A DNA stretch of 64,000 nucleotides. It comes from Sphingobacterium sp. GTDB taxonomy: Bacteria > Bacteroidota > Bacteroidia > Sphingobacteriales > Sphingobacteriaceae. A program made the position numbers and the translations under genes. A model generated the notes under the pieces. It saw only the letters and a list, made by a program, of their open reading frames with translations. It ran no database searches and had not been told where the DNA came from. Location: NCBI GenBank assembly GCA_022712315.1, contig JALAGS010000069.1, positions 46,511 through 110,510 on the forward strand, read 5' to 3'. Shown piece by piece: positions 1 to 64,000 of this stretch; the first letter of the stretch is position 1; every line of letters starts with the position of its first letter.

Positions 1-1
1 T

Positions 2-2302
2 ACACATGAGAGTAATGTGAATATGCCGGATCTGACGGGCTATGATGTTTTACATGCGGCGGATAAATTGGCTTATGAGAAGTTGGCGGGACTGTACGAT
101 GCAACAATTCAGCGTCAGCCACAGGATGCATTGGATGAACTGTATTATCAAAAGCTGGCCAATGTTCTCGGTGGTGTGGACACTTATTGGCTGTCGCAAC
201 CCGTGCGAACTGCAGTCGGACAAAAACACGGGCTCTATCTGGAAGGTGGCTCGGAGACTTTCCGTTATGGCGTAGATATGCGCTATCAGACCAGACCGGG
301 GGTCATGAAGGGATCGGGAAGAAATCAATATTCGGGCGGGCTGAATTTTAGCTATAACCTAAAAGGTAAATTTAGATTCCAGAATGAGCTTGCCGTAACC
401 GTCGTCGACGGCCGCGAATCTCCTTATGGAAGTTTTTCGGACTATGTGAGGATGAATCCGTATTACCGCATGACCGATGACAATGGCAATATTATACAGG
501 AGGCCGATATGTGGACAAGGGTAGCAAACTCCGGTAGTGCGCAACGAGAATATGTCCTGAATCCACTTTATAATGCGACACTCAATAGCTTCAATAAACT
601 TGGTTATACCGAATTGCTGAACAATTTCTCTGGTGATTTTGATCTCAGTAATGGACTTCGCCTGCGGGGACAGGTGAGTCTGCTAAAGCGCTTGAATACC
701 AATGATAATTTTCGGTCGCCCTTAGCCAATGATTTTTATTTCTATCCAACAGCGCAGACAGATGAAAAAGGTAGTTATAGCAGCTATACAAACAATGAAT
801 TGTACTGGGATGCAAATATCAGGCTCAATTGGATGCGCAATATTGATAAACACAGCTTCAATGTGGTTGGGGGAACCAATATCCGGACAGAAAGTTATGA
901 CGAGCGTTCTTTTACGGCCATTGGATTTCCTAATGACCGATTTACAAGTGTGGGGTTTGCTAAAGGATATGCCGAAAATGCGAGCCCTTCGAGTAGCCTA
1001 GGGGCCTCCAGGTTATTTGGAGCCTTCCTAAGTGCCAACTATTCCTATGATAACCGTTATCTGATGGACGCAACTGTCCGCATTGACGGCTCTTCCAAAT
1101 TTGGGTCCAATAAACGTACCGCGCCCTTTTGGTCTACGGGTATTGGATGGAATATGCATAAGGAGAAATGGTTTGCCAACGATGTTATCAGCCAGCTGCG
1201 TCTCCGAGCAACGATAGGTCTGACGGGATCTGTACAGTTTGACCCTTACATGTCGCGCACAACTTATAGCTACGATAAGAGCAATTGGTACAGCTCGGGA
1301 CTTGGAAGTACGGTCCGTAACTATGGTAATGAAAACCTGACCTGGCAGAAGACCCAGAGTACTGATGTCGGTCTTGACCTTGGACTTTGGCATGATCGGT
1401 TGACGCTTTCGCCACGCTATTACCATAAGATCACCCGTGATATCCTGGCGGATATCAACCTGGCACCGTCTACAGGATTCAGCTCTTATAAGGAGAATCT
1501 TGGCGATCTTGAAAATAAAGGATTTGAGCTCAATGCCAATTGGGTTCCCATTAAAAATCAAAAGTGGACACTGAGCCTGTTGGCCAATTTGGTTCGAAAT
1601 ACAAATAAAATCGTCCGTATTTCAAATGCACTGAAGAGCTACAACGAACGGGTCGACGAAGCACAGCAAGGGAGTGATCTAATGGCTGTACCGCTGCTTC
1701 GCTACAAAGAAGGCCAATCGCTTGATGCGATATATGCAGTACCTTCTCTAGGAATCGATCCCGAAAATGGAAAGGAAGTTTACATTAAAAAAGATGGAAC
1801 TCTGTCTTATGACTGGGATGCACGGGATATTGATGTCGTGGGGGTGGCCACTCCAAAAATGGAAGGATTCTTTGGAGGAACACTGCGCTACAAACAGTTT
1901 ATGATGGTTGCATATTTCCAGACACGGATAGGTGGTAAAACCTATAACCAGACCTTAGTAGACCGCGTTGAAAATGCCGATCCACGTTATAACGTTGACA
2001 GTAGGGTTTTGGAGGAAAAATGGAAAAACCCAGGGGATGTCACTTTTTATAAAAGTATTCAGGATTTGGGCCAGACAAGGGTGTCCTCGCGGTTCATCAT
2101 GCCTGACAACCTGTTTGCACTGCAGTCGCTTAATTTTTCTTACGATGCACGAAAGGAGTTCGCAAAAAAACTAGCACTGTCAAGCCTGCGTGTCGGACTT
2201 GTTGCAAATGATATTTTTCGCTGGTCTTCGGTGAAAGTAGAACGTGGAATTACATATCCGTTTGCCCGGAGTGTGACTTTTACCCTACAGGCAGGATTAT
2301 AA
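2..2302 (+). CDS. SusC/RagA-family TonB-linked outer membrane protein, C-terminal part (5' end lies outside the window)
   Basis: Reading frame is open to the window edge upstream of the ATG at 17 (THESNVNMPDL...). Long beta-barrel-type sequence ending in 'RSVTFTLQAGL'. Followed immediately by a SusD homologue. No plug or N-terminal domain is visible because of truncation. Confidence 0.9.
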   Translation, partial: THESNVNMPDLTGYDVLHAADKLAYEKLAGLYDATIQRQPQDALDELYYQKLANVLGGVDTYWLSQPVRTAVGQKHGLYLEGGSETFRYGVDMRYQTRPGVMKGSGRNQYSGGLNFSYNLKGKFRFQNELAVTVVDGRESPYGSFSDYVRMNPYYRMTDDNGNIIQEADMWTRVANSGSAQREYVLNPLYNATLNSFNKLGYTELLNNFSGDFDLSNGLRLRGQVSLLKRLNTNDNFRSPLANDFYFYPTAQTDEKGSYSSYTNNELYWDANIRLNWMRNIDKHSFNVVGGTNIRTESYDERSFTAIGFPNDRFTSVGFAKGYAENASPSSSLGASRLFGAFLSANYSYDNRYLMDATVRIDGSSKFGSNKRTAPFWSTGIGWNMHKEKWFANDVISQLRLRATIGLTGSVQFDPYMSRTTYSYDKSNWYSSGLGSTVRNYGNENLTWQKTQSTDVGLDLGLWHDRLTLSPRYYHKITRDILADINLAPSTGFSSYKENLGDLENKGFELNANWVPIKNQKWTLSLLANLVRNTNKIVRISNALKSYNERVDEAQQGSDLMAVPLLRYKEGQSLDAIYAVPSLGIDPENGKEVYIKKDGTLSYDWDARDIDVVGVATPKMEGFFGGTLRYKQFMMVAYFQTRIGGKTYNQTLVDRVENADPRYNVDSRVLEEKWKNPGDVTFYKSIQDLGQTRVSSRFIMPDNLFALQSLNFSYDARKEFAKKLALSSLRVGLVANDIFRWSSVKVERGITYPFARSVTFTLQAGL

Positions 2303-2346
2303 AAGATGGTAAGTCCCATCCGACGGATGGAAAAAAATATGTACAG

Positions 2347-3840
2347 ATGAAGAAGTTAACTATAGTTTTAATACTGTTCACAGCCCTGAGTACGCTTTCT
2401 TGCTCTAAGTGGCTAGATATACAACCTGAAAGCGAAATAGACAAATCCGTCCTCTTCGCCACCGAAGATGGTTTTAAAGAAGCCCTTATTGGGGTCTATA
2501 CCCGCTGTGCCAAAGACGATCTCTATGGAAAGGAGCTAACAATCGGAACACCCGAAGTATTGGCGCAGAACTATGCGCTGTCGAGCAATGATCCCTTGCG
2601 TTATCAGCAGACAAAGTTGTTTAAATACAATGATGGCAATTTTATCGGACGCAAGGACAATATCTGGAAAGGCCTGTACAATGGCATTGTGAATGCCAAC
2701 CTGATTCTGACTGAGATCGATCAGAAGAAGCAATTGTTTACGGGAAGCAATTATCAATTGATCAAAGGGGAGTCGCTGGCTTTGAGAGCTTATCTGCATT
2801 TTGATGCGCTGCGCCTGTTTGGCCCTGCACCAGTTGTGAATGACAAAATCGAAGCTATTCCTTACGTAACCAGCTATTCAAATAAATCTACCAAACTGTC
2901 GACGGTGTCGCAGGTACTGGATTCGGTGGTGCGCGATCTAGAGGAAGCCAAAGAACTACTTAAAGTTGATCCAATTCGCTTGAAATCTTATGTGGTCGGT
3001 TATCCGACTGTCGGTGACACCCTGAAAAATTCAGAGCTTCAGGATAAAAGTCTCTTTTTACAGAACAGAAGACATCGGCTTAACTACTATGCGGTATGCG
3101 GGTTGCTGGCGCGAACTTATTTGTATAAAGGAGATAAAATTAAAGCGTTGCTCAATGCACGTGAAGTGATCGATGTCAAAAAGTTTCCGTGGACAAATGC
3201 GACTGATTTTTTAGCAGTCGATGCGGACAAAAAAGACCGGATTTTCTATAAGGAATTGTTATTTGCCTGGTACATCCCGGCCATGAACAGCACGTATAAC
3301 AATGACTGGTTTCAGGACAATAACAGTGCAATATACCTGGATCAGGACGAAGCAAAGACCATCTATGAGGTTGCAGGTGCCGGAGGTGGTGATATGCGCT
3401 ATACCCAGTGGTTCGGAACAGTCAGCGTTGGCAATTCTTTTATATCGTCTATTCATAAATATCGCCGAAATACACTGGGCGACAGTTTTGCAGCCAATCT
3501 GCACTATTTGGTAGCTCCAGCAATCCGCTTGACTGAAATCTATTATATCGCTGCTGAATGTAGCTATGAAACAGCTCCGGCCCAAGCTGCGGCATGGCTG
3601 GATGAGGTGCGTGAACATCGGGGCATCGGCCAGAAAGTGGATATCTCGACCTATGCAAAGCTCCAGAGCGAACTGCTGAAGGAATACCGGAAAGAAATGT
3701 TTGCCGAAGGGCAATTGTTCTTTGCTTATAAAAGGTTGAATGTACCGATTGTAGGGCAGCAAGGCACAACAATTCCTGCCAATCAGCAGATCTATGTATG
3801 GCCTTTGCCTGATGATGAAATAATTTATGGACAACGGTAA
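2347..3840 (+). CDS. RagB/SusD family nutrient uptake outer membrane lipoprotein
   Basis: Lipobox 'TLSCSKWLDIQPESEID', SusD-like 'LRAYLHFDALRLFGPAPVV', C-terminal 'YRKEMFAEGQLFFAYKRLN'. Directly downstream of SusC. Confidence 0.92.
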   Translation: MKKLTIVLILFTALSTLSCSKWLDIQPESEIDKSVLFATEDGFKEALIGVYTRCAKDDLYGKELTIGTPEVLAQNYALSSNDPLRYQQTKLFKYNDGNFIGRKDNIWKGLYNGIVNANLILTEIDQKKQLFTGSNYQLIKGESLALRAYLHFDALRLFGPAPVVNDKIEAIPYVTSYSNKSTKLSTVSQVLDSVVRDLEEAKELLKVDPIRLKSYVVGYPTVGDTLKNSELQDKSLFLQNRRHRLNYYAVCGLLARTYLYKGDKIKALLNAREVIDVKKFPWTNATDFLAVDADKKDRIFYKELLFAWYIPAMNSTYNNDWFQDNNSAIYLDQDEAKTIYEVAGAGGGDMRYTQWFGTVSVGNSFISSIHKYRRNTLGDSFAANLHYLVAPAIRLTEIYYIAAECSYETAPAQAAAWLDEVREHRGIGQKVDISTYAKLQSELLKEYRKEMFAEGQLFFAYKRLNVPIVGQQGTTIPANQQIYVWPLPDDEIIYGQR

Positions 3841-3853
3841 ATAGTGACCAAAA

Positions 3854-4660
3854 ATGAAAAAAGATACTTTATTACTTCTGTTACTCCCGATGCTGCTGCT
3901 GTGCTCTTGTAAAAAGGCCGGCTTAACGACTTACGACAGGGCAGCAAATGTTTATTTTGATCTGAGCGATGCGGACCGGGATAGCATTGTCTACACGTTT
4001 GCCTATGATATGACCAAGGCACAGGATACCATATTTATTCCCGTCAAAGTGATGGGGTATCGTGATCAGCAAGCACGGCATTTTGAGGCCTTCGTAGAAA
4101 AGGATTCATCAACGGCCCGCGCCGAGCAGCATTATGATGCGCTGAAATCCCAATATACATTGGAAAGCAATGCCGGCCGGACTCTAATGCCAATCATCGT
4201 GCACAATATAAGTGAACTTGAAAATCAATCTGTATCACTGCTCGTCAAACTGAAGGCAAGCGATGACTTTGGTGTTGAAAATCCGGCGCTAATACGGGCA
4301 CGCATTATTATTTCGGCCCAATTGGAGCAGCCTGCCTGGTGGACGATGTGGCTCGACAACTATTCGCGGGTAAAACATCAGCTCTTCTTAATTGTCACCG
4401 AACAGCGTTCGCTTTCCATGGTGGGCCTCGATGCACCCAAGAATCTTTACTTTGCAAATCTCCTGCTCATGATGCTCAACGATCCATTTAAATGGGTCAA
4501 AGATCATCCTGAAAAAAAATACGTACTGAACAGCAAAGACAACGGGCAAACCTACCAGTTCTACCACCTGGACAATCCCAGCCGAAGTATCCTGCTGCGA
4601 AAAAATAGCGCTTCAGGTAAGTATTATTTTATAGATGAATTAGGAAAGGAAGTCAGATAA
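3854..4660 (+). CDS. DUF4843-like lipoprotein
   Basis: Lipobox 'LLLCSCKKAGLTTYDRAANVYFDLSDADRDSIVYTFAYDMTKAQDTIFIPVKVMG' resembles DUF4843 proteins of SusCD operons. Confidence 0.7.
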   Translation: MKKDTLLLLLLPMLLLCSCKKAGLTTYDRAANVYFDLSDADRDSIVYTFAYDMTKAQDTIFIPVKVMGYRDQQARHFEAFVEKDSSTARAEQHYDALKSQYTLESNAGRTLMPIIVHNISELENQSVSLLVKLKASDDFGVENPALIRARIIISAQLEQPAWWTMWLDNYSRVKHQLFLIVTEQRSLSMVGLDAPKNLYFANLLLMMLNDPFKWVKDHPEKKYVLNSKDNGQTYQFYHLDNPSRSILLRKNSASGKYYFIDELGKEVR

Positions 4661-4661
4661 G

Positions 4662-6113
4662 ATGAAAAGAGATGTAAACAAATTAAGAGCAATATTATTT
4701 GCTGCGGTGTTGTCTTTAACTTTATTGGCTTTGGGCAGCTGTTATAAAGACAAGGGGAATTATGTTATCGACATGCCCGGAGAGCCAAAGGTGACGGGTT
4801 TGGACACCTTATATGAAGCTTCGGTAGGGGACAGTCTTATTATAGCGCCCAAAATTACCGGTATTGATGCGGCTTCCGTTAAATGTAATTGGCGGATCGA
4901 TGTGCCTGAGGCAATTGTCCCTGAAGCTAACCACTACGAAGGGGCTGCGCTGCGTATCGTTTTCGGACTGCAGGCTAAAAGGTATACAGCCCGGCTTACG
5001 GTGACCAATACCGCCAATGGAATGAAATATTTCTACAATTTCAAAATTCAGGGAACGACTGCATTTTCGCGAGGATCACTTGTGCTATCTGTTCAAAACG
5101 GGGTCAGCAAACTCTCCTTTATCAAACCCGATAACACTGTACAACCCAATATTTATGAGGCGATCAACGGCGAGCCATTACCTCCTGATCCGCTGCATAT
5201 CCATTACCTGAAAAATCAGTTCACGGGAAATACACCACTGGGCTATTGGATTATTTCCAGGCAGGCAGGTGTGCGGCTGGATGTGAACAATCTGGTAAAA
5301 GAAGCCGTAAAACCAGGGACTTTGCACGATAACTTTTTTCTGGCACCGTCGACGATTGATGTTGGAAGCCTGATTGCCCATCCACAAGGCGTAATGATGG
5401 GTGTTATCAATGGCAAATTTTATGGTGGAACCACGAATACCTGGGATCAATCGAATACCTACGGGATGTTTGGAACATATGCGGACGGAGATTACGAGTT
5501 GGCCCCGGAAATTATTTTGACCGCGGTAGACAACAATTTTAGCGTCATCGCTTTCGAAAAGAATAAAAAGCAGTTTGTGCGCATCAATATGTATGGTAGT
5601 CCAATGTACTTCGGTACGCAATATAGTCCAGTCAATACTGAAATTTTTGATCCGACAAAGGTGGGCATGGATTTGATACGAATGGTACAGATCAATAGTA
5701 CGGACACATATGCGTATGTGAAAGATAGCAACGGGAACATTTACGAGCTGAAGTTCAATGCCAACTTTAATGGACCTTTTATGATCACTGCGGTACACAA
5801 AAGACTCTTTTCAAAACAGGAGTGGATCAATGAGCGAACCAAGATGGTGGCGACCCGTAATGGCTACATCTATGTGGCCTACAAAAATCAGGTATTTCGC
5901 TACAATCCGCTCAATCAGCAGGTGGAGCAGTTAAAAGCAGCTATCAAATCGGATATCGGATTGCTCAAATTGGATGATGATGAAAATACCCTGATTGCAG
6001 GTGCAGAGGGTGCACTGTATTACATGGACATTCGAGTAGGACAGCAAGGTGAGCTCCTCAAAACAATCGAAGGTATCCCGGGAAATCCTGTGGACATGAC
6101 CTGGCGTAAGTAA
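4662..6113 (+). CDS. PKD-like family lipoprotein of SusCD operon
   Basis: Lipobox 'LALGSCYKDKGNYVIDMPGEPKVTGLDTLYEASVGDSLIIAPKITG'. Starts 1 nt after the previous stop. Confidence 0.7.
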   Translation: MKRDVNKLRAILFAAVLSLTLLALGSCYKDKGNYVIDMPGEPKVTGLDTLYEASVGDSLIIAPKITGIDAASVKCNWRIDVPEAIVPEANHYEGAALRIVFGLQAKRYTARLTVTNTANGMKYFYNFKIQGTTAFSRGSLVLSVQNGVSKLSFIKPDNTVQPNIYEAINGEPLPPDPLHIHYLKNQFTGNTPLGYWIISRQAGVRLDVNNLVKEAVKPGTLHDNFFLAPSTIDVGSLIAHPQGVMMGVINGKFYGGTTNTWDQSNTYGMFGTYADGDYELAPEIILTAVDNNFSVIAFEKNKKQFVRINMYGSPMYFGTQYSPVNTEIFDPTKVGMDLIRMVQINSTDTYAYVKDSNGNIYELKFNANFNGPFMITAVHKRLFSKQEWINERTKMVATRNGYIYVAYKNQVFRYNPLNQQVEQLKAAIKSDIGLLKLDDDENTLIAGAEGALYYMDIRVGQQGELLKTIEGIPGNPVDMTWRK

Positions 6114-6145
6114 AAAGAATAAAAATAAAATCTAATCATATAAAC

Positions 6146-7288
6146 ATGAAAAATTTAAAAACAGTGGCTTTGGCACTGGCATTTTTACCCATGGCAGCAT
6201 TTGCACAACAAGCAAATTTTCAGATCAATGGAAGTGCACCAAAAGCTTTCAATGGTAAAAAAGTGTATTTGGATTATACAAAAGATGGATTTCCGGCATC
6301 CGATTCGTCTGCTATTGTGAATGGCAAGTTTAGTTTCAAAGGGACAGTAGAGGAGCCTGCTTATTCAAGAATGGTTTTTGATCAGGAGGGTAAAGGAAAA
6401 TTGATCGCACAGAATATCGGTGACCGATTATACTTTTATTTGGGTAATGAGACTTACAACATGACCATCAAAGATTCGCTGCGGACGGCTGCAATAAAAG
6501 GGTCCCCTTTGCATAATGCATATGTTGCTTATTTGAATGAAATCGGTGGCGGTTTTATGGATATTATTGATGCGGGGAATAAAGCTTTTGCTGCTGTAGA
6601 TAAAAATGCAGCTGATGCTAATGAACAGTATAAAGCTATCCACGAAAAGTTTGAGGCAAGGTTTGAAGCACGCCGGGTAAAGGAACTTGCATTTGCAGCA
6701 AAAAATCCGAGTTCGATCTTTGCGGTGGATGCCCTTATAGATGCGGCCAATAAACGTAAGCTCAGTGAGATCGAACCTTTATTTTTGAAGCTCTCGAAAG
6801 AGGTGCGTCAAATGACGAATGCGCGGCAGCTGGAAGCACGCTTTCTGGCTGAGCGAAGTGTGAAAATTGGTAATAAAGCGCCTGATTTTTCTCAGCCGGA
6901 TACGAATGGGAAAATGATCAAGGTGTCCGATTTCAAAGGACAGTATGTGCTGATCGATTTTTGGGCAAGCTGGTGTGGTCCCTGTCGTGCGGAAAACCCC
7001 AATCTATTAAAGGCGTACAACAAGTATAAAAGTAAGGGACTGGAAGTCCTTGCGGTATCCCTCGATGATACAAAAGGAAAAAATGCCTGGTTAAAAGCGA
7101 TTAAGGATGATGGTCTGCCTTGGATCCATGTTGCGGATCTGAAGGGTTGGAGCAATGAGGCGGCGGTATTATATGGCGTACGTGCTGTGCCACAGAATTA
7201 TCTGGTGGATCCGAAAGGAAACATTGTCGCTATTAATATCAAAGGAGAACTGCTGCATCAGGAATTGGCCAAAATTTTTGGGAACTAA
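6146..7288 (+). CDS. TlpA-like thioredoxin-fold protein (AhpC/TSA-Redoxin domain, probable DUF4369 N-terminus)
   Basis: Signal peptide. Redox motif 'VLIDFWASWCGPCRAENPNLLKAYNKYKSKGLEVLAVSLD', C-terminal 'AVPQNYLVDPKGNIVA'. Confidence 0.9.
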   Translation: MKNLKTVALALAFLPMAAFAQQANFQINGSAPKAFNGKKVYLDYTKDGFPASDSSAIVNGKFSFKGTVEEPAYSRMVFDQEGKGKLIAQNIGDRLYFYLGNETYNMTIKDSLRTAAIKGSPLHNAYVAYLNEIGGGFMDIIDAGNKAFAAVDKNAADANEQYKAIHEKFEARFEARRVKELAFAAKNPSSIFAVDALIDAANKRKLSEIEPLFLKLSKEVRQMTNARQLEARFLAERSVKIGNKAPDFSQPDTNGKMIKVSDFKGQYVLIDFWASWCGPCRAENPNLLKAYNKYKSKGLEVLAVSLDDTKGKNAWLKAIKDDGLPWIHVADLKGWSNEAAVLYGVRAVPQNYLVDPKGNIVAINIKGELLHQELAKIFGN

Positions 7289-7385
7289 AGATTAAATGCG
7301 GGCTCATTGACCTGAGATTGGAATGCTGATACCGTATACGAAAGATGCACGTTGAAGATCTTCTCTAAACGACGAGGTATATATT

Positions 7386-8313
<928 letters not shown>

Positions 8314-8350
8314 CTACCGCGAAAAAGATGATGTCTAGTTTATCTGAGGT

Positions 8351-10081
8351 TTAATTCATCGCTATAAACTTGAATTTGAACAATTGGCAAGAGGTACCGT
8401 AATAATCCCACAGCTGTAGGTTGGAATTTCCATCCATCGTACAGTTGGGTACATCCCATCCACGTGTGGCATCCACTTTCGACAGGATTTTGTAATAGCC
8501 ATTGGCTACTGCCAGCACCTGCCAGGCTTGTGCATCATTGTTGTAGTTCTGCCAAAGCCGGATGGAAGTGCCGAGGGTATTGCTGTTGCTGGCCAGGTCA
8601 ATGCAGCGATTACTTGCGCTAGCTTTGGAAACAAAACGCCAGTAGCCATTGCCGGCATCGATGGCAACCCAGCGTTGCGCATTTGCACCATTTCGGGTCC
8701 AGGGTCTGAGTACAGCGCCGTTGGCGTCTTCCCCTGATTTTAAATCAACGACTTTGTTGGCATCGGTCTGAAATTCGATTTCGTAAATACCGTTATTGAC
8801 GAGGCTGGTAACATTGCAATTTGAACTGGGATAATTGGAGGCGGCATATTGTTGAAACCATTGTTTACTAGGAGCAGCGCAGGCTTCCCAATCGTTATTG
8901 AAGGCAGTACCTGCATTGGGATCGCCTTTGTGAAGCAGGTCGTCAGGGGCGAGAAGGTTCCAACTCACATTGCCGGATTGATCGACGATATATTTTAAAT
9001 TGGCACCAAAACCATTGCCACCGGCAGTACCTGTGGAGCCTGTGCCAAAGGTGCCATATCCTTGCGGTGCCCAGTCGGTCTCGGTAATGGCGATTGGTGC
9101 AATGTCAGCAATAGGTTTAACATTGGTATTCCAGGCATTTTGAAAGGCCTGATAGGTATTAACGCCACCCCAATATCCGGGATAAATATGTACAGCGTAC
9201 CCGATGTTGCCACCTGTAATCTGATTACTGACATAGCCTTGGTAATGAGACTGCCAGCCAGTGCCGGGTATCCAGCATACATTGTTGGCACCGTTGTTAC
9301 GGATAATATTGACCAATGGCTGAAAGAAATTTTTAAGTGCAGCAAAATGTTCGTTTCCTGTTGTTCCCCAAGTGCCATTTGTGCCCAGGATTTCAACGGG
9401 TTCGTTGGCCAGCTCAAACATCACATTATCGGCGTTCTTCAGTGCAGGGTGCTGCGAAAGAAAAGTCCATACGGTTTTGAGATAAGTATGATAGGCATCA
9501 TTGACCGCAATACGGTGCGGACATACACCCGGAGGGCGCAAGATGACATACATACCCCGATTGCGGGCATGGTTGATCAACGGAATAATGACTTGGTCGG
9601 TATACGTAACCAAGCGATTGTAATTGAACCTTGAGATGTCATCTTCGGGAATAGGTGCACCAGGATCGTTGGTCCAATAAGGATCGATATGGAGACGAAT
9701 ATAATTGAGATACCAACCGTCGGCCGCACTGCTGAGTTTGTCAATGACGGCTTTGTTGTAATTGAGCGCTCCTTGTACATTGTAATTGTCCCAGGTGCAG
9801 TACCCCGAGTTGGCCCCATACTGACAGCCATTGAACCAGGGGCTTGGCGTAATGGCTACCCCATGCAGGACGATATTATTGTCGCAGGGATCCTTGAGGT
9901 ACTTTCCGCCTACATGCAGGGTCGGTGTCGACCGCGGCCAGCTTGTGACAGCTTGCGCGGAAACATTGGACTTCAGACTTCTTTCGGATTCGCTGGTCAA
10001 GGTTTTTTCTTCCAGCCGCGAACAGCTGGAAAGAATGGTTAATAAAAAGACCAGCAGTAACCACATTTTGTTTGTTCTCAT
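8351..10081 (-). CDS. GH5-like glycoside hydrolase with C-terminal ricin-type beta-trefoil (CBM13-like) domain; lipoprotein
   Basis: Lipobox 'LTILSSCSRLEE'. 'VMFELANEPVEI' and 'IAITETDWAPQGYG' are candidate catalytic acid/nucleophile regions. C-terminal QAW/QLW-type repeats ('NNDAQAWQVL', 'NSNLQLWDYYGTSCQLFKF'). Confidence 0.83.
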   Translation of the reverse strand: MRTNKMWLLLVFLLTILSSCSRLEEKTLTSESERSLKSNVSAQAVTSWPRSTPTLHVGGKYLKDPCDNNIVLHGVAITPSPWFNGCQYGANSGYCTWDNYNVQGALNYNKAVIDKLSSAADGWYLNYIRLHIDPYWTNDPGAPIPEDDISRFNYNRLVTYTDQVIIPLINHARNRGMYVILRPPGVCPHRIAVNDAYHTYLKTVWTFLSQHPALKNADNVMFELANEPVEILGTNGTWGTTGNEHFAALKNFFQPLVNIIRNNGANNVCWIPGTGWQSHYQGYVSNQITGGNIGYAVHIYPGYWGGVNTYQAFQNAWNTNVKPIADIAPIAITETDWAPQGYGTFGTGSTGTAGGNGFGANLKYIVDQSGNVSWNLLAPDDLLHKGDPNAGTAFNNDWEACAAPSKQWFQQYAASNYPSSNCNVTSLVNNGIYEIEFQTDANKVVDLKSGEDANGAVLRPWTRNGANAQRWVAIDAGNGYWRFVSKASASNRCIDLASNSNTLGTSIRLWQNYNNDAQAWQVLAVANGYYKILSKVDATRGWDVPNCTMDGNSNLQLWDYYGTSCQLFKFKFIAMN

Positions 10082-10111
10082 AATTTAAATATTAAAGGGT
10101 GATTAATGATC

Positions 10112-11797
10112 TTATTTTTTAGCCTGCAATGCTTCAGCGACAGCCTGATATGCTGGCTTTCGAACGAATCCTTCGGTCCATAAACCGATCGGTTCTCCCC
10201 GCCGCCAGAATGAATTCTCTTGGTCAGGACTGTCTAATGGACTCCATATGGTAATACCATATTGTTTGTTTTTGGGAATGATCTCGAGATATTTCTCAAC
10301 GACAAATTTGTATAAGTCCGCTTGTTTCTGATACATTTCAGCTGTTGCATTTGTAGTTTTAATACCAGTACCAAGCCCGATATCTAATTCAGACACCTTG
10401 ATGAACTTGCCGGTGGCTGCCAGCAGCGTAAACATATTGACGATGTTGTCTTTGTTTGTATTGATATCGATGTGCATCTGCGTGCCGATACCATCAACCT
10501 TGGCGCCTTTGCTTTCGATGTAGCTGACATAGGCGATCAGTCCTTTACATTTGTTGCCGCTGCCTTCCAAACCGTAGTCATTGATGAATAGGAGATCATT
10601 GGTATTGCCATATTTGCGGGCGAATTGAAAGGCTTTTACCGCATAATCTTTTCCAAGATAATCCTGCCAGTAGAATTCGTCATCAGCCAGATCGGTTTTT
10701 CCGATTCCGGTCTTCAAGGCATATTGGTCTGGCCAGTCGGACATCGGCTCGTTGACCACATCCCAGGCCTTGATATACCCTTTGGTTTTCTCCAACATGC
10801 CGGCAATAAATGTCTCCAGTGCTTTTGTGAGTATGGCTTCTTTCTCGGCAGGTGTTTTCTCGATCGTGCTACCTCCCGGGCTGCCATACCCTTCACCATT
10901 GGCGGACTGTGCTCTGGAGGAGTTATTTCCCCAGCCAAACCAACCATCGATATTGTTTTCAAAATCACTGTTGGCGATAAGATTAGTCGAACTGCCTGTT
11001 TTTGTCAGCACAACCTTGTCGATGAAAATAGTGCCATCATATTGACCAAAATTGATAATAAAACGGTTGCGTGCAGCAGTTGCGGTGACTTTAAGTTCGT
11101 ATTCTTTGTAGCTTGTTGTTAATGCCAATGAGCCCATATTGTCACCGGTATAATTGGAAGTGCTTTGCAGATCAATACCAATATTGCCTGTTTTGCTACC
11201 ACGGGCCACAATCTTCAAGACATACTCTTTACCCACTTCCGTAGGGGTAATGTCATAGGCTGTCTGTGCTTCCCAGGCATTGACAACAGAAGGATTGCTC
11301 ATTTTTAATGCATGTCCAGCTAGCGCTGGTCCGCCCGAACCCGGTAGAACCACAGGGGCGATCAACTTATTGAGATAGGCAGCGTTTTGTCCCGAATGCC
11401 AGCATAAGGTGTGACCATAAAGCGTCATATTGTTTTCCTGCGCAGCGGTGATCAGCTGTTCCACGCGTGATAGATTAAGGCTTCCGTCGGCCTGCACAAT
11501 GGAGCCATGCTTCATTTCATAGCCTATCACCATTTCTTCAAAATTGCGGTTGGCCAGACGGTAGAGGACTCCCTTGTTAAAATAATCGTTCATATTGAGG
11601 GCTACACCAAGCTTAAATGCCGGACTTGCCTGTTTATCTAAATAACTTTTCAGGGGATTGTAGGCGTTTATATCTTCCTGCGCCAGCACTTTTTCCGGTT
11701 TATCGACGGCAAATCCCAATGGTTCATATTTGGTACAGGAACTCCAGACGGTGCTGAGCGAAAGTAGGATGACGATAGTTTTATTGATTTTTTTCAT
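10112..11797 (-). CDS. GH10 endo-beta-1,4-xylanase with CBM inserted in the catalytic domain; lipoprotein
   Basis: 'MTLYGHTLCWHSGQN', then a ~160 aa beta-rich insertion, then 'IKAWDVVNEPMSDWPD' (acid/base) and 'IKVSELDIGLG' (nucleophile). Lipobox 'VWSSCTKYEP'. Confidence 0.92.
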   Translation of the reverse strand: MKKINKTIVILLSLSTVWSSCTKYEPLGFAVDKPEKVLAQEDINAYNPLKSYLDKQASPAFKLGVALNMNDYFNKGVLYRLANRNFEEMVIGYEMKHGSIVQADGSLNLSRVEQLITAAQENNMTLYGHTLCWHSGQNAAYLNKLIAPVVLPGSGGPALAGHALKMSNPSVVNAWEAQTAYDITPTEVGKEYVLKIVARGSKTGNIGIDLQSTSNYTGDNMGSLALTTSYKEYELKVTATAARNRFIINFGQYDGTIFIDKVVLTKTGSSTNLIANSDFENNIDGWFGWGNNSSRAQSANGEGYGSPGGSTIEKTPAEKEAILTKALETFIAGMLEKTKGYIKAWDVVNEPMSDWPDQYALKTGIGKTDLADDEFYWQDYLGKDYAVKAFQFARKYGNTNDLLFINDYGLEGSGNKCKGLIAYVSYIESKGAKVDGIGTQMHIDINTNKDNIVNMFTLLAATGKFIKVSELDIGLGTGIKTTNATAEMYQKQADLYKFVVEKYLEIIPKNKQYGITIWSPLDSPDQENSFWRRGEPIGLWTEGFVRKPAYQAVAEALQAKK

Positions 11798-11820
11798 CGT
11801 TGTTCATTGTTGAATTGATA

Positions 11821-12846
11821 CTACTTTTTGATGGGGGTAAAAGTTTCCATTTTTACGGACCTGTCCCGCATCACGAGGGTATCCTTGCTTGTGATGCTCA
11901 TCTGTGGCATTTCAATCGCATAGGAAAGATAAAGTGCGTCTCTATCCGTATTGCCCCAGCTGTTTTTTTCGCCCCGTTTGACAAACTTTCCTGTTCCTGT
12001 AGCAGATATGCCGGCAGTTGCCGAGCTGATGTGACAGGTATTGTCCTCATCAAAAGTTAAGTTGAGGTTGACATTAATATTGACGTCATCAGTCCCTTTA
12101 AAAGACAGCGGTAATACCGATTTCTTTAGCGCTGCTGTCGTGATGTTTTTGACTTCGTCTTTTTCGACATAAGCCTGATGTCTGACCATATTTTTAGTCA
12201 AGCTGCTGTTGACACCTTTGCCGACAATCTGGTCGGTGCCCCGACGTAGGTAATTGCCGTGCCAAGGGTTTATATATTTGAGGGCGTAGAAAATAAAATC
12301 TTTTGGTGCAACATCCCAATCGGATACAATAGCCCTATTGGCATTCTGTAGGGAAGTTTTGCCGGATAGGATGGAATCGGCGTTGACGACTTTTGACATG
12401 CGTAAGGGCAGTACGTAGTAGGTCTCCAATGCTTTGGGATCGGCAAAAAATGCGTCGGTCAGCTGTACCTCGACACCGCCTGTTAGGCTTCCACTTGGAA
12501 TAGTGATCTGGTTGCTGGCCAGTTGATAGTAGTTGGTCGGCAAGGGCGTGACCGGTTGTCCACCTGGGTAGCTGAGTCCGTTTGTGAGGCTATTGTCGAC
12601 CACAAAATCGATGCGGATGTCTTTGCTGTTGTTGTACACCCCACCTGTGGTTGCCATGACTTTGACCTTATGCTGGTTGTCGAGGCTGTTGTCAATGATG
12701 TCTTCGCCCAGAGTTACCGTTCTGACAGGTGTCTGATAGGCGAAGTATACCGATTGAAATTCGAAGTCTGGGAATTCCCAGTCGTTATTTTTGCAAGACG
12801 CCAGGCTTACTAATGCCATCGCGTAAAGGAGATTGATTTTTTTCAT
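11821..12846 (-). CDS. XusE-like surface glycan-binding lipoprotein (DUF1735-type N-terminus)
   Basis: Start at MKKINLLYAMALVSLASCKNNDWEFPDFEFQSVYFAYQTPVRTVTLGED (the track's upstream ATG at 12963 would overlap the SusD gene). Lies between susD and GH10, the xusE position in described xylan PULs. Confidence 0.75.
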   Translation of the reverse strand: MKKINLLYAMALVSLASCKNNDWEFPDFEFQSVYFAYQTPVRTVTLGEDIIDNSLDNQHKVKVMATTGGVYNNSKDIRIDFVVDNSLTNGLSYPGGQPVTPLPTNYYQLASNQITIPSGSLTGGVEVQLTDAFFADPKALETYYVLPLRMSKVVNADSILSGKTSLQNANRAIVSDWDVAPKDFIFYALKYINPWHGNYLRRGTDQIVGKGVNSSLTKNMVRHQAYVEKDEVKNITTAALKKSVLPLSFKGTDDVNINVNLNLTFDEDNTCHISSATAGISATGTGKFVKRGEKNSWGNTDRDALYLSYAIEMPQMSITSKDTLVMRDRSVKMETFTPIKK

Positions 12847-12862
12847 CATGTGCGTATTAATG

Positions 12863-14626
12863 TTAATTCCATCCCGTATTCTGTACAAGGTTGCTATATT
12901 TAAGTACTTCACTGTACGGGATCGGACCATAGTACATATAGGTTTCGTAAAGTCTATTTTCAACCGGGATTTCCGTGTAGCTGTTGTTACTTATGCTGAT
13001 TCCTTTTGCAGCAACATTGATATCCATCTTCCAGCGGCGGAGGTCCCAAAACCGAAATCCTTCAAAGCAGAGCTCCAGTCGGCGTTCGTTGCGGATGAGC
13101 TGCCGCATTTGATCTTTATTGTTTTTTACTTGCTCCAGGTAAGGATCGCCATTGTTGGTGCCGACACCGGCACGTCTGCGAATAGCTTTGATGATATCGT
13201 AAGCAGAGAACGTAAAGGTCCCCATGCCTGTAGGTCCCCAGGCTTCATTAGCTGCCTCGGCATAAGCCAGATACATTTCTGTCATCCGTAGGCGGACATT
13301 GAAATGCATTTGTTGGGTCGGGGATGATGGATTTAGATTAACGTCCTGACGTAGGAGCTTTTTGAGGTAATAGCCCGTTCGTGTAGATGTTTCGACCTTA
13401 TTTAGCCCATCGTTGGTTGGACTGTTGGCAGTGGTATTGATCGCTGTGCTGCTGACACCTGCAGTTGCTCCATTGACAATAATATAAGTCTTCAATCTAG
13501 GATCCCGCTTATCATAAGGATTGGCTTTATTGTAGGCCGAATTGGCATCTCCAATCGGATATCCATTTTCCATGGGGAAGGCATCAACCAGGTTTTGCGT
13601 GGGATTGAGTCTTCCTTTTCCAAATAATGTTGGTGGAAAATGGTCCTGTTCCATGCTATTGCTATTTCCTTTGTCGGTACGCCAAAGGATTTCGGCGGGG
13701 TTTGATCCGGAGGTTAAACCGTCGACTACATCTTTATTGTACCAGGTAAATCCTTTAGGATCGATGCCACTGGGGCCGCCTTTGGCTTGGATGACTTGTC
13801 CGGCATAGGTGGCCGCTTGCTCCCAAGTCGTTTTGCTGCCTTCACTGTATGCTGGACTTGCAGCCAATAATGCCGCTCTGGCGCGGATCGCCTGTGCGAT
13901 GCGTTTGGTCATCCGGAGTTTGAAATAAGATCCGAATACGCGATTGTAATCGTCCTTATTGATCGTTCCTGCATATTTGGCCGGGATCTGACTATCGGCG
14001 CTGATGTCTTCATAATCCATCGGCAACAGGTCTTCTGCTTTTTTGATGTCATCGTAGAGCTGTTGCATGCAGGTTTCAAATGGTGCCCGTGTATGGTTAA
14101 AGTCCGAATTGATGGTTTCGGGAGTCAGAAGGATGGGGACACCCATGATTTCCCCGGTACTTGATTTCCCAGCATGTGCCTGCAGCAGGTGAAACATAAA
14201 TAGGGCACGAAGGCCATAAGCTTCACCTTTCATCCGGTCGTTGAATAGGACGCTGACCTTTGGATCCAGCGCCCATTCCACCTTATCGCTCAGGGATAAA
14301 AAGTTGTTGAGGTATTGCAAAGCTGCGTAACTGTTGCGCCATTGGTCGAAAGGGTTGTTTATGCTTGTCCATTGCCCCGTGGCTGTTTTAAGATAGGTGT
14401 TGCTTTTATCGTTGCTTACTGCATTGTCGGTGGCAACATCATCGAAGCTATAACTATTGCCCGGAACGCGGTTGTACCCGTTTAGGAGCAATCCTTGGGC
14501 ATACAGGGGACGGCTGTTGGCCGTTTCAATTTCAAGATTATTCTCTAGAGCCGGCTCAAACATATCTTCACAGGAGGAAAATAGTAAGCTACTTAGGATG
14601 GCTATGGTTAGTATTCTTTTCATCAT
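12863..14626 (-). CDS. RagB/SusD family lipoprotein (XusD-like)
   Basis: 'LLFSSCEDMFEPALENNLEIE', 'YGLRALFMFHLLQAHAG', 'IRNERRLELCFEGFRFWDLRRWKMD'. Confidence 0.93.
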   Translation of the reverse strand: MMKRILTIAILSSLLFSSCEDMFEPALENNLEIETANSRPLYAQGLLLNGYNRVPGNSYSFDDVATDNAVSNDKSNTYLKTATGQWTSINNPFDQWRNSYAALQYLNNFLSLSDKVEWALDPKVSVLFNDRMKGEAYGLRALFMFHLLQAHAGKSSTGEIMGVPILLTPETINSDFNHTRAPFETCMQQLYDDIKKAEDLLPMDYEDISADSQIPAKYAGTINKDDYNRVFGSYFKLRMTKRIAQAIRARAALLAASPAYSEGSKTTWEQAATYAGQVIQAKGGPSGIDPKGFTWYNKDVVDGLTSGSNPAEILWRTDKGNSNSMEQDHFPPTLFGKGRLNPTQNLVDAFPMENGYPIGDANSAYNKANPYDKRDPRLKTYIIVNGATAGVSSTAINTTANSPTNDGLNKVETSTRTGYYLKKLLRQDVNLNPSSPTQQMHFNVRLRMTEMYLAYAEAANEAWGPTGMGTFTFSAYDIIKAIRRRAGVGTNNGDPYLEQVKNNKDQMRQLIRNERRLELCFEGFRFWDLRRWKMDINVAAKGISISNNSYTEIPVENRLYETYMYYGPIPYSEVLKYSNLVQNTGWN

Positions 14627-14647
14627 TCTCGGTTTAAATATTTATGA

Positions 14648-17527
14648 TTAAAATAGTGCCTTGAGGCCGATGTTGAAAAAACGCATCTGCGGTGCCTGGC
14701 TAATATTGAGCTGCATTGTTTCCTTTTCCTTTGCGATCGTTAAAAGATTGGATCCCATAGCATAAATTCCCAGCTCGTGGATAAATTTGGAATTGAATAG
14801 ACGCTTTGGGAAATCGTAAGAAAGCTGTACTTTGGACAGGTTGATGCGATCGGTTTTATAAAGCCAGAAGTCTGAGCTTCGGAAATTGTTGTCACTGTTG
14901 AACGTCGTAAGACGTGGGTAGGTAGCGGTTTCTTTGGTCGATTCCGTCCAACGATCACGCACTACTGCCGAATATTTGTCTTCCCCGTCGACCCAAAAGT
15001 ATGCGCTATTTTTGATGGCTTTGGCTCCGAACTGTCCAGTGGCAGCAGCAAATAGCGTAAAATTGTTCCATTTAACCGTCAGGTTGCAACCTAGGGTCAG
15101 TGGGGCACCAGCCCATCCAGCTTTACCTAAATAAACTTCGTCGCGCGTATCAATAGTACCATCGCCGTTTTGGTCTTTATACTTGATGTCTCCGGGTTTT
15201 ACCTCTCCGAATGAGGAAAATGCTGCATTGTCTATGTCGGCCTGACTATTATAAAACCCATCGTTTTGTAGTCCCCATATGGCATCCAAAGGCTTTCCAG
15301 CCCGGTTTTGATAGGCGAATTGGTATAATTCGTCACGTTGCACGGCCTTTGTCGAGTAATACATCCCATTGAAACCCAGTGATACAAAAGTTTGGTTTAT
15401 TTGTTTGTTCAGATTGATGCCAAAGTCGACCCCGCGGCGTTCGTCACTGTTGTAATTGATGTAGGGAAGATCCGAGTAAACCGGCCAATAAGTCATAAAA
15501 TACATCGGATACTGTGTTGCCGCCTGCACAAGGCCACCGCTCATCCGATTAAAAAAGTAAGAAGTATTGAAGGTGATTAAATTGTCGTAAAGTCCGCCCT
15601 CAAGGTTGACGTTAAATTCCTTGCGCTTAGGAAACTTCATGTTAGGATTGTCTCCGCGACGTCTATCAAAAGTATGGACGAGGTCGCCATCGCGCCAGCT
15701 ATACCAGGCAGCATCGTTGTAGGTGTAGTATCCCTGATAAAGATAATAATCGGAGATGTCCAGGTCGGTGTTTAAGATACCTGCAGAGGCGGACAATTTT
15801 AACTCATTGACAACTTTGCTGTTGGCGAGAAAATTTTCTTTTGACAGGCGCCAGGCAAGTGCTAACGTTGGTGAGAGAGCCTGACGGTTTCCTTGGGGCA
15901 ATTTGGCCGAATGACTATAAGCGCTACTAAAGTCAACATAATATTTACTCGAATAGTTGTAGCCTAGTTGAAGTCCGAGGTTGGCATTGCTGATTTTGTG
16001 GTAGCTTCCAGAGGCAGCGATCTGAAACGCATTGGCCAATAGGATCGCCGAAACATGATGTTTATTGTCGTAGGTACGGTTAAAGTTTAGGGATCCATTG
16101 AGGCCGATGGTCTGCCTATAGGTGCTGCCACTGATATTTTGTATGCCGGATATACGGTCATCACCATATTTTGTCAGGCTACTTATGAGGTCCTTTCCGT
16201 CGTAGTTGTTCCACGAAGCCTGATAAACTGCATAATTGTTGTTATAGGATTGATTGTAATTTGACTGATAATCCACCGCGAGATTGGTTTTGAAAACGAG
16301 GCCTTCGAGGATATTTTTTAAGTCAAAATTCAAGCCGGTATTAAATTGAAACTGCCGGTTAAGATAGCGGTTTGTACCTCCGGCATAGACATTGGCAAAA
16401 GCATTGGTCTGGTCCAGCTGACTTCCGCCCAGCAGGTATTTGCCATCAATGAGAAAATTACTGTTGTTGACATAGACCATGGAGTTGACATCGTTCTCTT
16501 CGATCATATCAATAGGGATGAGGGGGGAGAAGCGATGTGGCCGTCCGGTGGCCGCCGCACCCCAATAGTCCGTATTCACCCCTTTGGAAATATAAAAACT
16601 GGCGGCAGCATCTACATTCAGGGAGATCAGATCATTGACTTTAACATCAATGTTGCCGCGCATATTAAATCTATTGGCGCCTCCGTTTTTTTTCGCCTGA
16701 CCAAAATTGAGCAGGGAGCCTTCCGACCAAAACCCAAAGTTGGTATAGTATTGCGCGCGCTGATTGCCACCGGAAATTTCTGCGGTTGCATCGTAACGGT
16801 TGTAATGATCTTTGATGTAGTCTGAGGCGTAGTAATCGACATTGGGATAACGATAAGGATTTGTTCCGGCGGCATGCTGGTAGATAGTTTCGGCACTATA
16901 AAGTGTAGAGAGACCATCATTCTGCCGGGCCTCGTTATAGAGTGTCATATATTCTGCTGAACCCAGGTATTTTGGATAACTGATTGCTGCATTGATACCA
17001 CTATTAGCTCTAATTTTAATTTGCTGATCACCAGCTTTTCCACGTTTTGTGCTTATGCTGATGACGCCTTTGGCTGCCCGGCTACCATAAAGGGCGATGG
17101 CATTGGCTCCTTTTAGCACACTGATCTGATCGATTTCTGTTGGCATAACGTTATTGGCGTCGCGCGGAAATCCATCCACTAAAACCAGATAACCGCTCAT
17201 CCCCCAAATATTGCCATTATAACCAGCAATAAAGGCGTCTAGATTCTCCAGACTGTAGGTGTTGTAACTCTTGTCGAGTACCTGTGGGATGTTGATGGAT
17301 TGAACATTGCCCATCAGGTCTTTTTTCGGAACTTTCCGGAAAGCAACCTGTACAAGTGCTGTACTGTCTATGCCGGTACTATCCGGACGAGCGGCTGTTG
17401 AAAATGCCGGGAATCTATTTTTATACTGTCTAATGGTTGGATTAAAGACTTCTTTGGCCATCCCATCGGTGACCGCTATGCAGTTTAATCCAAGACATAG
17501 TGCTATGCTTAATTTTTTGTACTTCAT
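14648..17527 (-). CDS. SusC/RagA-family TonB-linked outer membrane protein (XusC-like), short N-terminus
   Basis: Plug signature 'EIDQISVLKGANAIALYGSRAAKGVISISTKRG'. SusC barrel 'KPGDIKYKDQNGDGTIDTRDEVYLG'. Pairs with the SusD at 12863-14626. Confidence 0.92.
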   Translation of the reverse strand: MKYKKLSIALCLGLNCIAVTDGMAKEVFNPTIRQYKNRFPAFSTAARPDSTGIDSTALVQVAFRKVPKKDLMGNVQSINIPQVLDKSYNTYSLENLDAFIAGYNGNIWGMSGYLVLVDGFPRDANNVMPTEIDQISVLKGANAIALYGSRAAKGVISISTKRGKAGDQQIKIRANSGINAAISYPKYLGSAEYMTLYNEARQNDGLSTLYSAETIYQHAAGTNPYRYPNVDYYASDYIKDHYNRYDATAEISGGNQRAQYYTNFGFWSEGSLLNFGQAKKNGGANRFNMRGNIDVKVNDLISLNVDAAASFYISKGVNTDYWGAAATGRPHRFSPLIPIDMIEENDVNSMVYVNNSNFLIDGKYLLGGSQLDQTNAFANVYAGGTNRYLNRQFQFNTGLNFDLKNILEGLVFKTNLAVDYQSNYNQSYNNNYAVYQASWNNYDGKDLISSLTKYGDDRISGIQNISGSTYRQTIGLNGSLNFNRTYDNKHHVSAILLANAFQIAASGSYHKISNANLGLQLGYNYSSKYYVDFSSAYSHSAKLPQGNRQALSPTLALAWRLSKENFLANSKVVNELKLSASAGILNTDLDISDYYLYQGYYTYNDAAWYSWRDGDLVHTFDRRRGDNPNMKFPKRKEFNVNLEGGLYDNLITFNTSYFFNRMSGGLVQAATQYPMYFMTYWPVYSDLPYINYNSDERRGVDFGINLNKQINQTFVSLGFNGMYYSTKAVQRDELYQFAYQNRAGKPLDAIWGLQNDGFYNSQADIDNAAFSSFGEVKPGDIKYKDQNGDGTIDTRDEVYLGKAGWAGAPLTLGCNLTVKWNNFTLFAAATGQFGAKAIKNSAYFWVDGEDKYSAVVRDRWTESTKETATYPRLTTFNSDNNFRSSDFWLYKTDRINLSKVQLSYDFPKRLFNSKFIHELGIYAMGSNLLTIAKEKETMQLNISQAPQMRFFNIGLKALF

Positions 17528-17554
17528 TTTTTGAATGATTAAATGAAAAACTTG

Positions 17555-19450
17555 TTACCAGCCTGGGTTCTGATAGAACTCGGGATACATGTTGACATCT
17601 CTTACCTTTAGGGGCAACCAGTAATGCTTGCTTGTAAACTTGCGCTCCAAAAGCACATTTTCTTTGATGTTGACAATGCGGTTTTGGGATGGGTCTACGG
17701 TATTAAAGGTTCCTGCCCGATCAAATGAAACCGATTTTTTTAAGGTGTAAGGAGATTCGGTCAATAACAGCCAGCGTCGAAGATCATTAAAGCGATGGCC
17801 TTCAAAGGCGAGTTCCACTGCACGCTCTCTCCGTAGCTCGGGCAATAGTGCAGTTGCTGAACTTAGAAATTTAGCATCTACATGGCCTACTCCGGCGCGA
17901 TCCCGAACGACGTTGATCGCGTCTACAGCTGTTTTGTTATAATTGTCTGCTTTGCCTGTGGCGGAGTTGGAAGCCATCATCGCTGACTCGGCATACATCA
18001 GATAAACATCAGATAGGCGCATGTAAGGCACATAAATATGAAGATTGGAACCATAATTATAGGCTTGATCATATTTGTTTGCTGTTATAGGGACAAATTT
18101 GCGTAACACATAACCTGTCTGGCTGCCAGACTGTATATCTCGGTAGCTTCCATTGCTGTAGAGGTTAGCGTAACGGTTTTTTTCATCCTGCGTATTTCCC
18201 TGAACGACTTTTGTTCCATCAAAGATGATATCCTTATAAAAACGTGGATCCCGGTCTTTCCATGGGTATTCGGCATTGTAGCCTGACTCGGCATCGGACT
18301 GGGTGATGTCTTTGATCGGTAAACCGTTTTTCATACCATAGTAGTCCACATAATTTGCTGTTGGGATAAACTTCAGTGCATCCCCATCGGATACGACCAG
18401 TGGGATATATTGTTTACTGGTTCCAAAATTTGATACCCATGCATCAATATAAGGGCCCCTGAATATTGCTTCGGTACTGCCCGGCATGGCCCAGTTTTGT
18501 CCTGTGGTGTAAAAATTTAAATGAATATTGGCCATTGGAACAAGGGCGTAATTCGTTTGCCCGCTTTCGACGAGGGAAAGCAGTTCGCCAAAGGCTTGGG
18601 CTGCCTTTTTGCAATACTCCGTATGGTAAGCTTTAGTTCCTGTCGACTGAAAATTCATCAACGGACTTCCCGCCCAGAGGTAGTTTTTGCCGAGATAGGC
18701 CAGCGCCATAATTTTATTGATGCGCAGCTGGTTTTTTCCTAAAGTCCGTTTTCCGGCGGTGGTATTGTCCCAATCAATCGGTAAGAGATTGGCTGCTTCT
18801 CTAAAATCGGCCGCAGCAAGATCCGCACAGGCATGGTAACTCAGTCTTGGCAACCGAAGCTTTTCGTCGCTGGGAAGTACATAATTGATATAGGGCATTC
18901 CGCCAAAATATTCCATCAGGCGGTGGTGAAACCAGCCTCGGAAAAATAACAATTGCCCCTTGATCAGATTTTTCTCTTCCTGTGTAGCTTCGGTCAATTT
19001 GTCAATATTCTCTAGTCCGAGACTTACTTTTCTCAGACCAAACCAGGCTGCACTCCATAGATCGCGAAAAGCGCGGTTGGCAAAGACATCCCCGTTTGCT
19101 GTGGTAAAATCACCTTGATCCATCCAGCCGGAGCCCCAGCCGTCGGATTCTCTTTGCCAGCCCCAGAAATTGCCGTTATCGATTTTGTGGACGAAATGAT
19201 AATTGCCAGCCGTTGAGGTCATTTCATCTTCGCCCCAGTTCCAAGAGTTCGTCCAGTAGTTATTACTAAAGTTGACAACACAGCTGTAGAGCTCTTCCGT
19301 ATATCCCTGGAAGTTAATAAAGTTTTTAAATGCTTCTTTGGAGGACACATTGGACTGCTCTTCTTTGTCTAAATATTTTTTACACGAGAGTAGGGAAGAG
19401 GAAGACCAGATCACACCAGCTATAAAGATTACCTTGAAATACTTTTTCAT
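17555..19450 (-). CDS. RagB/SusD family lipoprotein (XusB-like)
   Basis: Start at MKKYFKVIFIAGVIWSSSSLLSCKKYLDKEEQ. 'LLFFRGWFHHRLMEYFGGMPYI', 'LRRERAVELAFEGHRFNDLRRWLL'. Confidence 0.93.
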   Translation of the reverse strand: MKKYFKVIFIAGVIWSSSSLLSCKKYLDKEEQSNVSSKEAFKNFINFQGYTEELYSCVVNFSNNYWTNSWNWGEDEMTSTAGNYHFVHKIDNGNFWGWQRESDGWGSGWMDQGDFTTANGDVFANRAFRDLWSAAWFGLRKVSLGLENIDKLTEATQEEKNLIKGQLLFFRGWFHHRLMEYFGGMPYINYVLPSDEKLRLPRLSYHACADLAAADFREAANLLPIDWDNTTAGKRTLGKNQLRINKIMALAYLGKNYLWAGSPLMNFQSTGTKAYHTEYCKKAAQAFGELLSLVESGQTNYALVPMANIHLNFYTTGQNWAMPGSTEAIFRGPYIDAWVSNFGTSKQYIPLVVSDGDALKFIPTANYVDYYGMKNGLPIKDITQSDAESGYNAEYPWKDRDPRFYKDIIFDGTKVVQGNTQDEKNRYANLYSNGSYRDIQSGSQTGYVLRKFVPITANKYDQAYNYGSNLHIYVPYMRLSDVYLMYAESAMMASNSATGKADNYNKTAVDAINVVRDRAGVGHVDAKFLSSATALLPELRRERAVELAFEGHRFNDLRRWLLLTESPYTLKKSVSFDRAGTFNTVDPSQNRIVNIKENVLLERKFTSKHYWLPLKVRDVNMYPEFYQNPGW

Positions 19451-19460
19451 ATGGGTAGGG

Positions 19461-22400
19461 TTAAAATGTAATGTTTGCACCTAGATTAAACCGCTTTACA
19501 GTAGGGTAGGCTCCCTGTGAAGCCCAGCCTGTACCGGCGTAATTGGATTCACGGTCATCCGGCATTTTGGACCAGAAAACTAAGTTGTTTCCATTGAGGA
19601 ATACGCGAAGATTTTGAAGGCCCATGCGTTTGATGATGCTGGATTCCCGGTTAAAATTGTAAGCAATTTCGGCTGTTTTCAGGCGGATGTATGAACCATC
19701 AAACATATATCGACTACCGGGTGTATACGTGCTCGATTGCGATAGCCAGCGAGGCAGTGGCACATCGGCATTGACATTGTCTTTTGACCAATAGGAACCT
19801 TCGTCGTAAGCCAGGTTTAACTGGCCAGAAAAGCTGTTGAAAACAACCTGACGGGTGACATTATTGACGGCATACCATTGTGTCATGATACTAAAATTCT
19901 TCCAGTCGAACCCAATCGTACAATTGTATGTGTTTTGTGGAACCGAAGGAAAGGCGTAAGGGATATTATCCTTAGCATCGATAATACCGTCCCCGTTATA
20001 ATCGAGTATATGATAATTGCCGGGTAGTTTGGCTAGATCATTACTTTCGTGCGCAGTACTCGAATAAAGTTCGTCCCAGGTATTATAGTAGCCTGCACTG
20101 ACGTACGAGTAAGTCTGATTGACCTGTTTATTGTCTGGTTTTTGGTACTCGGGGAGCAATTCGGGAGCATCGGCATTGATGACTTTATCCTTGGCGTGGG
20201 TAAAGTTGATATCGGCCCATATTCTCGAGTCGATATTGAGCTTTCTGTTGAATTTTAGCTCAACCTCAAATCCTTTGTTTTGAACTTTGCCGAGGTTGGC
20301 TGTTGGTGCCTCCATCCCAAAATAGGAAGGGATGGCTCTATTGGCGCCGCTGATGAGAACATCTGTCCGCCGGTCCCTAAAAAAGTCGACCTTACCGCTT
20401 ATCTGGCTATTGAATAGACCGAAATCGAGTCCGACATTGAATTTGTTGACTTTTTCCCAACGGATATTTGGATTACCGAGCGCACTTTCCTTGTACCAGA
20501 CATAGGGGCTGGTATTGCCGTCGGAATAGGAGAATCGCCCCTCAACGCCCATGCCGGCGGTGCCGCCATAAGCCCATTGGGTTAGATATAGAAATTGCCG
20601 CCCACCACTATCGTCACCGATGTCACCGTAAGAAGCACGGAGCTTAAGCATATTCAAAAATGAAACCGGCTTCATAAACTCTTCTTCACTGACTAACCAG
20701 CCTAGACCTCCTGAGTTGAAAAAGGCAAATCTGTTATCAGGACCGAATTTCTCTGATCCTGTATAGGCGCCATTATACTCGAGCATATACTTGTTTTTGT
20801 AATTATAGGTTGTCCGGAATACCCAGTCCTCACGATAGGAGGGGATCATACTTCCTGTACCGGTTTGATTGCGGTTGAAAAGTCCCATGGCAGTAATGTT
20901 GTGGTCTTTGCCAAGGGTGGTCGCGTAGTTTAATTGCAATTGATAGAAGAGTCTTCTGTAGGTGGACCAATCCCTGACTTGTCCGGCGCCGGTTGTCCAG
21001 TTTATACCTTCGACAAAATCAAATCTGTTGGTGCCATCGAATGCAATCTGGTAGGTTGGCAGTCCGGTATTGGGATCTATCCATTTACTTTGTGTGCTAT
21101 TGTTGGCGTCATTGATACCCCGGCCACCTTCGACAAAGGTATTATCCAGTGAGATCGTTCCGCGAACGTTGAGGCCCTTCGCTAAAAACTTGAGATCTTG
21201 CTCAAGTGTAAAATCCGTCGTAATACGGCTTGTGGTTACATATTCAGTACCGCTGATCGCCAGCACGCGGGCAGAGTTTATTCCTGCTTGCGTGTTTAAC
21301 GCATAGTAGCCCCATGTTCCATCTGCGTAACGTGGATAGATAACGTCAGGAGCTACGGTATAGGCCGCGATCCAATACGAATAATCGTTGCCACCGCCCC
21401 ATGGGCTTTTTTTGACACCGCGGGATCCTGCCAGGTTGGTGGAGAATTTAGTTGTGGGGGTGAGCTGGAAATCCAGATTGGAACGTACATTCAGACGGTT
21501 AAATCCGTAACCGGCTTTGTATCCGCGTGCATTTTCGAATTGACGGAACATATCGCCTTCGTAAAGAAAATCTGCATTGGCAAAATACTTGACAAAGGGT
21601 GTACCACCGGCAATATTGACGCTGCTATTTTGTGAAAAGGCTTGGCTCTTAAATAATTCTTTTGCCCAGTCCGTATTTACATAGCGTTCGCGTTCTGTCT
21701 GGTCAGCAGGAAAACGGTATTTGTTGATGATATCCTGTGGAAGATAGTTGGCCCAGCTGGCAGGTGAGATGCCTAATTCATTTTCGATAACCTTGTTGCG
21801 TAACATTAGGGCATCGTATGAATCCATTTTACCGGGAAGCTGCGAAACAGTTTTGATGATATTGTTGACAGTACCACGTATCAGCATATGCCCTTCCATA
21901 CCCCGCTTGGTGGTGATTAAGATTACACCATTGGCTCCTCTTACGCCATAAACAGCAGTTGCTGATGCGTCTTTGAGTACTGAGATGGTTTCAATGGAAC
22001 TGATATCAACGGCAGATAGCGGCCTTTCCACACCATCAACCATGACTAAAGGATCGGTATTATTCCAGGTACTGCGTCCGCGGATTACAATACGGGGATC
22101 TTCTTCACCGGGCATTCCGGTACTTGCTGTGGTTATCACTCCCGGCACGTTGCCCGTCAGCGCAGCCCCTACACTCGAAACACCTCCAGCACGCTCTAAA
22201 ACTTTGCCTGAAGTCTGGGCGATGGCTCCAACGACGGTTTCTTTTTTCTGACGGCCATAACCGACAACAATTGTTTCTTCGATTTCAATTGATTTGTCGA
22301 TTAGCTGTATCTCTACGGTATTCTTATTGTTGATGTCGACTTCAACTTGTCCATACCCGAGCTTGGAAATGGTCAATAAGTTTTTATCCGCAGGTACTTG

Positions 22401-22643
22401 AAGGGTGAAATTGCCGTTGTCGTCACTAGCTGTAGCCAATGAAGTACCCTTTATCTTAATGGACGCGCCAGCGATCTTTTTATGGTTGCTATCGACTACA
22501 ATACCTCTTACCTGTCTTTTGGTCTGAGCATGTAGTGTGGACTGTCCCATATAGATTAGGAACAGCAGTAAAGTAAATGGCTTAGCTATACCCCATAGCT
22601 TTTTCCAATGCCTTACTAGTGTGATTGTAAATGTAATCATCAT
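19461..22643 (-). CDS. SusC/RagA-family TonB-linked outer membrane protein (XusA-like)
   Basis: N-terminal CarboxypepD_reg-like 'RQVRGIVVDSNHKKIAGASIKIKGTSLATASDDNGNFTLQVP', TonB box 'EETIVVGYGRQKKETVVGAI', plug 'SIETISVLKDASATAVYGVRGANGVILITTKRG'. Confidence 0.95.
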   Translation of the reverse strand: MMITFTITLVRHWKKLWGIAKPFTLLLFLIYMGQSTLHAQTKRQVRGIVVDSNHKKIAGASIKIKGTSLATASDDNGNFTLQVPADKNLLTISKLGYGQVEVDINNKNTVEIQLIDKSIEIEETIVVGYGRQKKETVVGAIAQTSGKVLERAGGVSSVGAALTGNVPGVITTASTGMPGEEDPRIVIRGRSTWNNTDPLVMVDGVERPLSAVDISSIETISVLKDASATAVYGVRGANGVILITTKRGMEGHMLIRGTVNNIIKTVSQLPGKMDSYDALMLRNKVIENELGISPASWANYLPQDIINKYRFPADQTERERYVNTDWAKELFKSQAFSQNSSVNIAGGTPFVKYFANADFLYEGDMFRQFENARGYKAGYGFNRLNVRSNLDFQLTPTTKFSTNLAGSRGVKKSPWGGGNDYSYWIAAYTVAPDVIYPRYADGTWGYYALNTQAGINSARVLAISGTEYVTTSRITTDFTLEQDLKFLAKGLNVRGTISLDNTFVEGGRGINDANNSTQSKWIDPNTGLPTYQIAFDGTNRFDFVEGINWTTGAGQVRDWSTYRRLFYQLQLNYATTLGKDHNITAMGLFNRNQTGTGSMIPSYREDWVFRTTYNYKNKYMLEYNGAYTGSEKFGPDNRFAFFNSGGLGWLVSEEEFMKPVSFLNMLKLRASYGDIGDDSGGRQFLYLTQWAYGGTAGMGVEGRFSYSDGNTSPYVWYKESALGNPNIRWEKVNKFNVGLDFGLFNSQISGKVDFFRDRRTDVLISGANRAIPSYFGMEAPTANLGKVQNKGFEVELKFNRKLNIDSRIWADINFTHAKDKVINADAPELLPEYQKPDNKQVNQTYSYVSAGYYNTWDELYSSTAHESNDLAKLPGNYHILDYNGDGIIDAKDNIPYAFPSVPQNTYNCTIGFDWKNFSIMTQWYAVNNVTRQVVFNSFSGQLNLAYDEGSYWSKDNVNADVPLPRWLSQSSTYTPGSRYMFDGSYIRLKTAEIAYNFNRESSIIKRMGLQNLRVFLNGNNLVFWSKMPDDRESNYAGTGWASQGAYPTVKRFNLGANITF

Positions 22644-23078
22644 AGCATTTTTGGATTGATAAATAGGTTTAAAAAATCTTGGTTAAATTTTCTTGAATTT
22701 GTTAGGTAGACTAATACCTGTATTGGGCTCATTTTTGATAAAAATAAACGCCATTTACGGACCGTTTTGTGCTGTCATATTTTGTTTAATAATTGGTTAA
22801 TTTTTCCGATCTTCACGTTGTCGCAACCGGTTGCATTATTGGTGTGTAATTTTCCCATGATAGGGAAACCTTTCAAAGCAGTTTATAATTGTAGACCAAA
22901 GCTAGCCAATGTAAATTTTGACGGATAGCAAGAATGTTTAAATGAAGGATAAGAATGTCAAAAATGACCGACAATAGCGCATAAATTATGATCGAGGCTA
23001 GTTTGGAAGGGATTAATTTGATAATTTAGTTCACAGTTCACTTCAAATTTTTGTGGTGGAGATTATTTACCTAAATAT
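22644..23078. promoter_or_regulatory. Divergent intergenic control region between the SusC operon and the HTCS
   Basis: 435 bp between divergent genes, containing the perfect palindrome GCAACCGGTTGC (22823-22834). Confidence 0.6.
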
Positions 23079-26000
23079 ATGATACGCATTTTACTGGCAT
23101 TAAGCTGGATGTTGCTGACGTTTTTTTCGTACGGGCAAAATCATCCTGTAACATTTCAGCGCTATTCTTCAAAAGATGGACTTTCCTCCAATACGATCTA
23201 TAGTATCTATCGAGATAGCTATGGTTTTCTTTGGTTGGGCACAGAAGATGGACTGAACCGCTTCGATGGGCGTCGGTATAATGTCTATCGATATGATGCC
23301 AACCAAGAGAATAGTTTAATGGCCAATCATATTTCGGCTCTGTGTGAAGACAAGAAGGGAAGAATTTGGATTGGTACTAATGGCGGTGGATTGAGTTATT
23401 ATGATCGTGAAGCAGACCGCATCCGTTCGTATAATCTTACACCTGATGGGAAATGGCTCAGTACCGCAATTAATGCTATCGATACGGATGCCAATGGAAA
23501 TATTTGGGTCGCTTCCTATGGTGCTTTGTATATACTGGATGTCAATAATCTACAAAAGAAAATGGATCCAACCTATCGGCGTATCGTGGAAACTTTTGCC
23601 GACAAAGTGACGAGCTGTGTATTTCGCGATCGGCAAAACAATATGTGGGTATCCTCAGAGAATGGAATATTCCGTCTCTCGGCAGACTTCAAAACAATAA
23701 AACGTTTTGAAGTCCTATCGGAACAGGAAGGATATGGGAACGGGATTGAAGTCAGCTCCATTGTTGAAGATGATAAGGGTCGGATCTGGATCGGTTCTAT
23801 GCTGGGACTTAAATACCTCAGTCCTGGCGATTCTCAGTTCAATAAGTTTATTGCGAAGGACGGGAATGGGGCTTTAAGCAGTCCCCGGATTTATACCTTG
23901 TGCCACAATCAAAAGCAGGATCTATGGATTGGAACGGACAATGGTTTGGATGTACTTAATACCAATAATTTTACAGTTCGCACCTTTAAGCCTGATCCAA
24001 GTAATGTGCATAGTCTTTCTCACAAATCGATACGGTCTATTTTTGTAGATAATAGCGGAATTTACTGGATAGGTACTTTTCAGGGAGGATTGAATAAATT
24101 CGACACCAATTTAAGTCAATTTAGATTAAAAAGCCTGGATTTTCTAGAAGGAATGACCGGCGATCCGGCCATAGTAACCTCGTTTGCGGCCTATCAAAAT
24201 AAGATTTTTTTAGGCGTCGACGGTGGCGGTGTCTGGAAATACGACAGGGAGACTGATCGATTATCATCCGTCAGCCTTTCTGTCAATCTACCCAGAGATC
24301 TAACGGTGCTCACTTTGGAAAGAAAGCTCGATCAGCTTTGGATCGGGACGTATCAGCAAGGCGTCATTTGTTATGACCTCCTTAACGGAAATTTAAAAAG
24401 GTACATTGTTGGCAACAAAGAAGATAATCTAAATAATAACGATATTTTTTGTTTAAAAGTTGACTTTAAGGGAAATACATGGGTTGGGACCAATGGAGGA
24501 GGTGTTAACATCATTCAAAAAGGGAGTGGAATTGTCAAGAAGTATAAGCGGGATGATCACTTAGGCGATGGAATCCAGGTGCCGGGGAATTTTATACGGG
24601 CGCTGGCGGAAGATCAGGAACAGCACATGTGGATCGGTACTTATGGCTCGGGATTAGTGATGTATGATCCTTTGACAAAACGGTCCAAAATTTTTGATAA
24701 GGCAAACAACAAGCTACCCAGCAATTATATATTAGCGATATATACAGATAAAAAAGGGGATTTATGGGTTGGAACCAATGGCAATGGGATAGGGTTGCTG
24801 CGAAAAGGGAAAGTAGTTTTTGAGACACTTTCTGAGAAGGACGGACTGGCTAATGGTGCTATCCAGAGTATTGTCGAAGACGATAAGGGGCGGATTTGGT
24901 TTTCAACGAACAAAGGCTTGAGCTGTTATTCTCCGGCACAAAATAAGTTTAAAAATTATTCGAATGCTGTAGGGTTGCAAGAGGGCGCTTTTATGCTCGG
25001 TGCCTCGCTAAAAACGAGCGATGGAGAAATCTACTTTGGCGGTCAGAAGGGTTTTAATCATTTTTATCCAGCTCATTTAAAAACAAACAGTAATCCTGCT
25101 AAGGTTGCACTAACTGATCTAAAAATTGACAATGTGATTATTCAACCAGCGGAGAAAGGTCCAATACAGCAGTCTTTGTTGACCTCCGATCGTATCGAAC
25201 TAAAATATAAACAGAATTTTTCAATTTCTTTTGCTGCACTAAACCTCACTGTACCGGAGGATAACCAATATGAGTACCGTCTTGTCGGTTTTGATAAAAA
25301 CTGGATTCGCAACGGAAAAGAAAATAGTGCCTATTACACCAATCTGGATCCCGGAGATTATGTCTTTGAGGTACGTGCGAGTAACAACGACGGGATTTGG
25401 AACAAGGAAATCAAATCGATTGCTATATATGTTGCTCCACCGTTTTGGCGCACGATTTATGCTTATCTATTTTATGTGATCGCAGTCGTGGGGGTACTTC
25501 TATGGATGAGACATCGTGGGATTGAAAAGCTAAAGCAAAAATTTGCGATTGAGCAGGAGCGTACCCAGGCGAAACAGCTCATTGAACAACAAAAAAGAGA
25601 TGCTGAGACCAAACATCAGCTGGATGCGATGAAAATCAGGTTTTTAACCAATTTAAGTCATGAATTCCGCACGCCAATCTCGTTGATCATGGGACCGATA
25701 GATGCTTTGATTGCCAAAAATAAAGATAGCAAACTCGGTGATCAGCTTAATTTGATCAGTCGTAATGCGCGCCGGCTTTTAAATCTGGTCAACCAGTTGC
25801 TTGATTTTCGTAAGATGGAGTATCACGAACTCAAGCTGCAGGATGAAGATGGTGAATTGGTCTCTTTTGTGCAGGAGGTATACCGCTCCTTTCAGGACAT
25901 GGCCTTGCAAAAAGGTATAGACTATTCTTTTTTCCCCTGTCAAGAAAAATTATATTGCCGTTTTGACCGCAATAAGGTGGAGCGCGTTTTATTTAATTTA

Positions 26001-27155
26001 ATCTATAACGCCTTTAAGTTTACGAAAAAGGATGGGGATATCGCCGTAAGTATATCATCTGTCAGTGCGGTTGACAAAAAGCTGCATGTTTACCTCGAAG
26101 TGCGAGATACCGGTATCGGGATTCCCGAGCAGTTGCAGCAATCGATATTTGAGAGTTTCTTTCAGTATGATAATGATGGTAAGGTGGCTAGCCAAGGTTC
26201 AGGTATTGGACTCTCGATCGCTCAATCTTTTGTTCAGATGTATGATGGCGAAATCTCGGTGAGCAGTCAGCCTGCGAAAGGCAGTAGTTTTAAATTTGAT
26301 TTGTGGTTAGACCAGGCTGAGCCGGTATACGATGGGATACCTGAACAGGAAACTATCACGCTGGTGCAACCTGTGGAAGCTAGACAGAGCCCCTTGGTGC
26401 TGATTATCGAAGATGATGAAGACTTTAGGTATTATCTCAAAGAGTCCTTAAAAGAGCATTACCAGATTATTGAGGCGACCAATGGAAAAGATGGCTGGCA
26501 AAAGGCGCTTTTCCATCATCCCGACATTGTGGTGAGCGATGTACAGATGCCCTACCTAAATGGGATGGAATTTTCGCAGAAACTTGCACAGGATAAACGG
26601 ACGAAACACATTCCTGTGGTGTTGCTGACGGCTTCACAGGTCGATAATGGTCTTGTCTGTGGTCTAGAGTCCGGTGCCGTAGGCTACCTGACCAAGCCCT
26701 TTGATATGGATGTGCTGATTGCGAAGATAAATAGCTTGCTCCAGCTGAATCAGGCGTTTAAGGAAGTCTATAGCAAACAGGTTTCTATTTTACCTCCGGA
26801 ATTGACGATCAACTCCGAAAAGGACAAATTTCTACAGAAAGTGTTGAATTATGTTCACGATAATATTGATAATCCTCAATTATCGGTGGAGGCTTTGAGT
26901 GCGCATACGTCGATGAGCAGGGCCTCTTTATACAACAAGCTGCTGGAACTAACAGGCATGTCGCCTGTGGATTTTATTCGTTCAGTAAAACTGGAGAAAG
27001 CAGCGAGCCTATTGGAAAAAAGTGATAAGTCTATTTCTGAAATCGCTTATGAAACGGGGTTCGCTAATCCGAATTACTTTACAAAAGTTTTCAAAGCTAA
27101 ATATCAGATGACGCCGAGTGAATATATTCAGCTGCAAAAAAGCACTTCGGTGTAA
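23079..27155 (+). CDS. Hybrid two-component system regulator (periplasmic two-bladed propeller sensor, Y_Y_Y, HisKA, HATPase, REC, AraC HTH)
   Basis: Repeated 'IWIGTNGGGL/LWIGTDNGL' propeller motifs, 'NLSHEFRTPISLIMGPIDAL', 'DTGIGIPEQ', 'DIVVSDVQMPYLNGMEFSQKL', C-terminal AraC HTH 'SISEIAYETGFANPNYFTKVFKAKYQMTPSEY'. Confidence 0.97.
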   Translation: MIRILLALSWMLLTFFSYGQNHPVTFQRYSSKDGLSSNTIYSIYRDSYGFLWLGTEDGLNRFDGRRYNVYRYDANQENSLMANHISALCEDKKGRIWIGTNGGGLSYYDREADRIRSYNLTPDGKWLSTAINAIDTDANGNIWVASYGALYILDVNNLQKKMDPTYRRIVETFADKVTSCVFRDRQNNMWVSSENGIFRLSADFKTIKRFEVLSEQEGYGNGIEVSSIVEDDKGRIWIGSMLGLKYLSPGDSQFNKFIAKDGNGALSSPRIYTLCHNQKQDLWIGTDNGLDVLNTNNFTVRTFKPDPSNVHSLSHKSIRSIFVDNSGIYWIGTFQGGLNKFDTNLSQFRLKSLDFLEGMTGDPAIVTSFAAYQNKIFLGVDGGGVWKYDRETDRLSSVSLSVNLPRDLTVLTLERKLDQLWIGTYQQGVICYDLLNGNLKRYIVGNKEDNLNNNDIFCLKVDFKGNTWVGTNGGGVNIIQKGSGIVKKYKRDDHLGDGIQVPGNFIRALAEDQEQHMWIGTYGSGLVMYDPLTKRSKIFDKANNKLPSNYILAIYTDKKGDLWVGTNGNGIGLLRKGKVVFETLSEKDGLANGAIQSIVEDDKGRIWFSTNKGLSCYSPAQNKFKNYSNAVGLQEGAFMLGASLKTSDGEIYFGGQKGFNHFYPAHLKTNSNPAKVALTDLKIDNVIIQPAEKGPIQQSLLTSDRIELKYKQNFSISFAALNLTVPEDNQYEYRLVGFDKNWIRNGKENSAYYTNLDPGDYVFEVRASNNDGIWNKEIKSIAIYVAPPFWRTIYAYLFYVIAVVGVLLWMRHRGIEKLKQKFAIEQERTQAKQLIEQQKRDAETKHQLDAMKIRFLTNLSHEFRTPISLIMGPIDALIAKNKDSKLGDQLNLISRNARRLLNLVNQLLDFRKMEYHELKLQDEDGELVSFVQEVYRSFQDMALQKGIDYSFFPCQEKLYCRFDRNKVERVLFNLIYNAFKFTKKDGDIAVSISSVSAVDKKLHVYLEVRDTGIGIPEQLQQSIFESFFQYDNDGKVASQGSGIGLSIAQSFVQMYDGEISVSSQPAKGSSFKFDLWLDQAEPVYDGIPEQETITLVQPVEARQSPLVLIIEDDEDFRYYLKESLKEHYQIIEATNGKDGWQKALFHHPDIVVSDVQMPYLNGMEFSQKLAQDKRTKHIPVVLLTASQVDNGLVCGLESGAVGYLTKPFDMDVLIAKINSLLQLNQAFKEVYSKQVSILPPELTINSEKDKFLQKVLNYVHDNIDNPQLSVEALSAHTSMSRASLYNKLLELTGMSPVDFIRSVKLEKAASLLEKSDKSISEIAYETGFANPNYFTKVFKAKYQMTPSEYIQLQKSTSV

Positions 27156-27206
27156 GGCGGGCTGTTGAATTGTTATTTAAAAAGATCATTTTGGATCTAT
27201 TTTTCG

Positions 27207-27248
27207 GAAGGGTAATCTGTTTTAAACATTTTTACCCTTCTTTTTTTT
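27207..27248 (+). terminator. Intrinsic terminator downstream of HTCS
   Basis: GAAGGGTAA...TTACCCTTC followed by TTTTTTTT. Confidence 0.75.
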
Positions 27249-27342
27249 ATTTGTTGCAACCGTATCTTGTTGAAAGCTATAGTTTTGCTTTATAACCAAT
27301 CGCTGGAAGTCTGGCGAATACTAAACTAATCAACTCAAAAAA

Positions 27343-28011
27343 ATGAAATTTTTTATCGATACAGCAAGTCTCTCTGAGATTCGCATGGCTCAAAATCTAG
27401 GTGTCTTGGATGGGGTAACGACCAATCCTTCGCTGATGGCCAAAGAGGGAATCTCGGGCACGGCTCAAGTACATGCACATTACAGAGCAATATGTGCCAT
27501 TGTTGATGGCGATGTAAGTGCGGAGGTCATTTCGACCGATTATCAGACAATGATCGAGGAGGGGATGTTGTTGGCGGCCCTGGACAACAAGATCGTTGTG
27601 AAGGTCCCGATGACCGAAGATGGAATCAAAGCAATCAAATATTTTAGTACAAAACAAATTAAGACCAACTGTACCCTGGTCTTTTCCGCTGGTCAGGCCC
27701 TCTTGGCGGCAAAGGCAGGAGCGACTTATGTATCTCCATTTGTCGGTCGCCTAGATGACATATCTGTTGATGGCCTGGCATTGATCCGTGAAATACGTAC
27801 GATCTACGATAATTATGCTTTTCCAACCCAGATTCTTGCGGCTTCGGTGCGCCACAGTGCCCATATCCTGGGCTGTGCGAAGATCGGGGCTGATGTAATG
27901 ACAGGACCGCTGCAGGCGATCTATTCTTTATTAAAACACCCGCTGACGGATAGTGGGTTGGCTCAATTTTTAGCCGACCACAAACGTGTCGCTGCGCAAA
28001 ACAACAATTGA
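27343..28011 (+). CDS. Transaldolase / fructose-6-phosphate aldolase-type (TalC/Fsa family)
   Basis: '[36 protein letters not shown]', '[16 protein letters not shown]', '[32 protein letters not shown]'. Confidence 0.95.
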
Positions 28012-28012
28012 G

Positions 28013-28879
28013 ATGGTCATGACAAAACATAGTATCCATAATTTAGAAGCTATTGTGAAGCAGGTCCGAAGAGATATCGTCCGTATGGTGCATGGTTGCC
28101 AATCTGGACATCCCGGCGGATCCTTAGGCTGTACCGAATTATTGGTTTGCCTGTATTTTGAATTGATGCAGCGAAAGGAGGCATTCGACCTGAATGGAGA
28201 GGGCGAAGATCTGTTTTTTCTTTCCAATGGGCATATATCACCGGTATTTTATAGTGTACTGGCGCGGGCGGGTTATTTTCCAGTGGATGAACTTGCCACA
28301 TTTAGGAAACTCAATTCACGGCTTCAGGGTCATCCAACAACGCATGAGGGGCTGCCGGGGATACGCGTTGCTTCGGGATCCTTGGGGCAAGGCCTTTCTG
28401 TCGCTATTGGTGCTGCGCAGGCCAAAAAACTAAATCAGGATCATCACTTGGTGTATGTGCTGATGGGGGATGGCGAATTGCAGGAAGGTCAAGTCTGGGA
28501 AGCGGCCATGTATGCCGCGCACAATGAAATGGACAACCTGATTGCTATTGTCGATTACAATGGAGCCCAGATCGATGGGGCGACCAACGATGTCCTATCG
28601 CTGGGCGATTTACCACGCAAATGGATGGCATTCGGCTGGAAGGTTATTGAAATTATGCGCGGAAATGATATTGGATCTGTGATTTCAGGTTTTCGAAAAG
28701 CGCAAGCCTTGACAGCAAGCCGAGTACCGGTGATGGTGCTGCTGCATACTGAAATGGGGAATGGAGTTGATTTTATGATGGGGTCGCATAAGTGGCATGG
28801 CATAGCTCCTAGTGATGAGCAGCTGTCCTCGGCTTTAAATCAAAATGCAGAAACATTAGGCGATTACATCGTCTCGTAA
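28013..28879 (+). CDS. Transketolase, N-terminal (TPP-binding) subunit
   Basis: 'GHPGGSLGCTELLVCLYFELM', 'LPGIRVASGSLGQGLSVAIGAA', 'GDGELQEGQVWEAAMYAAH'. Start could be 28013 or 28019. Confidence 0.94.
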   Translation: MVMTKHSIHNLEAIVKQVRRDIVRMVHGCQSGHPGGSLGCTELLVCLYFELMQRKEAFDLNGEGEDLFFLSNGHISPVFYSVLARAGYFPVDELATFRKLNSRLQGHPTTHEGLPGIRVASGSLGQGLSVAIGAAQAKKLNQDHHLVYVLMGDGELQEGQVWEAAMYAAHNEMDNLIAIVDYNGAQIDGATNDVLSLGDLPRKWMAFGWKVIEIMRGNDIGSVISGFRKAQALTASRVPVMVLLHTEMGNGVDFMMGSHKWHGIAPSDEQLSSALNQNAETLGDYIVS

Positions 28880-28904
28880 ATAAGGAAATTTCGAACGAGA
28901 TAAC

Positions 28905-29867
28905 ATGAAAAAATATACATATACAGCGTCCAAAGACACACGCTCTGGATTCGGTGCAGGTTTGCTGGAAGCAGGAAAGGAAAATGAAAATGTAGTTGCA
29001 CTCTGTGCAGACCTTATCGGTTCCCTCAAAATGAATGATTTTATCAAGGCATTTCCAGAACGCTTTTTTCAGATCGGTATTGCTGAAGCAAATATGATGG
29101 GGATCGCGGCGGGCCTTACGATCGGAGGGAAAATACCATTTACGGGTACATTTGCCAATTTTTCTACGGGACGGGTATACGATCAGATTAGACAGTCTAT
29201 CGCGTATTCGGATAAGAATGTGAAGATCGCGGCCTCGCATGCAGGTCTGACTTTGGGTGAAGACGGAGCAACCCACCAGATATTGGAAGATATCGGACTA
29301 ATGAAAATGCTTCCGGGAATGACAGTTATCAATCCTTGTGATTATAATCAGACGAAAGCGGCTACGATTGCAGCTGCAAGGCACCAAGGGCCAATTTACC
29401 TGCGCTTTGGGCGTCCTGTAGTTCCGGTATTTACGCCGGAAGATCAGGAATTTGTGATCGGAAAAGCTGTGCTGCTCAATCCGGGTACTGCAGTGACTAT
29501 TCTGGCGACGGGCCACTTAGTCTGGGAAGCCATACGTGCAGGGGAAGAATTGGAAACATTGGGTATCGATGCGGAAATCATCAATATACATACCATCAAA
29601 CCTCTGGATGAGAAAGCGATACTCAGTTCTGTTGCCAAAACAGGCTGTGTTGTTACGGCCGAAGAACACAACCGGATCGGCGGACTCGGAGATAGTGTGG
29701 CACAGCTGCTGGTAAAGCAAATGCCTACTCCACAGGAATATGTGGCTGTAGACGATAGCTTCGGTGAATCGGGACCGCCAAGTGCACTGATGGATAAATA
29801 TGGCCTAAACGCCGATGCTATTGTAGCAGCGGTATTACGGGTACTGAAAAGGAAAGTGGTGGCTTAA
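28905..29867 (+). CDS. Transketolase, C-terminal (pyrimidine/C-terminal) subunit
   Basis: 'FQIGIAEANMMGIAAGLTIGGKIPFTGTFANFSTGRVYDQIRQSIAY', 'GLTLGEDGATHQILEDIGLMKMLPGMTVINPCDY'. Confidence 0.95.
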   Translation: MKKYTYTASKDTRSGFGAGLLEAGKENENVVALCADLIGSLKMNDFIKAFPERFFQIGIAEANMMGIAAGLTIGGKIPFTGTFANFSTGRVYDQIRQSIAYSDKNVKIAASHAGLTLGEDGATHQILEDIGLMKMLPGMTVINPCDYNQTKAATIAAARHQGPIYLRFGRPVVPVFTPEDQEFVIGKAVLLNPGTAVTILATGHLVWEAIRAGEELETLGIDAEIINIHTIKPLDEKAILSSVAKTGCVVTAEEHNRIGGLGDSVAQLLVKQMPTPQEYVAVDDSFGESGPPSALMDKYGLNADAIVAAVLRVLKRKVVA

Positions 29868-29923
29868 TTGAAATTGGGTTGTTACTAATAGGAATGCTTA
29901 ACCTGATATTTATGTACTGTTAA

Positions 29924-30784
<861 letters not shown>

Positions 30785-30885
30785 TGTCTGGCTATGATAT
30801 AAATCAAAAGGTTCCTGTTGGGCGCTCTGAATCGGTAGATCTCAATAGGGGATGGAATACCTGAAAAAATAATTCGAAACAGTAG

Positions 30886-33360
30886 ATGATGCAAGCAAGA
30901 GAAATGATCGGAAAATTTATTTTTAAATGTGTTGGTGTACTGTTGGTGATGTTATCACTGAACAGTACATTTGCCCAGAAACGATCGGCATTAACGATGT
31001 GGTATGATCGTCCTGCCGATGCTAAGGTATGGGAGCAAGCCCTGCCGCTCGGTAATGGAAGGTTGGGAGCTATGGTTTACGGAATTCCGGCTGTTGAGAG
31101 AATACAACTCAATGAAGAAACAATCTGGGCCGGAAGACCTTATCGAAATGATAATAAGAAGGGCGGGACGGCATTGAAAACCATTCAGAATTATATATTC
31201 GATGGAAAACCTGTTGAAGCCGACCGGCTGGCCAATGAAACTTTTTTCACCAAGACACATGGGATGCCTTATCAGACAGCAGGCGACATTTTGCTCCAAT
31301 TTCGGGGTCATGAACAGTTTCAGGATTATTATCGTGAACTGGATCTTGAACGGGCAGTCTCCTTGTCACGCTATCAAGTTGATGGGGTGACTTTTACCAG
31401 AGAAGTTTTTACTTCATTTGCCGACGATGTGATTATCATGCAGATTACATCAAGCAAGAAGGGAGCGCTCAACGGTACATTGACCTATGAAAATGAAGCG
31501 AGGCATCGTATTTTTAAAAATGGGCAAAATCTTATTTTAGCGGGTAGGGGGACGGATCATGAGGGGATAAACGGACAGGTTGTCTACCAAATTCATACAG
31601 GCTTACAACATACAGATGGTAATATTGTCGTAACGGACTCGTCGATCGATATACAGCAAGCGAGCAGCATTCGTCTCTATATTTCAATTGCGAGCAATTT
31701 CCAGAATTATAAACAATTGGGAGCTGATCCATATACGCTGGCGGCAGAACGGCTGCAAAAGGCCATGGACAAGGATTATCAGCTCGCTTTGCGGCAGCAT
31801 ACGGTCGCTTATCATAAACAATTTAGTCGTTTTCAGCTCCATTTGGGGAGCGACAGCAGCGAACATCTTGAGCCCATACCATCGCGGATTGCAAATTTTG
31901 CCCGTACACAGGATCCGGCACTGGTGACACTGTTGGCTCAGTTTGGACGCTATTTGCTTATCTGCTCTTCGCAGCCGGGTGGTCAGCCGGCCAATCTTCA
32001 AGGCATCTGGAACAGGTCCATGCAACCTGCATGGGACAGTAAATATACAATCAATATAAATACCGAGATGAATTACTGGCCAGCTGAGGTCACTAATCTT
32101 TCCAGTACGCATGCACCATTGTTTTCCATGATCAAAGAGCTCAGTGAAAGTGGAGCAGAAACAGCGAAGATCATGTATAATGCACGGGGCTGGGTGGCTC
32201 ATCACAATACAGATATCTGGCGTGTGACCAGTCCGATTGATTTTGCGGCTGCCGGAATGTGGCCCAGTGGAGGGCTATGGTTGTCTCAGCATCTGTGGGA
32301 GCATTATCTTTTTACGGGCGATAAGATGTTTTTAAGGCAATATTACCCTGTTATGAAGGGGGCTTGTGATTTTCTCTTGTCCACGCTGATAACGCACCGT
32401 GGTTATCCCGCGGAAAAATGGCTCGTATTGAGCCCTTCCATTTCGCCCGAACAGGGGCCGCTCGCTGCAGGAGTAACGATGGATAATCAGCTCTGCTATG
32501 ATATGTTGACCCGTACGGCCTTAGCCGCAGAAGCGCTGGGGATCGATTCCATCTATAAAGATACACTGCTGGCTACGGCGCGGCGTATTCCACCGATGCA
32601 TATTGGAAAATATAATCAGCTACAAGAATGGCTGGAGGATGTCGATGATCCTCAAAATCAACATCGGCATGTATCACATTTATATGGATTATTTCCCGGC
32701 AATCAGATCTCGCCTTTCCGCACCCCTGAACTGTTTGAAGCGGCGCGTAATTCGTTGGTCTATCGTGGTGATTTTGCGACAGGATGGTCAATCGGATGGA
32801 AAATAAATTTATGGGCCCGCCTACTGGATGGAAACCATGCTTACGAGATTATAAAAAAAATGCTGACAGTCTCCGATGAAAATCATCCTGATGGACGTAC
32901 CTATCCAAACCTGTTTACTGCACATCCACCATTTCAGATCGATGGTAATTTTGGCCTAACTGCGGGTATCGCCGAAATGCTGATTCAGAGCCACGACGGA
33001 GCTGTGCATCTGCTGCCGGCAATTCCGGAGCTGTGGAAAGAGGGATGGGTAAAAGGAATAAAAACGCGCGGTGGATTTGAAATTGACCTGCAATGGAAAA
33101 AAGGAAAGATAAAGGAGCTTAAGGTATTTTCGGCATTAGGGGGCAATTTGCGCTTGCGGACAAGGTTCCCATTAAAAGGCCCTGGGCTCCAGGTCGCAAA
33201 AGGGAATCAGACAAATCCTCTTTTAAATCCAATACAAATACCAGGGCCTATTCAGTCTGCGAATTCACATCTGAAAGGGATTGAATTGCCAAGTTTTTAT
33301 GAATACGATGTGCTGACCTTGCCGGGGAAGAACTACACGTTTAGGGAGCTACTGAATTAA
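30886..33360 (+). CDS. GH95 family glycoside hydrolase (alpha-L-fucosidase / alpha-L-galactosidase type)
   Basis: '[38 protein letters not shown]', '[37 protein letters not shown]', '[20 protein letters not shown]'. Confidence 0.95.
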
Positions 33361-34943
33361 TGCGATTAATTAATCCTGTCAATATGTTAAGAATGAAAAT
33401 CAGCGCTTTGGTGTTCTGCTTGATGAACCTATTTTTTTGGGCAACAGCGCAACAGGCTCATAATCCAATCATCTTTGCCGATGTACCTGATATGTCCATG
33501 ATACGTGTCGGTGATACCTACTATATGAGCAGTACCACGATGCATATGAATCCTGGTGTTCCGATTATGAAATCCAAAGATCTGGTCAATTGGACCTTGG
33601 TCAACTACACGTACGATCGCCTTGGAGATCAGGATGAACTTCAATTGTCAGACAAAAAAAATGCCTATGGACATGGTTCCTGGGCGAGCAGTTTACGTTT
33701 TCATGAGGGGCAGTACTTTGTGAGTACATTTTCTGCCAACACGGGGAAAACACATATCTATCGCACACGTGATATTGAGCATGGACCTTGGGTTTCAACC
33801 GAATTTAGACCGATGATGCACGATCACAGCTTATTCTTTGACCAAGGGAAAATCTATATGATCTGGGGTGGAGGCCAGATCAATATGGCTGAATTATTAC
33901 CAGATTTTTCAGGTATAAAAGCGGGAACACAACGTGTTTTGATAGACGATGCCTCCTTACCCGCCAAGCCTAAAGAGGGCAAAGGTGGTTTACCGGCAGA
34001 GGGATCCCAGCTATTTAAGATCAATGGTATGTATTATCTTTTTAATATTTCATGGCCAGCAGGAGGAATGCGCACCGTAATTGTGCATCGGGCGAGTCAA
34101 CTAGAAGGTCCCTATGAAGGTAAAGTGGTGCTACAGGATCAGGGTGTGGCGCAAGGTGGTCTGATCGATATGCCGGGTGGACAGTGGTATGCGTACCTTT
34201 TTCAGGATTACGGTGCAGTAGGCCGAATTCCGTTTTTGGTTCCCGTCAAATGGGAAGATGGGTGGCCTATACTTGGTCTTGACGGAAAAGTCCCAGCCAC
34301 ATTGGATCTTCCTGCAAATAAAAGTTTAAGTCCCGGAATCGTTAACTCGGATGATTTTGACAGGAAAGCTGGGCAGGCAGCTCTCCCTTTGGTATGGCAA
34401 TGGAACCATAACCCAGACTCCAGTCTATGGTCGGTGACCGAACGCAGCGGTTTTCTGAGACTGCGTACCGGCGAGCGTACCGATGATTTTCTGGCCGCCA
34501 GAAATACATTGACACAACGCACCACGGGACCAAAATGCAGTGCTTCTATCGCTCTTGAGGTTTCTAAAATGAAAGATGGTGATTTTGCGGGCCTATCGCT
34601 GCTGCAGAAAAATTATGGATTAGTGGGAATTCGTATGGAAGGAAATACCAAATCATTGGTTATGATCAATGCAGCGACAGGTGTACCGCGAGAACTGGCG
34701 AGGATCGGTATCAAACAGACGCGTGTATTTCTCAAAGCGAGCTGCGATTTTACCGACAGAAGAGACAGGGCTCAATTTTTTTACAGTATGGATGGACAGC
34801 ATTGGAATTCAATAGGTGACGAGCTGGCAATGAGCTATACGATACCCCATTTTATGGGGTATCGGTTCGGAATTTTTAATTATGCGAGCAAAGCAGCCGG
34901 CGGCTATGTAGATGTTGATTACTTCGATTTGACGACAAATTAA
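33360..34943 (+). CDS. GH43 family glycoside hydrolase with C-terminal beta-sandwich (beta-xylosidase/arabinofuranosidase type)
   Basis: 'NPIIFADVPDMSMIRVGDTYYMSSTTMHMNPGVPIMKSKDLVNWTLVNY', 'AEGSQLFKINGMYYLFNISWPAGGMRTVIVHRASQLEGPYEG'. Start codon overlaps the GH95 stop (TAATG). Confidence 0.9.
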   Translation: MRLINPVNMLRMKISALVFCLMNLFFWATAQQAHNPIIFADVPDMSMIRVGDTYYMSSTTMHMNPGVPIMKSKDLVNWTLVNYTYDRLGDQDELQLSDKKNAYGHGSWASSLRFHEGQYFVSTFSANTGKTHIYRTRDIEHGPWVSTEFRPMMHDHSLFFDQGKIYMIWGGGQINMAELLPDFSGIKAGTQRVLIDDASLPAKPKEGKGGLPAEGSQLFKINGMYYLFNISWPAGGMRTVIVHRASQLEGPYEGKVVLQDQGVAQGGLIDMPGGQWYAYLFQDYGAVGRIPFLVPVKWEDGWPILGLDGKVPATLDLPANKSLSPGIVNSDDFDRKAGQAALPLVWQWNHNPDSSLWSVTERSGFLRLRTGERTDDFLAARNTLTQRTTGPKCSASIALEVSKMKDGDFAGLSLLQKNYGLVGIRMEGNTKSLVMINAATGVPRELARIGIKQTRVFLKASCDFTDRRDRAQFFYSMDGQHWNSIGDELAMSYTIPHFMGYRFGIFNYASKAAGGYVDVDYFDLTTN

Positions 34944-34949
34944 GATGAT

Positions 34950-36326
34950 ATGAGAAAACAATTTTTTACACGATTACAGTTTGGGTTTCTGACGATGTTC
35001 GTGGTCACGATAAATGTATTAAGGGCGCAGAATCCGATTGTACAGACGTCCTATACTGCAGATCCGGCACCATTGGTGTATAACAACCGTCTTTATCTTT
35101 ATACCACGCAGGATGAAGAGGAATCCACCTGGTTTAATATGAACAATTGGCGTGTATATTCAACCAATGATATGGTGAACTGGACCGATCATGGCGCAAT
35201 TCTCTCTTACACTGATTTTGAATGGGCAAAAGGTGATGCCTGGGCGGCACAATGTGTTGAAAAAAATGGCAAATTTTATCTCTATGTGCCTGTTATTTCT
35301 AAGTTGAACAATCGTGGTGCGATCGGCGTTGCGGTGGGCGACAGTCCACTGGGGCCATTTCATGATCCTTTGGGAAAGCCGTTGCTGCAGAGCGAATGGG
35401 GCGATATCGACCCTACAGTATTTGTTGATGACGATGGTCAGGCCCATATGTATTGGGGTAATCCCAAGCTGAAATATGTCAAGCTGAATGAAGACATGAT
35501 CTCCTATACAGGTGATATCGTTGAGGTTCCGATGACGGCGGCATCGTTTGGAAAAAGAGAGGGCGACCCTAAACGTCCTTCTAATTATGAGGAGGGCCCC
35601 TGGTTGTACAAAAGAAACAGTTTGTATTATCTTTTCTGGCCGGGAGGTCCTCTTCCGGAATTTATTGGGTATTCGACGAGTAAAAAAGCAGAGGGGCCCT
35701 GGAAGTATGGTGGGGTGCTGATGCCGGCTGAAGGAAAAGCATTTACAAATCATCCCGGTGTTGTGGATTTTAAAGGGAAAAGTTATTTCTTTTACCATAA
35801 TGGTGCATTGCCCGGAGGGGGAGGTTTCACACGTTCGGTCGCTGTTCAGGAATTGAATTTTAATCCGGACGGCAGTATCCCGCCGATGAAAATGACTGCC
35901 GGAATTACGAGGGCACTTGCAACAGTGAACCCCTACGCGCTTAATCAGGCCGAAATGATTGCCTGGTCCGAGTATGTTAAATCCTATCAGAACGAAAAAG
36001 TAGGTGTTTTTATAAAAGCGAGGAAAGACGGCGCCTATACCGTTGTGAAAAACGTTGACTTTGGTGAGAAAGGGGCTCGCAATTTTTTTGCGCGGGTAGG
36101 AACGACACATCATGGCGGTGTCAGTATGGAGGTGCGTTCGGGGGCTAGTGACGGGCCTTTATTAGCCACCATACAGGTTCCTATGACAGGAGGCGATGAT
36201 AGATGGACTACCGTGGAGACTATTTTGCCGGATAGTGTTAAAGGGATACACGATCTATACTTTGTCTTTAAAGGCAAGGCTCCATCCAATATCCTGTTTT
36301 TCGATTGTTGGAAATTTGGACGGTAA
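34950..36326 (+). CDS. GH43 family glycoside hydrolase with C-terminal CBM6-like domain
   Basis: '[25 protein letters not shown]', '[34 protein letters not shown]', C-terminal '[41 protein letters not shown]...DLYFVFKG'. Confidence 0.92.
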
Positions 36327-36337
36327 GGTGGTAGCAT

Positions 36338-38242
36338 ATGGCTTTTAGATTTAGAAATTTCTTTTGTCTTTCCTCTTTTTTTTGTCATCTGACACTGGTT
36401 TTTGTTTTGCTTTTTTGCGGGCTAACGAGTGTTGCCCGTGTACGGCTCCCCGCAATTATGGGGGACCAAATGGTGCTGCAACGGGATGTCGATCTCAACA
36501 TCTGGGGATGGGCAACGAAAGGTGAGAAGGTTACGCTGCGGTTTAGGGGGGCATATTACTACACCGAAGCGGGAGAGGATGGCAAGTGGCATGTGCGGAT
36601 CCCGCCACAACGTTATGGTGGCCCCTATACGATGGAGATCAATGATATTGTCATTCGGGATGTGTTAATCGGCGATGTCTGGCTCTGTTCGGGCCAGTCT
36701 AATATGGAGACGCCAATTAAGCGACTCGTCGAACGTTTTCCTGAAATCAATGAATCTAATTATCATATGATCCGCTATTTCAAGGTTCCGACACAAAATA
36801 GTCTGACCGATGTAAAGGAAGATATACCACCCGGTGAACGATGGCATTCGGGGATTGCCTCTGATGTCATGAACTGGACTGCATTGGCTTATTTTTATGC
36901 ATTGGAGTCTTATCAGCATAATGGGATCCCTGTCGGGATGATCGTATCTAGCCTGGGTGGATCGGAGATCGCGCATTGGATCGATCAGAAATATTTGAAA
37001 AAATTTCCTGAGTTGATGGTCGATCGGCATGCGATCGATAGCCTTCGGTTGGCCGAAAGAGATCGGGGAGCGGATTTGTGGACTGAAGAGCACTATAACG
37101 ATTCAAATTGGCCCATAGTGCAAGTGCCGGAGTACTGGAGCAGACCACAGCAGACCCATAGAGGGGTCAGTTATTTTAGGCGGAGTTTTGTTGTTGCGGC
37201 AGCTAAGGAAGGAAGGCACGCCAAGTTATATCTGGGGACTTTGGCCGATAGCGACTCGGTGTATGTCAATGGTCATTTTGTCGGTTCTACAGCCTATCGA
37301 TATCCGCCGAGGATTTACGATATACCTGCAGGTGTGCTACACGCAGGAAAGAATAATTTAACCGTCCGTCTGCGAACGGATGGACGAGATGGCGGGTTTA
37401 CGCCTGATAAACCCTATAAAATCAAGCTGGATGATGTGTGTATTGATCTTGTAGGCGAATGGCATTGGCAAATTGCACTGGACCAGGATAAAATTGATGG
37501 GTATAAAGACCGTCTTGAGCATATGAGCCAGGTTGGTTCGGGCTTGTATAATGGAATGATCCATCCTTTACGCGACTACGGATTAAAAGGTGTGCTCTGG
37601 TACCAAGGGGAAGCAAATACCGCCGACCCCACACATTACCGAGACTATCTTACCTTGTTGGTCAACAGTTGGCGTGTGCATTTTGGTCAGCCACAGCTGC
37701 CTTTTTTGCTGGTGCAGCTGCCAAATTTTATGGACAAGGATACGATGCCCGGGGAATCAAATTGGGCCCGAATCAGGGATGCTCAATTTCAGGCGAGCAA
37801 GGAGATCCCTTTCACCGCACTGGCGGTAACTTATGATGTAGGGGAGTGGAACGATATACACCCGCTAAATAAAAAAGACATCGCAAAGCGATTATTTCTA
37901 TGTGCGCGTAAGATGCTCTATGGCGAAGATGTCGTCGCCTCCGGACCGCAGTATCAGCGTATGCGGGTGGATGGCGATCAGGTTGTCATTTCCTTTGAGC
38001 AGACCGGAAAGGGACTGGCTATCGGTCATGGTAAAAAACTGCAGCACTTTGCAATTGCCGGTTCAGATCGCAAATTCGTATGGGCGAATGCAGTGATACG
38101 GGGAAATGAAGTGGTGGTGAGTCATCCAAAACTCAAAGATCCCAAGGCGGTGCGCTACGCTTGGAGCAATAATCCCGAAGATGCAAATCTAATCAATAAG
38201 GAGGGGTTGTTAGCTGTGCCATTTCGTACCGATAACTGGTAG
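36338..38242 (+). CDS. Sialate O-acetylesterase/SASA-type carbohydrate esterase with jelly-roll domain (candidate xylan acetylesterase)
   Basis: 'PAIMGDQMVLQRDVDLNIWGWATKGEKVTLRF', 'DVWLCSGQSNMETPIKRL', 'GLKGVLWYQGEANTADPTHYRDY'. Confidence 0.9.
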   Translation: MAFRFRNFFCLSSFFCHLTLVFVLLFCGLTSVARVRLPAIMGDQMVLQRDVDLNIWGWATKGEKVTLRFRGAYYYTEAGEDGKWHVRIPPQRYGGPYTMEINDIVIRDVLIGDVWLCSGQSNMETPIKRLVERFPEINESNYHMIRYFKVPTQNSLTDVKEDIPPGERWHSGIASDVMNWTALAYFYALESYQHNGIPVGMIVSSLGGSEIAHWIDQKYLKKFPELMVDRHAIDSLRLAERDRGADLWTEEHYNDSNWPIVQVPEYWSRPQQTHRGVSYFRRSFVVAAAKEGRHAKLYLGTLADSDSVYVNGHFVGSTAYRYPPRIYDIPAGVLHAGKNNLTVRLRTDGRDGGFTPDKPYKIKLDDVCIDLVGEWHWQIALDQDKIDGYKDRLEHMSQVGSGLYNGMIHPLRDYGLKGVLWYQGEANTADPTHYRDYLTLLVNSWRVHFGQPQLPFLLVQLPNFMDKDTMPGESNWARIRDAQFQASKEIPFTALAVTYDVGEWNDIHPLNKKDIAKRLFLCARKMLYGEDVVASGPQYQRMRVDGDQVVISFEQTGKGLAIGHGKKLQHFAIAGSDRKFVWANAVIRGNEVVVSHPKLKDPKAVRYAWSNNPEDANLINKEGLLAVPFRTDNW

Positions 38243-38328
38243 CATAAAGTAATTTGAGTCAAGGAAAGTCAATTGAACAGCATAACATATAATTCAGCAA
38301 TAATTTAAGTAATTAATTTAATCAGTTT

Positions 38329-40428
38329 ATGAAGGGACTAAATATTGTCTTAAAAAAACGGACAATGGTATTTTTATTATCCGTTACGGGAATTTTATCA
38401 GCAACAAGCGTGTTAGGACAGCAGCAAAATATCCTGAAGGATTACGGTAAAGGTTATGTACACCAATCCATTGGTAATCCTTACCTACCGCTTTGGGAGC
38501 ATCTTCCCGATGGTGAACCCCGTGTCTTTGAAGATCCCGACCAGCCGGGTAAATATCGTGCTTATATCATTGGTTCCCATGATTTACGTTTTAGCAGTTA
38601 TTGTGGCCCTGATATCAGAATGTGGTCTGCACCGATTGAAAATTTAACGAGTTGGCGCGATGAGGGTGCTATTTTTACCTATCCGATCGATGGAAAATGG
38701 GATGTGATGTATGCCCCAGATCTCGTAGAGGTCAAACGCAAAGATGGGAAAAAAGAATACTACCTGTTTCCACACAGCAGGGGAGATAAACGTGAGGCAA
38801 TGGTTGTTAAAGGCGATCGGCCGAACGGTCCATTTAAACCCATAAACCTCACCGAAGATGGCAAGCGTACCTTGCCTGGAAGTATCCTTGGATTTGATCC
38901 TGCGGTTTACATTGAATATGTTACGGATCCGAAAGATCCTGATTTTGAAATCGGATTCCGTGCATACGGTTTCTGGGGTTTTCAACGCTCCATGGCGGCA
39001 CAATTAGATCAGAAAACGATGTATTCGCTGCGGCCCGGTACGGAAATTATCAATTATTTATTGCCGGCAAGTGCACGGTATGGTGAATTACGTGATCCCA
39101 AAGGTACTTCATACCCCAATATTTTTGAGGGTGAGGATTTAGGAACATTCAATTTCTTTGAAGCGTCATCAATCCGTAAAGTAGGGAACAAATATGTCTC
39201 GGTATATAGTGGTTATTCAGGTCCGGAATATGGAGTAGGGAGCTCAAATTCAACCCTGCGGTACGCTGTAGCAGATTCGCCACTAGGGCCATGGAAGAGT
39301 GGCGGTGTCTTGGTCGATTCGCGTGCGCCGGTGTTAAATAAGGACGGCTCGGGGATTGAAACCAGCAATGCGGGTCATAATACCCATGGCAGTATCGAAC
39401 TGATCAATGGCCAATGGTATGTATTTTACCATAGGCCACCACGTGGATTTGGTTTTGCACGTCAGGCTGTGGTCGAACCGATCAAAGTTTCATGGGATGA
39501 AAAAAGCGTAAAAGAAGGCGGAATGGTTTCTATCCGGGCTTTTGATCCTTTTCAGGAAAATTTGACGATCAAAGATAAACAAGGAAAAGAATATAAAGGT
39601 GCCGAGGTGACGTCGGAGGGATTTCACTTTTATGGGTTGGATCCTTATCGGTATTATTCGGCTGGATATGCCTGTTATCTTTCAGATATCAGTTTACAGC
39701 AGGATTCATGGGATGTATGGGACAACCATATGCCTGTGACCAATATGAAAAATGGAAATATTGCAGGTTTTAAATATTTTGGATTTGGTGGTCTGAAACA
39801 GGATAAGTTTGGGTTGAAGGCGTTTAAGGGGACGGAAAAAGGGAACCTTACAGCTTTTAATCTATTTATTACTCCAAAAACACAAACTTCATTTACAGTC
39901 AATGTATGGCTGGATGGCCCTTGGGATAACGATACCTGGAAAGGGAAACGGATTGCTCAAATAACTGTGCCAGCAAATACTGAGGCGACAGTAAAGCAAT
40001 TTACGGTAGATGTTTCTCGCTACGTCGATCAACTGGATGGCAAACATGCTTTGTTTCTGGTCGCTGAAGGTGAAGAAGGCAAACCTCTTTTTGATTTTAT
40101 AGGGTTGGGATTCAGTTCGAAAGACAGAAAAATTGAACGTCCGGTACCACCTTCGGTCACGATTACCGTGAATGGCAAAAAACTAGTGTTGCCTTCGATT
40201 CCTGTAAGATCCACCGACGAGAACGGTATCGTTGGTTACAACCATTATGAAGTTGTTTTTCCAATGGAAGCCAAAGACCAGAAGATTCCTGTAGTGAAGG
40301 CTCTGGCAAATAACCCTGAAGTTGAAATCAAGGTTAAACAAGCCCATTCGTTGACCGATTTCGCACAGATCGATTGTGTTTACAAAGGGCAAACGAAAAG
40401 CTATATGGTGAAATATGTAGCGAATTGA
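38329..40428 (+). CDS. Large GH43-like beta-propeller protein with C-terminal beta domains
   Basis: 'HDLRFSSYCGPDIRMWSAPIENLTSWRDEGAIFTYPIDGKWDVMYAPDLVEVKRKDGKKEYYLFPHSRGDKREAMVVKGDRPNGPF', 'NAGHNTHGSIELINGQWYVFYHRPPRG'. Confidence 0.75.
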   Translation: MKGLNIVLKKRTMVFLLSVTGILSATSVLGQQQNILKDYGKGYVHQSIGNPYLPLWEHLPDGEPRVFEDPDQPGKYRAYIIGSHDLRFSSYCGPDIRMWSAPIENLTSWRDEGAIFTYPIDGKWDVMYAPDLVEVKRKDGKKEYYLFPHSRGDKREAMVVKGDRPNGPFKPINLTEDGKRTLPGSILGFDPAVYIEYVTDPKDPDFEIGFRAYGFWGFQRSMAAQLDQKTMYSLRPGTEIINYLLPASARYGELRDPKGTSYPNIFEGEDLGTFNFFEASSIRKVGNKYVSVYSGYSGPEYGVGSSNSTLRYAVADSPLGPWKSGGVLVDSRAPVLNKDGSGIETSNAGHNTHGSIELINGQWYVFYHRPPRGFGFARQAVVEPIKVSWDEKSVKEGGMVSIRAFDPFQENLTIKDKQGKEYKGAEVTSEGFHFYGLDPYRYYSAGYACYLSDISLQQDSWDVWDNHMPVTNMKNGNIAGFKYFGFGGLKQDKFGLKAFKGTEKGNLTAFNLFITPKTQTSFTVNVWLDGPWDNDTWKGKRIAQITVPANTEATVKQFTVDVSRYVDQLDGKHALFLVAEGEEGKPLFDFIGLGFSSKDRKIERPVPPSVTITVNGKKLVLPSIPVRSTDENGIVGYNHYEVVFPMEAKDQKIPVVKALANNPEVEIKVKQAHSLTDFAQIDCVYKGQTKSYMVKYVAN

Positions 40429-40465
40429 TCCAATGAAGAGATCGGGGGCTTCTGTAGTGTTGGGG

Positions 40466-40494
40466 AAGGGAATCCAGTTGGGTTCCCTTTTTCT
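40466..40494 (+). terminator. Intrinsic terminator after the GH43-like gene
   Basis: AAGGGAATCCAGTTGGGTTCCCTTTTTC hairpin plus T tract. Confidence 0.65.
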
Positions 40495-40623
40495 ATGGTA
40501 ATTTCTTTTATAGGAAGTCTTTTTAAACATTTTTATTGGAATATAAAACATTTGTATCGGGTGCCGGCTAAAGTGGACTTGTAGTTTTACTGCTGTAATT
40601 CAACTAATCGAATAACCAATTGT

Positions 40624-42036
40624 ATGGACCAAAGTATGACAGAGGTAAAGTCTTTAAAAGGCTTCTACAAACTTTCAATGAAACAGCGTGTGGGATTTGG
40701 TGCTGGCGATCTCGCACAGAACCTTATTTATCAGACTGTTTCTATGTATCTATTGATTTTCTACACCAATGTTTATGGAATTTCCGCTGCCTCTGCGGGA
40801 GTGATGTTCCTTATTGTTCGCGTTGTCGATGTCTTGTGGGATCCCATTGTAGGGGCATTTGTCGATAAGCGAAATCCGCGGATGGGGAAGTATAGATCCT
40901 ATCTCATTTTGGGCGGGATTCCCTTGACAGGCTTTGCTATTCTGTGTTTCTGGAATGGCTTTTCGGGGTCTCTGACCTATGCGTACATCACGTATGTTGG
41001 CCTATCCATGTTGTATACGCTGATTAATGTTCCTTATGGTGCTTTAAATGCTTCCCTAACGAGAGATACAAATGAGGTGACAAAGCTAACTTCGACACGG
41101 ATGTTTATGGCTAACGTGGGTGGGCTGGCTGTCGGATACGGCGTGCCCCTTGTGGTAAAATATTTTTCAGCAGATGGCAAGATTAATTCGAAGGATTCGG
41201 CAGAAGCCTGGTTTACGACGATGCTAATTTATGCGCTAACGGGATTAGTTCTTTTATTTTTTTGTTTTTCACAAACAAAGGAACGTGTTATTATGGACGA
41301 GAAGGATACGGATAATGTTCGGGTGTCTGATCTCTGGCAGGAGTTTAAGCATAACCGGCCCTTGCGTATTCTGGCATTTTTCTTCATTACCGCATTTGCG
41401 ATGATGGCTATCGGTAATTCGGCCGGATCCTACTACATGATCTACAATGTAAATGCGCCGGATATGTTGCCTTATTTTATGGCACTGGGATCATTACCCG
41501 CGTTTATTTTTATGCCACTGGTTCCGGCTATCAAACGTGCAATAGGCAAAAAGCAAATGTTCTATGTTTTTTTGGGTATTGCAATCCTTGGCATGCTGAT
41601 GTTATACGTTATTTCATCCAACGATAACCTGAAGGGAAATATCGGACTGGTGTTGGGGGCTCAGTTTATTAAATCAACCGGTGTGATCGTTGCCACTGGT
41701 TATATGTGGGCCCTGGTGCCTGAGGTCATATCCTACGGTGAATATAAAACCGGTAAACGCATCTCTGGTATCGTCAATGCGCTGACCGGTATTTTTTACA
41801 AAGCAGGGATGGCACTAGGCGGAGTTGTTCCGGGCTTGGTACTGGCTTATGTAGAATTTGATAAAGATAATGCAACAACGCAATCTCCTATGGCTGAAAA
41901 GGGAATTTTATGGTTGGTGGCCGTTATTCCTGCCATACTTTTGGTGCTGGCCATGTATGTTATTTCCAAATACGAACTGGATGATGTGACCATCGATAAA
42001 ATCAATCGGGATATTGAATCCAGATCCATTTATTAA
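40624..42036 (+). CDS. GPH-family (glycoside-pentoside-hexuronide:cation symporter) MFS transporter, XynP-like
   Basis: 'KQRVGFGAGDLAQNLIYQTVSMYLLIFYTNVYGISAASAGVMFLIVRVVDVLWDPIVGAFVDKRNPRMGKYRSYLILGGIPL', multiple TM helices, 'PEVISYGEYKTGKRISGIVNALTG'. Confidence 0.94.
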   Translation: MDQSMTEVKSLKGFYKLSMKQRVGFGAGDLAQNLIYQTVSMYLLIFYTNVYGISAASAGVMFLIVRVVDVLWDPIVGAFVDKRNPRMGKYRSYLILGGIPLTGFAILCFWNGFSGSLTYAYITYVGLSMLYTLINVPYGALNASLTRDTNEVTKLTSTRMFMANVGGLAVGYGVPLVVKYFSADGKINSKDSAEAWFTTMLIYALTGLVLLFFCFSQTKERVIMDEKDTDNVRVSDLWQEFKHNRPLRILAFFFITAFAMMAIGNSAGSYYMIYNVNAPDMLPYFMALGSLPAFIFMPLVPAIKRAIGKKQMFYVFLGIAILGMLMLYVISSNDNLKGNIGLVLGAQFIKSTGVIVATGYMWALVPEVISYGEYKTGKRISGIVNALTGIFYKAGMALGGVVPGLVLAYVEFDKDNATTQSPMAEKGILWLVAVIPAILLVLAMYVISKYELDDVTIDKINRDIESRSIY

Positions 42037-42049
42037 TCAAAAATAGACC

Positions 42050-43201
42050 ATGAAAATATTAAAAACTATGACGACGGCCGTAACGGCTTTATTGATTGCT
42101 ACTTCTGCTTCAGCAGCTATTCAAAGCGCTAAACAGGCAACGGATTCGGTGATCTTGAAAAATGCTTTTGAAAATAAATTTTTTATAGGAACGGCCCTAA
42201 ATCTTGATCAGATCTGGGAGCGGGATTCGAAGGCTGTTGCTGTGGTGAAAACACAGTTTAACTCCATCGTTGCCGAAAATTGTATGAAAAGTATGTTTTT
42301 GCAGCCGCAGGAGGGCGCGTTCAATTTTAAGGATGCAGATCGTTTTGTTGCGTTTGGTGAAAAAAATAAGATGCAGATTATCGGGCATACACTGATTTGG
42401 CATTCGCAGACTCCGGCCTGGTTTTTTGTTGATAAAAATGGTAAAGATGTCTCTCGTGAGGTCCTTATCGCACGGATGAAGAAGCATATACAGACCGTTG
42501 TATCCCGTTATAAAGGCCGGGTGTTCGGGTGGGATGTGGTGAATGAGGCGATATTGGATAATGGTGAATGGCGTAAAAGCAAATTCTACCAGATTATTGG
42601 ACCTCAATTTATTGAATTGGCTTTCAAATTTGCCCATGAGGCAGACCCTAAAGCTGAATTATATTATAATGATTATTCAACAGCCATTCCTGCAAAAAGG
42701 AATGGAATTATAGCTATGGTCCGGCAGGTAAAGGCTGCGGGTGGTCATGTCAGTGGTCTTGGTATGCAGGAGCATAATGGACTGGACAATCCATCAATCA
42801 GCGAAGTTGAAAAAACCATCCTTGGATTTGCAGGTCTTGGTGTGAAGGTCATGGTTACTGAAATGGATATTTCGGTTCTCCCACATGTACGTCCTGATAT
42901 GGGAGCAGAAATTGGGGAACGCCACGCGTACAGTAAAGAAACGAATCCTTATGAAGAAGGTCTGCCTGCCGAGAAAATGGAAGAGCTTGGGAAGAGGTAT
43001 GTTGACTTTTTTAGCTTGTATCTCAAACATCATGATAAAATATCCCGTGTGACTTTGTGGGGTGTTGGCGATGGGGATTCATGGAAGAATGGCTGGCCTA
43101 TTCCCGGGCGTACAGATTATCCCTTACTATTCGACCGGAATTATCAACCCAAACCATTTGTGAAAGATATTATTGCATTGACTCAAAAAAAAAAGAAATA
43201 A
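42050..43201 (+). CDS. GH10 endo-beta-1,4-xylanase (signal peptidase I-type signal peptide, probably periplasmic)
   Basis: 'IGTALNLDQIWERDSKAVAVVKTQFNSIVAENCMK', 'IIGHTLIWHSQTPAWFF', 'FGWDVVNEAILDNGEW', 'KVMVTEMDISVLP'. Confidence 0.96.
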   Translation: MKILKTMTTAVTALLIATSASAAIQSAKQATDSVILKNAFENKFFIGTALNLDQIWERDSKAVAVVKTQFNSIVAENCMKSMFLQPQEGAFNFKDADRFVAFGEKNKMQIIGHTLIWHSQTPAWFFVDKNGKDVSREVLIARMKKHIQTVVSRYKGRVFGWDVVNEAILDNGEWRKSKFYQIIGPQFIELAFKFAHEADPKAELYYNDYSTAIPAKRNGIIAMVRQVKAAGGHVSGLGMQEHNGLDNPSISEVEKTILGFAGLGVKVMVTEMDISVLPHVRPDMGAEIGERHAYSKETNPYEEGLPAEKMEELGKRYVDFFSLYLKHHDKISRVTLWGVGDGDSWKNGWPIPGRTDYPLLFDRNYQPKPFVKDIIALTQKKKK

Positions 43202-43206
43202 GAAAT

Positions 43207-44178
43207 ATGAACAAGAGCAGGTACTTATTTGCGGGGGATTATATGGCTGATCCATCAGCGCATGTTTTTGAAAACAAGATTTATATCTATCCTTCCCATG
43301 ACCGGGAGAGCGGAATGCCCGAAAATGACAATGGTGATCATTTTGATATGCAGGATTACCATGTATTTTCACTTGAAGATAGCCATGCTGAGGTGGTTGA
43401 TCATGGGAAAGTATTGGACCTAAAAGACATTCCCTGGGCTGGTCGTCAGCTTTGGGACTCCGATGTGACGGAGAAAGACGGGAAATACTATATGTACTTC
43501 TCGATGAAAGACAAAAATGATATTTTTAGACTTGGCGTCGCTATCGCAGATCATCCCTATGGACCATTTTTGCCTCAGGATAATCCAATTAAGGGAAGTT
43601 ATAGCATAGACCCCTGTGCTTTTAAAGATGAAGATGGTACATACTACTTGTATTTTGGCGGTATCTGGGGCGGGCAGCTGCAATTCTATCGAAATAATAA
43701 GATTGTTTCTCCCAATGAATTGCCTCAACCTGATGAACCCGCATTGTCTCCAAAGGTTGTCAGAATGTCTGCCGACATGCTGGAATTTGCGGAGCAGCCA
43801 CGTGATCTCGTTATTTTAGATAAAGATGGAAAACCTTTGAAGCATGGTGATACGGAAAAGCGATTTTTTGAAGCTTCCTGGATGCATAAATATCAGGATA
43901 AATACTATTTTTCATATTCTACAGGAGACAGTCATCTGATCTGTTATGCAACGGGAGACAATCCCTACGGGCCGTTTACCTACCAAGGCGTTATTTTGTC
44001 ACCAGTTGTTGGCTGGACAACTCATCACAGTATTTTGAAATTTAAAGACAAGTGGTACCTTTTTTATCATGACTCGGTCCCATCTGGCGGAAAGACCTGG
44101 CTAAGAAGTATGAAAGTGATTGAGCTGGAGTATGATGAAAATGGCTGTATTAAGCTCATCGACGGATTGACATCTTAA
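43207..44178 (+). CDS. GH43 family beta-xylosidase/alpha-L-arabinofuranosidase, no signal peptide
   Basis: Start at MNKSRYLFAGDYMADPSAHVFENKIYIYPSHDRESGMPENDNGDHFDMQDYHVFS. 'YSIDPCAFKDEDGTYYLYFGGIWGGQLQ'. The track's upstream ATG (43057) lies inside the GH10 gene. Confidence 0.92.
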   Translation: MNKSRYLFAGDYMADPSAHVFENKIYIYPSHDRESGMPENDNGDHFDMQDYHVFSLEDSHAEVVDHGKVLDLKDIPWAGRQLWDSDVTEKDGKYYMYFSMKDKNDIFRLGVAIADHPYGPFLPQDNPIKGSYSIDPCAFKDEDGTYYLYFGGIWGGQLQFYRNNKIVSPNELPQPDEPALSPKVVRMSADMLEFAEQPRDLVILDKDGKPLKHGDTEKRFFEASWMHKYQDKYYFSYSTGDSHLICYATGDNPYGPFTYQGVILSPVVGWTTHHSILKFKDKWYLFYHDSVPSGGKTWLRSMKVIELEYDENGCIKLIDGLTS

Positions 44179-44190
44179 TTTTTAGTACGA

Positions 44191-46242
44191 ATGAGGTCTA
44201 TCGTGCGTTTATATTGCTTGTTGTTGGCATTTTTAGCTGCTGTTCCTTTTGTCGTACGGGCAGAGGACGGTAGCCAATTGTGGCTGCGATTTTCAAAACA
44301 GGGAAAACCTACCGGTACCGTCCGGATTGCAGGCGGAGAATCAACGGATGCAACCCTCATGTTAGCAAAGCAGGAGCTGCAGCTTTACTGGAAGGGTATG
44401 GATGTCATTTTAAAGCTTGATCATCGGAGAAAGGAATTAAAAGATGGTTATCAAATAAGGCAGCATGGAAATCAGGTTCATGTGGTCGCTGGCCGATCGG
44501 TAGGGCTATTATATGCTGCCTATCATTTACTGCGTCTTCAGGAGACGGAAGGTCAAATACCGAATGCGGGACTCACAGAAATACCCTCTTATGATATCCG
44601 GATTTTGAATCATTGGGATAATCTGGACGGAACTATAGAACGGGGCTATGCAGGGCATTCACTCTGGAAATGGGAGGAATTGCCGAATAAGCTTTCATCC
44701 AGATATGAGCAATATGCACGGGCTAATGCATCGGTCGGTATTAATGCCACTGTATTGAATAACGTTAATGCTTCTTCAGAACTATTGAAGGCAGAATATT
44801 TGCTGAAAGTTAAAGCACTGGCGGATGTCTTTCGTAAATATGGTATCAAAGTATATTTGTCGATCAATTTCTCGGCACCAAAAAATTTAGGGGGGGTATC
44901 TAGTTCGGATCCGTTAAATCAGGATGTTCAGCAGTGGTGGAAATCCAAAGCAAAGGAGATTTATGGGCTGATTCCAGATTTCGGCGGATTTTTGGTCAAA
45001 GCAAATTCGGAAGGGCAGCCAGGCCCGCAAGATTATGGCCGCACGCATGCTGATGGTGCCAACATGCTTGCCGACGCGCTACGTCCCTATGGGGGGACTG
45101 TATTTTGGCGGGCTTTTGTCTATCACCCGACTAAAGATGACCGCGCGAAACAGGCTTATCAAGAGTTTGTGCCCCTGGATGGGCAGTTTCGGGAAAACGT
45201 GATCCTTCAGGTGAAAAATGGCCCAATAGATTTTCAGCCGCGGGAACCTTTTAACCCTTTACTGGGCGCGATGCCAAATACGGCAAAAATGCTCGAGTTT
45301 CAATTGACACAAGAATATCTAGGTTTTTCTAATCATCTGGTCTATCTGGCTCCTTTGTTTAAGGAGGTGTTGGACAGTGAAACGTATATAAATGGCAATG
45401 GCGAAACGGTGGCAAAATTGACTGGCAGCAGGGGGCATCCGGGACGGAAAACTGCCATTGCTGCTGTCGCCAATATTGGTGAGGATACCAATTGGACGGG
45501 ACATCATTTTGCCCAGGCTAACTGGTATGCGTTTGGCCGCCTGGCCTGGAACAGTACATTGTCATCTTCCCAGATCGCGGATGAGTGGATACGAATGACG
45601 TTTACAGGTACTCAGGCCTTTGTAGAGCCTGTCAAGAAGATGATGCTGGAATCACGGGAAGCAGCAGTAGATTATATGATGCCTTTGGGCTTACATCATT
45701 TATTTGCTTTTGACCACCATTATGGTCCCGAACCTTGGGGAGACAATCCGGGAGGACGTCCTGACTGGATGCCATGGTATTATCATCATGCCGATAGCCT
45801 GGGATTGGGATTTGATCGCACTGTAAACGGAAGTAATGCGGTAGCACAATATCATCCGCCTTTGGACAAAATTTATGGAACGCTATCAACTTGTCCAGAG
45901 CATCTTTTATTGTGGTTTCATCATGTTCCTTGGACTTATCGGATGAATAACGGCCGTACGCTCTGGGATGAATTATGTTTCCGTTATGATCACGGTGTCC
46001 AAAAAGTGAGGGAGTTTCAAAAAGTTTGGGATCGCATGGAAAGCTATAGTGATCGATCACGTTTTTCGGAAATCCAGGCTAAACTTAAAATTCAAGCCAG
46101 AGATGCTATTTGGTGGAGAGATGCTTGCGTACAATACTTTCAGCTTTTTTCACGCCTGCCGATTCCTTACGAACTGGAAAGACCAATCTATGAATTGGAA
46201 GAACTAAAGAAAATAAAGTTACCCATGGGGCATCACAACTAG
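44191..46242 (+). CDS. GH67 alpha-glucuronidase
   Basis: 'RILNHWDNLDGTIERGYAGHSLWKWEELP', 'YGIKVYLSINFSAPKNLGG', 'FGGFLVKANSEGQPGPQDYGRTHADGANMLADALRPYGGTVFWRAFVY', 'DHHYGPEPWG'. Confidence 0.97.
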   Translation: MRSIVRLYCLLLAFLAAVPFVVRAEDGSQLWLRFSKQGKPTGTVRIAGGESTDATLMLAKQELQLYWKGMDVILKLDHRRKELKDGYQIRQHGNQVHVVAGRSVGLLYAAYHLLRLQETEGQIPNAGLTEIPSYDIRILNHWDNLDGTIERGYAGHSLWKWEELPNKLSSRYEQYARANASVGINATVLNNVNASSELLKAEYLLKVKALADVFRKYGIKVYLSINFSAPKNLGGVSSSDPLNQDVQQWWKSKAKEIYGLIPDFGGFLVKANSEGQPGPQDYGRTHADGANMLADALRPYGGTVFWRAFVYHPTKDDRAKQAYQEFVPLDGQFRENVILQVKNGPIDFQPREPFNPLLGAMPNTAKMLEFQLTQEYLGFSNHLVYLAPLFKEVLDSETYINGNGETVAKLTGSRGHPGRKTAIAAVANIGEDTNWTGHHFAQANWYAFGRLAWNSTLSSSQIADEWIRMTFTGTQAFVEPVKKMMLESREAAVDYMMPLGLHHLFAFDHHYGPEPWGDNPGGRPDWMPWYYHHADSLGLGFDRTVNGSNAVAQYHPPLDKIYGTLSTCPEHLLLWFHHVPWTYRMNNGRTLWDELCFRYDHGVQKVREFQKVWDRMESYSDRSRFSEIQAKLKIQARDAIWWRDACVQYFQLFSRLPIPYELERPIYELEELKKIKLPMGHHN

Positions 46243-46288
46243 AAGATAAAGAAATTCCCAGCTAAAGGACTATTCCAAAAGGGCTATG

Positions 46289-47155
46289 TTATCTGGGAAT
46301 TCTTCGTTTATAGGCCATGGGAGTTTCGCCTGTTATTTTTTTGAACAATCTATTAAAGTAGGATATGTTTTCGAAGCCCAATTTGAAGCTGAGCTGTTGA
46401 ATATTGTCTTCATCGACAAGCATCATCAATTGTGCTTTTTCGATTTTCTTCTGATTGATATAAAGCACTGGCGTCGTATTCATCTGTTTTTTAAATAGCC
46501 GGATCAGGTGATCTTTGGAAATAAAGATCAAATTGGCAAGCTGCTCGATGGAAATCGGTTGATGGATATTTTCGTCTATGTAATCGAGTACGCGCAGCAG
46601 GCGTTTTTCTCCATGCGGAATTTTATTGATTGCTTCCGCCAAAAATCGGCTCATCAGTAAATGGATAATAGCTTGGTTTTCGGATGCCCGGGCGAAAGGA
46701 AAAGCTGTCTGTAGCGCCATGTTTTTCATTAATTCTGTCGAGTTGTCGTAGCTCTTAGGATCATAAATTGTCAGCTCGCGCTCTGGATTTATGCCATATA
46801 GATGTTGAATGAGTGTTTCCAATAAAGGGTCAGATTTGATTTCCTTCGGAAAGGCATAGCGGTCAAAAATACTCGATCTTAGCTCGGGGTTTTCATAGAT
46901 ATGGATATAATAGAGCGAAAATTTTGCTGAACAGGCATAGCTATGCTGGACGTAGGCAGGTGTAAGGTAAAGGTGGCCGGGCTGAAGTTTAATGACTTCG
47001 TCCTGCAAAATAATAGAGGCTTCTCCTTCACAGACATAATGTATTCGGGCAAATGGACTCTTGATATCTTTAAAATTCCAATCTGCCTGATGTTCTGCAT
47101 AGCCAACATTCAATAGTGTAAAATCGAGTTTATTCTTTTCGTTGTTTATTATCAT
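46289..47155 (-). CDS. AraC-family transcriptional regulator with cupin-type sensor domain
   Basis: N-terminal cupin-like 'SIILQDEVIKLQPGHLYLTPAYVQHSYACSAKF', C-terminal HTH 'IQQLSFKLGFENISYFNRLFKKITGETPMAYKRR'. Start could also be 47197. Confidence 0.9.
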   Translation of the reverse strand: MIINNEKNKLDFTLLNVGYAEHQADWNFKDIKSPFARIHYVCEGEASIILQDEVIKLQPGHLYLTPAYVQHSYACSAKFSLYYIHIYENPELRSSIFDRYAFPKEIKSDPLLETLIQHLYGINPERELTIYDPKSYDNSTELMKNMALQTAFPFARASENQAIIHLLMSRFLAEAINKIPHGEKRLLRVLDYIDENIHQPISIEQLANLIFISKDHLIRLFKKQMNTTPVLYINQKKIEKAQLMMLVDEDNIQQLSFKLGFENISYFNRLFKKITGETPMAYKRRIPR

Positions 47156-47652
47156 TCGAAGAGGAGCATAGTACAATACAATATAAATTGTTTTCATTAA
47201 AAAAATGGTTTTTTTTAATGCGAATATCGATAATGTGACTGTTTGGCTCAATCAGGTAACCAGTATAGGACTATTTAAACCCTTTTTGAAATAATAGACT
47301 AAATCTTGCTTTTTACAGGGGCGATGAAGCTGTAAATTGAGCTATTTGCATCCTGCAGCTATTTTACAAATGTTTATCTGTATATAAAACGACGCAGCTG
47401 ATCGGTAAGAATCTATGCTAATGAAGGTTTTTTTTGAAAAGAGACCTTGCAAGAATGCTGTAGGGAACATGTCGATATTGTATTATTTTTGATCGTTAAT
47501 GTAGTTTCTTTCTCCCTTATATCCAATTATTTTTGGCTAATCGTTAAGATCAAAAAGAGGGAAATGGGAAGCCTCTTGATTTCTTATATTATCTTTGATA
47601 TCATTCTGAACGATAAGAGTAATAACTGTTTAAATCTTGGTACCCGATATAC

Positions 47653-48669
47653 ATGAAAGCAATAAAAATTGTGAAAGAAGGAAGCGTGGAAATCACGGAT
47701 ATTCCTCAGCCGGCTGTTAAAGATGGGCATGCCCTCTTAAAGATTAATTATGTAGGATTTTGCGGTTCGGATCTGAATACCTTTCGCGGGTTGAACCCCT
47801 TGGTCAAGTTGCCTGTCATACCTGGACATGAAATCGGGGCTACGTTAGTGGAACTGGGAAATAATGTCTCGACTGATCTGAAGATTGGTGCCAGAGTTAC
47901 GGTAAATCCTTATTCCAATTGTGGCGTGTGTACAGCCTGTAAAAATAACAGGCCCAATGCATGCCGTTTTAATGAGACAATGGGAGTACAGCGTAATGGG
48001 GCGATGGCTGAATATATTGTGGTGCCTATGGAAAAGATCATCCCTGGCGGACAACTTTCATCGAAAGAATTGGCTTTAGTAGAGCCGATGAGTGTGGGCT
48101 TTCACGCCGTTGATCGGGCTTTGGTAACTGATAGTGATATTGTTCTGGTATTTGGATGTGGTATGATCGGGGTGGGGGCAATCGTTCGGGCAGCTTTGCG
48201 GGGTGCAACGGTGATTGCTGTCGATGTAAGTACTGAAAAACTTGAACTTGCAAAAAAACTTGGCGCCAAGTTTACGATTAACAGTGCCGAGGAAGATTTG
48301 GAAGCGAAGCTGCATGCATTCACCCAGTCTATGGGTGCAGATGTAGTCATTGAAGCTGTTGGCCGGAAAGAAACGTACCTAGCTGCCATTGCCGCAGCTG
48401 CATATACGGGCAGAGTTGTGTACATCGGTTATGCAAAAGATGCGATCCCTTTTGATACGCAATTTTTTGTAAAAAAGGAACTCGATATCAGGGGATCGCG
48501 CAATGCGACGCCAAAGGACTTTGCTGCGGTGATGAAGTACCTGGACATGAAAACCTGTCCGATAGAGGAACTGGTTACAGCAATCTATCCTGTGGAGAAG
48601 GCACAATTGGCCCTCGAGTCGTGGCTAAAGGATCCGGGGCATGTTTTTAGGCTATTGATTGAGTTTTAA
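47653..48669 (+). CDS. Zinc-dependent medium-chain alcohol/polyol dehydrogenase
   Basis: 'GFCGSDLNTFRGLNPLVKLPVIPGHEIGATLVELG', structural zinc site 'NPYSNCGVCTACKNNRPNAC', Rossmann 'VLVFGCGMIGVGAI'. Confidence 0.92.
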   Translation: MKAIKIVKEGSVEITDIPQPAVKDGHALLKINYVGFCGSDLNTFRGLNPLVKLPVIPGHEIGATLVELGNNVSTDLKIGARVTVNPYSNCGVCTACKNNRPNACRFNETMGVQRNGAMAEYIVVPMEKIIPGGQLSSKELALVEPMSVGFHAVDRALVTDSDIVLVFGCGMIGVGAIVRAALRGATVIAVDVSTEKLELAKKLGAKFTINSAEEDLEAKLHAFTQSMGADVVIEAVGRKETYLAAIAAAAYTGRVVYIGYAKDAIPFDTQFFVKKELDIRGSRNATPKDFAAVMKYLDMKTCPIEELVTAIYPVEKAQLALESWLKDPGHVFRLLIEF

Positions 48670-48868
48670 ACAATGGTTGTAGTTGAATAAGATCGCTGGT
48701 TCCGATAAAAGTGATTGTAAGTCAGTTTTTTTTGCTGTTTAGCATTTTGGTTATTTCGCAGTCGACGATGGACAATGCTGATAAGAGATAATTTTATCCT
48801 TCACGCTAGCTTGGCACAATTGGCACAAGAAACACGCTACATCGACTAAACGATCACCCTACCTTAGC

Positions 48869-48910
48869 CCTTGTTAAGCTCAAGGATGACACAAGGAAAG
48901 TGTCGTTTTT
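48869..48910 (+). other. Two adjacent short stem-loops followed by a GTTTTT tract (candidate terminator or RNA 3' end)
   Basis: CCTTG-ttaagct-CAAGG (48869-48885), then GACAC-aaggaaa-GTGTC-GTTTTT (48888-48910). Confidence 0.35.
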
Positions 48911-49194
48911 AAACGTTTTCTGCCGTATTCCGCCGTATTTCTTCGCATCTGCCCGTGGCTATTGACATCGTTTGATTTCGGGTGCATATTTGTATTGTCA
49001 TGGCAATGATGTGCGCCCTTTGTGCCATAGATAAGCAGCTCGGTTTAGAATAAGATGAAGTAATATATATCGTTTGTTAAGTTGTTGTTTTGCATCGGGT
49101 GGTGTTCAGCTCGTCTAATTACTGCGTAGTAGTATGCATTTCGTTTCCGCGCAAAGTTTTTTAGGCTGTTTCCTGATAGGAATCAATTTGTTAT

Positions 49195-49226
49195 AAAAAG
49201 CCCGATCATGTATCGGGCTTTTTTTG
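49195..49226 (+). terminator. Strong intrinsic terminator hairpin
   Basis: AAAAAGCCCGATCATGTATCGGGCTTTTTTT. Confidence 0.85.
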
Positions 49227-49377
49227 GAATAAGAAAGGTTCTTTTTCTCATCGCACAAATGTCGATGTGCACAGGTCGGTTGGGGAAGTATCGACGGCAG
49301 TCGTTACAATATAATCTGGAAATCGTGTTGTTTTCTACTTTGAAATGTGTTGTTTTTATAAATTATTTATTTTTATT

Positions 49378-49396
49378 ATTTAGATTAATTAAAAAT
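49378..49396 (+). promoter_or_regulatory. Candidate iron-regulator (Fur-like) operator upstream of PepSY/TonB module
   Basis: ATTTAGATTAATTAAAAAT, imperfect dyad 24 nt before the ATG at 49421. Confidence 0.35.
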
Positions 49397-49420
49397 AATA
49401 CATTTGCAAAAAAACTACTG

Positions 49421-50539
49421 ATGAAATTGAAAGCTGCAAAACGTTGGTTCAACTGGCATAAATGGACAAGTCTGATTTGTACCATTTTTCTTCTTTATCT
49501 CTGTATCACGGGGCTACCATTGATCTTTCATGAAGAGATCAAACATTTATTAGAGGAAAATAAAAAAGCTGTAATCACAGAACAGAAATTGAGTCTCGAT
49601 AAGCTGGCAGAAATTGCGGCATCCAGGTATCCTGGAGAACAGGTGCGGTATGCGTTTTGGGATGAAAATGAAAAGAATAAGGTGCTTTTTGATGTCGTGG
49701 ACAAACCTGATGCACCTTATGAAAAAAGTAAGTATCTGGTCCTCAATGAGTATACAGGTGAGGTGCTTGGAGCTCCCAAGACCGATGGCCTGATGAATAT
49801 TATCCTTAAACTGCATACCGATATGTTTTTGGGCATCCCCGGCAAATTGTTCCTCGGTTTGATGGGGATATTATTTATGATTTCTATTGTCTCCGGGATT
49901 GTGCTTTATGGACCCATTATGAAAAAGTATGATTTTGGAATGGTACGGAAGAATCGATCCAAAAGACTGCAGTGGTTGGATACACACAATTTATTGGGTA
50001 TCGCTTTAACCGCATGGATGGTGGTGGTTGGTTTTACAGGCATCATCAATACGCTCTCTGATGTGATCCTCGGTCTCTGGCAGCAGGGGCAGCTGGCCGA
50101 AATGACTGCACCTTATAAAAATCAAGATCCGCTCAGGGGTAATTATAGTTCATTGGAGCAGGCGAAGTTAGCAGCTGAAAACAAAGTGAAAGACATGAAA
50201 GCTGCGGTCATAGCCCATCCAGGTACACCTTTTACCAGCAAGCATCATTATGCTGTATTTATGCGCGGCAACACGGAGCTGACATCGAAGTTGCTCAAGC
50301 CAGTTCTGATTGATGCGAAAACCGGATTAGTAACCGATAGCCGGGAAATGCCCTGGTATGTCAATACGCTTTTCCTTTCCGAACCGCTGCATTTTGGGAA
50401 TTATGGTGGTCCGGTTCTTAAAATTGTTTGGGCTGTGTTTGATATTTTCACGATTCTCGTTTTGGTAACGGGACTCTACCTATGGATTGCCCGGCGACGT
50501 GCAGAAAAACAGCAGCTATTTATCGCAAAAGAATCTTAA
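49421..50539 (+). CDS. PepSY-associated TM helix domain protein (iron-regulated membrane protein type)
   Basis: Start at MKLKAAKRWFNWHKWTSLICTIFLLYLCITGLPLIFHEEI. 'LKLHTDMFLGIPGKLFLGLMGILFMISIVSGIVLYGP'. The track's earlier start overlaps the terminator at 49195-49226. Confidence 0.9.
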   Translation: MKLKAAKRWFNWHKWTSLICTIFLLYLCITGLPLIFHEEIKHLLEENKKAVITEQKLSLDKLAEIAASRYPGEQVRYAFWDENEKNKVLFDVVDKPDAPYEKSKYLVLNEYTGEVLGAPKTDGLMNIILKLHTDMFLGIPGKLFLGLMGILFMISIVSGIVLYGPIMKKYDFGMVRKNRSKRLQWLDTHNLLGIALTAWMVVVGFTGIINTLSDVILGLWQQGQLAEMTAPYKNQDPLRGNYSSLEQAKLAAENKVKDMKAAVIAHPGTPFTSKHHYAVFMRGNTELTSKLLKPVLIDAKTGLVTDSREMPWYVNTLFLSEPLHFGNYGGPVLKIVWAVFDIFTILVLVTGLYLWIARRRAEKQQLFIAKES

Positions 50540-50541
50540 CC

Positions 50542-50706
50542 ATGAAAAATACCTTCCTAAAACTTTGGGGCATGCCTATGCTATTGGCAGCTTTATCACT
50601 ATTTGGGCTAATTGCTGCATTATTGGGCGATGGTCTATGGGACTATTTGGGCTGGCTCGCGCTTTCTGTTCCGCTCTTTCTCGTGATTCGACACTATTAC
50701 AAATAA
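50542..50706 (+). CDS. Small (54 aa) two-TM hypothetical protein between PepSY and TonB receptor genes
   Basis: MKNTFLKLWGMPMLLAALSLFGLIAALLGDGLWDYLGWLALSVPLFLVIRHYYK. Starts 2 nt after the upstream stop and ends 21 nt before the next ATG. Confidence 0.75.
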   Translation: MKNTFLKLWGMPMLLAALSLFGLIAALLGDGLWDYLGWLALSVPLFLVIRHYYK

Positions 50707-50727
50707 CTACAAATAAATTACCATAAC

Positions 50728-52929
50728 ATGAAGAAGTTGATCTTAAGTGCTTCTGTATTATCGAGTATCGCTGCCTATGGGCAACAAAAGGACACTGTCA
50801 AAATGAATAAAATGGATGAGGTTATCATTAATGCCTACATCAAAAAAGATAGTGAATACACCAATAAAATGCCACTTCGAGCGATTGAAAATCCGCAGGT
50901 CTACTCCTCGATAGACCGTGTCGCTTTAGAAAACCAAATGATTTTTACCGTCGATGAGGCCTATCGAAATGTGACTGGTTTGCAAAAAATGTGGAATGCA
51001 ACTGGGCGTGCGGGTGATGGTGGAGCGTATGTCAACCTGCGCGGATTTATCTCAAATAATTCGCTGAGAAATGGTTTGGTAGCGCCAGTAAGTGGTACCG
51101 TAGACGCCGTGAATATCGAAAAAATAGAGGTGTTAAAAGGGCCGTCAGCTACCTTATACGGAAGTAATGTGACTTCTTATGGAGGTGTGATCAATCGTGT
51201 CACCAAGAAGCCTTACGATAGTCTAGCTGGAAATGTTTTGGTCTCGGCCGGAAGATATGATTATTATCGTGCACAAGCCGATCTCAATGCCCCCTTGACA
51301 AAGGACAAAAGTCTTTTGTTCCGTGTTAACACGGCCTATACAACAGAAGGGAATTTTCAAAATTCCAAGGTGCACAATAAGTATTTTGCATTTACCCCCA
51401 GCCTAACGTGGAAGGTAAATGACAAAGTGGATGTCAACCTCGAATATGAGATGTTTGATAATAAGGCGCAGTCTGAGCAGAACTTCTTTTTTATCGGCCC
51501 CTTGTCCGCTTTTGGTTTTTCGGGAATGAAAGACTTGGAGAAAGCCGGCCTTGATTACAAACAGCCGTATGTGGGATCGGGTTTATACAATACAGGCCGT
51601 ACGCGTAACTTGTTCGGGCAGGTCAATTATAAAATCAATGAACATATCCGGTCGTCAACTTCGGTCAATAGTGCCTATAGCTATTCGAATGGTTTCAACC
51701 CCTATTTCTACATCACCACAAAATCTTACGGTGCTGATCCTAATGACAAGGAAGTTGGTTTATACCGTGGTGACCAGTCCACTGCAGATAGTAAACAACG
51801 TTACCTACAGGTACAGCAAAACTTTAATTTTGACTTTCATATAGGTCGTATGCGTAACCGGACCGTGGTGGGCGGAGATTATTTGCGCACCCGAAATGAT
51901 CAATTCTTTTATTTTGGGGTCATTGACTTCGTGCCGTTTACGGGCGATATGGACTATACAAATTTCAATGCCGACTATGTAACAAATTATTATAATTCAA
52001 TCCGTAATACGCCGGCATGGGATAGCTCAATCTGGCCATTGAAAAATAAATCAAATACGTACAGTGCGTATGTTTCCAATGTGATCACACCTGTACAGGG
52101 CTTAAATTTGATGACAGCCATTCGCTATGAAAGTGTTAAATTCAATGGGGGCGTGAAAGGTTCCAATGAAACTCCGGCATATACACAGCGTGCATGGTCG
52201 CCCAAATTAGGCTTGGTTTATGAACTTGTGAAAGAAAAATTGTCTGTGTTTGGGAACTATCAGAATAGCTTTACCAGTAATGGTTATTTTGTTTCCGACA
52301 CGGCTTCCAACCTTTCTCTCTCTGATCCTGAAAAAGCCAATCAGTGGGAGGGAGGATTTAAAGCCGATCTGTGGCATGGAAAAGTCAATGCTACACTTAA
52401 TTACTACAATATCAATGTCAAGAATACCTTACAGACAATTGGTTATACACCGCAGGGAAGAGCGATAGAACAGCAAATGGGAAAGCGTAACAGCAAAGGT
52501 GTTGAACTGGAAGTAAATGCTTATTTGGTTAAAGGTTTTTCATTGATCGCAGGATTGAGCTACAATGACTCCAAATTTACAGAAACGACAGATGTCACTG
52601 TTTTGGGTAAAAGGCCGAATACGGCTTCTTCGCCATGGTTAGCAAATTTCAATGCGACCTATCAGTTTACGGAGGGTAACCTAAAAGGATTTGGCCTGGC
52701 CTTTGGAGGAAATTATGCCAGTGCCAACAAGATTATCAACACGACAAATGGAACCTTTGAATTGCCCAAATATGTAGTCCTCAATGCGAATGTATTCTAT
52801 GATGCGAAGAAATTCAGAGTTGGGGTAAAAGCGGATAACCTGACCAACGAACATTATTGGATCGGTTATACCACAGCCAATGCACAAAAGCTGCTGAATG
52901 TAGCGGGAAGTTTTAGCTATAAGTTTTAA
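50728..52929 (+). CDS. TonB-dependent siderophore receptor
   Basis: Signal peptide, plug 'NIEKIEVLKGPSATLYGSNVTSYGGVINRVTKKP', C-terminal 'VGVKADNLTNEHYWIGYTTANAQKLLNVAGSFSYKF'. Confidence 0.93.
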   Translation: MKKLILSASVLSSIAAYGQQKDTVKMNKMDEVIINAYIKKDSEYTNKMPLRAIENPQVYSSIDRVALENQMIFTVDEAYRNVTGLQKMWNATGRAGDGGAYVNLRGFISNNSLRNGLVAPVSGTVDAVNIEKIEVLKGPSATLYGSNVTSYGGVINRVTKKPYDSLAGNVLVSAGRYDYYRAQADLNAPLTKDKSLLFRVNTAYTTEGNFQNSKVHNKYFAFTPSLTWKVNDKVDVNLEYEMFDNKAQSEQNFFFIGPLSAFGFSGMKDLEKAGLDYKQPYVGSGLYNTGRTRNLFGQVNYKINEHIRSSTSVNSAYSYSNGFNPYFYITTKSYGADPNDKEVGLYRGDQSTADSKQRYLQVQQNFNFDFHIGRMRNRTVVGGDYLRTRNDQFFYFGVIDFVPFTGDMDYTNFNADYVTNYYNSIRNTPAWDSSIWPLKNKSNTYSAYVSNVITPVQGLNLMTAIRYESVKFNGGVKGSNETPAYTQRAWSPKLGLVYELVKEKLSVFGNYQNSFTSNGYFVSDTASNLSLSDPEKANQWEGGFKADLWHGKVNATLNYYNINVKNTLQTIGYTPQGRAIEQQMGKRNSKGVELEVNAYLVKGFSLIAGLSYNDSKFTETTDVTVLGKRPNTASSPWLANFNATYQFTEGNLKGFGLAFGGNYASANKIINTTNGTFELPKYVVLNANVFYDAKKFRVGVKADNLTNEHYWIGYTTANAQKLLNVAGSFSYKF

Positions 52930-52935
52930 TACGTT

Positions 52936-52954
52936 ATGGGAGACTCCCATTTTT
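52936..52954. terminator. Hairpin terminator
   Basis: ATGGGA-gac-TCCCAT followed by TTTT. Confidence 0.6.
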
Positions 52955-52957
52955 GCA

Positions 52958-52992
52958 GTACCCCTAAAAAGTTAGCTACTTTTTGGGGGTAC
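52958..52992. terminator. Second, longer hairpin between convergent genes
   Basis: GTACCCCTAAAAAG-ttagcta-CTTTTTGGGGGTAC (14 bp stem with one G-T pair). Confidence 0.6.
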
Positions 52993-53063
52993 TTTGTTTC
53001 TTATCGCTATTGTCTCTTATCCATATAGGGTTTTAAATTGCCTCAATCGTACGAAGCTCCATT

Positions 53064-53750
53064 TTATTTTTTGACAGCTTCCAGCATAAAAAGCCCCTCG
53101 GTTTCAAAAGGAAGTCCGAGAATACGATTTTGGGCATCCATATCGATTTCGATAGCACCAAACCCAACGGTTTCTAATAGTTCGACGTCTTTAGCTGGGC
53201 GTTGGTGTGCGCTGATCTCAAGAGCCGATTTGATGTCATTGATCTGATCGATGGCACCAGACGGACATTCATCGTGCCTTTCGGTACTAAAAACTGTTTT
53301 TCCGAAATCGGCATCCAGATTGATCAGCCGTCCACCGGATTTGAGTACACGTTCCATTTCGCGGTAACATTTTTCAAGGTCAGGGATGGTCCATGTCATC
53401 AATCTGGTGAAGACCAAATCAAAAGTATTGGCCTCAAATTGCAACGTCTGTGCATCCATTACCTGATAATCTACGTTAAGTTCCAGTTCTTGGCTGACGA
53501 GGTTTGCATACTCAATCATTTGTGGGGAGAGGTCAACGGCAGTAACCTCAAAACCCGCTAGGGTCATAATGTTGGCAAAATACCCTGTAGCAGTACCGAC
53601 TTCAAGGACTTTGTTGCCCGTAACCTGGCTACGTACAGACTTAAAGAAGTCAAGCCAGCGTTCGGTCTCCGGACGGGACCAAGCCTCATCCCGTTCCTTG
53701 CGCCAAGAAGCGCTCCGATCATTCCAGTAGGCTGTTATTCTGTTAATCAT
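53064..53750 (-). CDS. Class I SAM-dependent methyltransferase
   Basis: 'VTGNKVLEVGTATGYFANIMTLAGFEVTAVDLSPQMIEYA', 'FDLVFTRLMTWTIPDLEKCYREMERVLKSGGRLINLD'. Confidence 0.92.
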   Translation of the reverse strand: MINRITAYWNDRSASWRKERDEAWSRPETERWLDFFKSVRSQVTGNKVLEVGTATGYFANIMTLAGFEVTAVDLSPQMIEYANLVSQELELNVDYQVMDAQTLQFEANTFDLVFTRLMTWTIPDLEKCYREMERVLKSGGRLINLDADFGKTVFSTERHDECPSGAIDQINDIKSALEISAHQRPAKDVELLETVGFGAIEIDMDAQNRILGLPFETEGLFMLEAVKK

Positions 53751-53812
53751 CGTAATAATTTTAAGAGGAACAAATTTATCTATTTTATCAGGAACAAATG
53801 ATGGAATTTATG

Positions 53813-54943
53813 TCATATCTCCAAGCGCCCATTTTGCAGCTTTGTTTTTTGTCGCTTACTGCGCCTAGTCCAAAGGACAAAGCCAGTCAGTGCAAGAAGG
53901 GCGGGAGTCAATCCAATCAAAGCATAAAAAATTCGTAATGCATAACCGCCGAAGGCACCAATGTGGAGCTGGTAAACTGCCCAGGAAATCTTTTTAGATG
54001 AATCGGCTCTGTCGATGTCCAATATACTGAGGCATGCACCGGTCGAAGCGTCAAATGAAAAATGACTTGCTTTTCCGCCAAATAAAGGGAAATAGGTACT
54101 CGAAAGCTGGCCACGTACCAAAATTGGGGAATCGTTGTTCTTTGGGATATTGATGGCAATAGGGTGAAAACCGGGCGACCTCGTTTTGCAATAATCCAAT
54201 AATTTGTCCAAATCTGTTTTTGAAGCAAAAGACCCTTGCACATGCGGGGCGGCGGTCTCTGCGGAAAACAATTCCTGAAAAGCAGGGAGATTCATCCAAA
54301 CTCCGGTAACCAGTAAAACTAAATTGAGCAAAGCAGACCACACACCGACTACGCGATGCCAGGATGAATACAGTCTGCGTCCATTCTTATGAAGCGGTAC
54401 TTTAAATAGCAATACGCTGAGAAGATGTTTTCGATAAACGATTAGGCCAGAAAGAATAGTCAACAACAGCAGTATCCCCAGTGCTGCGACAAAGGCCTGG
54501 CCTAATCGCCCCAGTAAAAAGCTATAATGTAGCGCATATGTCCATCTGAAAAATGAGCTGCTGAGTGTTTCATAATTGCCTTCCCGGAGAATTGCTCCGG
54601 TGTGGGCGTCGACAAATGCAAAGCCTAGATGATTGTCTGCGGGATCATTGATCGTCCGATAGAGCATAAATTCGTACGGTTCATGGGAAGATAAGGGAAA
54701 ATCATGGAGCACAATTTTTTCTAAATCGGGAAAGGCAGTAGCGATAATCCGATAGGCGCTATCGGCAGAAATCACAGTCCCATTGGCTGACCTGTGATAA
54801 ATATCGGGATTTAGCGCGCGATCGAGATCATGGCGAAATAGCAGCACAGCACCTGTCAGGCCTAAGATCAGAAAGAATAACCCTGTGCTCAGTCCGAGGA
54901 ATCCGTGTACGCGGAATGCCCATTTGGTGATTGTTTTCATCAT
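53813..54943 (-). CDS. PepSY-associated TM helix domain protein
   Basis: 'WAFRVHGFLGLSTGLFFLILGLTGAVLLFRHDLDRALNP', 'YALHYSFLLGRLGQAFVAALGILLLLTILSGLIVYRK', 'LYSSWHRVVGVWSALLNLVLLVTGVWMN'. Confidence 0.9.
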   Translation of the reverse strand: MMKTITKWAFRVHGFLGLSTGLFFLILGLTGAVLLFRHDLDRALNPDIYHRSANGTVISADSAYRIIATAFPDLEKIVLHDFPLSSHEPYEFMLYRTINDPADNHLGFAFVDAHTGAILREGNYETLSSSFFRWTYALHYSFLLGRLGQAFVAALGILLLLTILSGLIVYRKHLLSVLLFKVPLHKNGRRLYSSWHRVVGVWSALLNLVLLVTGVWMNLPAFQELFSAETAAPHVQGSFASKTDLDKLLDYCKTRSPGFHPIAINIPKNNDSPILVRGQLSSTYFPLFGGKASHFSFDASTGACLSILDIDRADSSKKISWAVYQLHIGAFGGYALRIFYALIGLTPALLALTGFVLWTRRSKRQKTKLQNGRLEI

Positions 54944-57084
54944 TAGAAATTATAGGAAACATTCATGCGAAATTCGCGTGGGGCATAAGGGACATAGGCA
55001 TAGAGGCCAGTAGGCCGTGTCCAAGCACTTCCATAATTGAACCGGTTGGTGATGTTATTGATAAGTCCGTTGATGGCGATCTTACCATTTGTCCAGCCGA
55101 TACCAGCATCCAATCGAAAGATCGGTGCTAGAGAAGGGATGTCGTCTTGCGGGTAACGTCCAGCTCTACCCGCTTGATATTGATAACCTGCGGATACACT
55201 CATTCCTGTTACTTTTTTGAATGGAAGCCGGTAATTCAGCCAGGTATTTTGTATATGTCGTACCCGGTAGGGGCTTGCTTTGCCAATCAGCGCTGGATTG
55301 GCATCGGCAGAAATATAGCTATCCGTATAGGCATAGTTGATCACTGTATTGAGGCCCGGAACAATTTCACCTTTGAGGTCGAATTCAATTCCTTTGGATG
55401 TCGTCTGGCCGATCTGTGACTGCAGGTTGGTCGCGGGATCGGTTACCAGAATATTGTCTCTCGTGATATGATAAAGCGATAAGGTACTGTTCCATTTGCC
55501 GTCCCACCAGTCCTTTTTTAGACCAAGCTCATAGTTTTTGCCGCGTAGTGGCGAGAATGTTTTGCCATCAGCGCTGAGACCGCTCTGGGGAGTAAACGTA
55601 CGATCATAAAGGGCGTAAGCCGATGCACTTTCTGTCAGCGCATAATTTAAACCCACTCGGGGTGTAATCACCAGATCTGAGACTGTGGAGGGGGTAGGGA
55701 TATCGATATGGCTTGTCGATCGCGTTAGCCGCGCCGCTAAGGTCACATGTAAGCGGTCCTGCAGGAATGCAAGTTCATCCTGGAGATAAAAGGCGACATA
55801 TTTGATCTGCTGCTTGTTGGTCGCAATGCTGTCTAAAGAGCCTGTCTTTTTATTATCATAAAATGGTACTCCATATTGTGGGTTATTGACGTTTAAGGGA
55901 TATAAGGTTGGGTTCGCATTTTTGTCGTTATAACCCGAATAACCCAGTAAAGATTTTCGGTTGCCATCGATACTTGCCAGGATATGATGCGCAAGATTAC
56001 CCGTATTTAATGTACCATTCAAATAGATCTGAACGGAAGTAACATCCGTTGTAAATCGTTCGTAGGTGACACGTCGTTTGATTTCATCGGGACGGTTTTT
56101 ATCGTATGCGAATACAAAAAAATAATTGCCATCCATCTGGCTGTTGGCATAGGCCGTTTTCGCTGTGAGATTCCAATTTCGGCCGATTTTTTTTGTGTAG
56201 GTCAGAAAAGCTGTATGTTCCCGAGCCTTGACGGGGTCTTTTGTGGGATCGGCAATACTAAAATCCCGAGGAAGGGATGCAAATCCGTAGGGTGAAAATA
56301 CCGTGAGCAGGTACTGTAGAAAAGACTGCTGCTGAAAGCTGTATTCTGCAGTCAAAGAAGATGTTGTGTCTATGCTGTAGGTCAGGCTCGGATTGACCAC
56401 AACCTTGTCGTTAAATGCAAAACGCTGAAAAGAGCGGGATTTTTGTCCGACGGCATTGACTCTATATAGCCATTTTTTTTGTTGATCAAAATGGCCATCC
56501 AGATCTGCTCCAACGCGATAGAGGTCCCAGCTGCCTGTCTGAAAGAACACCTGATTGGAAGGTATACCCGTCGGTTTTTTGGTGACGAGGTTGAAGGATC
56601 CCGCTGGATCGCCAATAGCATTCATAAAACCCGAAGGCCCCTTGATAAATTCCAGCCGATCGATCATATTGGCATCTTCGGGCATGGGACCGTAATAGAT
56701 CATGGAAAGATCTACCCCGTTTCGAAGCGTGTTGATACCTGCTCCGCGCATAAAAAGAAAAGGACCATAGAAGTCTGCTGTGTTGTTGCGCATTGCACCG
56801 CTCACATTCCTACTGATGCTTTCGTTGATATTGATGGCCTGCTGGTCGATGATGATACTATGGTCGATTTCCTGGATGTTCTGTGGTAGCCGTAGAAGCG
56901 GTACCTGCAGTTTTAGGGTATTGGAAGCAGCGTCTAATTTGTATTTTCTATAATATTTGGAAGTGACAAGCGCCTCTTCCAGGCGAATACTATCGCGAAG
57001 TGCGGAAGTTGTATCCCGTAAAGGATGTTGAGCATATACGATACTGCCTGATAACACAAGCAATACTGAAAATGAGTATTTCAT
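54943..57084 (-). CDS. TonB-dependent siderophore receptor
   Basis: 'MIDRLEFIKGPSGFMNAIGDPAGSFNLVTKKPTG', siderophore-receptor barrel 'TPQSGLSADGKTFSPLRGKNYELGLKKDWWDGKWNSTLSLYHITRDNILVTDP'. Confidence 0.93.
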   Translation of the reverse strand: MKYSFSVLLVLSGSIVYAQHPLRDTTSALRDSIRLEEALVTSKYYRKYKLDAASNTLKLQVPLLRLPQNIQEIDHSIIIDQQAININESISRNVSGAMRNNTADFYGPFLFMRGAGINTLRNGVDLSMIYYGPMPEDANMIDRLEFIKGPSGFMNAIGDPAGSFNLVTKKPTGIPSNQVFFQTGSWDLYRVGADLDGHFDQQKKWLYRVNAVGQKSRSFQRFAFNDKVVVNPSLTYSIDTTSSLTAEYSFQQQSFLQYLLTVFSPYGFASLPRDFSIADPTKDPVKAREHTAFLTYTKKIGRNWNLTAKTAYANSQMDGNYFFVFAYDKNRPDEIKRRVTYERFTTDVTSVQIYLNGTLNTGNLAHHILASIDGNRKSLLGYSGYNDKNANPTLYPLNVNNPQYGVPFYDNKKTGSLDSIATNKQQIKYVAFYLQDELAFLQDRLHVTLAARLTRSTSHIDIPTPSTVSDLVITPRVGLNYALTESASAYALYDRTFTPQSGLSADGKTFSPLRGKNYELGLKKDWWDGKWNSTLSLYHITRDNILVTDPATNLQSQIGQTTSKGIEFDLKGEIVPGLNTVINYAYTDSYISADANPALIGKASPYRVRHIQNTWLNYRLPFKKVTGMSVSAGYQYQAGRAGRYPQDDIPSLAPIFRLDAGIGWTNGKIAINGLINNITNRFNYGSAWTRPTGLYAYVPYAPREFRMNVSYNF

Positions 57085-57100
57085 GAAATGGTTTTACCTA

Positions 57101-57119
57101 ATTATCAATTTGTCTAAAA
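57101..57119 (-). promoter_or_regulatory. Candidate iron-regulator (Fur-like) operator upstream of the minus-strand TonB receptor
   Basis: Minus strand reads TTTTAGACAAATTGATAAT, sharing the TTTAGA half-site with the 49378-49396 element. Confidence 0.25.
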
Positions 57120-57160
57120 TTATTTATCAATGGATGGATCTTCCATTGAGCAAAGATTAA

Positions 57161-57532
57161 TTAGGCAATAGGGGGACGTAGTAATCTATTTGGATTTCTA
57201 CGGATGGATTTGGAAACACTTATAGGAATGGGAAGTACGGTAATTTCAATCGAAATAGGAGTGAATGAAAACAAAGCATTGGAGTCAACAATATCGTAAA
57301 CCTCAGCTTTAAGCTTGACGCTTGGATTCTGCTTTTCCTTTTCCTGTGCCTTTCTGATCTTTTTCATTAATACGCAGTTACCATTACAATGCAATTGGGG
57401 TTTATCCCGATTTTCGCAGAGGTATTTGGCGATATAGTCTTTATTGGCATAAAAAGCTCCTATCACAATATAACCCCATCCAGCTTGGACGAGCAATGAT
57501 ACGGTCAGAAAATACAGGAGCATTTTTTTCAT
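57161..57532 (-). CDS. Small CxGxC-motif protein, paralogue of 58475-58852
   Basis: 'MKKMLLYFLTVSLLVQAGWGYIVIGAFYANKDYIAKYLCENRDKPQLHCNGNCVLMKKIRKAQEKEKQ'. Signal/TM N-terminus. The track ORF starts at 57568. Confidence 0.7.
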   Translation of the reverse strand: MKKMLLYFLTVSLLVQAGWGYIVIGAFYANKDYIAKYLCENRDKPQLHCNGNCVLMKKIRKAQEKEKQNPSVKLKAEVYDIVDSNALFSFTPISIEITVLPIPISVSKSIRRNPNRLLRPPIA

Positions 57533-57605
57533 CGGGCCAAACTTAGATAAATAGTTTTTTATATGCAATTTAAATTTGGTCGTGCTCTTTTGTCGTCTGT
57601 ATCTG

Positions 57606-58310
57606 CTAGCTGTTTTTTGACTGTTTTAGCTGATCAAATGTTCGGTTATATCGGTCATAAATGACTTTTTCAGATTCAAAATCTGGATTTGGCTTCCAAT
57701 ATTCTTCGACCCGAATTGTATTGTTTTTGATTATGGTATTTGAGCTTATCAACGTTCCTTTTCCGTGGACTTCGTTCATGTTAACGGAGTTTATGGGGAC
57801 AAAGAATTTTTCTAGCATTTTGGGGATTTCGCGAAAACTGATGCAATCCTCGTCGATAATGACCGTTTTGCTTTTTGTGATCAAAGGCAAAAGTACTTTG
57901 GCTATCCAGCGGGGTTGTTTCGACTTGATTTGATCTGCGGGCTGTGTCAGATAGAAACTGAACTGTGCCTTATCGTCGCTGTGGTGGTTGCGGTAGACAA
58001 CGGTTTCGATGGTATTCCAAGGAATAAACTGCGTTGTATTTAGCAGTGGGATTTGATGAGATAGACCTTTGTGATCGGCTGTTACACTTTCCTGTAGCGC
58101 TGTTTGTCGTTCGATCGTTTTCTCAGAAACTCGAAAACCAACTGTTAAACCGTATAGGATAATACCTGGAAAAAGGATAAAAAGTCCTGAAACGAAATAG
58201 GCCCCCACAACTTTGCTGCCATGAATAATCATAAATATGGTCAAACCTATTCCAATGCAAATAAATAGTCCAAGAAATAATTTAATAAATAAAAAAGGGT
58301 TAAATTTCAT
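57606..58310 (-). CDS. Hypothetical membrane protein (two N-terminal TM helices)
   Basis: 'MKFNPFLFIKLFLGLFICIGIGLTIFMIIHGSKVVGAYFVSGLFILFPGIILYGL' followed by a soluble domain. Intact 234-codon ORF with no competing ORF. Confidence 0.7.
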   Translation of the reverse strand: MKFNPFLFIKLFLGLFICIGIGLTIFMIIHGSKVVGAYFVSGLFILFPGIILYGLTVGFRVSEKTIERQTALQESVTADHKGLSHQIPLLNTTQFIPWNTIETVVYRNHHSDDKAQFSFYLTQPADQIKSKQPRWIAKVLLPLITKSKTVIIDEDCISFREIPKMLEKFFVPINSVNMNEVHGKGTLISSNTIIKNNTIRVEEYWKPNPDFESEKVIYDRYNRTFDQLKQSKNS

Positions 58311-58474
58311 TTACTCAAAGCCAGTGGTTTCTAGCTAAATATACTAAAAGTTGTTGGTTTTTATGGAAGCGCTACTCACTTTGAAAAGAGAAGGGCGACA
58401 CAGGCTTGCTACAGAAGGGGCTAAAGTCTTGGGGCAAATAGCAATAATTATTATATTTGTGGCACTGTCGATAC

Positions 58475-58852
58475 ATGAAAGCGAAACAATTGATATGGAT
58501 ACTATTGCCGTTGATGCTCTTGCAGAGCTTCTCGTCGGTGTGGCTATGGACTGTTTTTGAGCTAAATAGAGATTATATCGCTAAGAACGAGTGTATCAAT
58601 CGATTCAACGAAAAGGCACTCTCCTGTCGAGGACAATGTGTGTTGATGAAGAAAATGCGTGAACATGAGGAGAAGGAACAGAAGAACCTCGAATCGCGTA
58701 TAATCGATGTTGTGTTTATCAATAATCAGCAGAATTTTAACCTTGATATCGCTTTTTTTGAAGAAGCAGCTGTAGAAACCCTACTTCCGGAATATCGGGC
58801 AAATTATACCTATACACCAATCTTTTCTATTTTTCACCCACCCTTGGTTTAG
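58475..58852 (+). CDS. Small CxGxC-motif protein, paralogue of 57161-57532
   Basis: 'MKAKQLIWILLPLMLLQSFSSVWLWTVFELNRDYIAKNECINRFNEKALSCRGQCVLMKKMREHEEKEQKN'. Confidence 0.7.
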   Translation: MKAKQLIWILLPLMLLQSFSSVWLWTVFELNRDYIAKNECINRFNEKALSCRGQCVLMKKMREHEEKEQKNLESRIIDVVFINNQQNFNLDIAFFEEAAVETLLPEYRANYTYTPIFSIFHPPLV

Positions 58853-58936
58853 ATCATTTTGTTTTTTAGTACGTGCTATAGGCTTATTGTCTGATAGCCG
58901 GTACTGTCTATTTTCAAAAGTTTTAAATCAATTCAT

Positions 58937-59788
58937 ATGAATATCTATTCCCGTATAGGGACTATCGAGGGATTGTTATACTCTCTATTTGCCTTTTTAA
59001 TTACTTTTTCAATTTCATCATGTACGTCGGATCTTACAAAAAATAGCAGGGATGAAGCAGATCTTATTCCGCCAAAAGAGTCTGATCTGGTCCGCATAAC
59101 GGATACGACCTGGCGTGACAACAGCTATACCGTATACGCAGATGCCAAACTCAACAATAAATATCACACTGTTTACCTCCATGTACAAGATAAGTCCGGA
59201 AATCCGATCAATGACAAAACCTTAGATTTCTATCCCGAAATGAGTATGGGACGCATGAAGCATGGTGGGCCCTACGAACATCCTCTTGCACTCGGTGATG
59301 GATGGTATAGAAGCCCTATGGTTTTTATTATGGCGGATATCCCGCAAATGGGAATAGGCTGGCAACTGCATACCATACGTAGTCATGAGGGGAAAAAAGA
59401 CACATTGGCAATTAAGATTCCAGTTACAGCGGCAGCAAGCATGCGCACCATGAGCTCAGGCACAAGAGACGATAGCCGTGTATTTATATCTTGTTTATTG
59501 CCCGACAGCGTAAAACACGGAAAGCATCAGATTCAATTTTTAATGAATAAAATGGATGGACATCATTTTCCGGTACTGGATAATTATGTCATTAAATTAA
59601 AAACCAACATGCTGTCCATGGGCCATGGTTCTTCGGATAACATAGCCGCGCAGAGCATGGGGCGTGGTTATTATGAGGGTACCGTTAATTTTTCCATGGC
59701 TGGTTCTTGGGAAGTTATTGTCGAACTATGGAAAGATGGCAAAAAGGCAAATCAAGATGATATCAAATATCGCGTACAAGTCATTTAG
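58937..59788 (+). CDS. Lipoprotein with FixH/YtkA-like Met/His-rich domain
   Basis: 'ITFSISSCTSDLTKN', 'LDFYPEMSMGRMKHGGPYEHPLALGDGWYRSPMVFIMADIPQMGIGWQLHTI', second 'VIKLKTNMLSMGHGSS...GYYEGTVNFSMAGSWEVIVELWKDGKK'. Confidence 0.6.
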   Translation: MNIYSRIGTIEGLLYSLFAFLITFSISSCTSDLTKNSRDEADLIPPKESDLVRITDTTWRDNSYTVYADAKLNNKYHTVYLHVQDKSGNPINDKTLDFYPEMSMGRMKHGGPYEHPLALGDGWYRSPMVFIMADIPQMGIGWQLHTIRSHEGKKDTLAIKIPVTAAASMRTMSSGTRDDSRVFISCLLPDSVKHGKHQIQFLMNKMDGHHFPVLDNYVIKLKTNMLSMGHGSSDNIAAQSMGRGYYEGTVNFSMAGSWEVIVELWKDGKKANQDDIKYRVQVI

Positions 59789-59831
59789 ATAAATGATAAA
59801 CTTATTTTACGAACATACTTAACAAATAGAA

Positions 59832-60323
59832 ATGAAAAAGAGAATCAACGTAATCCTAGCCTCTTTCGGTTTTGCGGCTATCCTGGCTTGTGGCGGACAT
59901 GGGGATACAAAATCCAACAAAGAAAATAGCACGCCGCAGCCTGCAGTAGCAGAGCCAGCAGCCATGCTGGATTATAAGACCGAAGGATCTAAAGGAGTGG
60001 GGAGCATTACTTCCTTTGAACACAAACCTTTTGATGCAGCGATGGCAAATAAAGGGGTAGAGTTATTTGTGTCAAAATGTGCTATGTGCCATAGTTTTGA
60101 CCGGACTTTGGTGGGCCCGTCATTGGATGCTGTGGTCAAACGTCGTACACCGGAGTGGATTATGAACATGATGCTGGATCCGGCAACTATGTTAGAGAAG
60201 GATGCTGATGCGAAAGCACTTAGTAAGGAATACGGCTCGCCAATGATTAGTCTGGGCCTGAAGCAAGATGAGGCACGTGCGATTTTAGAGTATCTGCGCG
60301 AACGCAATAGCATAGCAAAATAG
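59832..60323 (+). CDS. Class I cytochrome c (lipoprotein)
   Basis: Lipobox 'AAILACGGHG', haem motif CAMCH in 'ELFVSKCAMCHSFDRTLVGPSLDAVVKRRTPEWIMNMMLDPATML', distal Met in 'YGSPMISLGL'. Confidence 0.9.
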   Translation: MKKRINVILASFGFAAILACGGHGDTKSNKENSTPQPAVAEPAAMLDYKTEGSKGVGSITSFEHKPFDAAMANKGVELFVSKCAMCHSFDRTLVGPSLDAVVKRRTPEWIMNMMLDPATMLEKDADAKALSKEYGSPMISLGLKQDEARAILEYLRERNSIAK

Positions 60324-60353
60324 GAGAGGATCAATGAAGTTGTACTATTATAG

Positions 60354-61220
60354 ATGGTTATACGAAAAGAGAAATTAGATTTTCTAAAATTAGAAGATAT
60401 TGATTCCACTTCGCAAGGAATCGTTATTATGCCTATAATGGATTTTATACATGCTAAAGCTAATCAGAATACGCTGCATATACGCTCGTTTTATAGCCTC
60501 TTGTTTGTCCAAAGTGGCGAATTGTCTATGGTTGTTGATCAACATATACATGTTGTAGGTGCTCATGACCTGATCAGCATCAATTCAGATGCTGTATGCA
60601 GTTTTCAGTCGCATACTAACGTAGAAGGCTACATTGTCCTATTTACGGCATCTTTTTTTATGCAACGGCATCCGACTGATGTGATGCATTATTTTCATTT
60701 TTTGAAGAGTAGATGTATATATGCTTTTGTGCTCTCGGAAGAAGAAAGGACGAGTTGTTTGGAAGTCGTAAACCTCATGCTGACGGCATATAATTCATTT
60801 AAATTGAGTGCTAAGGATGTATTGAAACGCTATTTGTTTATGCTTGTACAGATGCTGGGGCGGTATCTCGGAGTCGAGGGAGTCGCTGCACAGATGGATG
60901 AAGGAGACGATAAAATCCGAAGCTTCGAAATGCTGGTCGATAACTATTATGCTCAACAGCGTTACCCTTCATTTTATGCAGGGCAATTAAATATTTCGAT
61001 CAATTATCTCAATCGGATCTGCCGGGAAAAGAGAGAAGCAAGCTGTGGTACGATTATCCGTGGACGTATTTTACTGGAGGCAGAGCGTTTGCTTTACCAT
61101 ACTTTTAAAACAGTAAAAGAAATTGCTTTTGAACTCGGATTTGAAAATGTACCTTATTTTAGCACATTTTTTAAGGCAAATAAAGGAATGAGTCCCGAAG
61201 AATACCGGAAGAATCTGTGA
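60354..61220 (+). CDS. AraC-family transcriptional regulator
   Basis: 'SFYSLLFVQSGELSMVVDQHIHVVGAHDLISIN' sensor domain, HTH 'VKEIAFELGFENVPYFSTFFKANKGMSPEEYRKNL'. Confidence 0.92.
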   Translation: MVIRKEKLDFLKLEDIDSTSQGIVIMPIMDFIHAKANQNTLHIRSFYSLLFVQSGELSMVVDQHIHVVGAHDLISINSDAVCSFQSHTNVEGYIVLFTASFFMQRHPTDVMHYFHFLKSRCIYAFVLSEEERTSCLEVVNLMLTAYNSFKLSAKDVLKRYLFMLVQMLGRYLGVEGVAAQMDEGDDKIRSFEMLVDNYYAQQRYPSFYAGQLNISINYLNRICREKREASCGTIIRGRILLEAERLLYHTFKTVKEIAFELGFENVPYFSTFFKANKGMSPEEYRKNL

Positions 61221-61235
61221 AATACATGATGCTAG

Positions 61236-61275
61236 AAGCCTTTTCCATTTATATGGAAAAGGCTTTTATATTTTA
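61236..61275 (+). terminator. Intrinsic terminator
   Basis: AAGCCTTTTCCAT-ttat-ATGGAAAAGGCTT (perfect 13 bp stem) then TTATATTTT. Confidence 0.8.
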
Positions 61276-61354
61276 ATTGCAAAGTATTCCTGTGGCCTGC
61301 TTGGCGAAAACTTTTTCAAAAACGGGATATTTCCTATTGCTGATGGCACCAACC

Positions 61355-61474
61355 TTACTTTTTCTTTTTCATTTTTTTATCGCCTTCGGCAGGCAGATCT
61401 AATATAGCCATCAATAACAAATAATAGCCTTTTTCCAATCCCATTTTTTGTGCTTTTTGGTTTATAGTTTCCAT
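61355..61474 (-). CDS. Candidate 39-aa micro-ORF with basic C-terminus
   Basis: Hand translation of minus strand: METINQKAQKMGLEKGYYLLLMAILDLPAEGDKKMKKKK*. Absent from the supplied ORF track (below its size cutoff). Confidence 0.35.
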   Translation of the reverse strand: METINQKAQKMGLEKGYYLLLMAILDLPAEGDKKMKKKK

Positions 61475-61757
61475 ATCTTTATTCGATTATTGTTTAAATA
61501 TTATTTTATGATTTATGTAAACTGAATCAAATGCTATACCCAAAAGCTTCTTTCGGACCCATAACCGTATTTTTAGAATGGAAATAACGTAGAGATTTTA
61601 TTTTATACCAAAAAAATACGGATGACTTGGGTATTTAATGCAATGATATATCGGATAGAGCGGAAGCAAGGTGTAAAAATACATGAACATCTTTGAATCA
61701 AAACATTTTTAACGCCAGTATTGTCATACTTCCGATTAATAATTAAAACAGGTATTT

Positions 61758-61931
61758 ATGAAAAAGATAATTCCATTTGCACTCATGTCGAGTTTATTGG
61801 TGCTCGTATCGAGCTGTGCAGCAATTGAAGGTATTTTTAAGGCTGGTGTCTGGTCGGGAATTCTATTGGTTGTAGTCGTGGTCGCTATCGTCATTTGGCT
61901 GGTGAGCAAATTGTTTGGTGGTTCAAAATGA
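61758..61931 (+). CDS. Small (57 aa) predicted lipoprotein with one TM helix
   Basis: Hand translation: MKKIIPFALMSSLLVLVSSCAAIEGIFKAGVWSGILLVVVVVAIVIWLVSKLFGGSK*. Lipobox LVSSC plus hydrophobic helix. Absent from the ORF track. Confidence 0.75.
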   Translation: MKKIIPFALMSSLLVLVSSCAAIEGIFKAGVWSGILLVVVVVAIVIWLVSKLFGGSK

Positions 61932-61964
61932 TTATATGGACTAGGAGGTTCAGCACTTAGGCCT

Positions 61965-62723
61965 TTATATTTTTTCGACCAAATATTTCCAGTAGCGTTT
62001 GGGAACATGTCTTAAATGAAGCTTTAAGTTCTTACGTGATTCAATATTGGTACTTTTGAAATAAGTTTTCCAAAGATGCTGATATTCCTTTTCCTGAGGA
62101 TCGAGATCCACTTCTAACTGATATGGATCTCGAATCTCGCTCTTATCTTCATTGGATACCTCCACGATGCTTTGGCAATCGTAGTGGAAGCCATAGTTTC
62201 GTCGTATATCATAAATTAACCAATTCTGGTCAGCGAATCGGTTTTTAAAGAAGTCTACAACCAAAGGAACCACATTGAAATCAGGTTCAACGATGGCTGT
62301 GTAAAGGTGATCGTTAGATTTGACAAATCGGATAAATGCCTTCATACGGTGGCGTTCACGGCTAATCTTTTTGACTGTCTGATGCATACGGAGGATAGCT
62401 GGATGCCCATAATTATGTATATCCAACTTTCCTTTGCGGAAGAGTTCGGTGATCAGTCGAAACCCATTGAGCCATTCAGATTGGTTGTCGGACAGAAAGT
62501 TGTGATAAAAGATTTTTGCTTCTTTCTTTCCCAATATTTTTTCCATTCCAGCAAGAATGCGATTAGCTTTTTTAGCATCCGTATTAATTTGGCGATTCTC
62601 CGAAAAAATATTAATTTCCATCGTTTGCATTGTAGCAGGAATAATATCAAATTCTTTGCGTTCAAAGGCTTCAAATATGCAGCAGAGGTACCCGGTATAA
62701 CTTCCATCAAAAATATAATTCAT
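61965..62723 (-). CDS. Predicted DNA metabolism/repair protein, partner of the radical SAM protein (TIGR03915-type)
   Basis: 'MNYIFDGSYTGYLCCIFEAFERKEFD', C-terminal 'LHLRHVPKRYWKYLVEKI'. Start codon overlaps the stop of the radical SAM gene. Confidence 0.88.
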   Translation of the reverse strand: MNYIFDGSYTGYLCCIFEAFERKEFDIIPATMQTMEINIFSENRQINTDAKKANRILAGMEKILGKKEAKIFYHNFLSDNQSEWLNGFRLITELFRKGKLDIHNYGHPAILRMHQTVKKISRERHRMKAFIRFVKSNDHLYTAIVEPDFNVVPLVVDFFKNRFADQNWLIYDIRRNYGFHYDCQSIVEVSNEDKSEIRDPYQLEVDLDPQEKEYQHLWKTYFKSTNIESRKNLKLHLRHVPKRYWKYLVEKI

Positions 62724-63976
62724 TAGAATAAGGTCAATTGGCTATTAGAAGCTGGAATTTGTGCTTGAGGGTTGCGTTCAAGAATCGACTTTCTGATATT
62801 TTCGGGGTAGTGGAAGCCTGCGGTTATCAATGTATCCTGGCAAACCATAAAGTATTTGGCGCGATTATAGGCAATTCCCATTTTTCGAAGCTTGTGTTCT
62901 TTTAGTTTTCCATATTTGCGCGCCTGCACAATTTTGTTTGCGGATTGTCTGCCAATTCCCGGAACTCGAATAATCCATTCGTAACTAGCAGTATTGATGT
63001 CGATAGGAAAGAATTGAGGATTGCGCAGCGCCCAAGCAAGCTTTGGGTCTATTTCCAGATCGAGCTGCTGATGTGTGCTATTGAGTATTTCATGGAGTGA
63101 AAAGCCATAAAACCTGAGTAACCAATCTGTCTGATAAAGTCTGTTTTCACGTACAAGGGGCGGTGATGTTCCAATCTGGGGGAGGGTGGAGTCGGTCGCG
63201 TTGATAGGTATATAGCCCGAATAATAAACCCGTTTGAGATTATAATCTTTATAGAATGCGTTGGCAGCCTGCATAATCTGTAGGTCACTTTCTGGCGTAG
63301 CACCAATAACCATTTGGGTACTTTGACCTGCCGGTACAAATATAGGCGTTTTCTTATTGATTTTTCGATCCTGCCGTAGGTTTAGAATTTCATTTTTAAC
63401 AATAGCCAACGGCTCGCGAACGGATTGATGATCCTTTTCAGGAGCAACCAACTTGAGCCCTTCCTCCGTAGGAATTTCGAGATTCACACTCATTCGGTCA
63501 ACATATAGCCCCGCTTCTTTTAATAACAATTCACTGGCGCCAGGAATGGCTTTCAGATGGATATAACCATTAAAACGTTCTTCAGTCCGGAGTTTCTTAA
63601 CGACTAACATTAAGCGTTCCATGGTGTAGTCTGCTGATTTGAAAATACCCGAACTTAAAAAAAGGCCTTCGATGTAATTACGGCGGTAAAAGTTCATGGT
63701 CAATTCGACAACTTCCTTGACCGAAAATGCGGCACGTTGTACATCATTGCTACGGCGGCTAACACAAAAGGCACAATCATAGATGCAATAATTGGTCATT
63801 AGGATTTTTAAGAGGGAGACACAGCGGCCATCTTCGGTGTAGGTATGACAAATACCACTAGCTGAGGAATCGCCAATACCACCATTATTCTTTCGTTTAC
63901 TTCCGCTCGAACTACAGCTTACGTCATATTTTGCGGCATCAGCCAGTATCTGCAATTTATCAGCAAATGCAAACAT
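62723..63976 (-). CDS. Putative DNA modification/repair radical SAM protein (TIGR03916-type) with C-terminal helix-hairpin-helix
   Basis: Radical SAM cluster CX3CX2C in 'NYCIYDCAFCVSRRSNDVQRAAF'. HhH 'IRVPGIGRQSANKIVQARKYGKLKEHKLRKMG'. Confidence 0.93.
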   Translation of the reverse strand: MFAFADKLQILADAAKYDVSCSSSGSKRKNNGGIGDSSASGICHTYTEDGRCVSLLKILMTNYCIYDCAFCVSRRSNDVQRAAFSVKEVVELTMNFYRRNYIEGLFLSSGIFKSADYTMERLMLVVKKLRTEERFNGYIHLKAIPGASELLLKEAGLYVDRMSVNLEIPTEEGLKLVAPEKDHQSVREPLAIVKNEILNLRQDRKINKKTPIFVPAGQSTQMVIGATPESDLQIMQAANAFYKDYNLKRVYYSGYIPINATDSTLPQIGTSPPLVRENRLYQTDWLLRFYGFSLHEILNSTHQQLDLEIDPKLAWALRNPQFFPIDINTASYEWIIRVPGIGRQSANKIVQARKYGKLKEHKLRKMGIAYNRAKYFMVCQDTLITAGFHYPENIRKSILERNPQAQIPASNSQLTLF

Positions 63977-64000
63977 GATTTATCCTTCATTAATTGGTTG

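Follow-up and report, generated by a model that had tools for sequence, protein, structure and literature searches.

Paired small ORFs in a Sphingobacterium locus as probable copper-sensing leader peptides

Two paralogous small ORFs and their relatives

The window (the whole stretch of Sphingobacterium sp. DNA that was analyzed, 64,000 nucleotides) contains two small ORFs on opposite strands, designated leader 1 and leader 2 (Table 1). These ORFs are paralogues (BLASTP, 39% over 84 amino acids, E 2e-16), and both carry C-x9-CxGxC and a terminal PP. A sequence-only reading of the locus had already paired them by a shared cysteine motif and a PP-containing tail; the motif (here N/K/R-DYIAK-x2-C-x-NR ... 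C-x-G-x-C-VLMKK) and the PP tail are indeed present in each ORF. Profile searches of the window proteins returned no Pfam or NCBIfam match for either leader, and we found no solved structure related to them by sequence. Scans for sigma-70 promoters and terminators across the window gave matches at chance level only.

The flanking genes are those that the same reading described: a TonB receptor next to leader 1, and a YtkA-like lipoprotein and a cytochrome c after leader 2. The receptor scores 220 bits against TIGR01783, under the cut-off of 223.5, and because it scores as a siderophore type its ligand is uncertain. An ORF between the two leaders (57606-58310, codirectional with leader 1) had been called a hypothetical membrane protein; the ORF is there, but its STM3941-like match is weak and below cut-off, and it is a singleton in neighborhood clustering rather than a conserved partner of the leaders. 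A SAM-dependent methyltransferase gene (53064-53750), also a singleton in neighborhood clustering, lies directly 3' of the receptor and PepSY_TM genes. Elsewhere in the window, another PepSY_TM gene with a TonB receptor gene after it (49208-52929, plus strand) has no leader family member in front of it.

Table 1. Positions of the two candidate leaders, their parts and the adjacent genes in the window
Feature	Position	Strand	Description or basis
Leader ORF 1	57161..57532	-	123 aa; N-terminal hydrophobic export/anchor segment, C39, C49-x-G-x-C53, spacer, R-P-P-I-A-stop
Putative sensor segment, leader 1 (C39 to CxGxC, residues 39-53)	57374..57418	-	C, C, G, C invariant phylum-wide
PP codons, leader 1 (residues 120-121; 66 residues past CxGxC)	57170..57175	-	invariant
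Predicted stop-to-start stem, leader 1	57094..57168	-	fold z -3.3; inner hairpin between arms
TonB-dependent receptor, siderophore-receptor-like; presumed target of leader 1	54943..57084	-	TIGR01783, Pfam plug + barrel
PepSY_TM protein; second gene, presumed leader-1 operon	53813..54943	-	PF03929, E 1.8e-57
Leader ORF 2	58475..58852	+	125 aa; export/anchor segment, C40, C51-x-G-x-C55, spacer, F-H-P-P-L-V-stop
Putative sensor segment, leader 2 (C40 to CxGxC, residues 40-55)	58592..58639	+	motif conservation
PP codons, leader 2 (residues 122-123)	58838..58843	+	motif conservation
Predicted stop-to-start stem, leader 2	58844..58931	+	fold z -5.0; inner hairpin 58867-58906
YtkA-like lipoprotein; presumed target of leader 2	58937..59788	+	PF13115, E 9.6e-14
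c-type cytochrome; operon of YtkA-like lipoprotein	59832..60323	+	PF00034, E 1.9e-8
AraC-type regulator	60354..61220	+	PF12833

Similarity is not restricted to this pair. The genome encodes a third copy (G000:C221), 75% identical to leader 2, which heads an operon in the order leader, YtkA, TonB receptor, MbnP, and MbnH; this operon holds the sole MbnP gene of the genome. Relatives of the leaders are present in 92 of 94 genomes of the genus, 174 of 201 of the family, and 147 of 396 of the Bacteroidota, with named loci in Sphingobacterium, Olivibacter, Parapedobacter, Chitinophaga, Cyclobacterium, Terrimonas, and Saprospiraceae.

Invariant motifs at a fixed distance, next to copper genes

We described the anatomy of the family from 129 distinct members drawn from 101 neighborhoods. 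All 129 carry CxGxC and a C-terminal PP, separated by 66 residues (SD 1.6, range 62-71) and followed by 1 to 19 further residues (2 to 5 in nearly all members). Phenylalanine occupies position -2 relative to PP in 107 members and H, R, or K occupies position -1 in 109; the usual form is F-[H/R/K]-PP. One relative with a longer tail (L204) still has PP at the usual place, and among the 1,305 other proteins of the same loci only 15 have PP within their last 10 residues. In a phylum-wide alignment of 47 sequences, the only invariant columns are C40, C51, G53, C55, P122, and P123. The cysteines picked out by the sequence-only reading are therefore conserved among homologues, as are the glycine and both prolines of the PP tail, an element which that reading reported without giving it a role.

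The spacer between the two motifs has near-maximal entropy (3.4-4.0 bits in most columns, versus zero at the C, G, C, P, and P positions), with weak aromatic preferences at -7, -11, and -15 from PP. AlphaFold places an N-terminal helix and a helix past CxGxC, in a model (mean pLDDT 59, pTM 0.25) too weak for a fold search, and assigns no confident structure to spacer residues 75-117 (pLDDT < 50). For close pairs of sequences, dN/dS is 0.04 in the Cys segment, 0.02 in the PP segment, 0.16 in the spacer, and 0.5 in the tail, a pattern which indicates that the leader ORF is translated and under selection, chiefly at its two motifs.

Neighborhoods were picked by leader matches alone, and the gene calls within them are crude ORF calls. 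The next gene is codirectional for 123 of 129 members, compared with 783 of 1,103 controls (Fisher p 3e-11), and the median gap to it is 108 nt versus 35 nt in controls (p 1e-18); gaps under 10 nt are found for no member but for 31% of controls. This next gene encodes a TonB receptor (38 members), MbnP (32), a YtkA-like lipoprotein (20), another leader (10), an AraC regulator (8), a 316-residue protein with an N-terminal CxxCGC (7), or a YHS protein (4). Neighbor families were assigned by profile as MbnP (PF20243), SCO1 (PF02630), YtkA (PF13115), and, below cut-off, MbnH (TIGR04039); the TonB-copper model TIGR01778 is the best model for one receptor, yet also scores below cut-off. A YtkA-like lipoprotein adjoins family members in 20 of the 101 loci, at least one TonB-, MbnP-, MbnH-, YtkA-, or SCO-type gene is present in 99 of 108 leader-bearing operon-like runs, and a leader lies within 10 kb upstream, on the same strand, of 118 of the 122 MbnP genes in the genus. 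These neighborhood statistics tie the leaders to copper acquisition genes (MbnP, MbnH, SCO, YtkA, and TonB-copper).

Two or more leaders occur in 21 of the 108 runs. One such operon (L153) reads leader-MbnP-MbnH-x-leader-TonB-PepSY, where x is a further gene; here and at L152, L103, and L151, the placement of at least two leaders before different segments suggests that the segments are tuned separately. The 316-residue C-x2-CGC protein (cluster 4; e.g., L113:13008-13955 and L097:4430-5371) is encoded in 40 of the 108 leader operons, often after MbnH, and may be a partner of MbnP/MbnH in the outer membrane; a single representative was scanned and matched nothing in Pfam or NCBIfam.

Pairing between the codons after PP and the next start

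In both window copies, the codons after PP, together with the stop codon, are complementary to the stretch directly upstream of the next gene's start. The arms of the predicted leader 1 stem are 57158-57168 (last codons and stop) and 57094-57104, directly 5' of the TonB receptor ATG (57084), and those of leader 2 are 58844-58853 (Leu-Val-stop) and 58922-58931, directly 5' of the YtkA-like ATG (58937). Pairing in each copy exceeds all 40 shuffles. Across 72 gap-limited members the pairing score is 0.333 versus 0.168 in dinucleotide shuffles (p 3e-6), whereas 231 control gene pairs equal their own shuffles (p 0.67). The difference holds in a non-redundant set (p 4e-9; strong pairing in 38% versus 4%), and pairing is seen for TonB, MbnP, YtkA, and AraC targets alike. 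Its profile is at control level from -5 to 0, rises to 4 to 5 times control from +1 to +18 nt after PP, and returns to control past +24. Judging from the usual ribosome footprint, the +1 to +18 interval would correspond approximately to the mRNA covered or melted by a ribosome arrested at PP. Blocking the PP region in silico raises the predicted accessibility of the start from 0.40 to 0.70 for leader 2 and from 0.39 to 0.57 for the other window copy, and the gain exceeds that of controls family-wide (p 2e-4).

Pairing at p <= 0.05 was also found in 14 of 47 members of a second locus set, which partly overlaps the first and is not counted as independent. Given the gene starts called here, about 60% of members are without a strong stop-to-start stem, and these may use a different coupling. 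The overall folding energy of intergenic regions after leaders did not differ from that of other intergenic regions. The two alignments used to look for covariation of the stem contained few alignable sequences: one misaligns the start-side arm between subgroups, and the other consists of six near relatives.

The 3' end of the ORFs is, in addition, rich in C and poor in G. In the last 60 nt, C exceeds G in 98% of members but in 28% of control genes (p 2.5e-50), and the rut site of CruR is reported to bear this signature; at fourfold sites the C/G ratio is 1.51 versus 1.00, a modest effect, so that much of the bias derives from amino acid composition. Together with the long gap between leader and target, these figures would fit a copper-sensing leader that acts through Rho-dependent transcription termination, as CruR does, with the stem secondary. 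We regard this as an unlikely arrangement, although the best placed of the alternatives: apart from the compositional origin of much of the C>G bias, the CruR mechanism does not require the post-PP codons to pair with the next start, yet such pairing is found in the leaders, and leaders are also found mid-operon.

A nascent-chain reading and its relation to known systems

Both ORFs are probably copper-sensing leader peptides, in which the nascent chain controls the next gene, rather than working proteins. A spacer of fixed length that is nonetheless unconserved and foldless, an invariant PP, a copper gene next in line, and post-PP codons complementary to the next start all argue for a regulatory nascent peptide. 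From this basis of anatomy, conservation, fixed spacing, gene order, and RNA complementarity we infer the arrest, the metal (copper), the sensing site, and the sign of the response.

In the proposed mechanism, the N-terminal hydrophobic segment would target the nascent chain to the membrane, and translation would halt with the PP codons in the ribosome. The 66-residue spacer would then set CxGxC about 67-71 residues from the P site, beyond the ribosome and, given the general lengths of the tunnel and translocon, probably on the periplasmic face of the Sec translocon. Under copper scarcity the arrest would persist, and the ribosome would cover the codons right after PP and block the stop-to-start stem; the target gene (TonB receptor, YtkA, or MbnP) would then have a free start and copper uptake would be on. 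Cu(I) bound at C...CxGxC may release the arrest through cotranslational folding or pulling, after which the leader would be completed and degraded, the stem would close over the next start, and expression would be off. The on/off sign of this scheme is borrowed by analogy from CruR, and the coupling through a stem from CutF. On the wider proposal our confidence is evenly divided: that the family represents phylum-wide, independently evolved Bacteroidota nascent-chain copper sensors with their own arrest motif (F-[H/R/K]-P-P), a 66-residue ruler which positions the Cys sensor on the translocon's periplasmic side, post-PP codons that serve as one arm of an RNA switch, and, in some operons, at least two leaders for separate segments.

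The sequence-only reading had instead taken the cysteines for a metal- or haem-handling or redox site. The link to metal is borne out by the copper gene neighbors, but a stable periplasmic protein is not the best reading. A rival reading is a membrane-anchored periplasmic copper chaperone or metallation factor that acts as a finished protein, loading for example MbnP, YtkA, or cytochrome oxidase; it would be exported, its invariant C...CxGxC could bind Cu(I), its partnership with copper genes is constant, and CutF was originally interpreted in this way (PMC8456105). We nevertheless think it improbable, as it does not account for why PP is invariant and its distance fixed, why the spacer is near random with no predicted fold, why the ORF stands in front of the regulated gene, or why the RNA segments are complementary. 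Least probable is the view that leaders built in this way respond not to copper but to haem, zinc, redox state, or export itself. In its favor, the gene after leader 1 encodes a siderophore-type receptor and three cysteines could be redox active; against it, the downstream genes are mostly copper related, the CxxC and CxxxC motifs of CruR and CutF act in the copper response, and export sensing alone would not need invariant cysteines.

A limited literature search returned no dedicated copper-scarcity control of the Bacteroidota MbnP/MbnH/TonB copper uptake operons and no experimental work on such a leader in this phylum. Copper leaders are already known from a few Proteobacteria (CruR and CutF), and the leaders described here are most likely a separate family of this design across the Bacteroidota. 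If the copper-sensing reading is correct, copper-scarcity control would come from an unannotated small ORF that precedes almost all MbnP genes of the genus, nascent-peptide metal sensing would reach another phylum through a separate protein family, and the leaders would offer both a new arrest motif and, for translocon-exposed sensing, a ruler that can be measured. Such ORFs should accordingly not be annotated as chaperones or membrane proteins.

CruR of Bordetella pertussis (bp2923, DUF2946/PF11162) is encoded in the operon cruR-bfrG-bp2921 (PMC9426467). Like the leaders, it is a small exported ORF with a Cys motif, conserved spacing, a PP motif three residues from its end, and a long gap, with a TonB receptor and then a PepSY_TM gene behind it, the order seen after leader 1 (PMC9426467); elsewhere its operons include SCO and MbnPH-like genes. 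Copper relieves the CruR arrest, and the uptake genes are shut off. The two families differ in that CruR carries CXXC where the leaders have C-x9-CxGxC, RAPP where they have F[HRK]PP, and a Cys-to-PP spacing of 45 rather than 66 residues; CruR also acts through Rho and occurs mostly in Proteobacteria. None of 47 diverse leader family members matches PF11162 at E <= 0.1, no homology to CruR was detected, and the genome has no PF11162 match.

CutF of Rhodobacter capsulatus (PMC8456105, PMC9973294) is likewise exported and combines a Cys motif with a C-terminal proline motif; slowing of the ribosome opens an RNA stem in which the start of the following gene is hidden, an arrangement predicted here as well, though not in every member. 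Judged from C73 and the terminal prolines, about 40 residues separate its CxxxC from the proline motif, compared with 66 here, and CutF governs a multicopper oxidase that copper switches on. In a similarity network of CutF-like proteins (list D, 29 clusters), about 19% of 5,334 proteins are from Bacteroidota, which the main text of that source counts without a family-level description (PMC9973294); the leader family may be among them.

RAPP-type arrest peptides, SecM, and ApdA/ApdP resemble the leaders in their C-terminal PP arrest motif, export signal, variable upstream region, and control of the next gene (PMC10951233, PMC10987492, PMC12992588). These peptides monitor export or localization, whereas the leaders have no R-A dipeptide and carry an invariant Cys sensor. 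HYC_CC_PP (NCBIfam NF047658) is also a small exported Bacteroidota Cys protein with PP near its end; its sequence and Cys pattern are unlike those of the leaders, and none of the 47 members matches the model. In the HYC_CC_PP protein of this genome (G000:C125:19561-19947; see also L274:2927-3466), PP lies about 11 residues from the stop, and 249 nt past the gene comes a TonB receptor whose N-terminus carries an HMA-like CxxC domain; HYC_CC_PP probably makes up another leader family of this type.

The features of copper-responsive leaders found in the present family are a small, exported, codirectional ORF, copper genes next to it, a long gap, and a fixed Cys-to-PP distance. If our reading is correct, a separate protein family of this kind suggests convergence with CruR and CutF.
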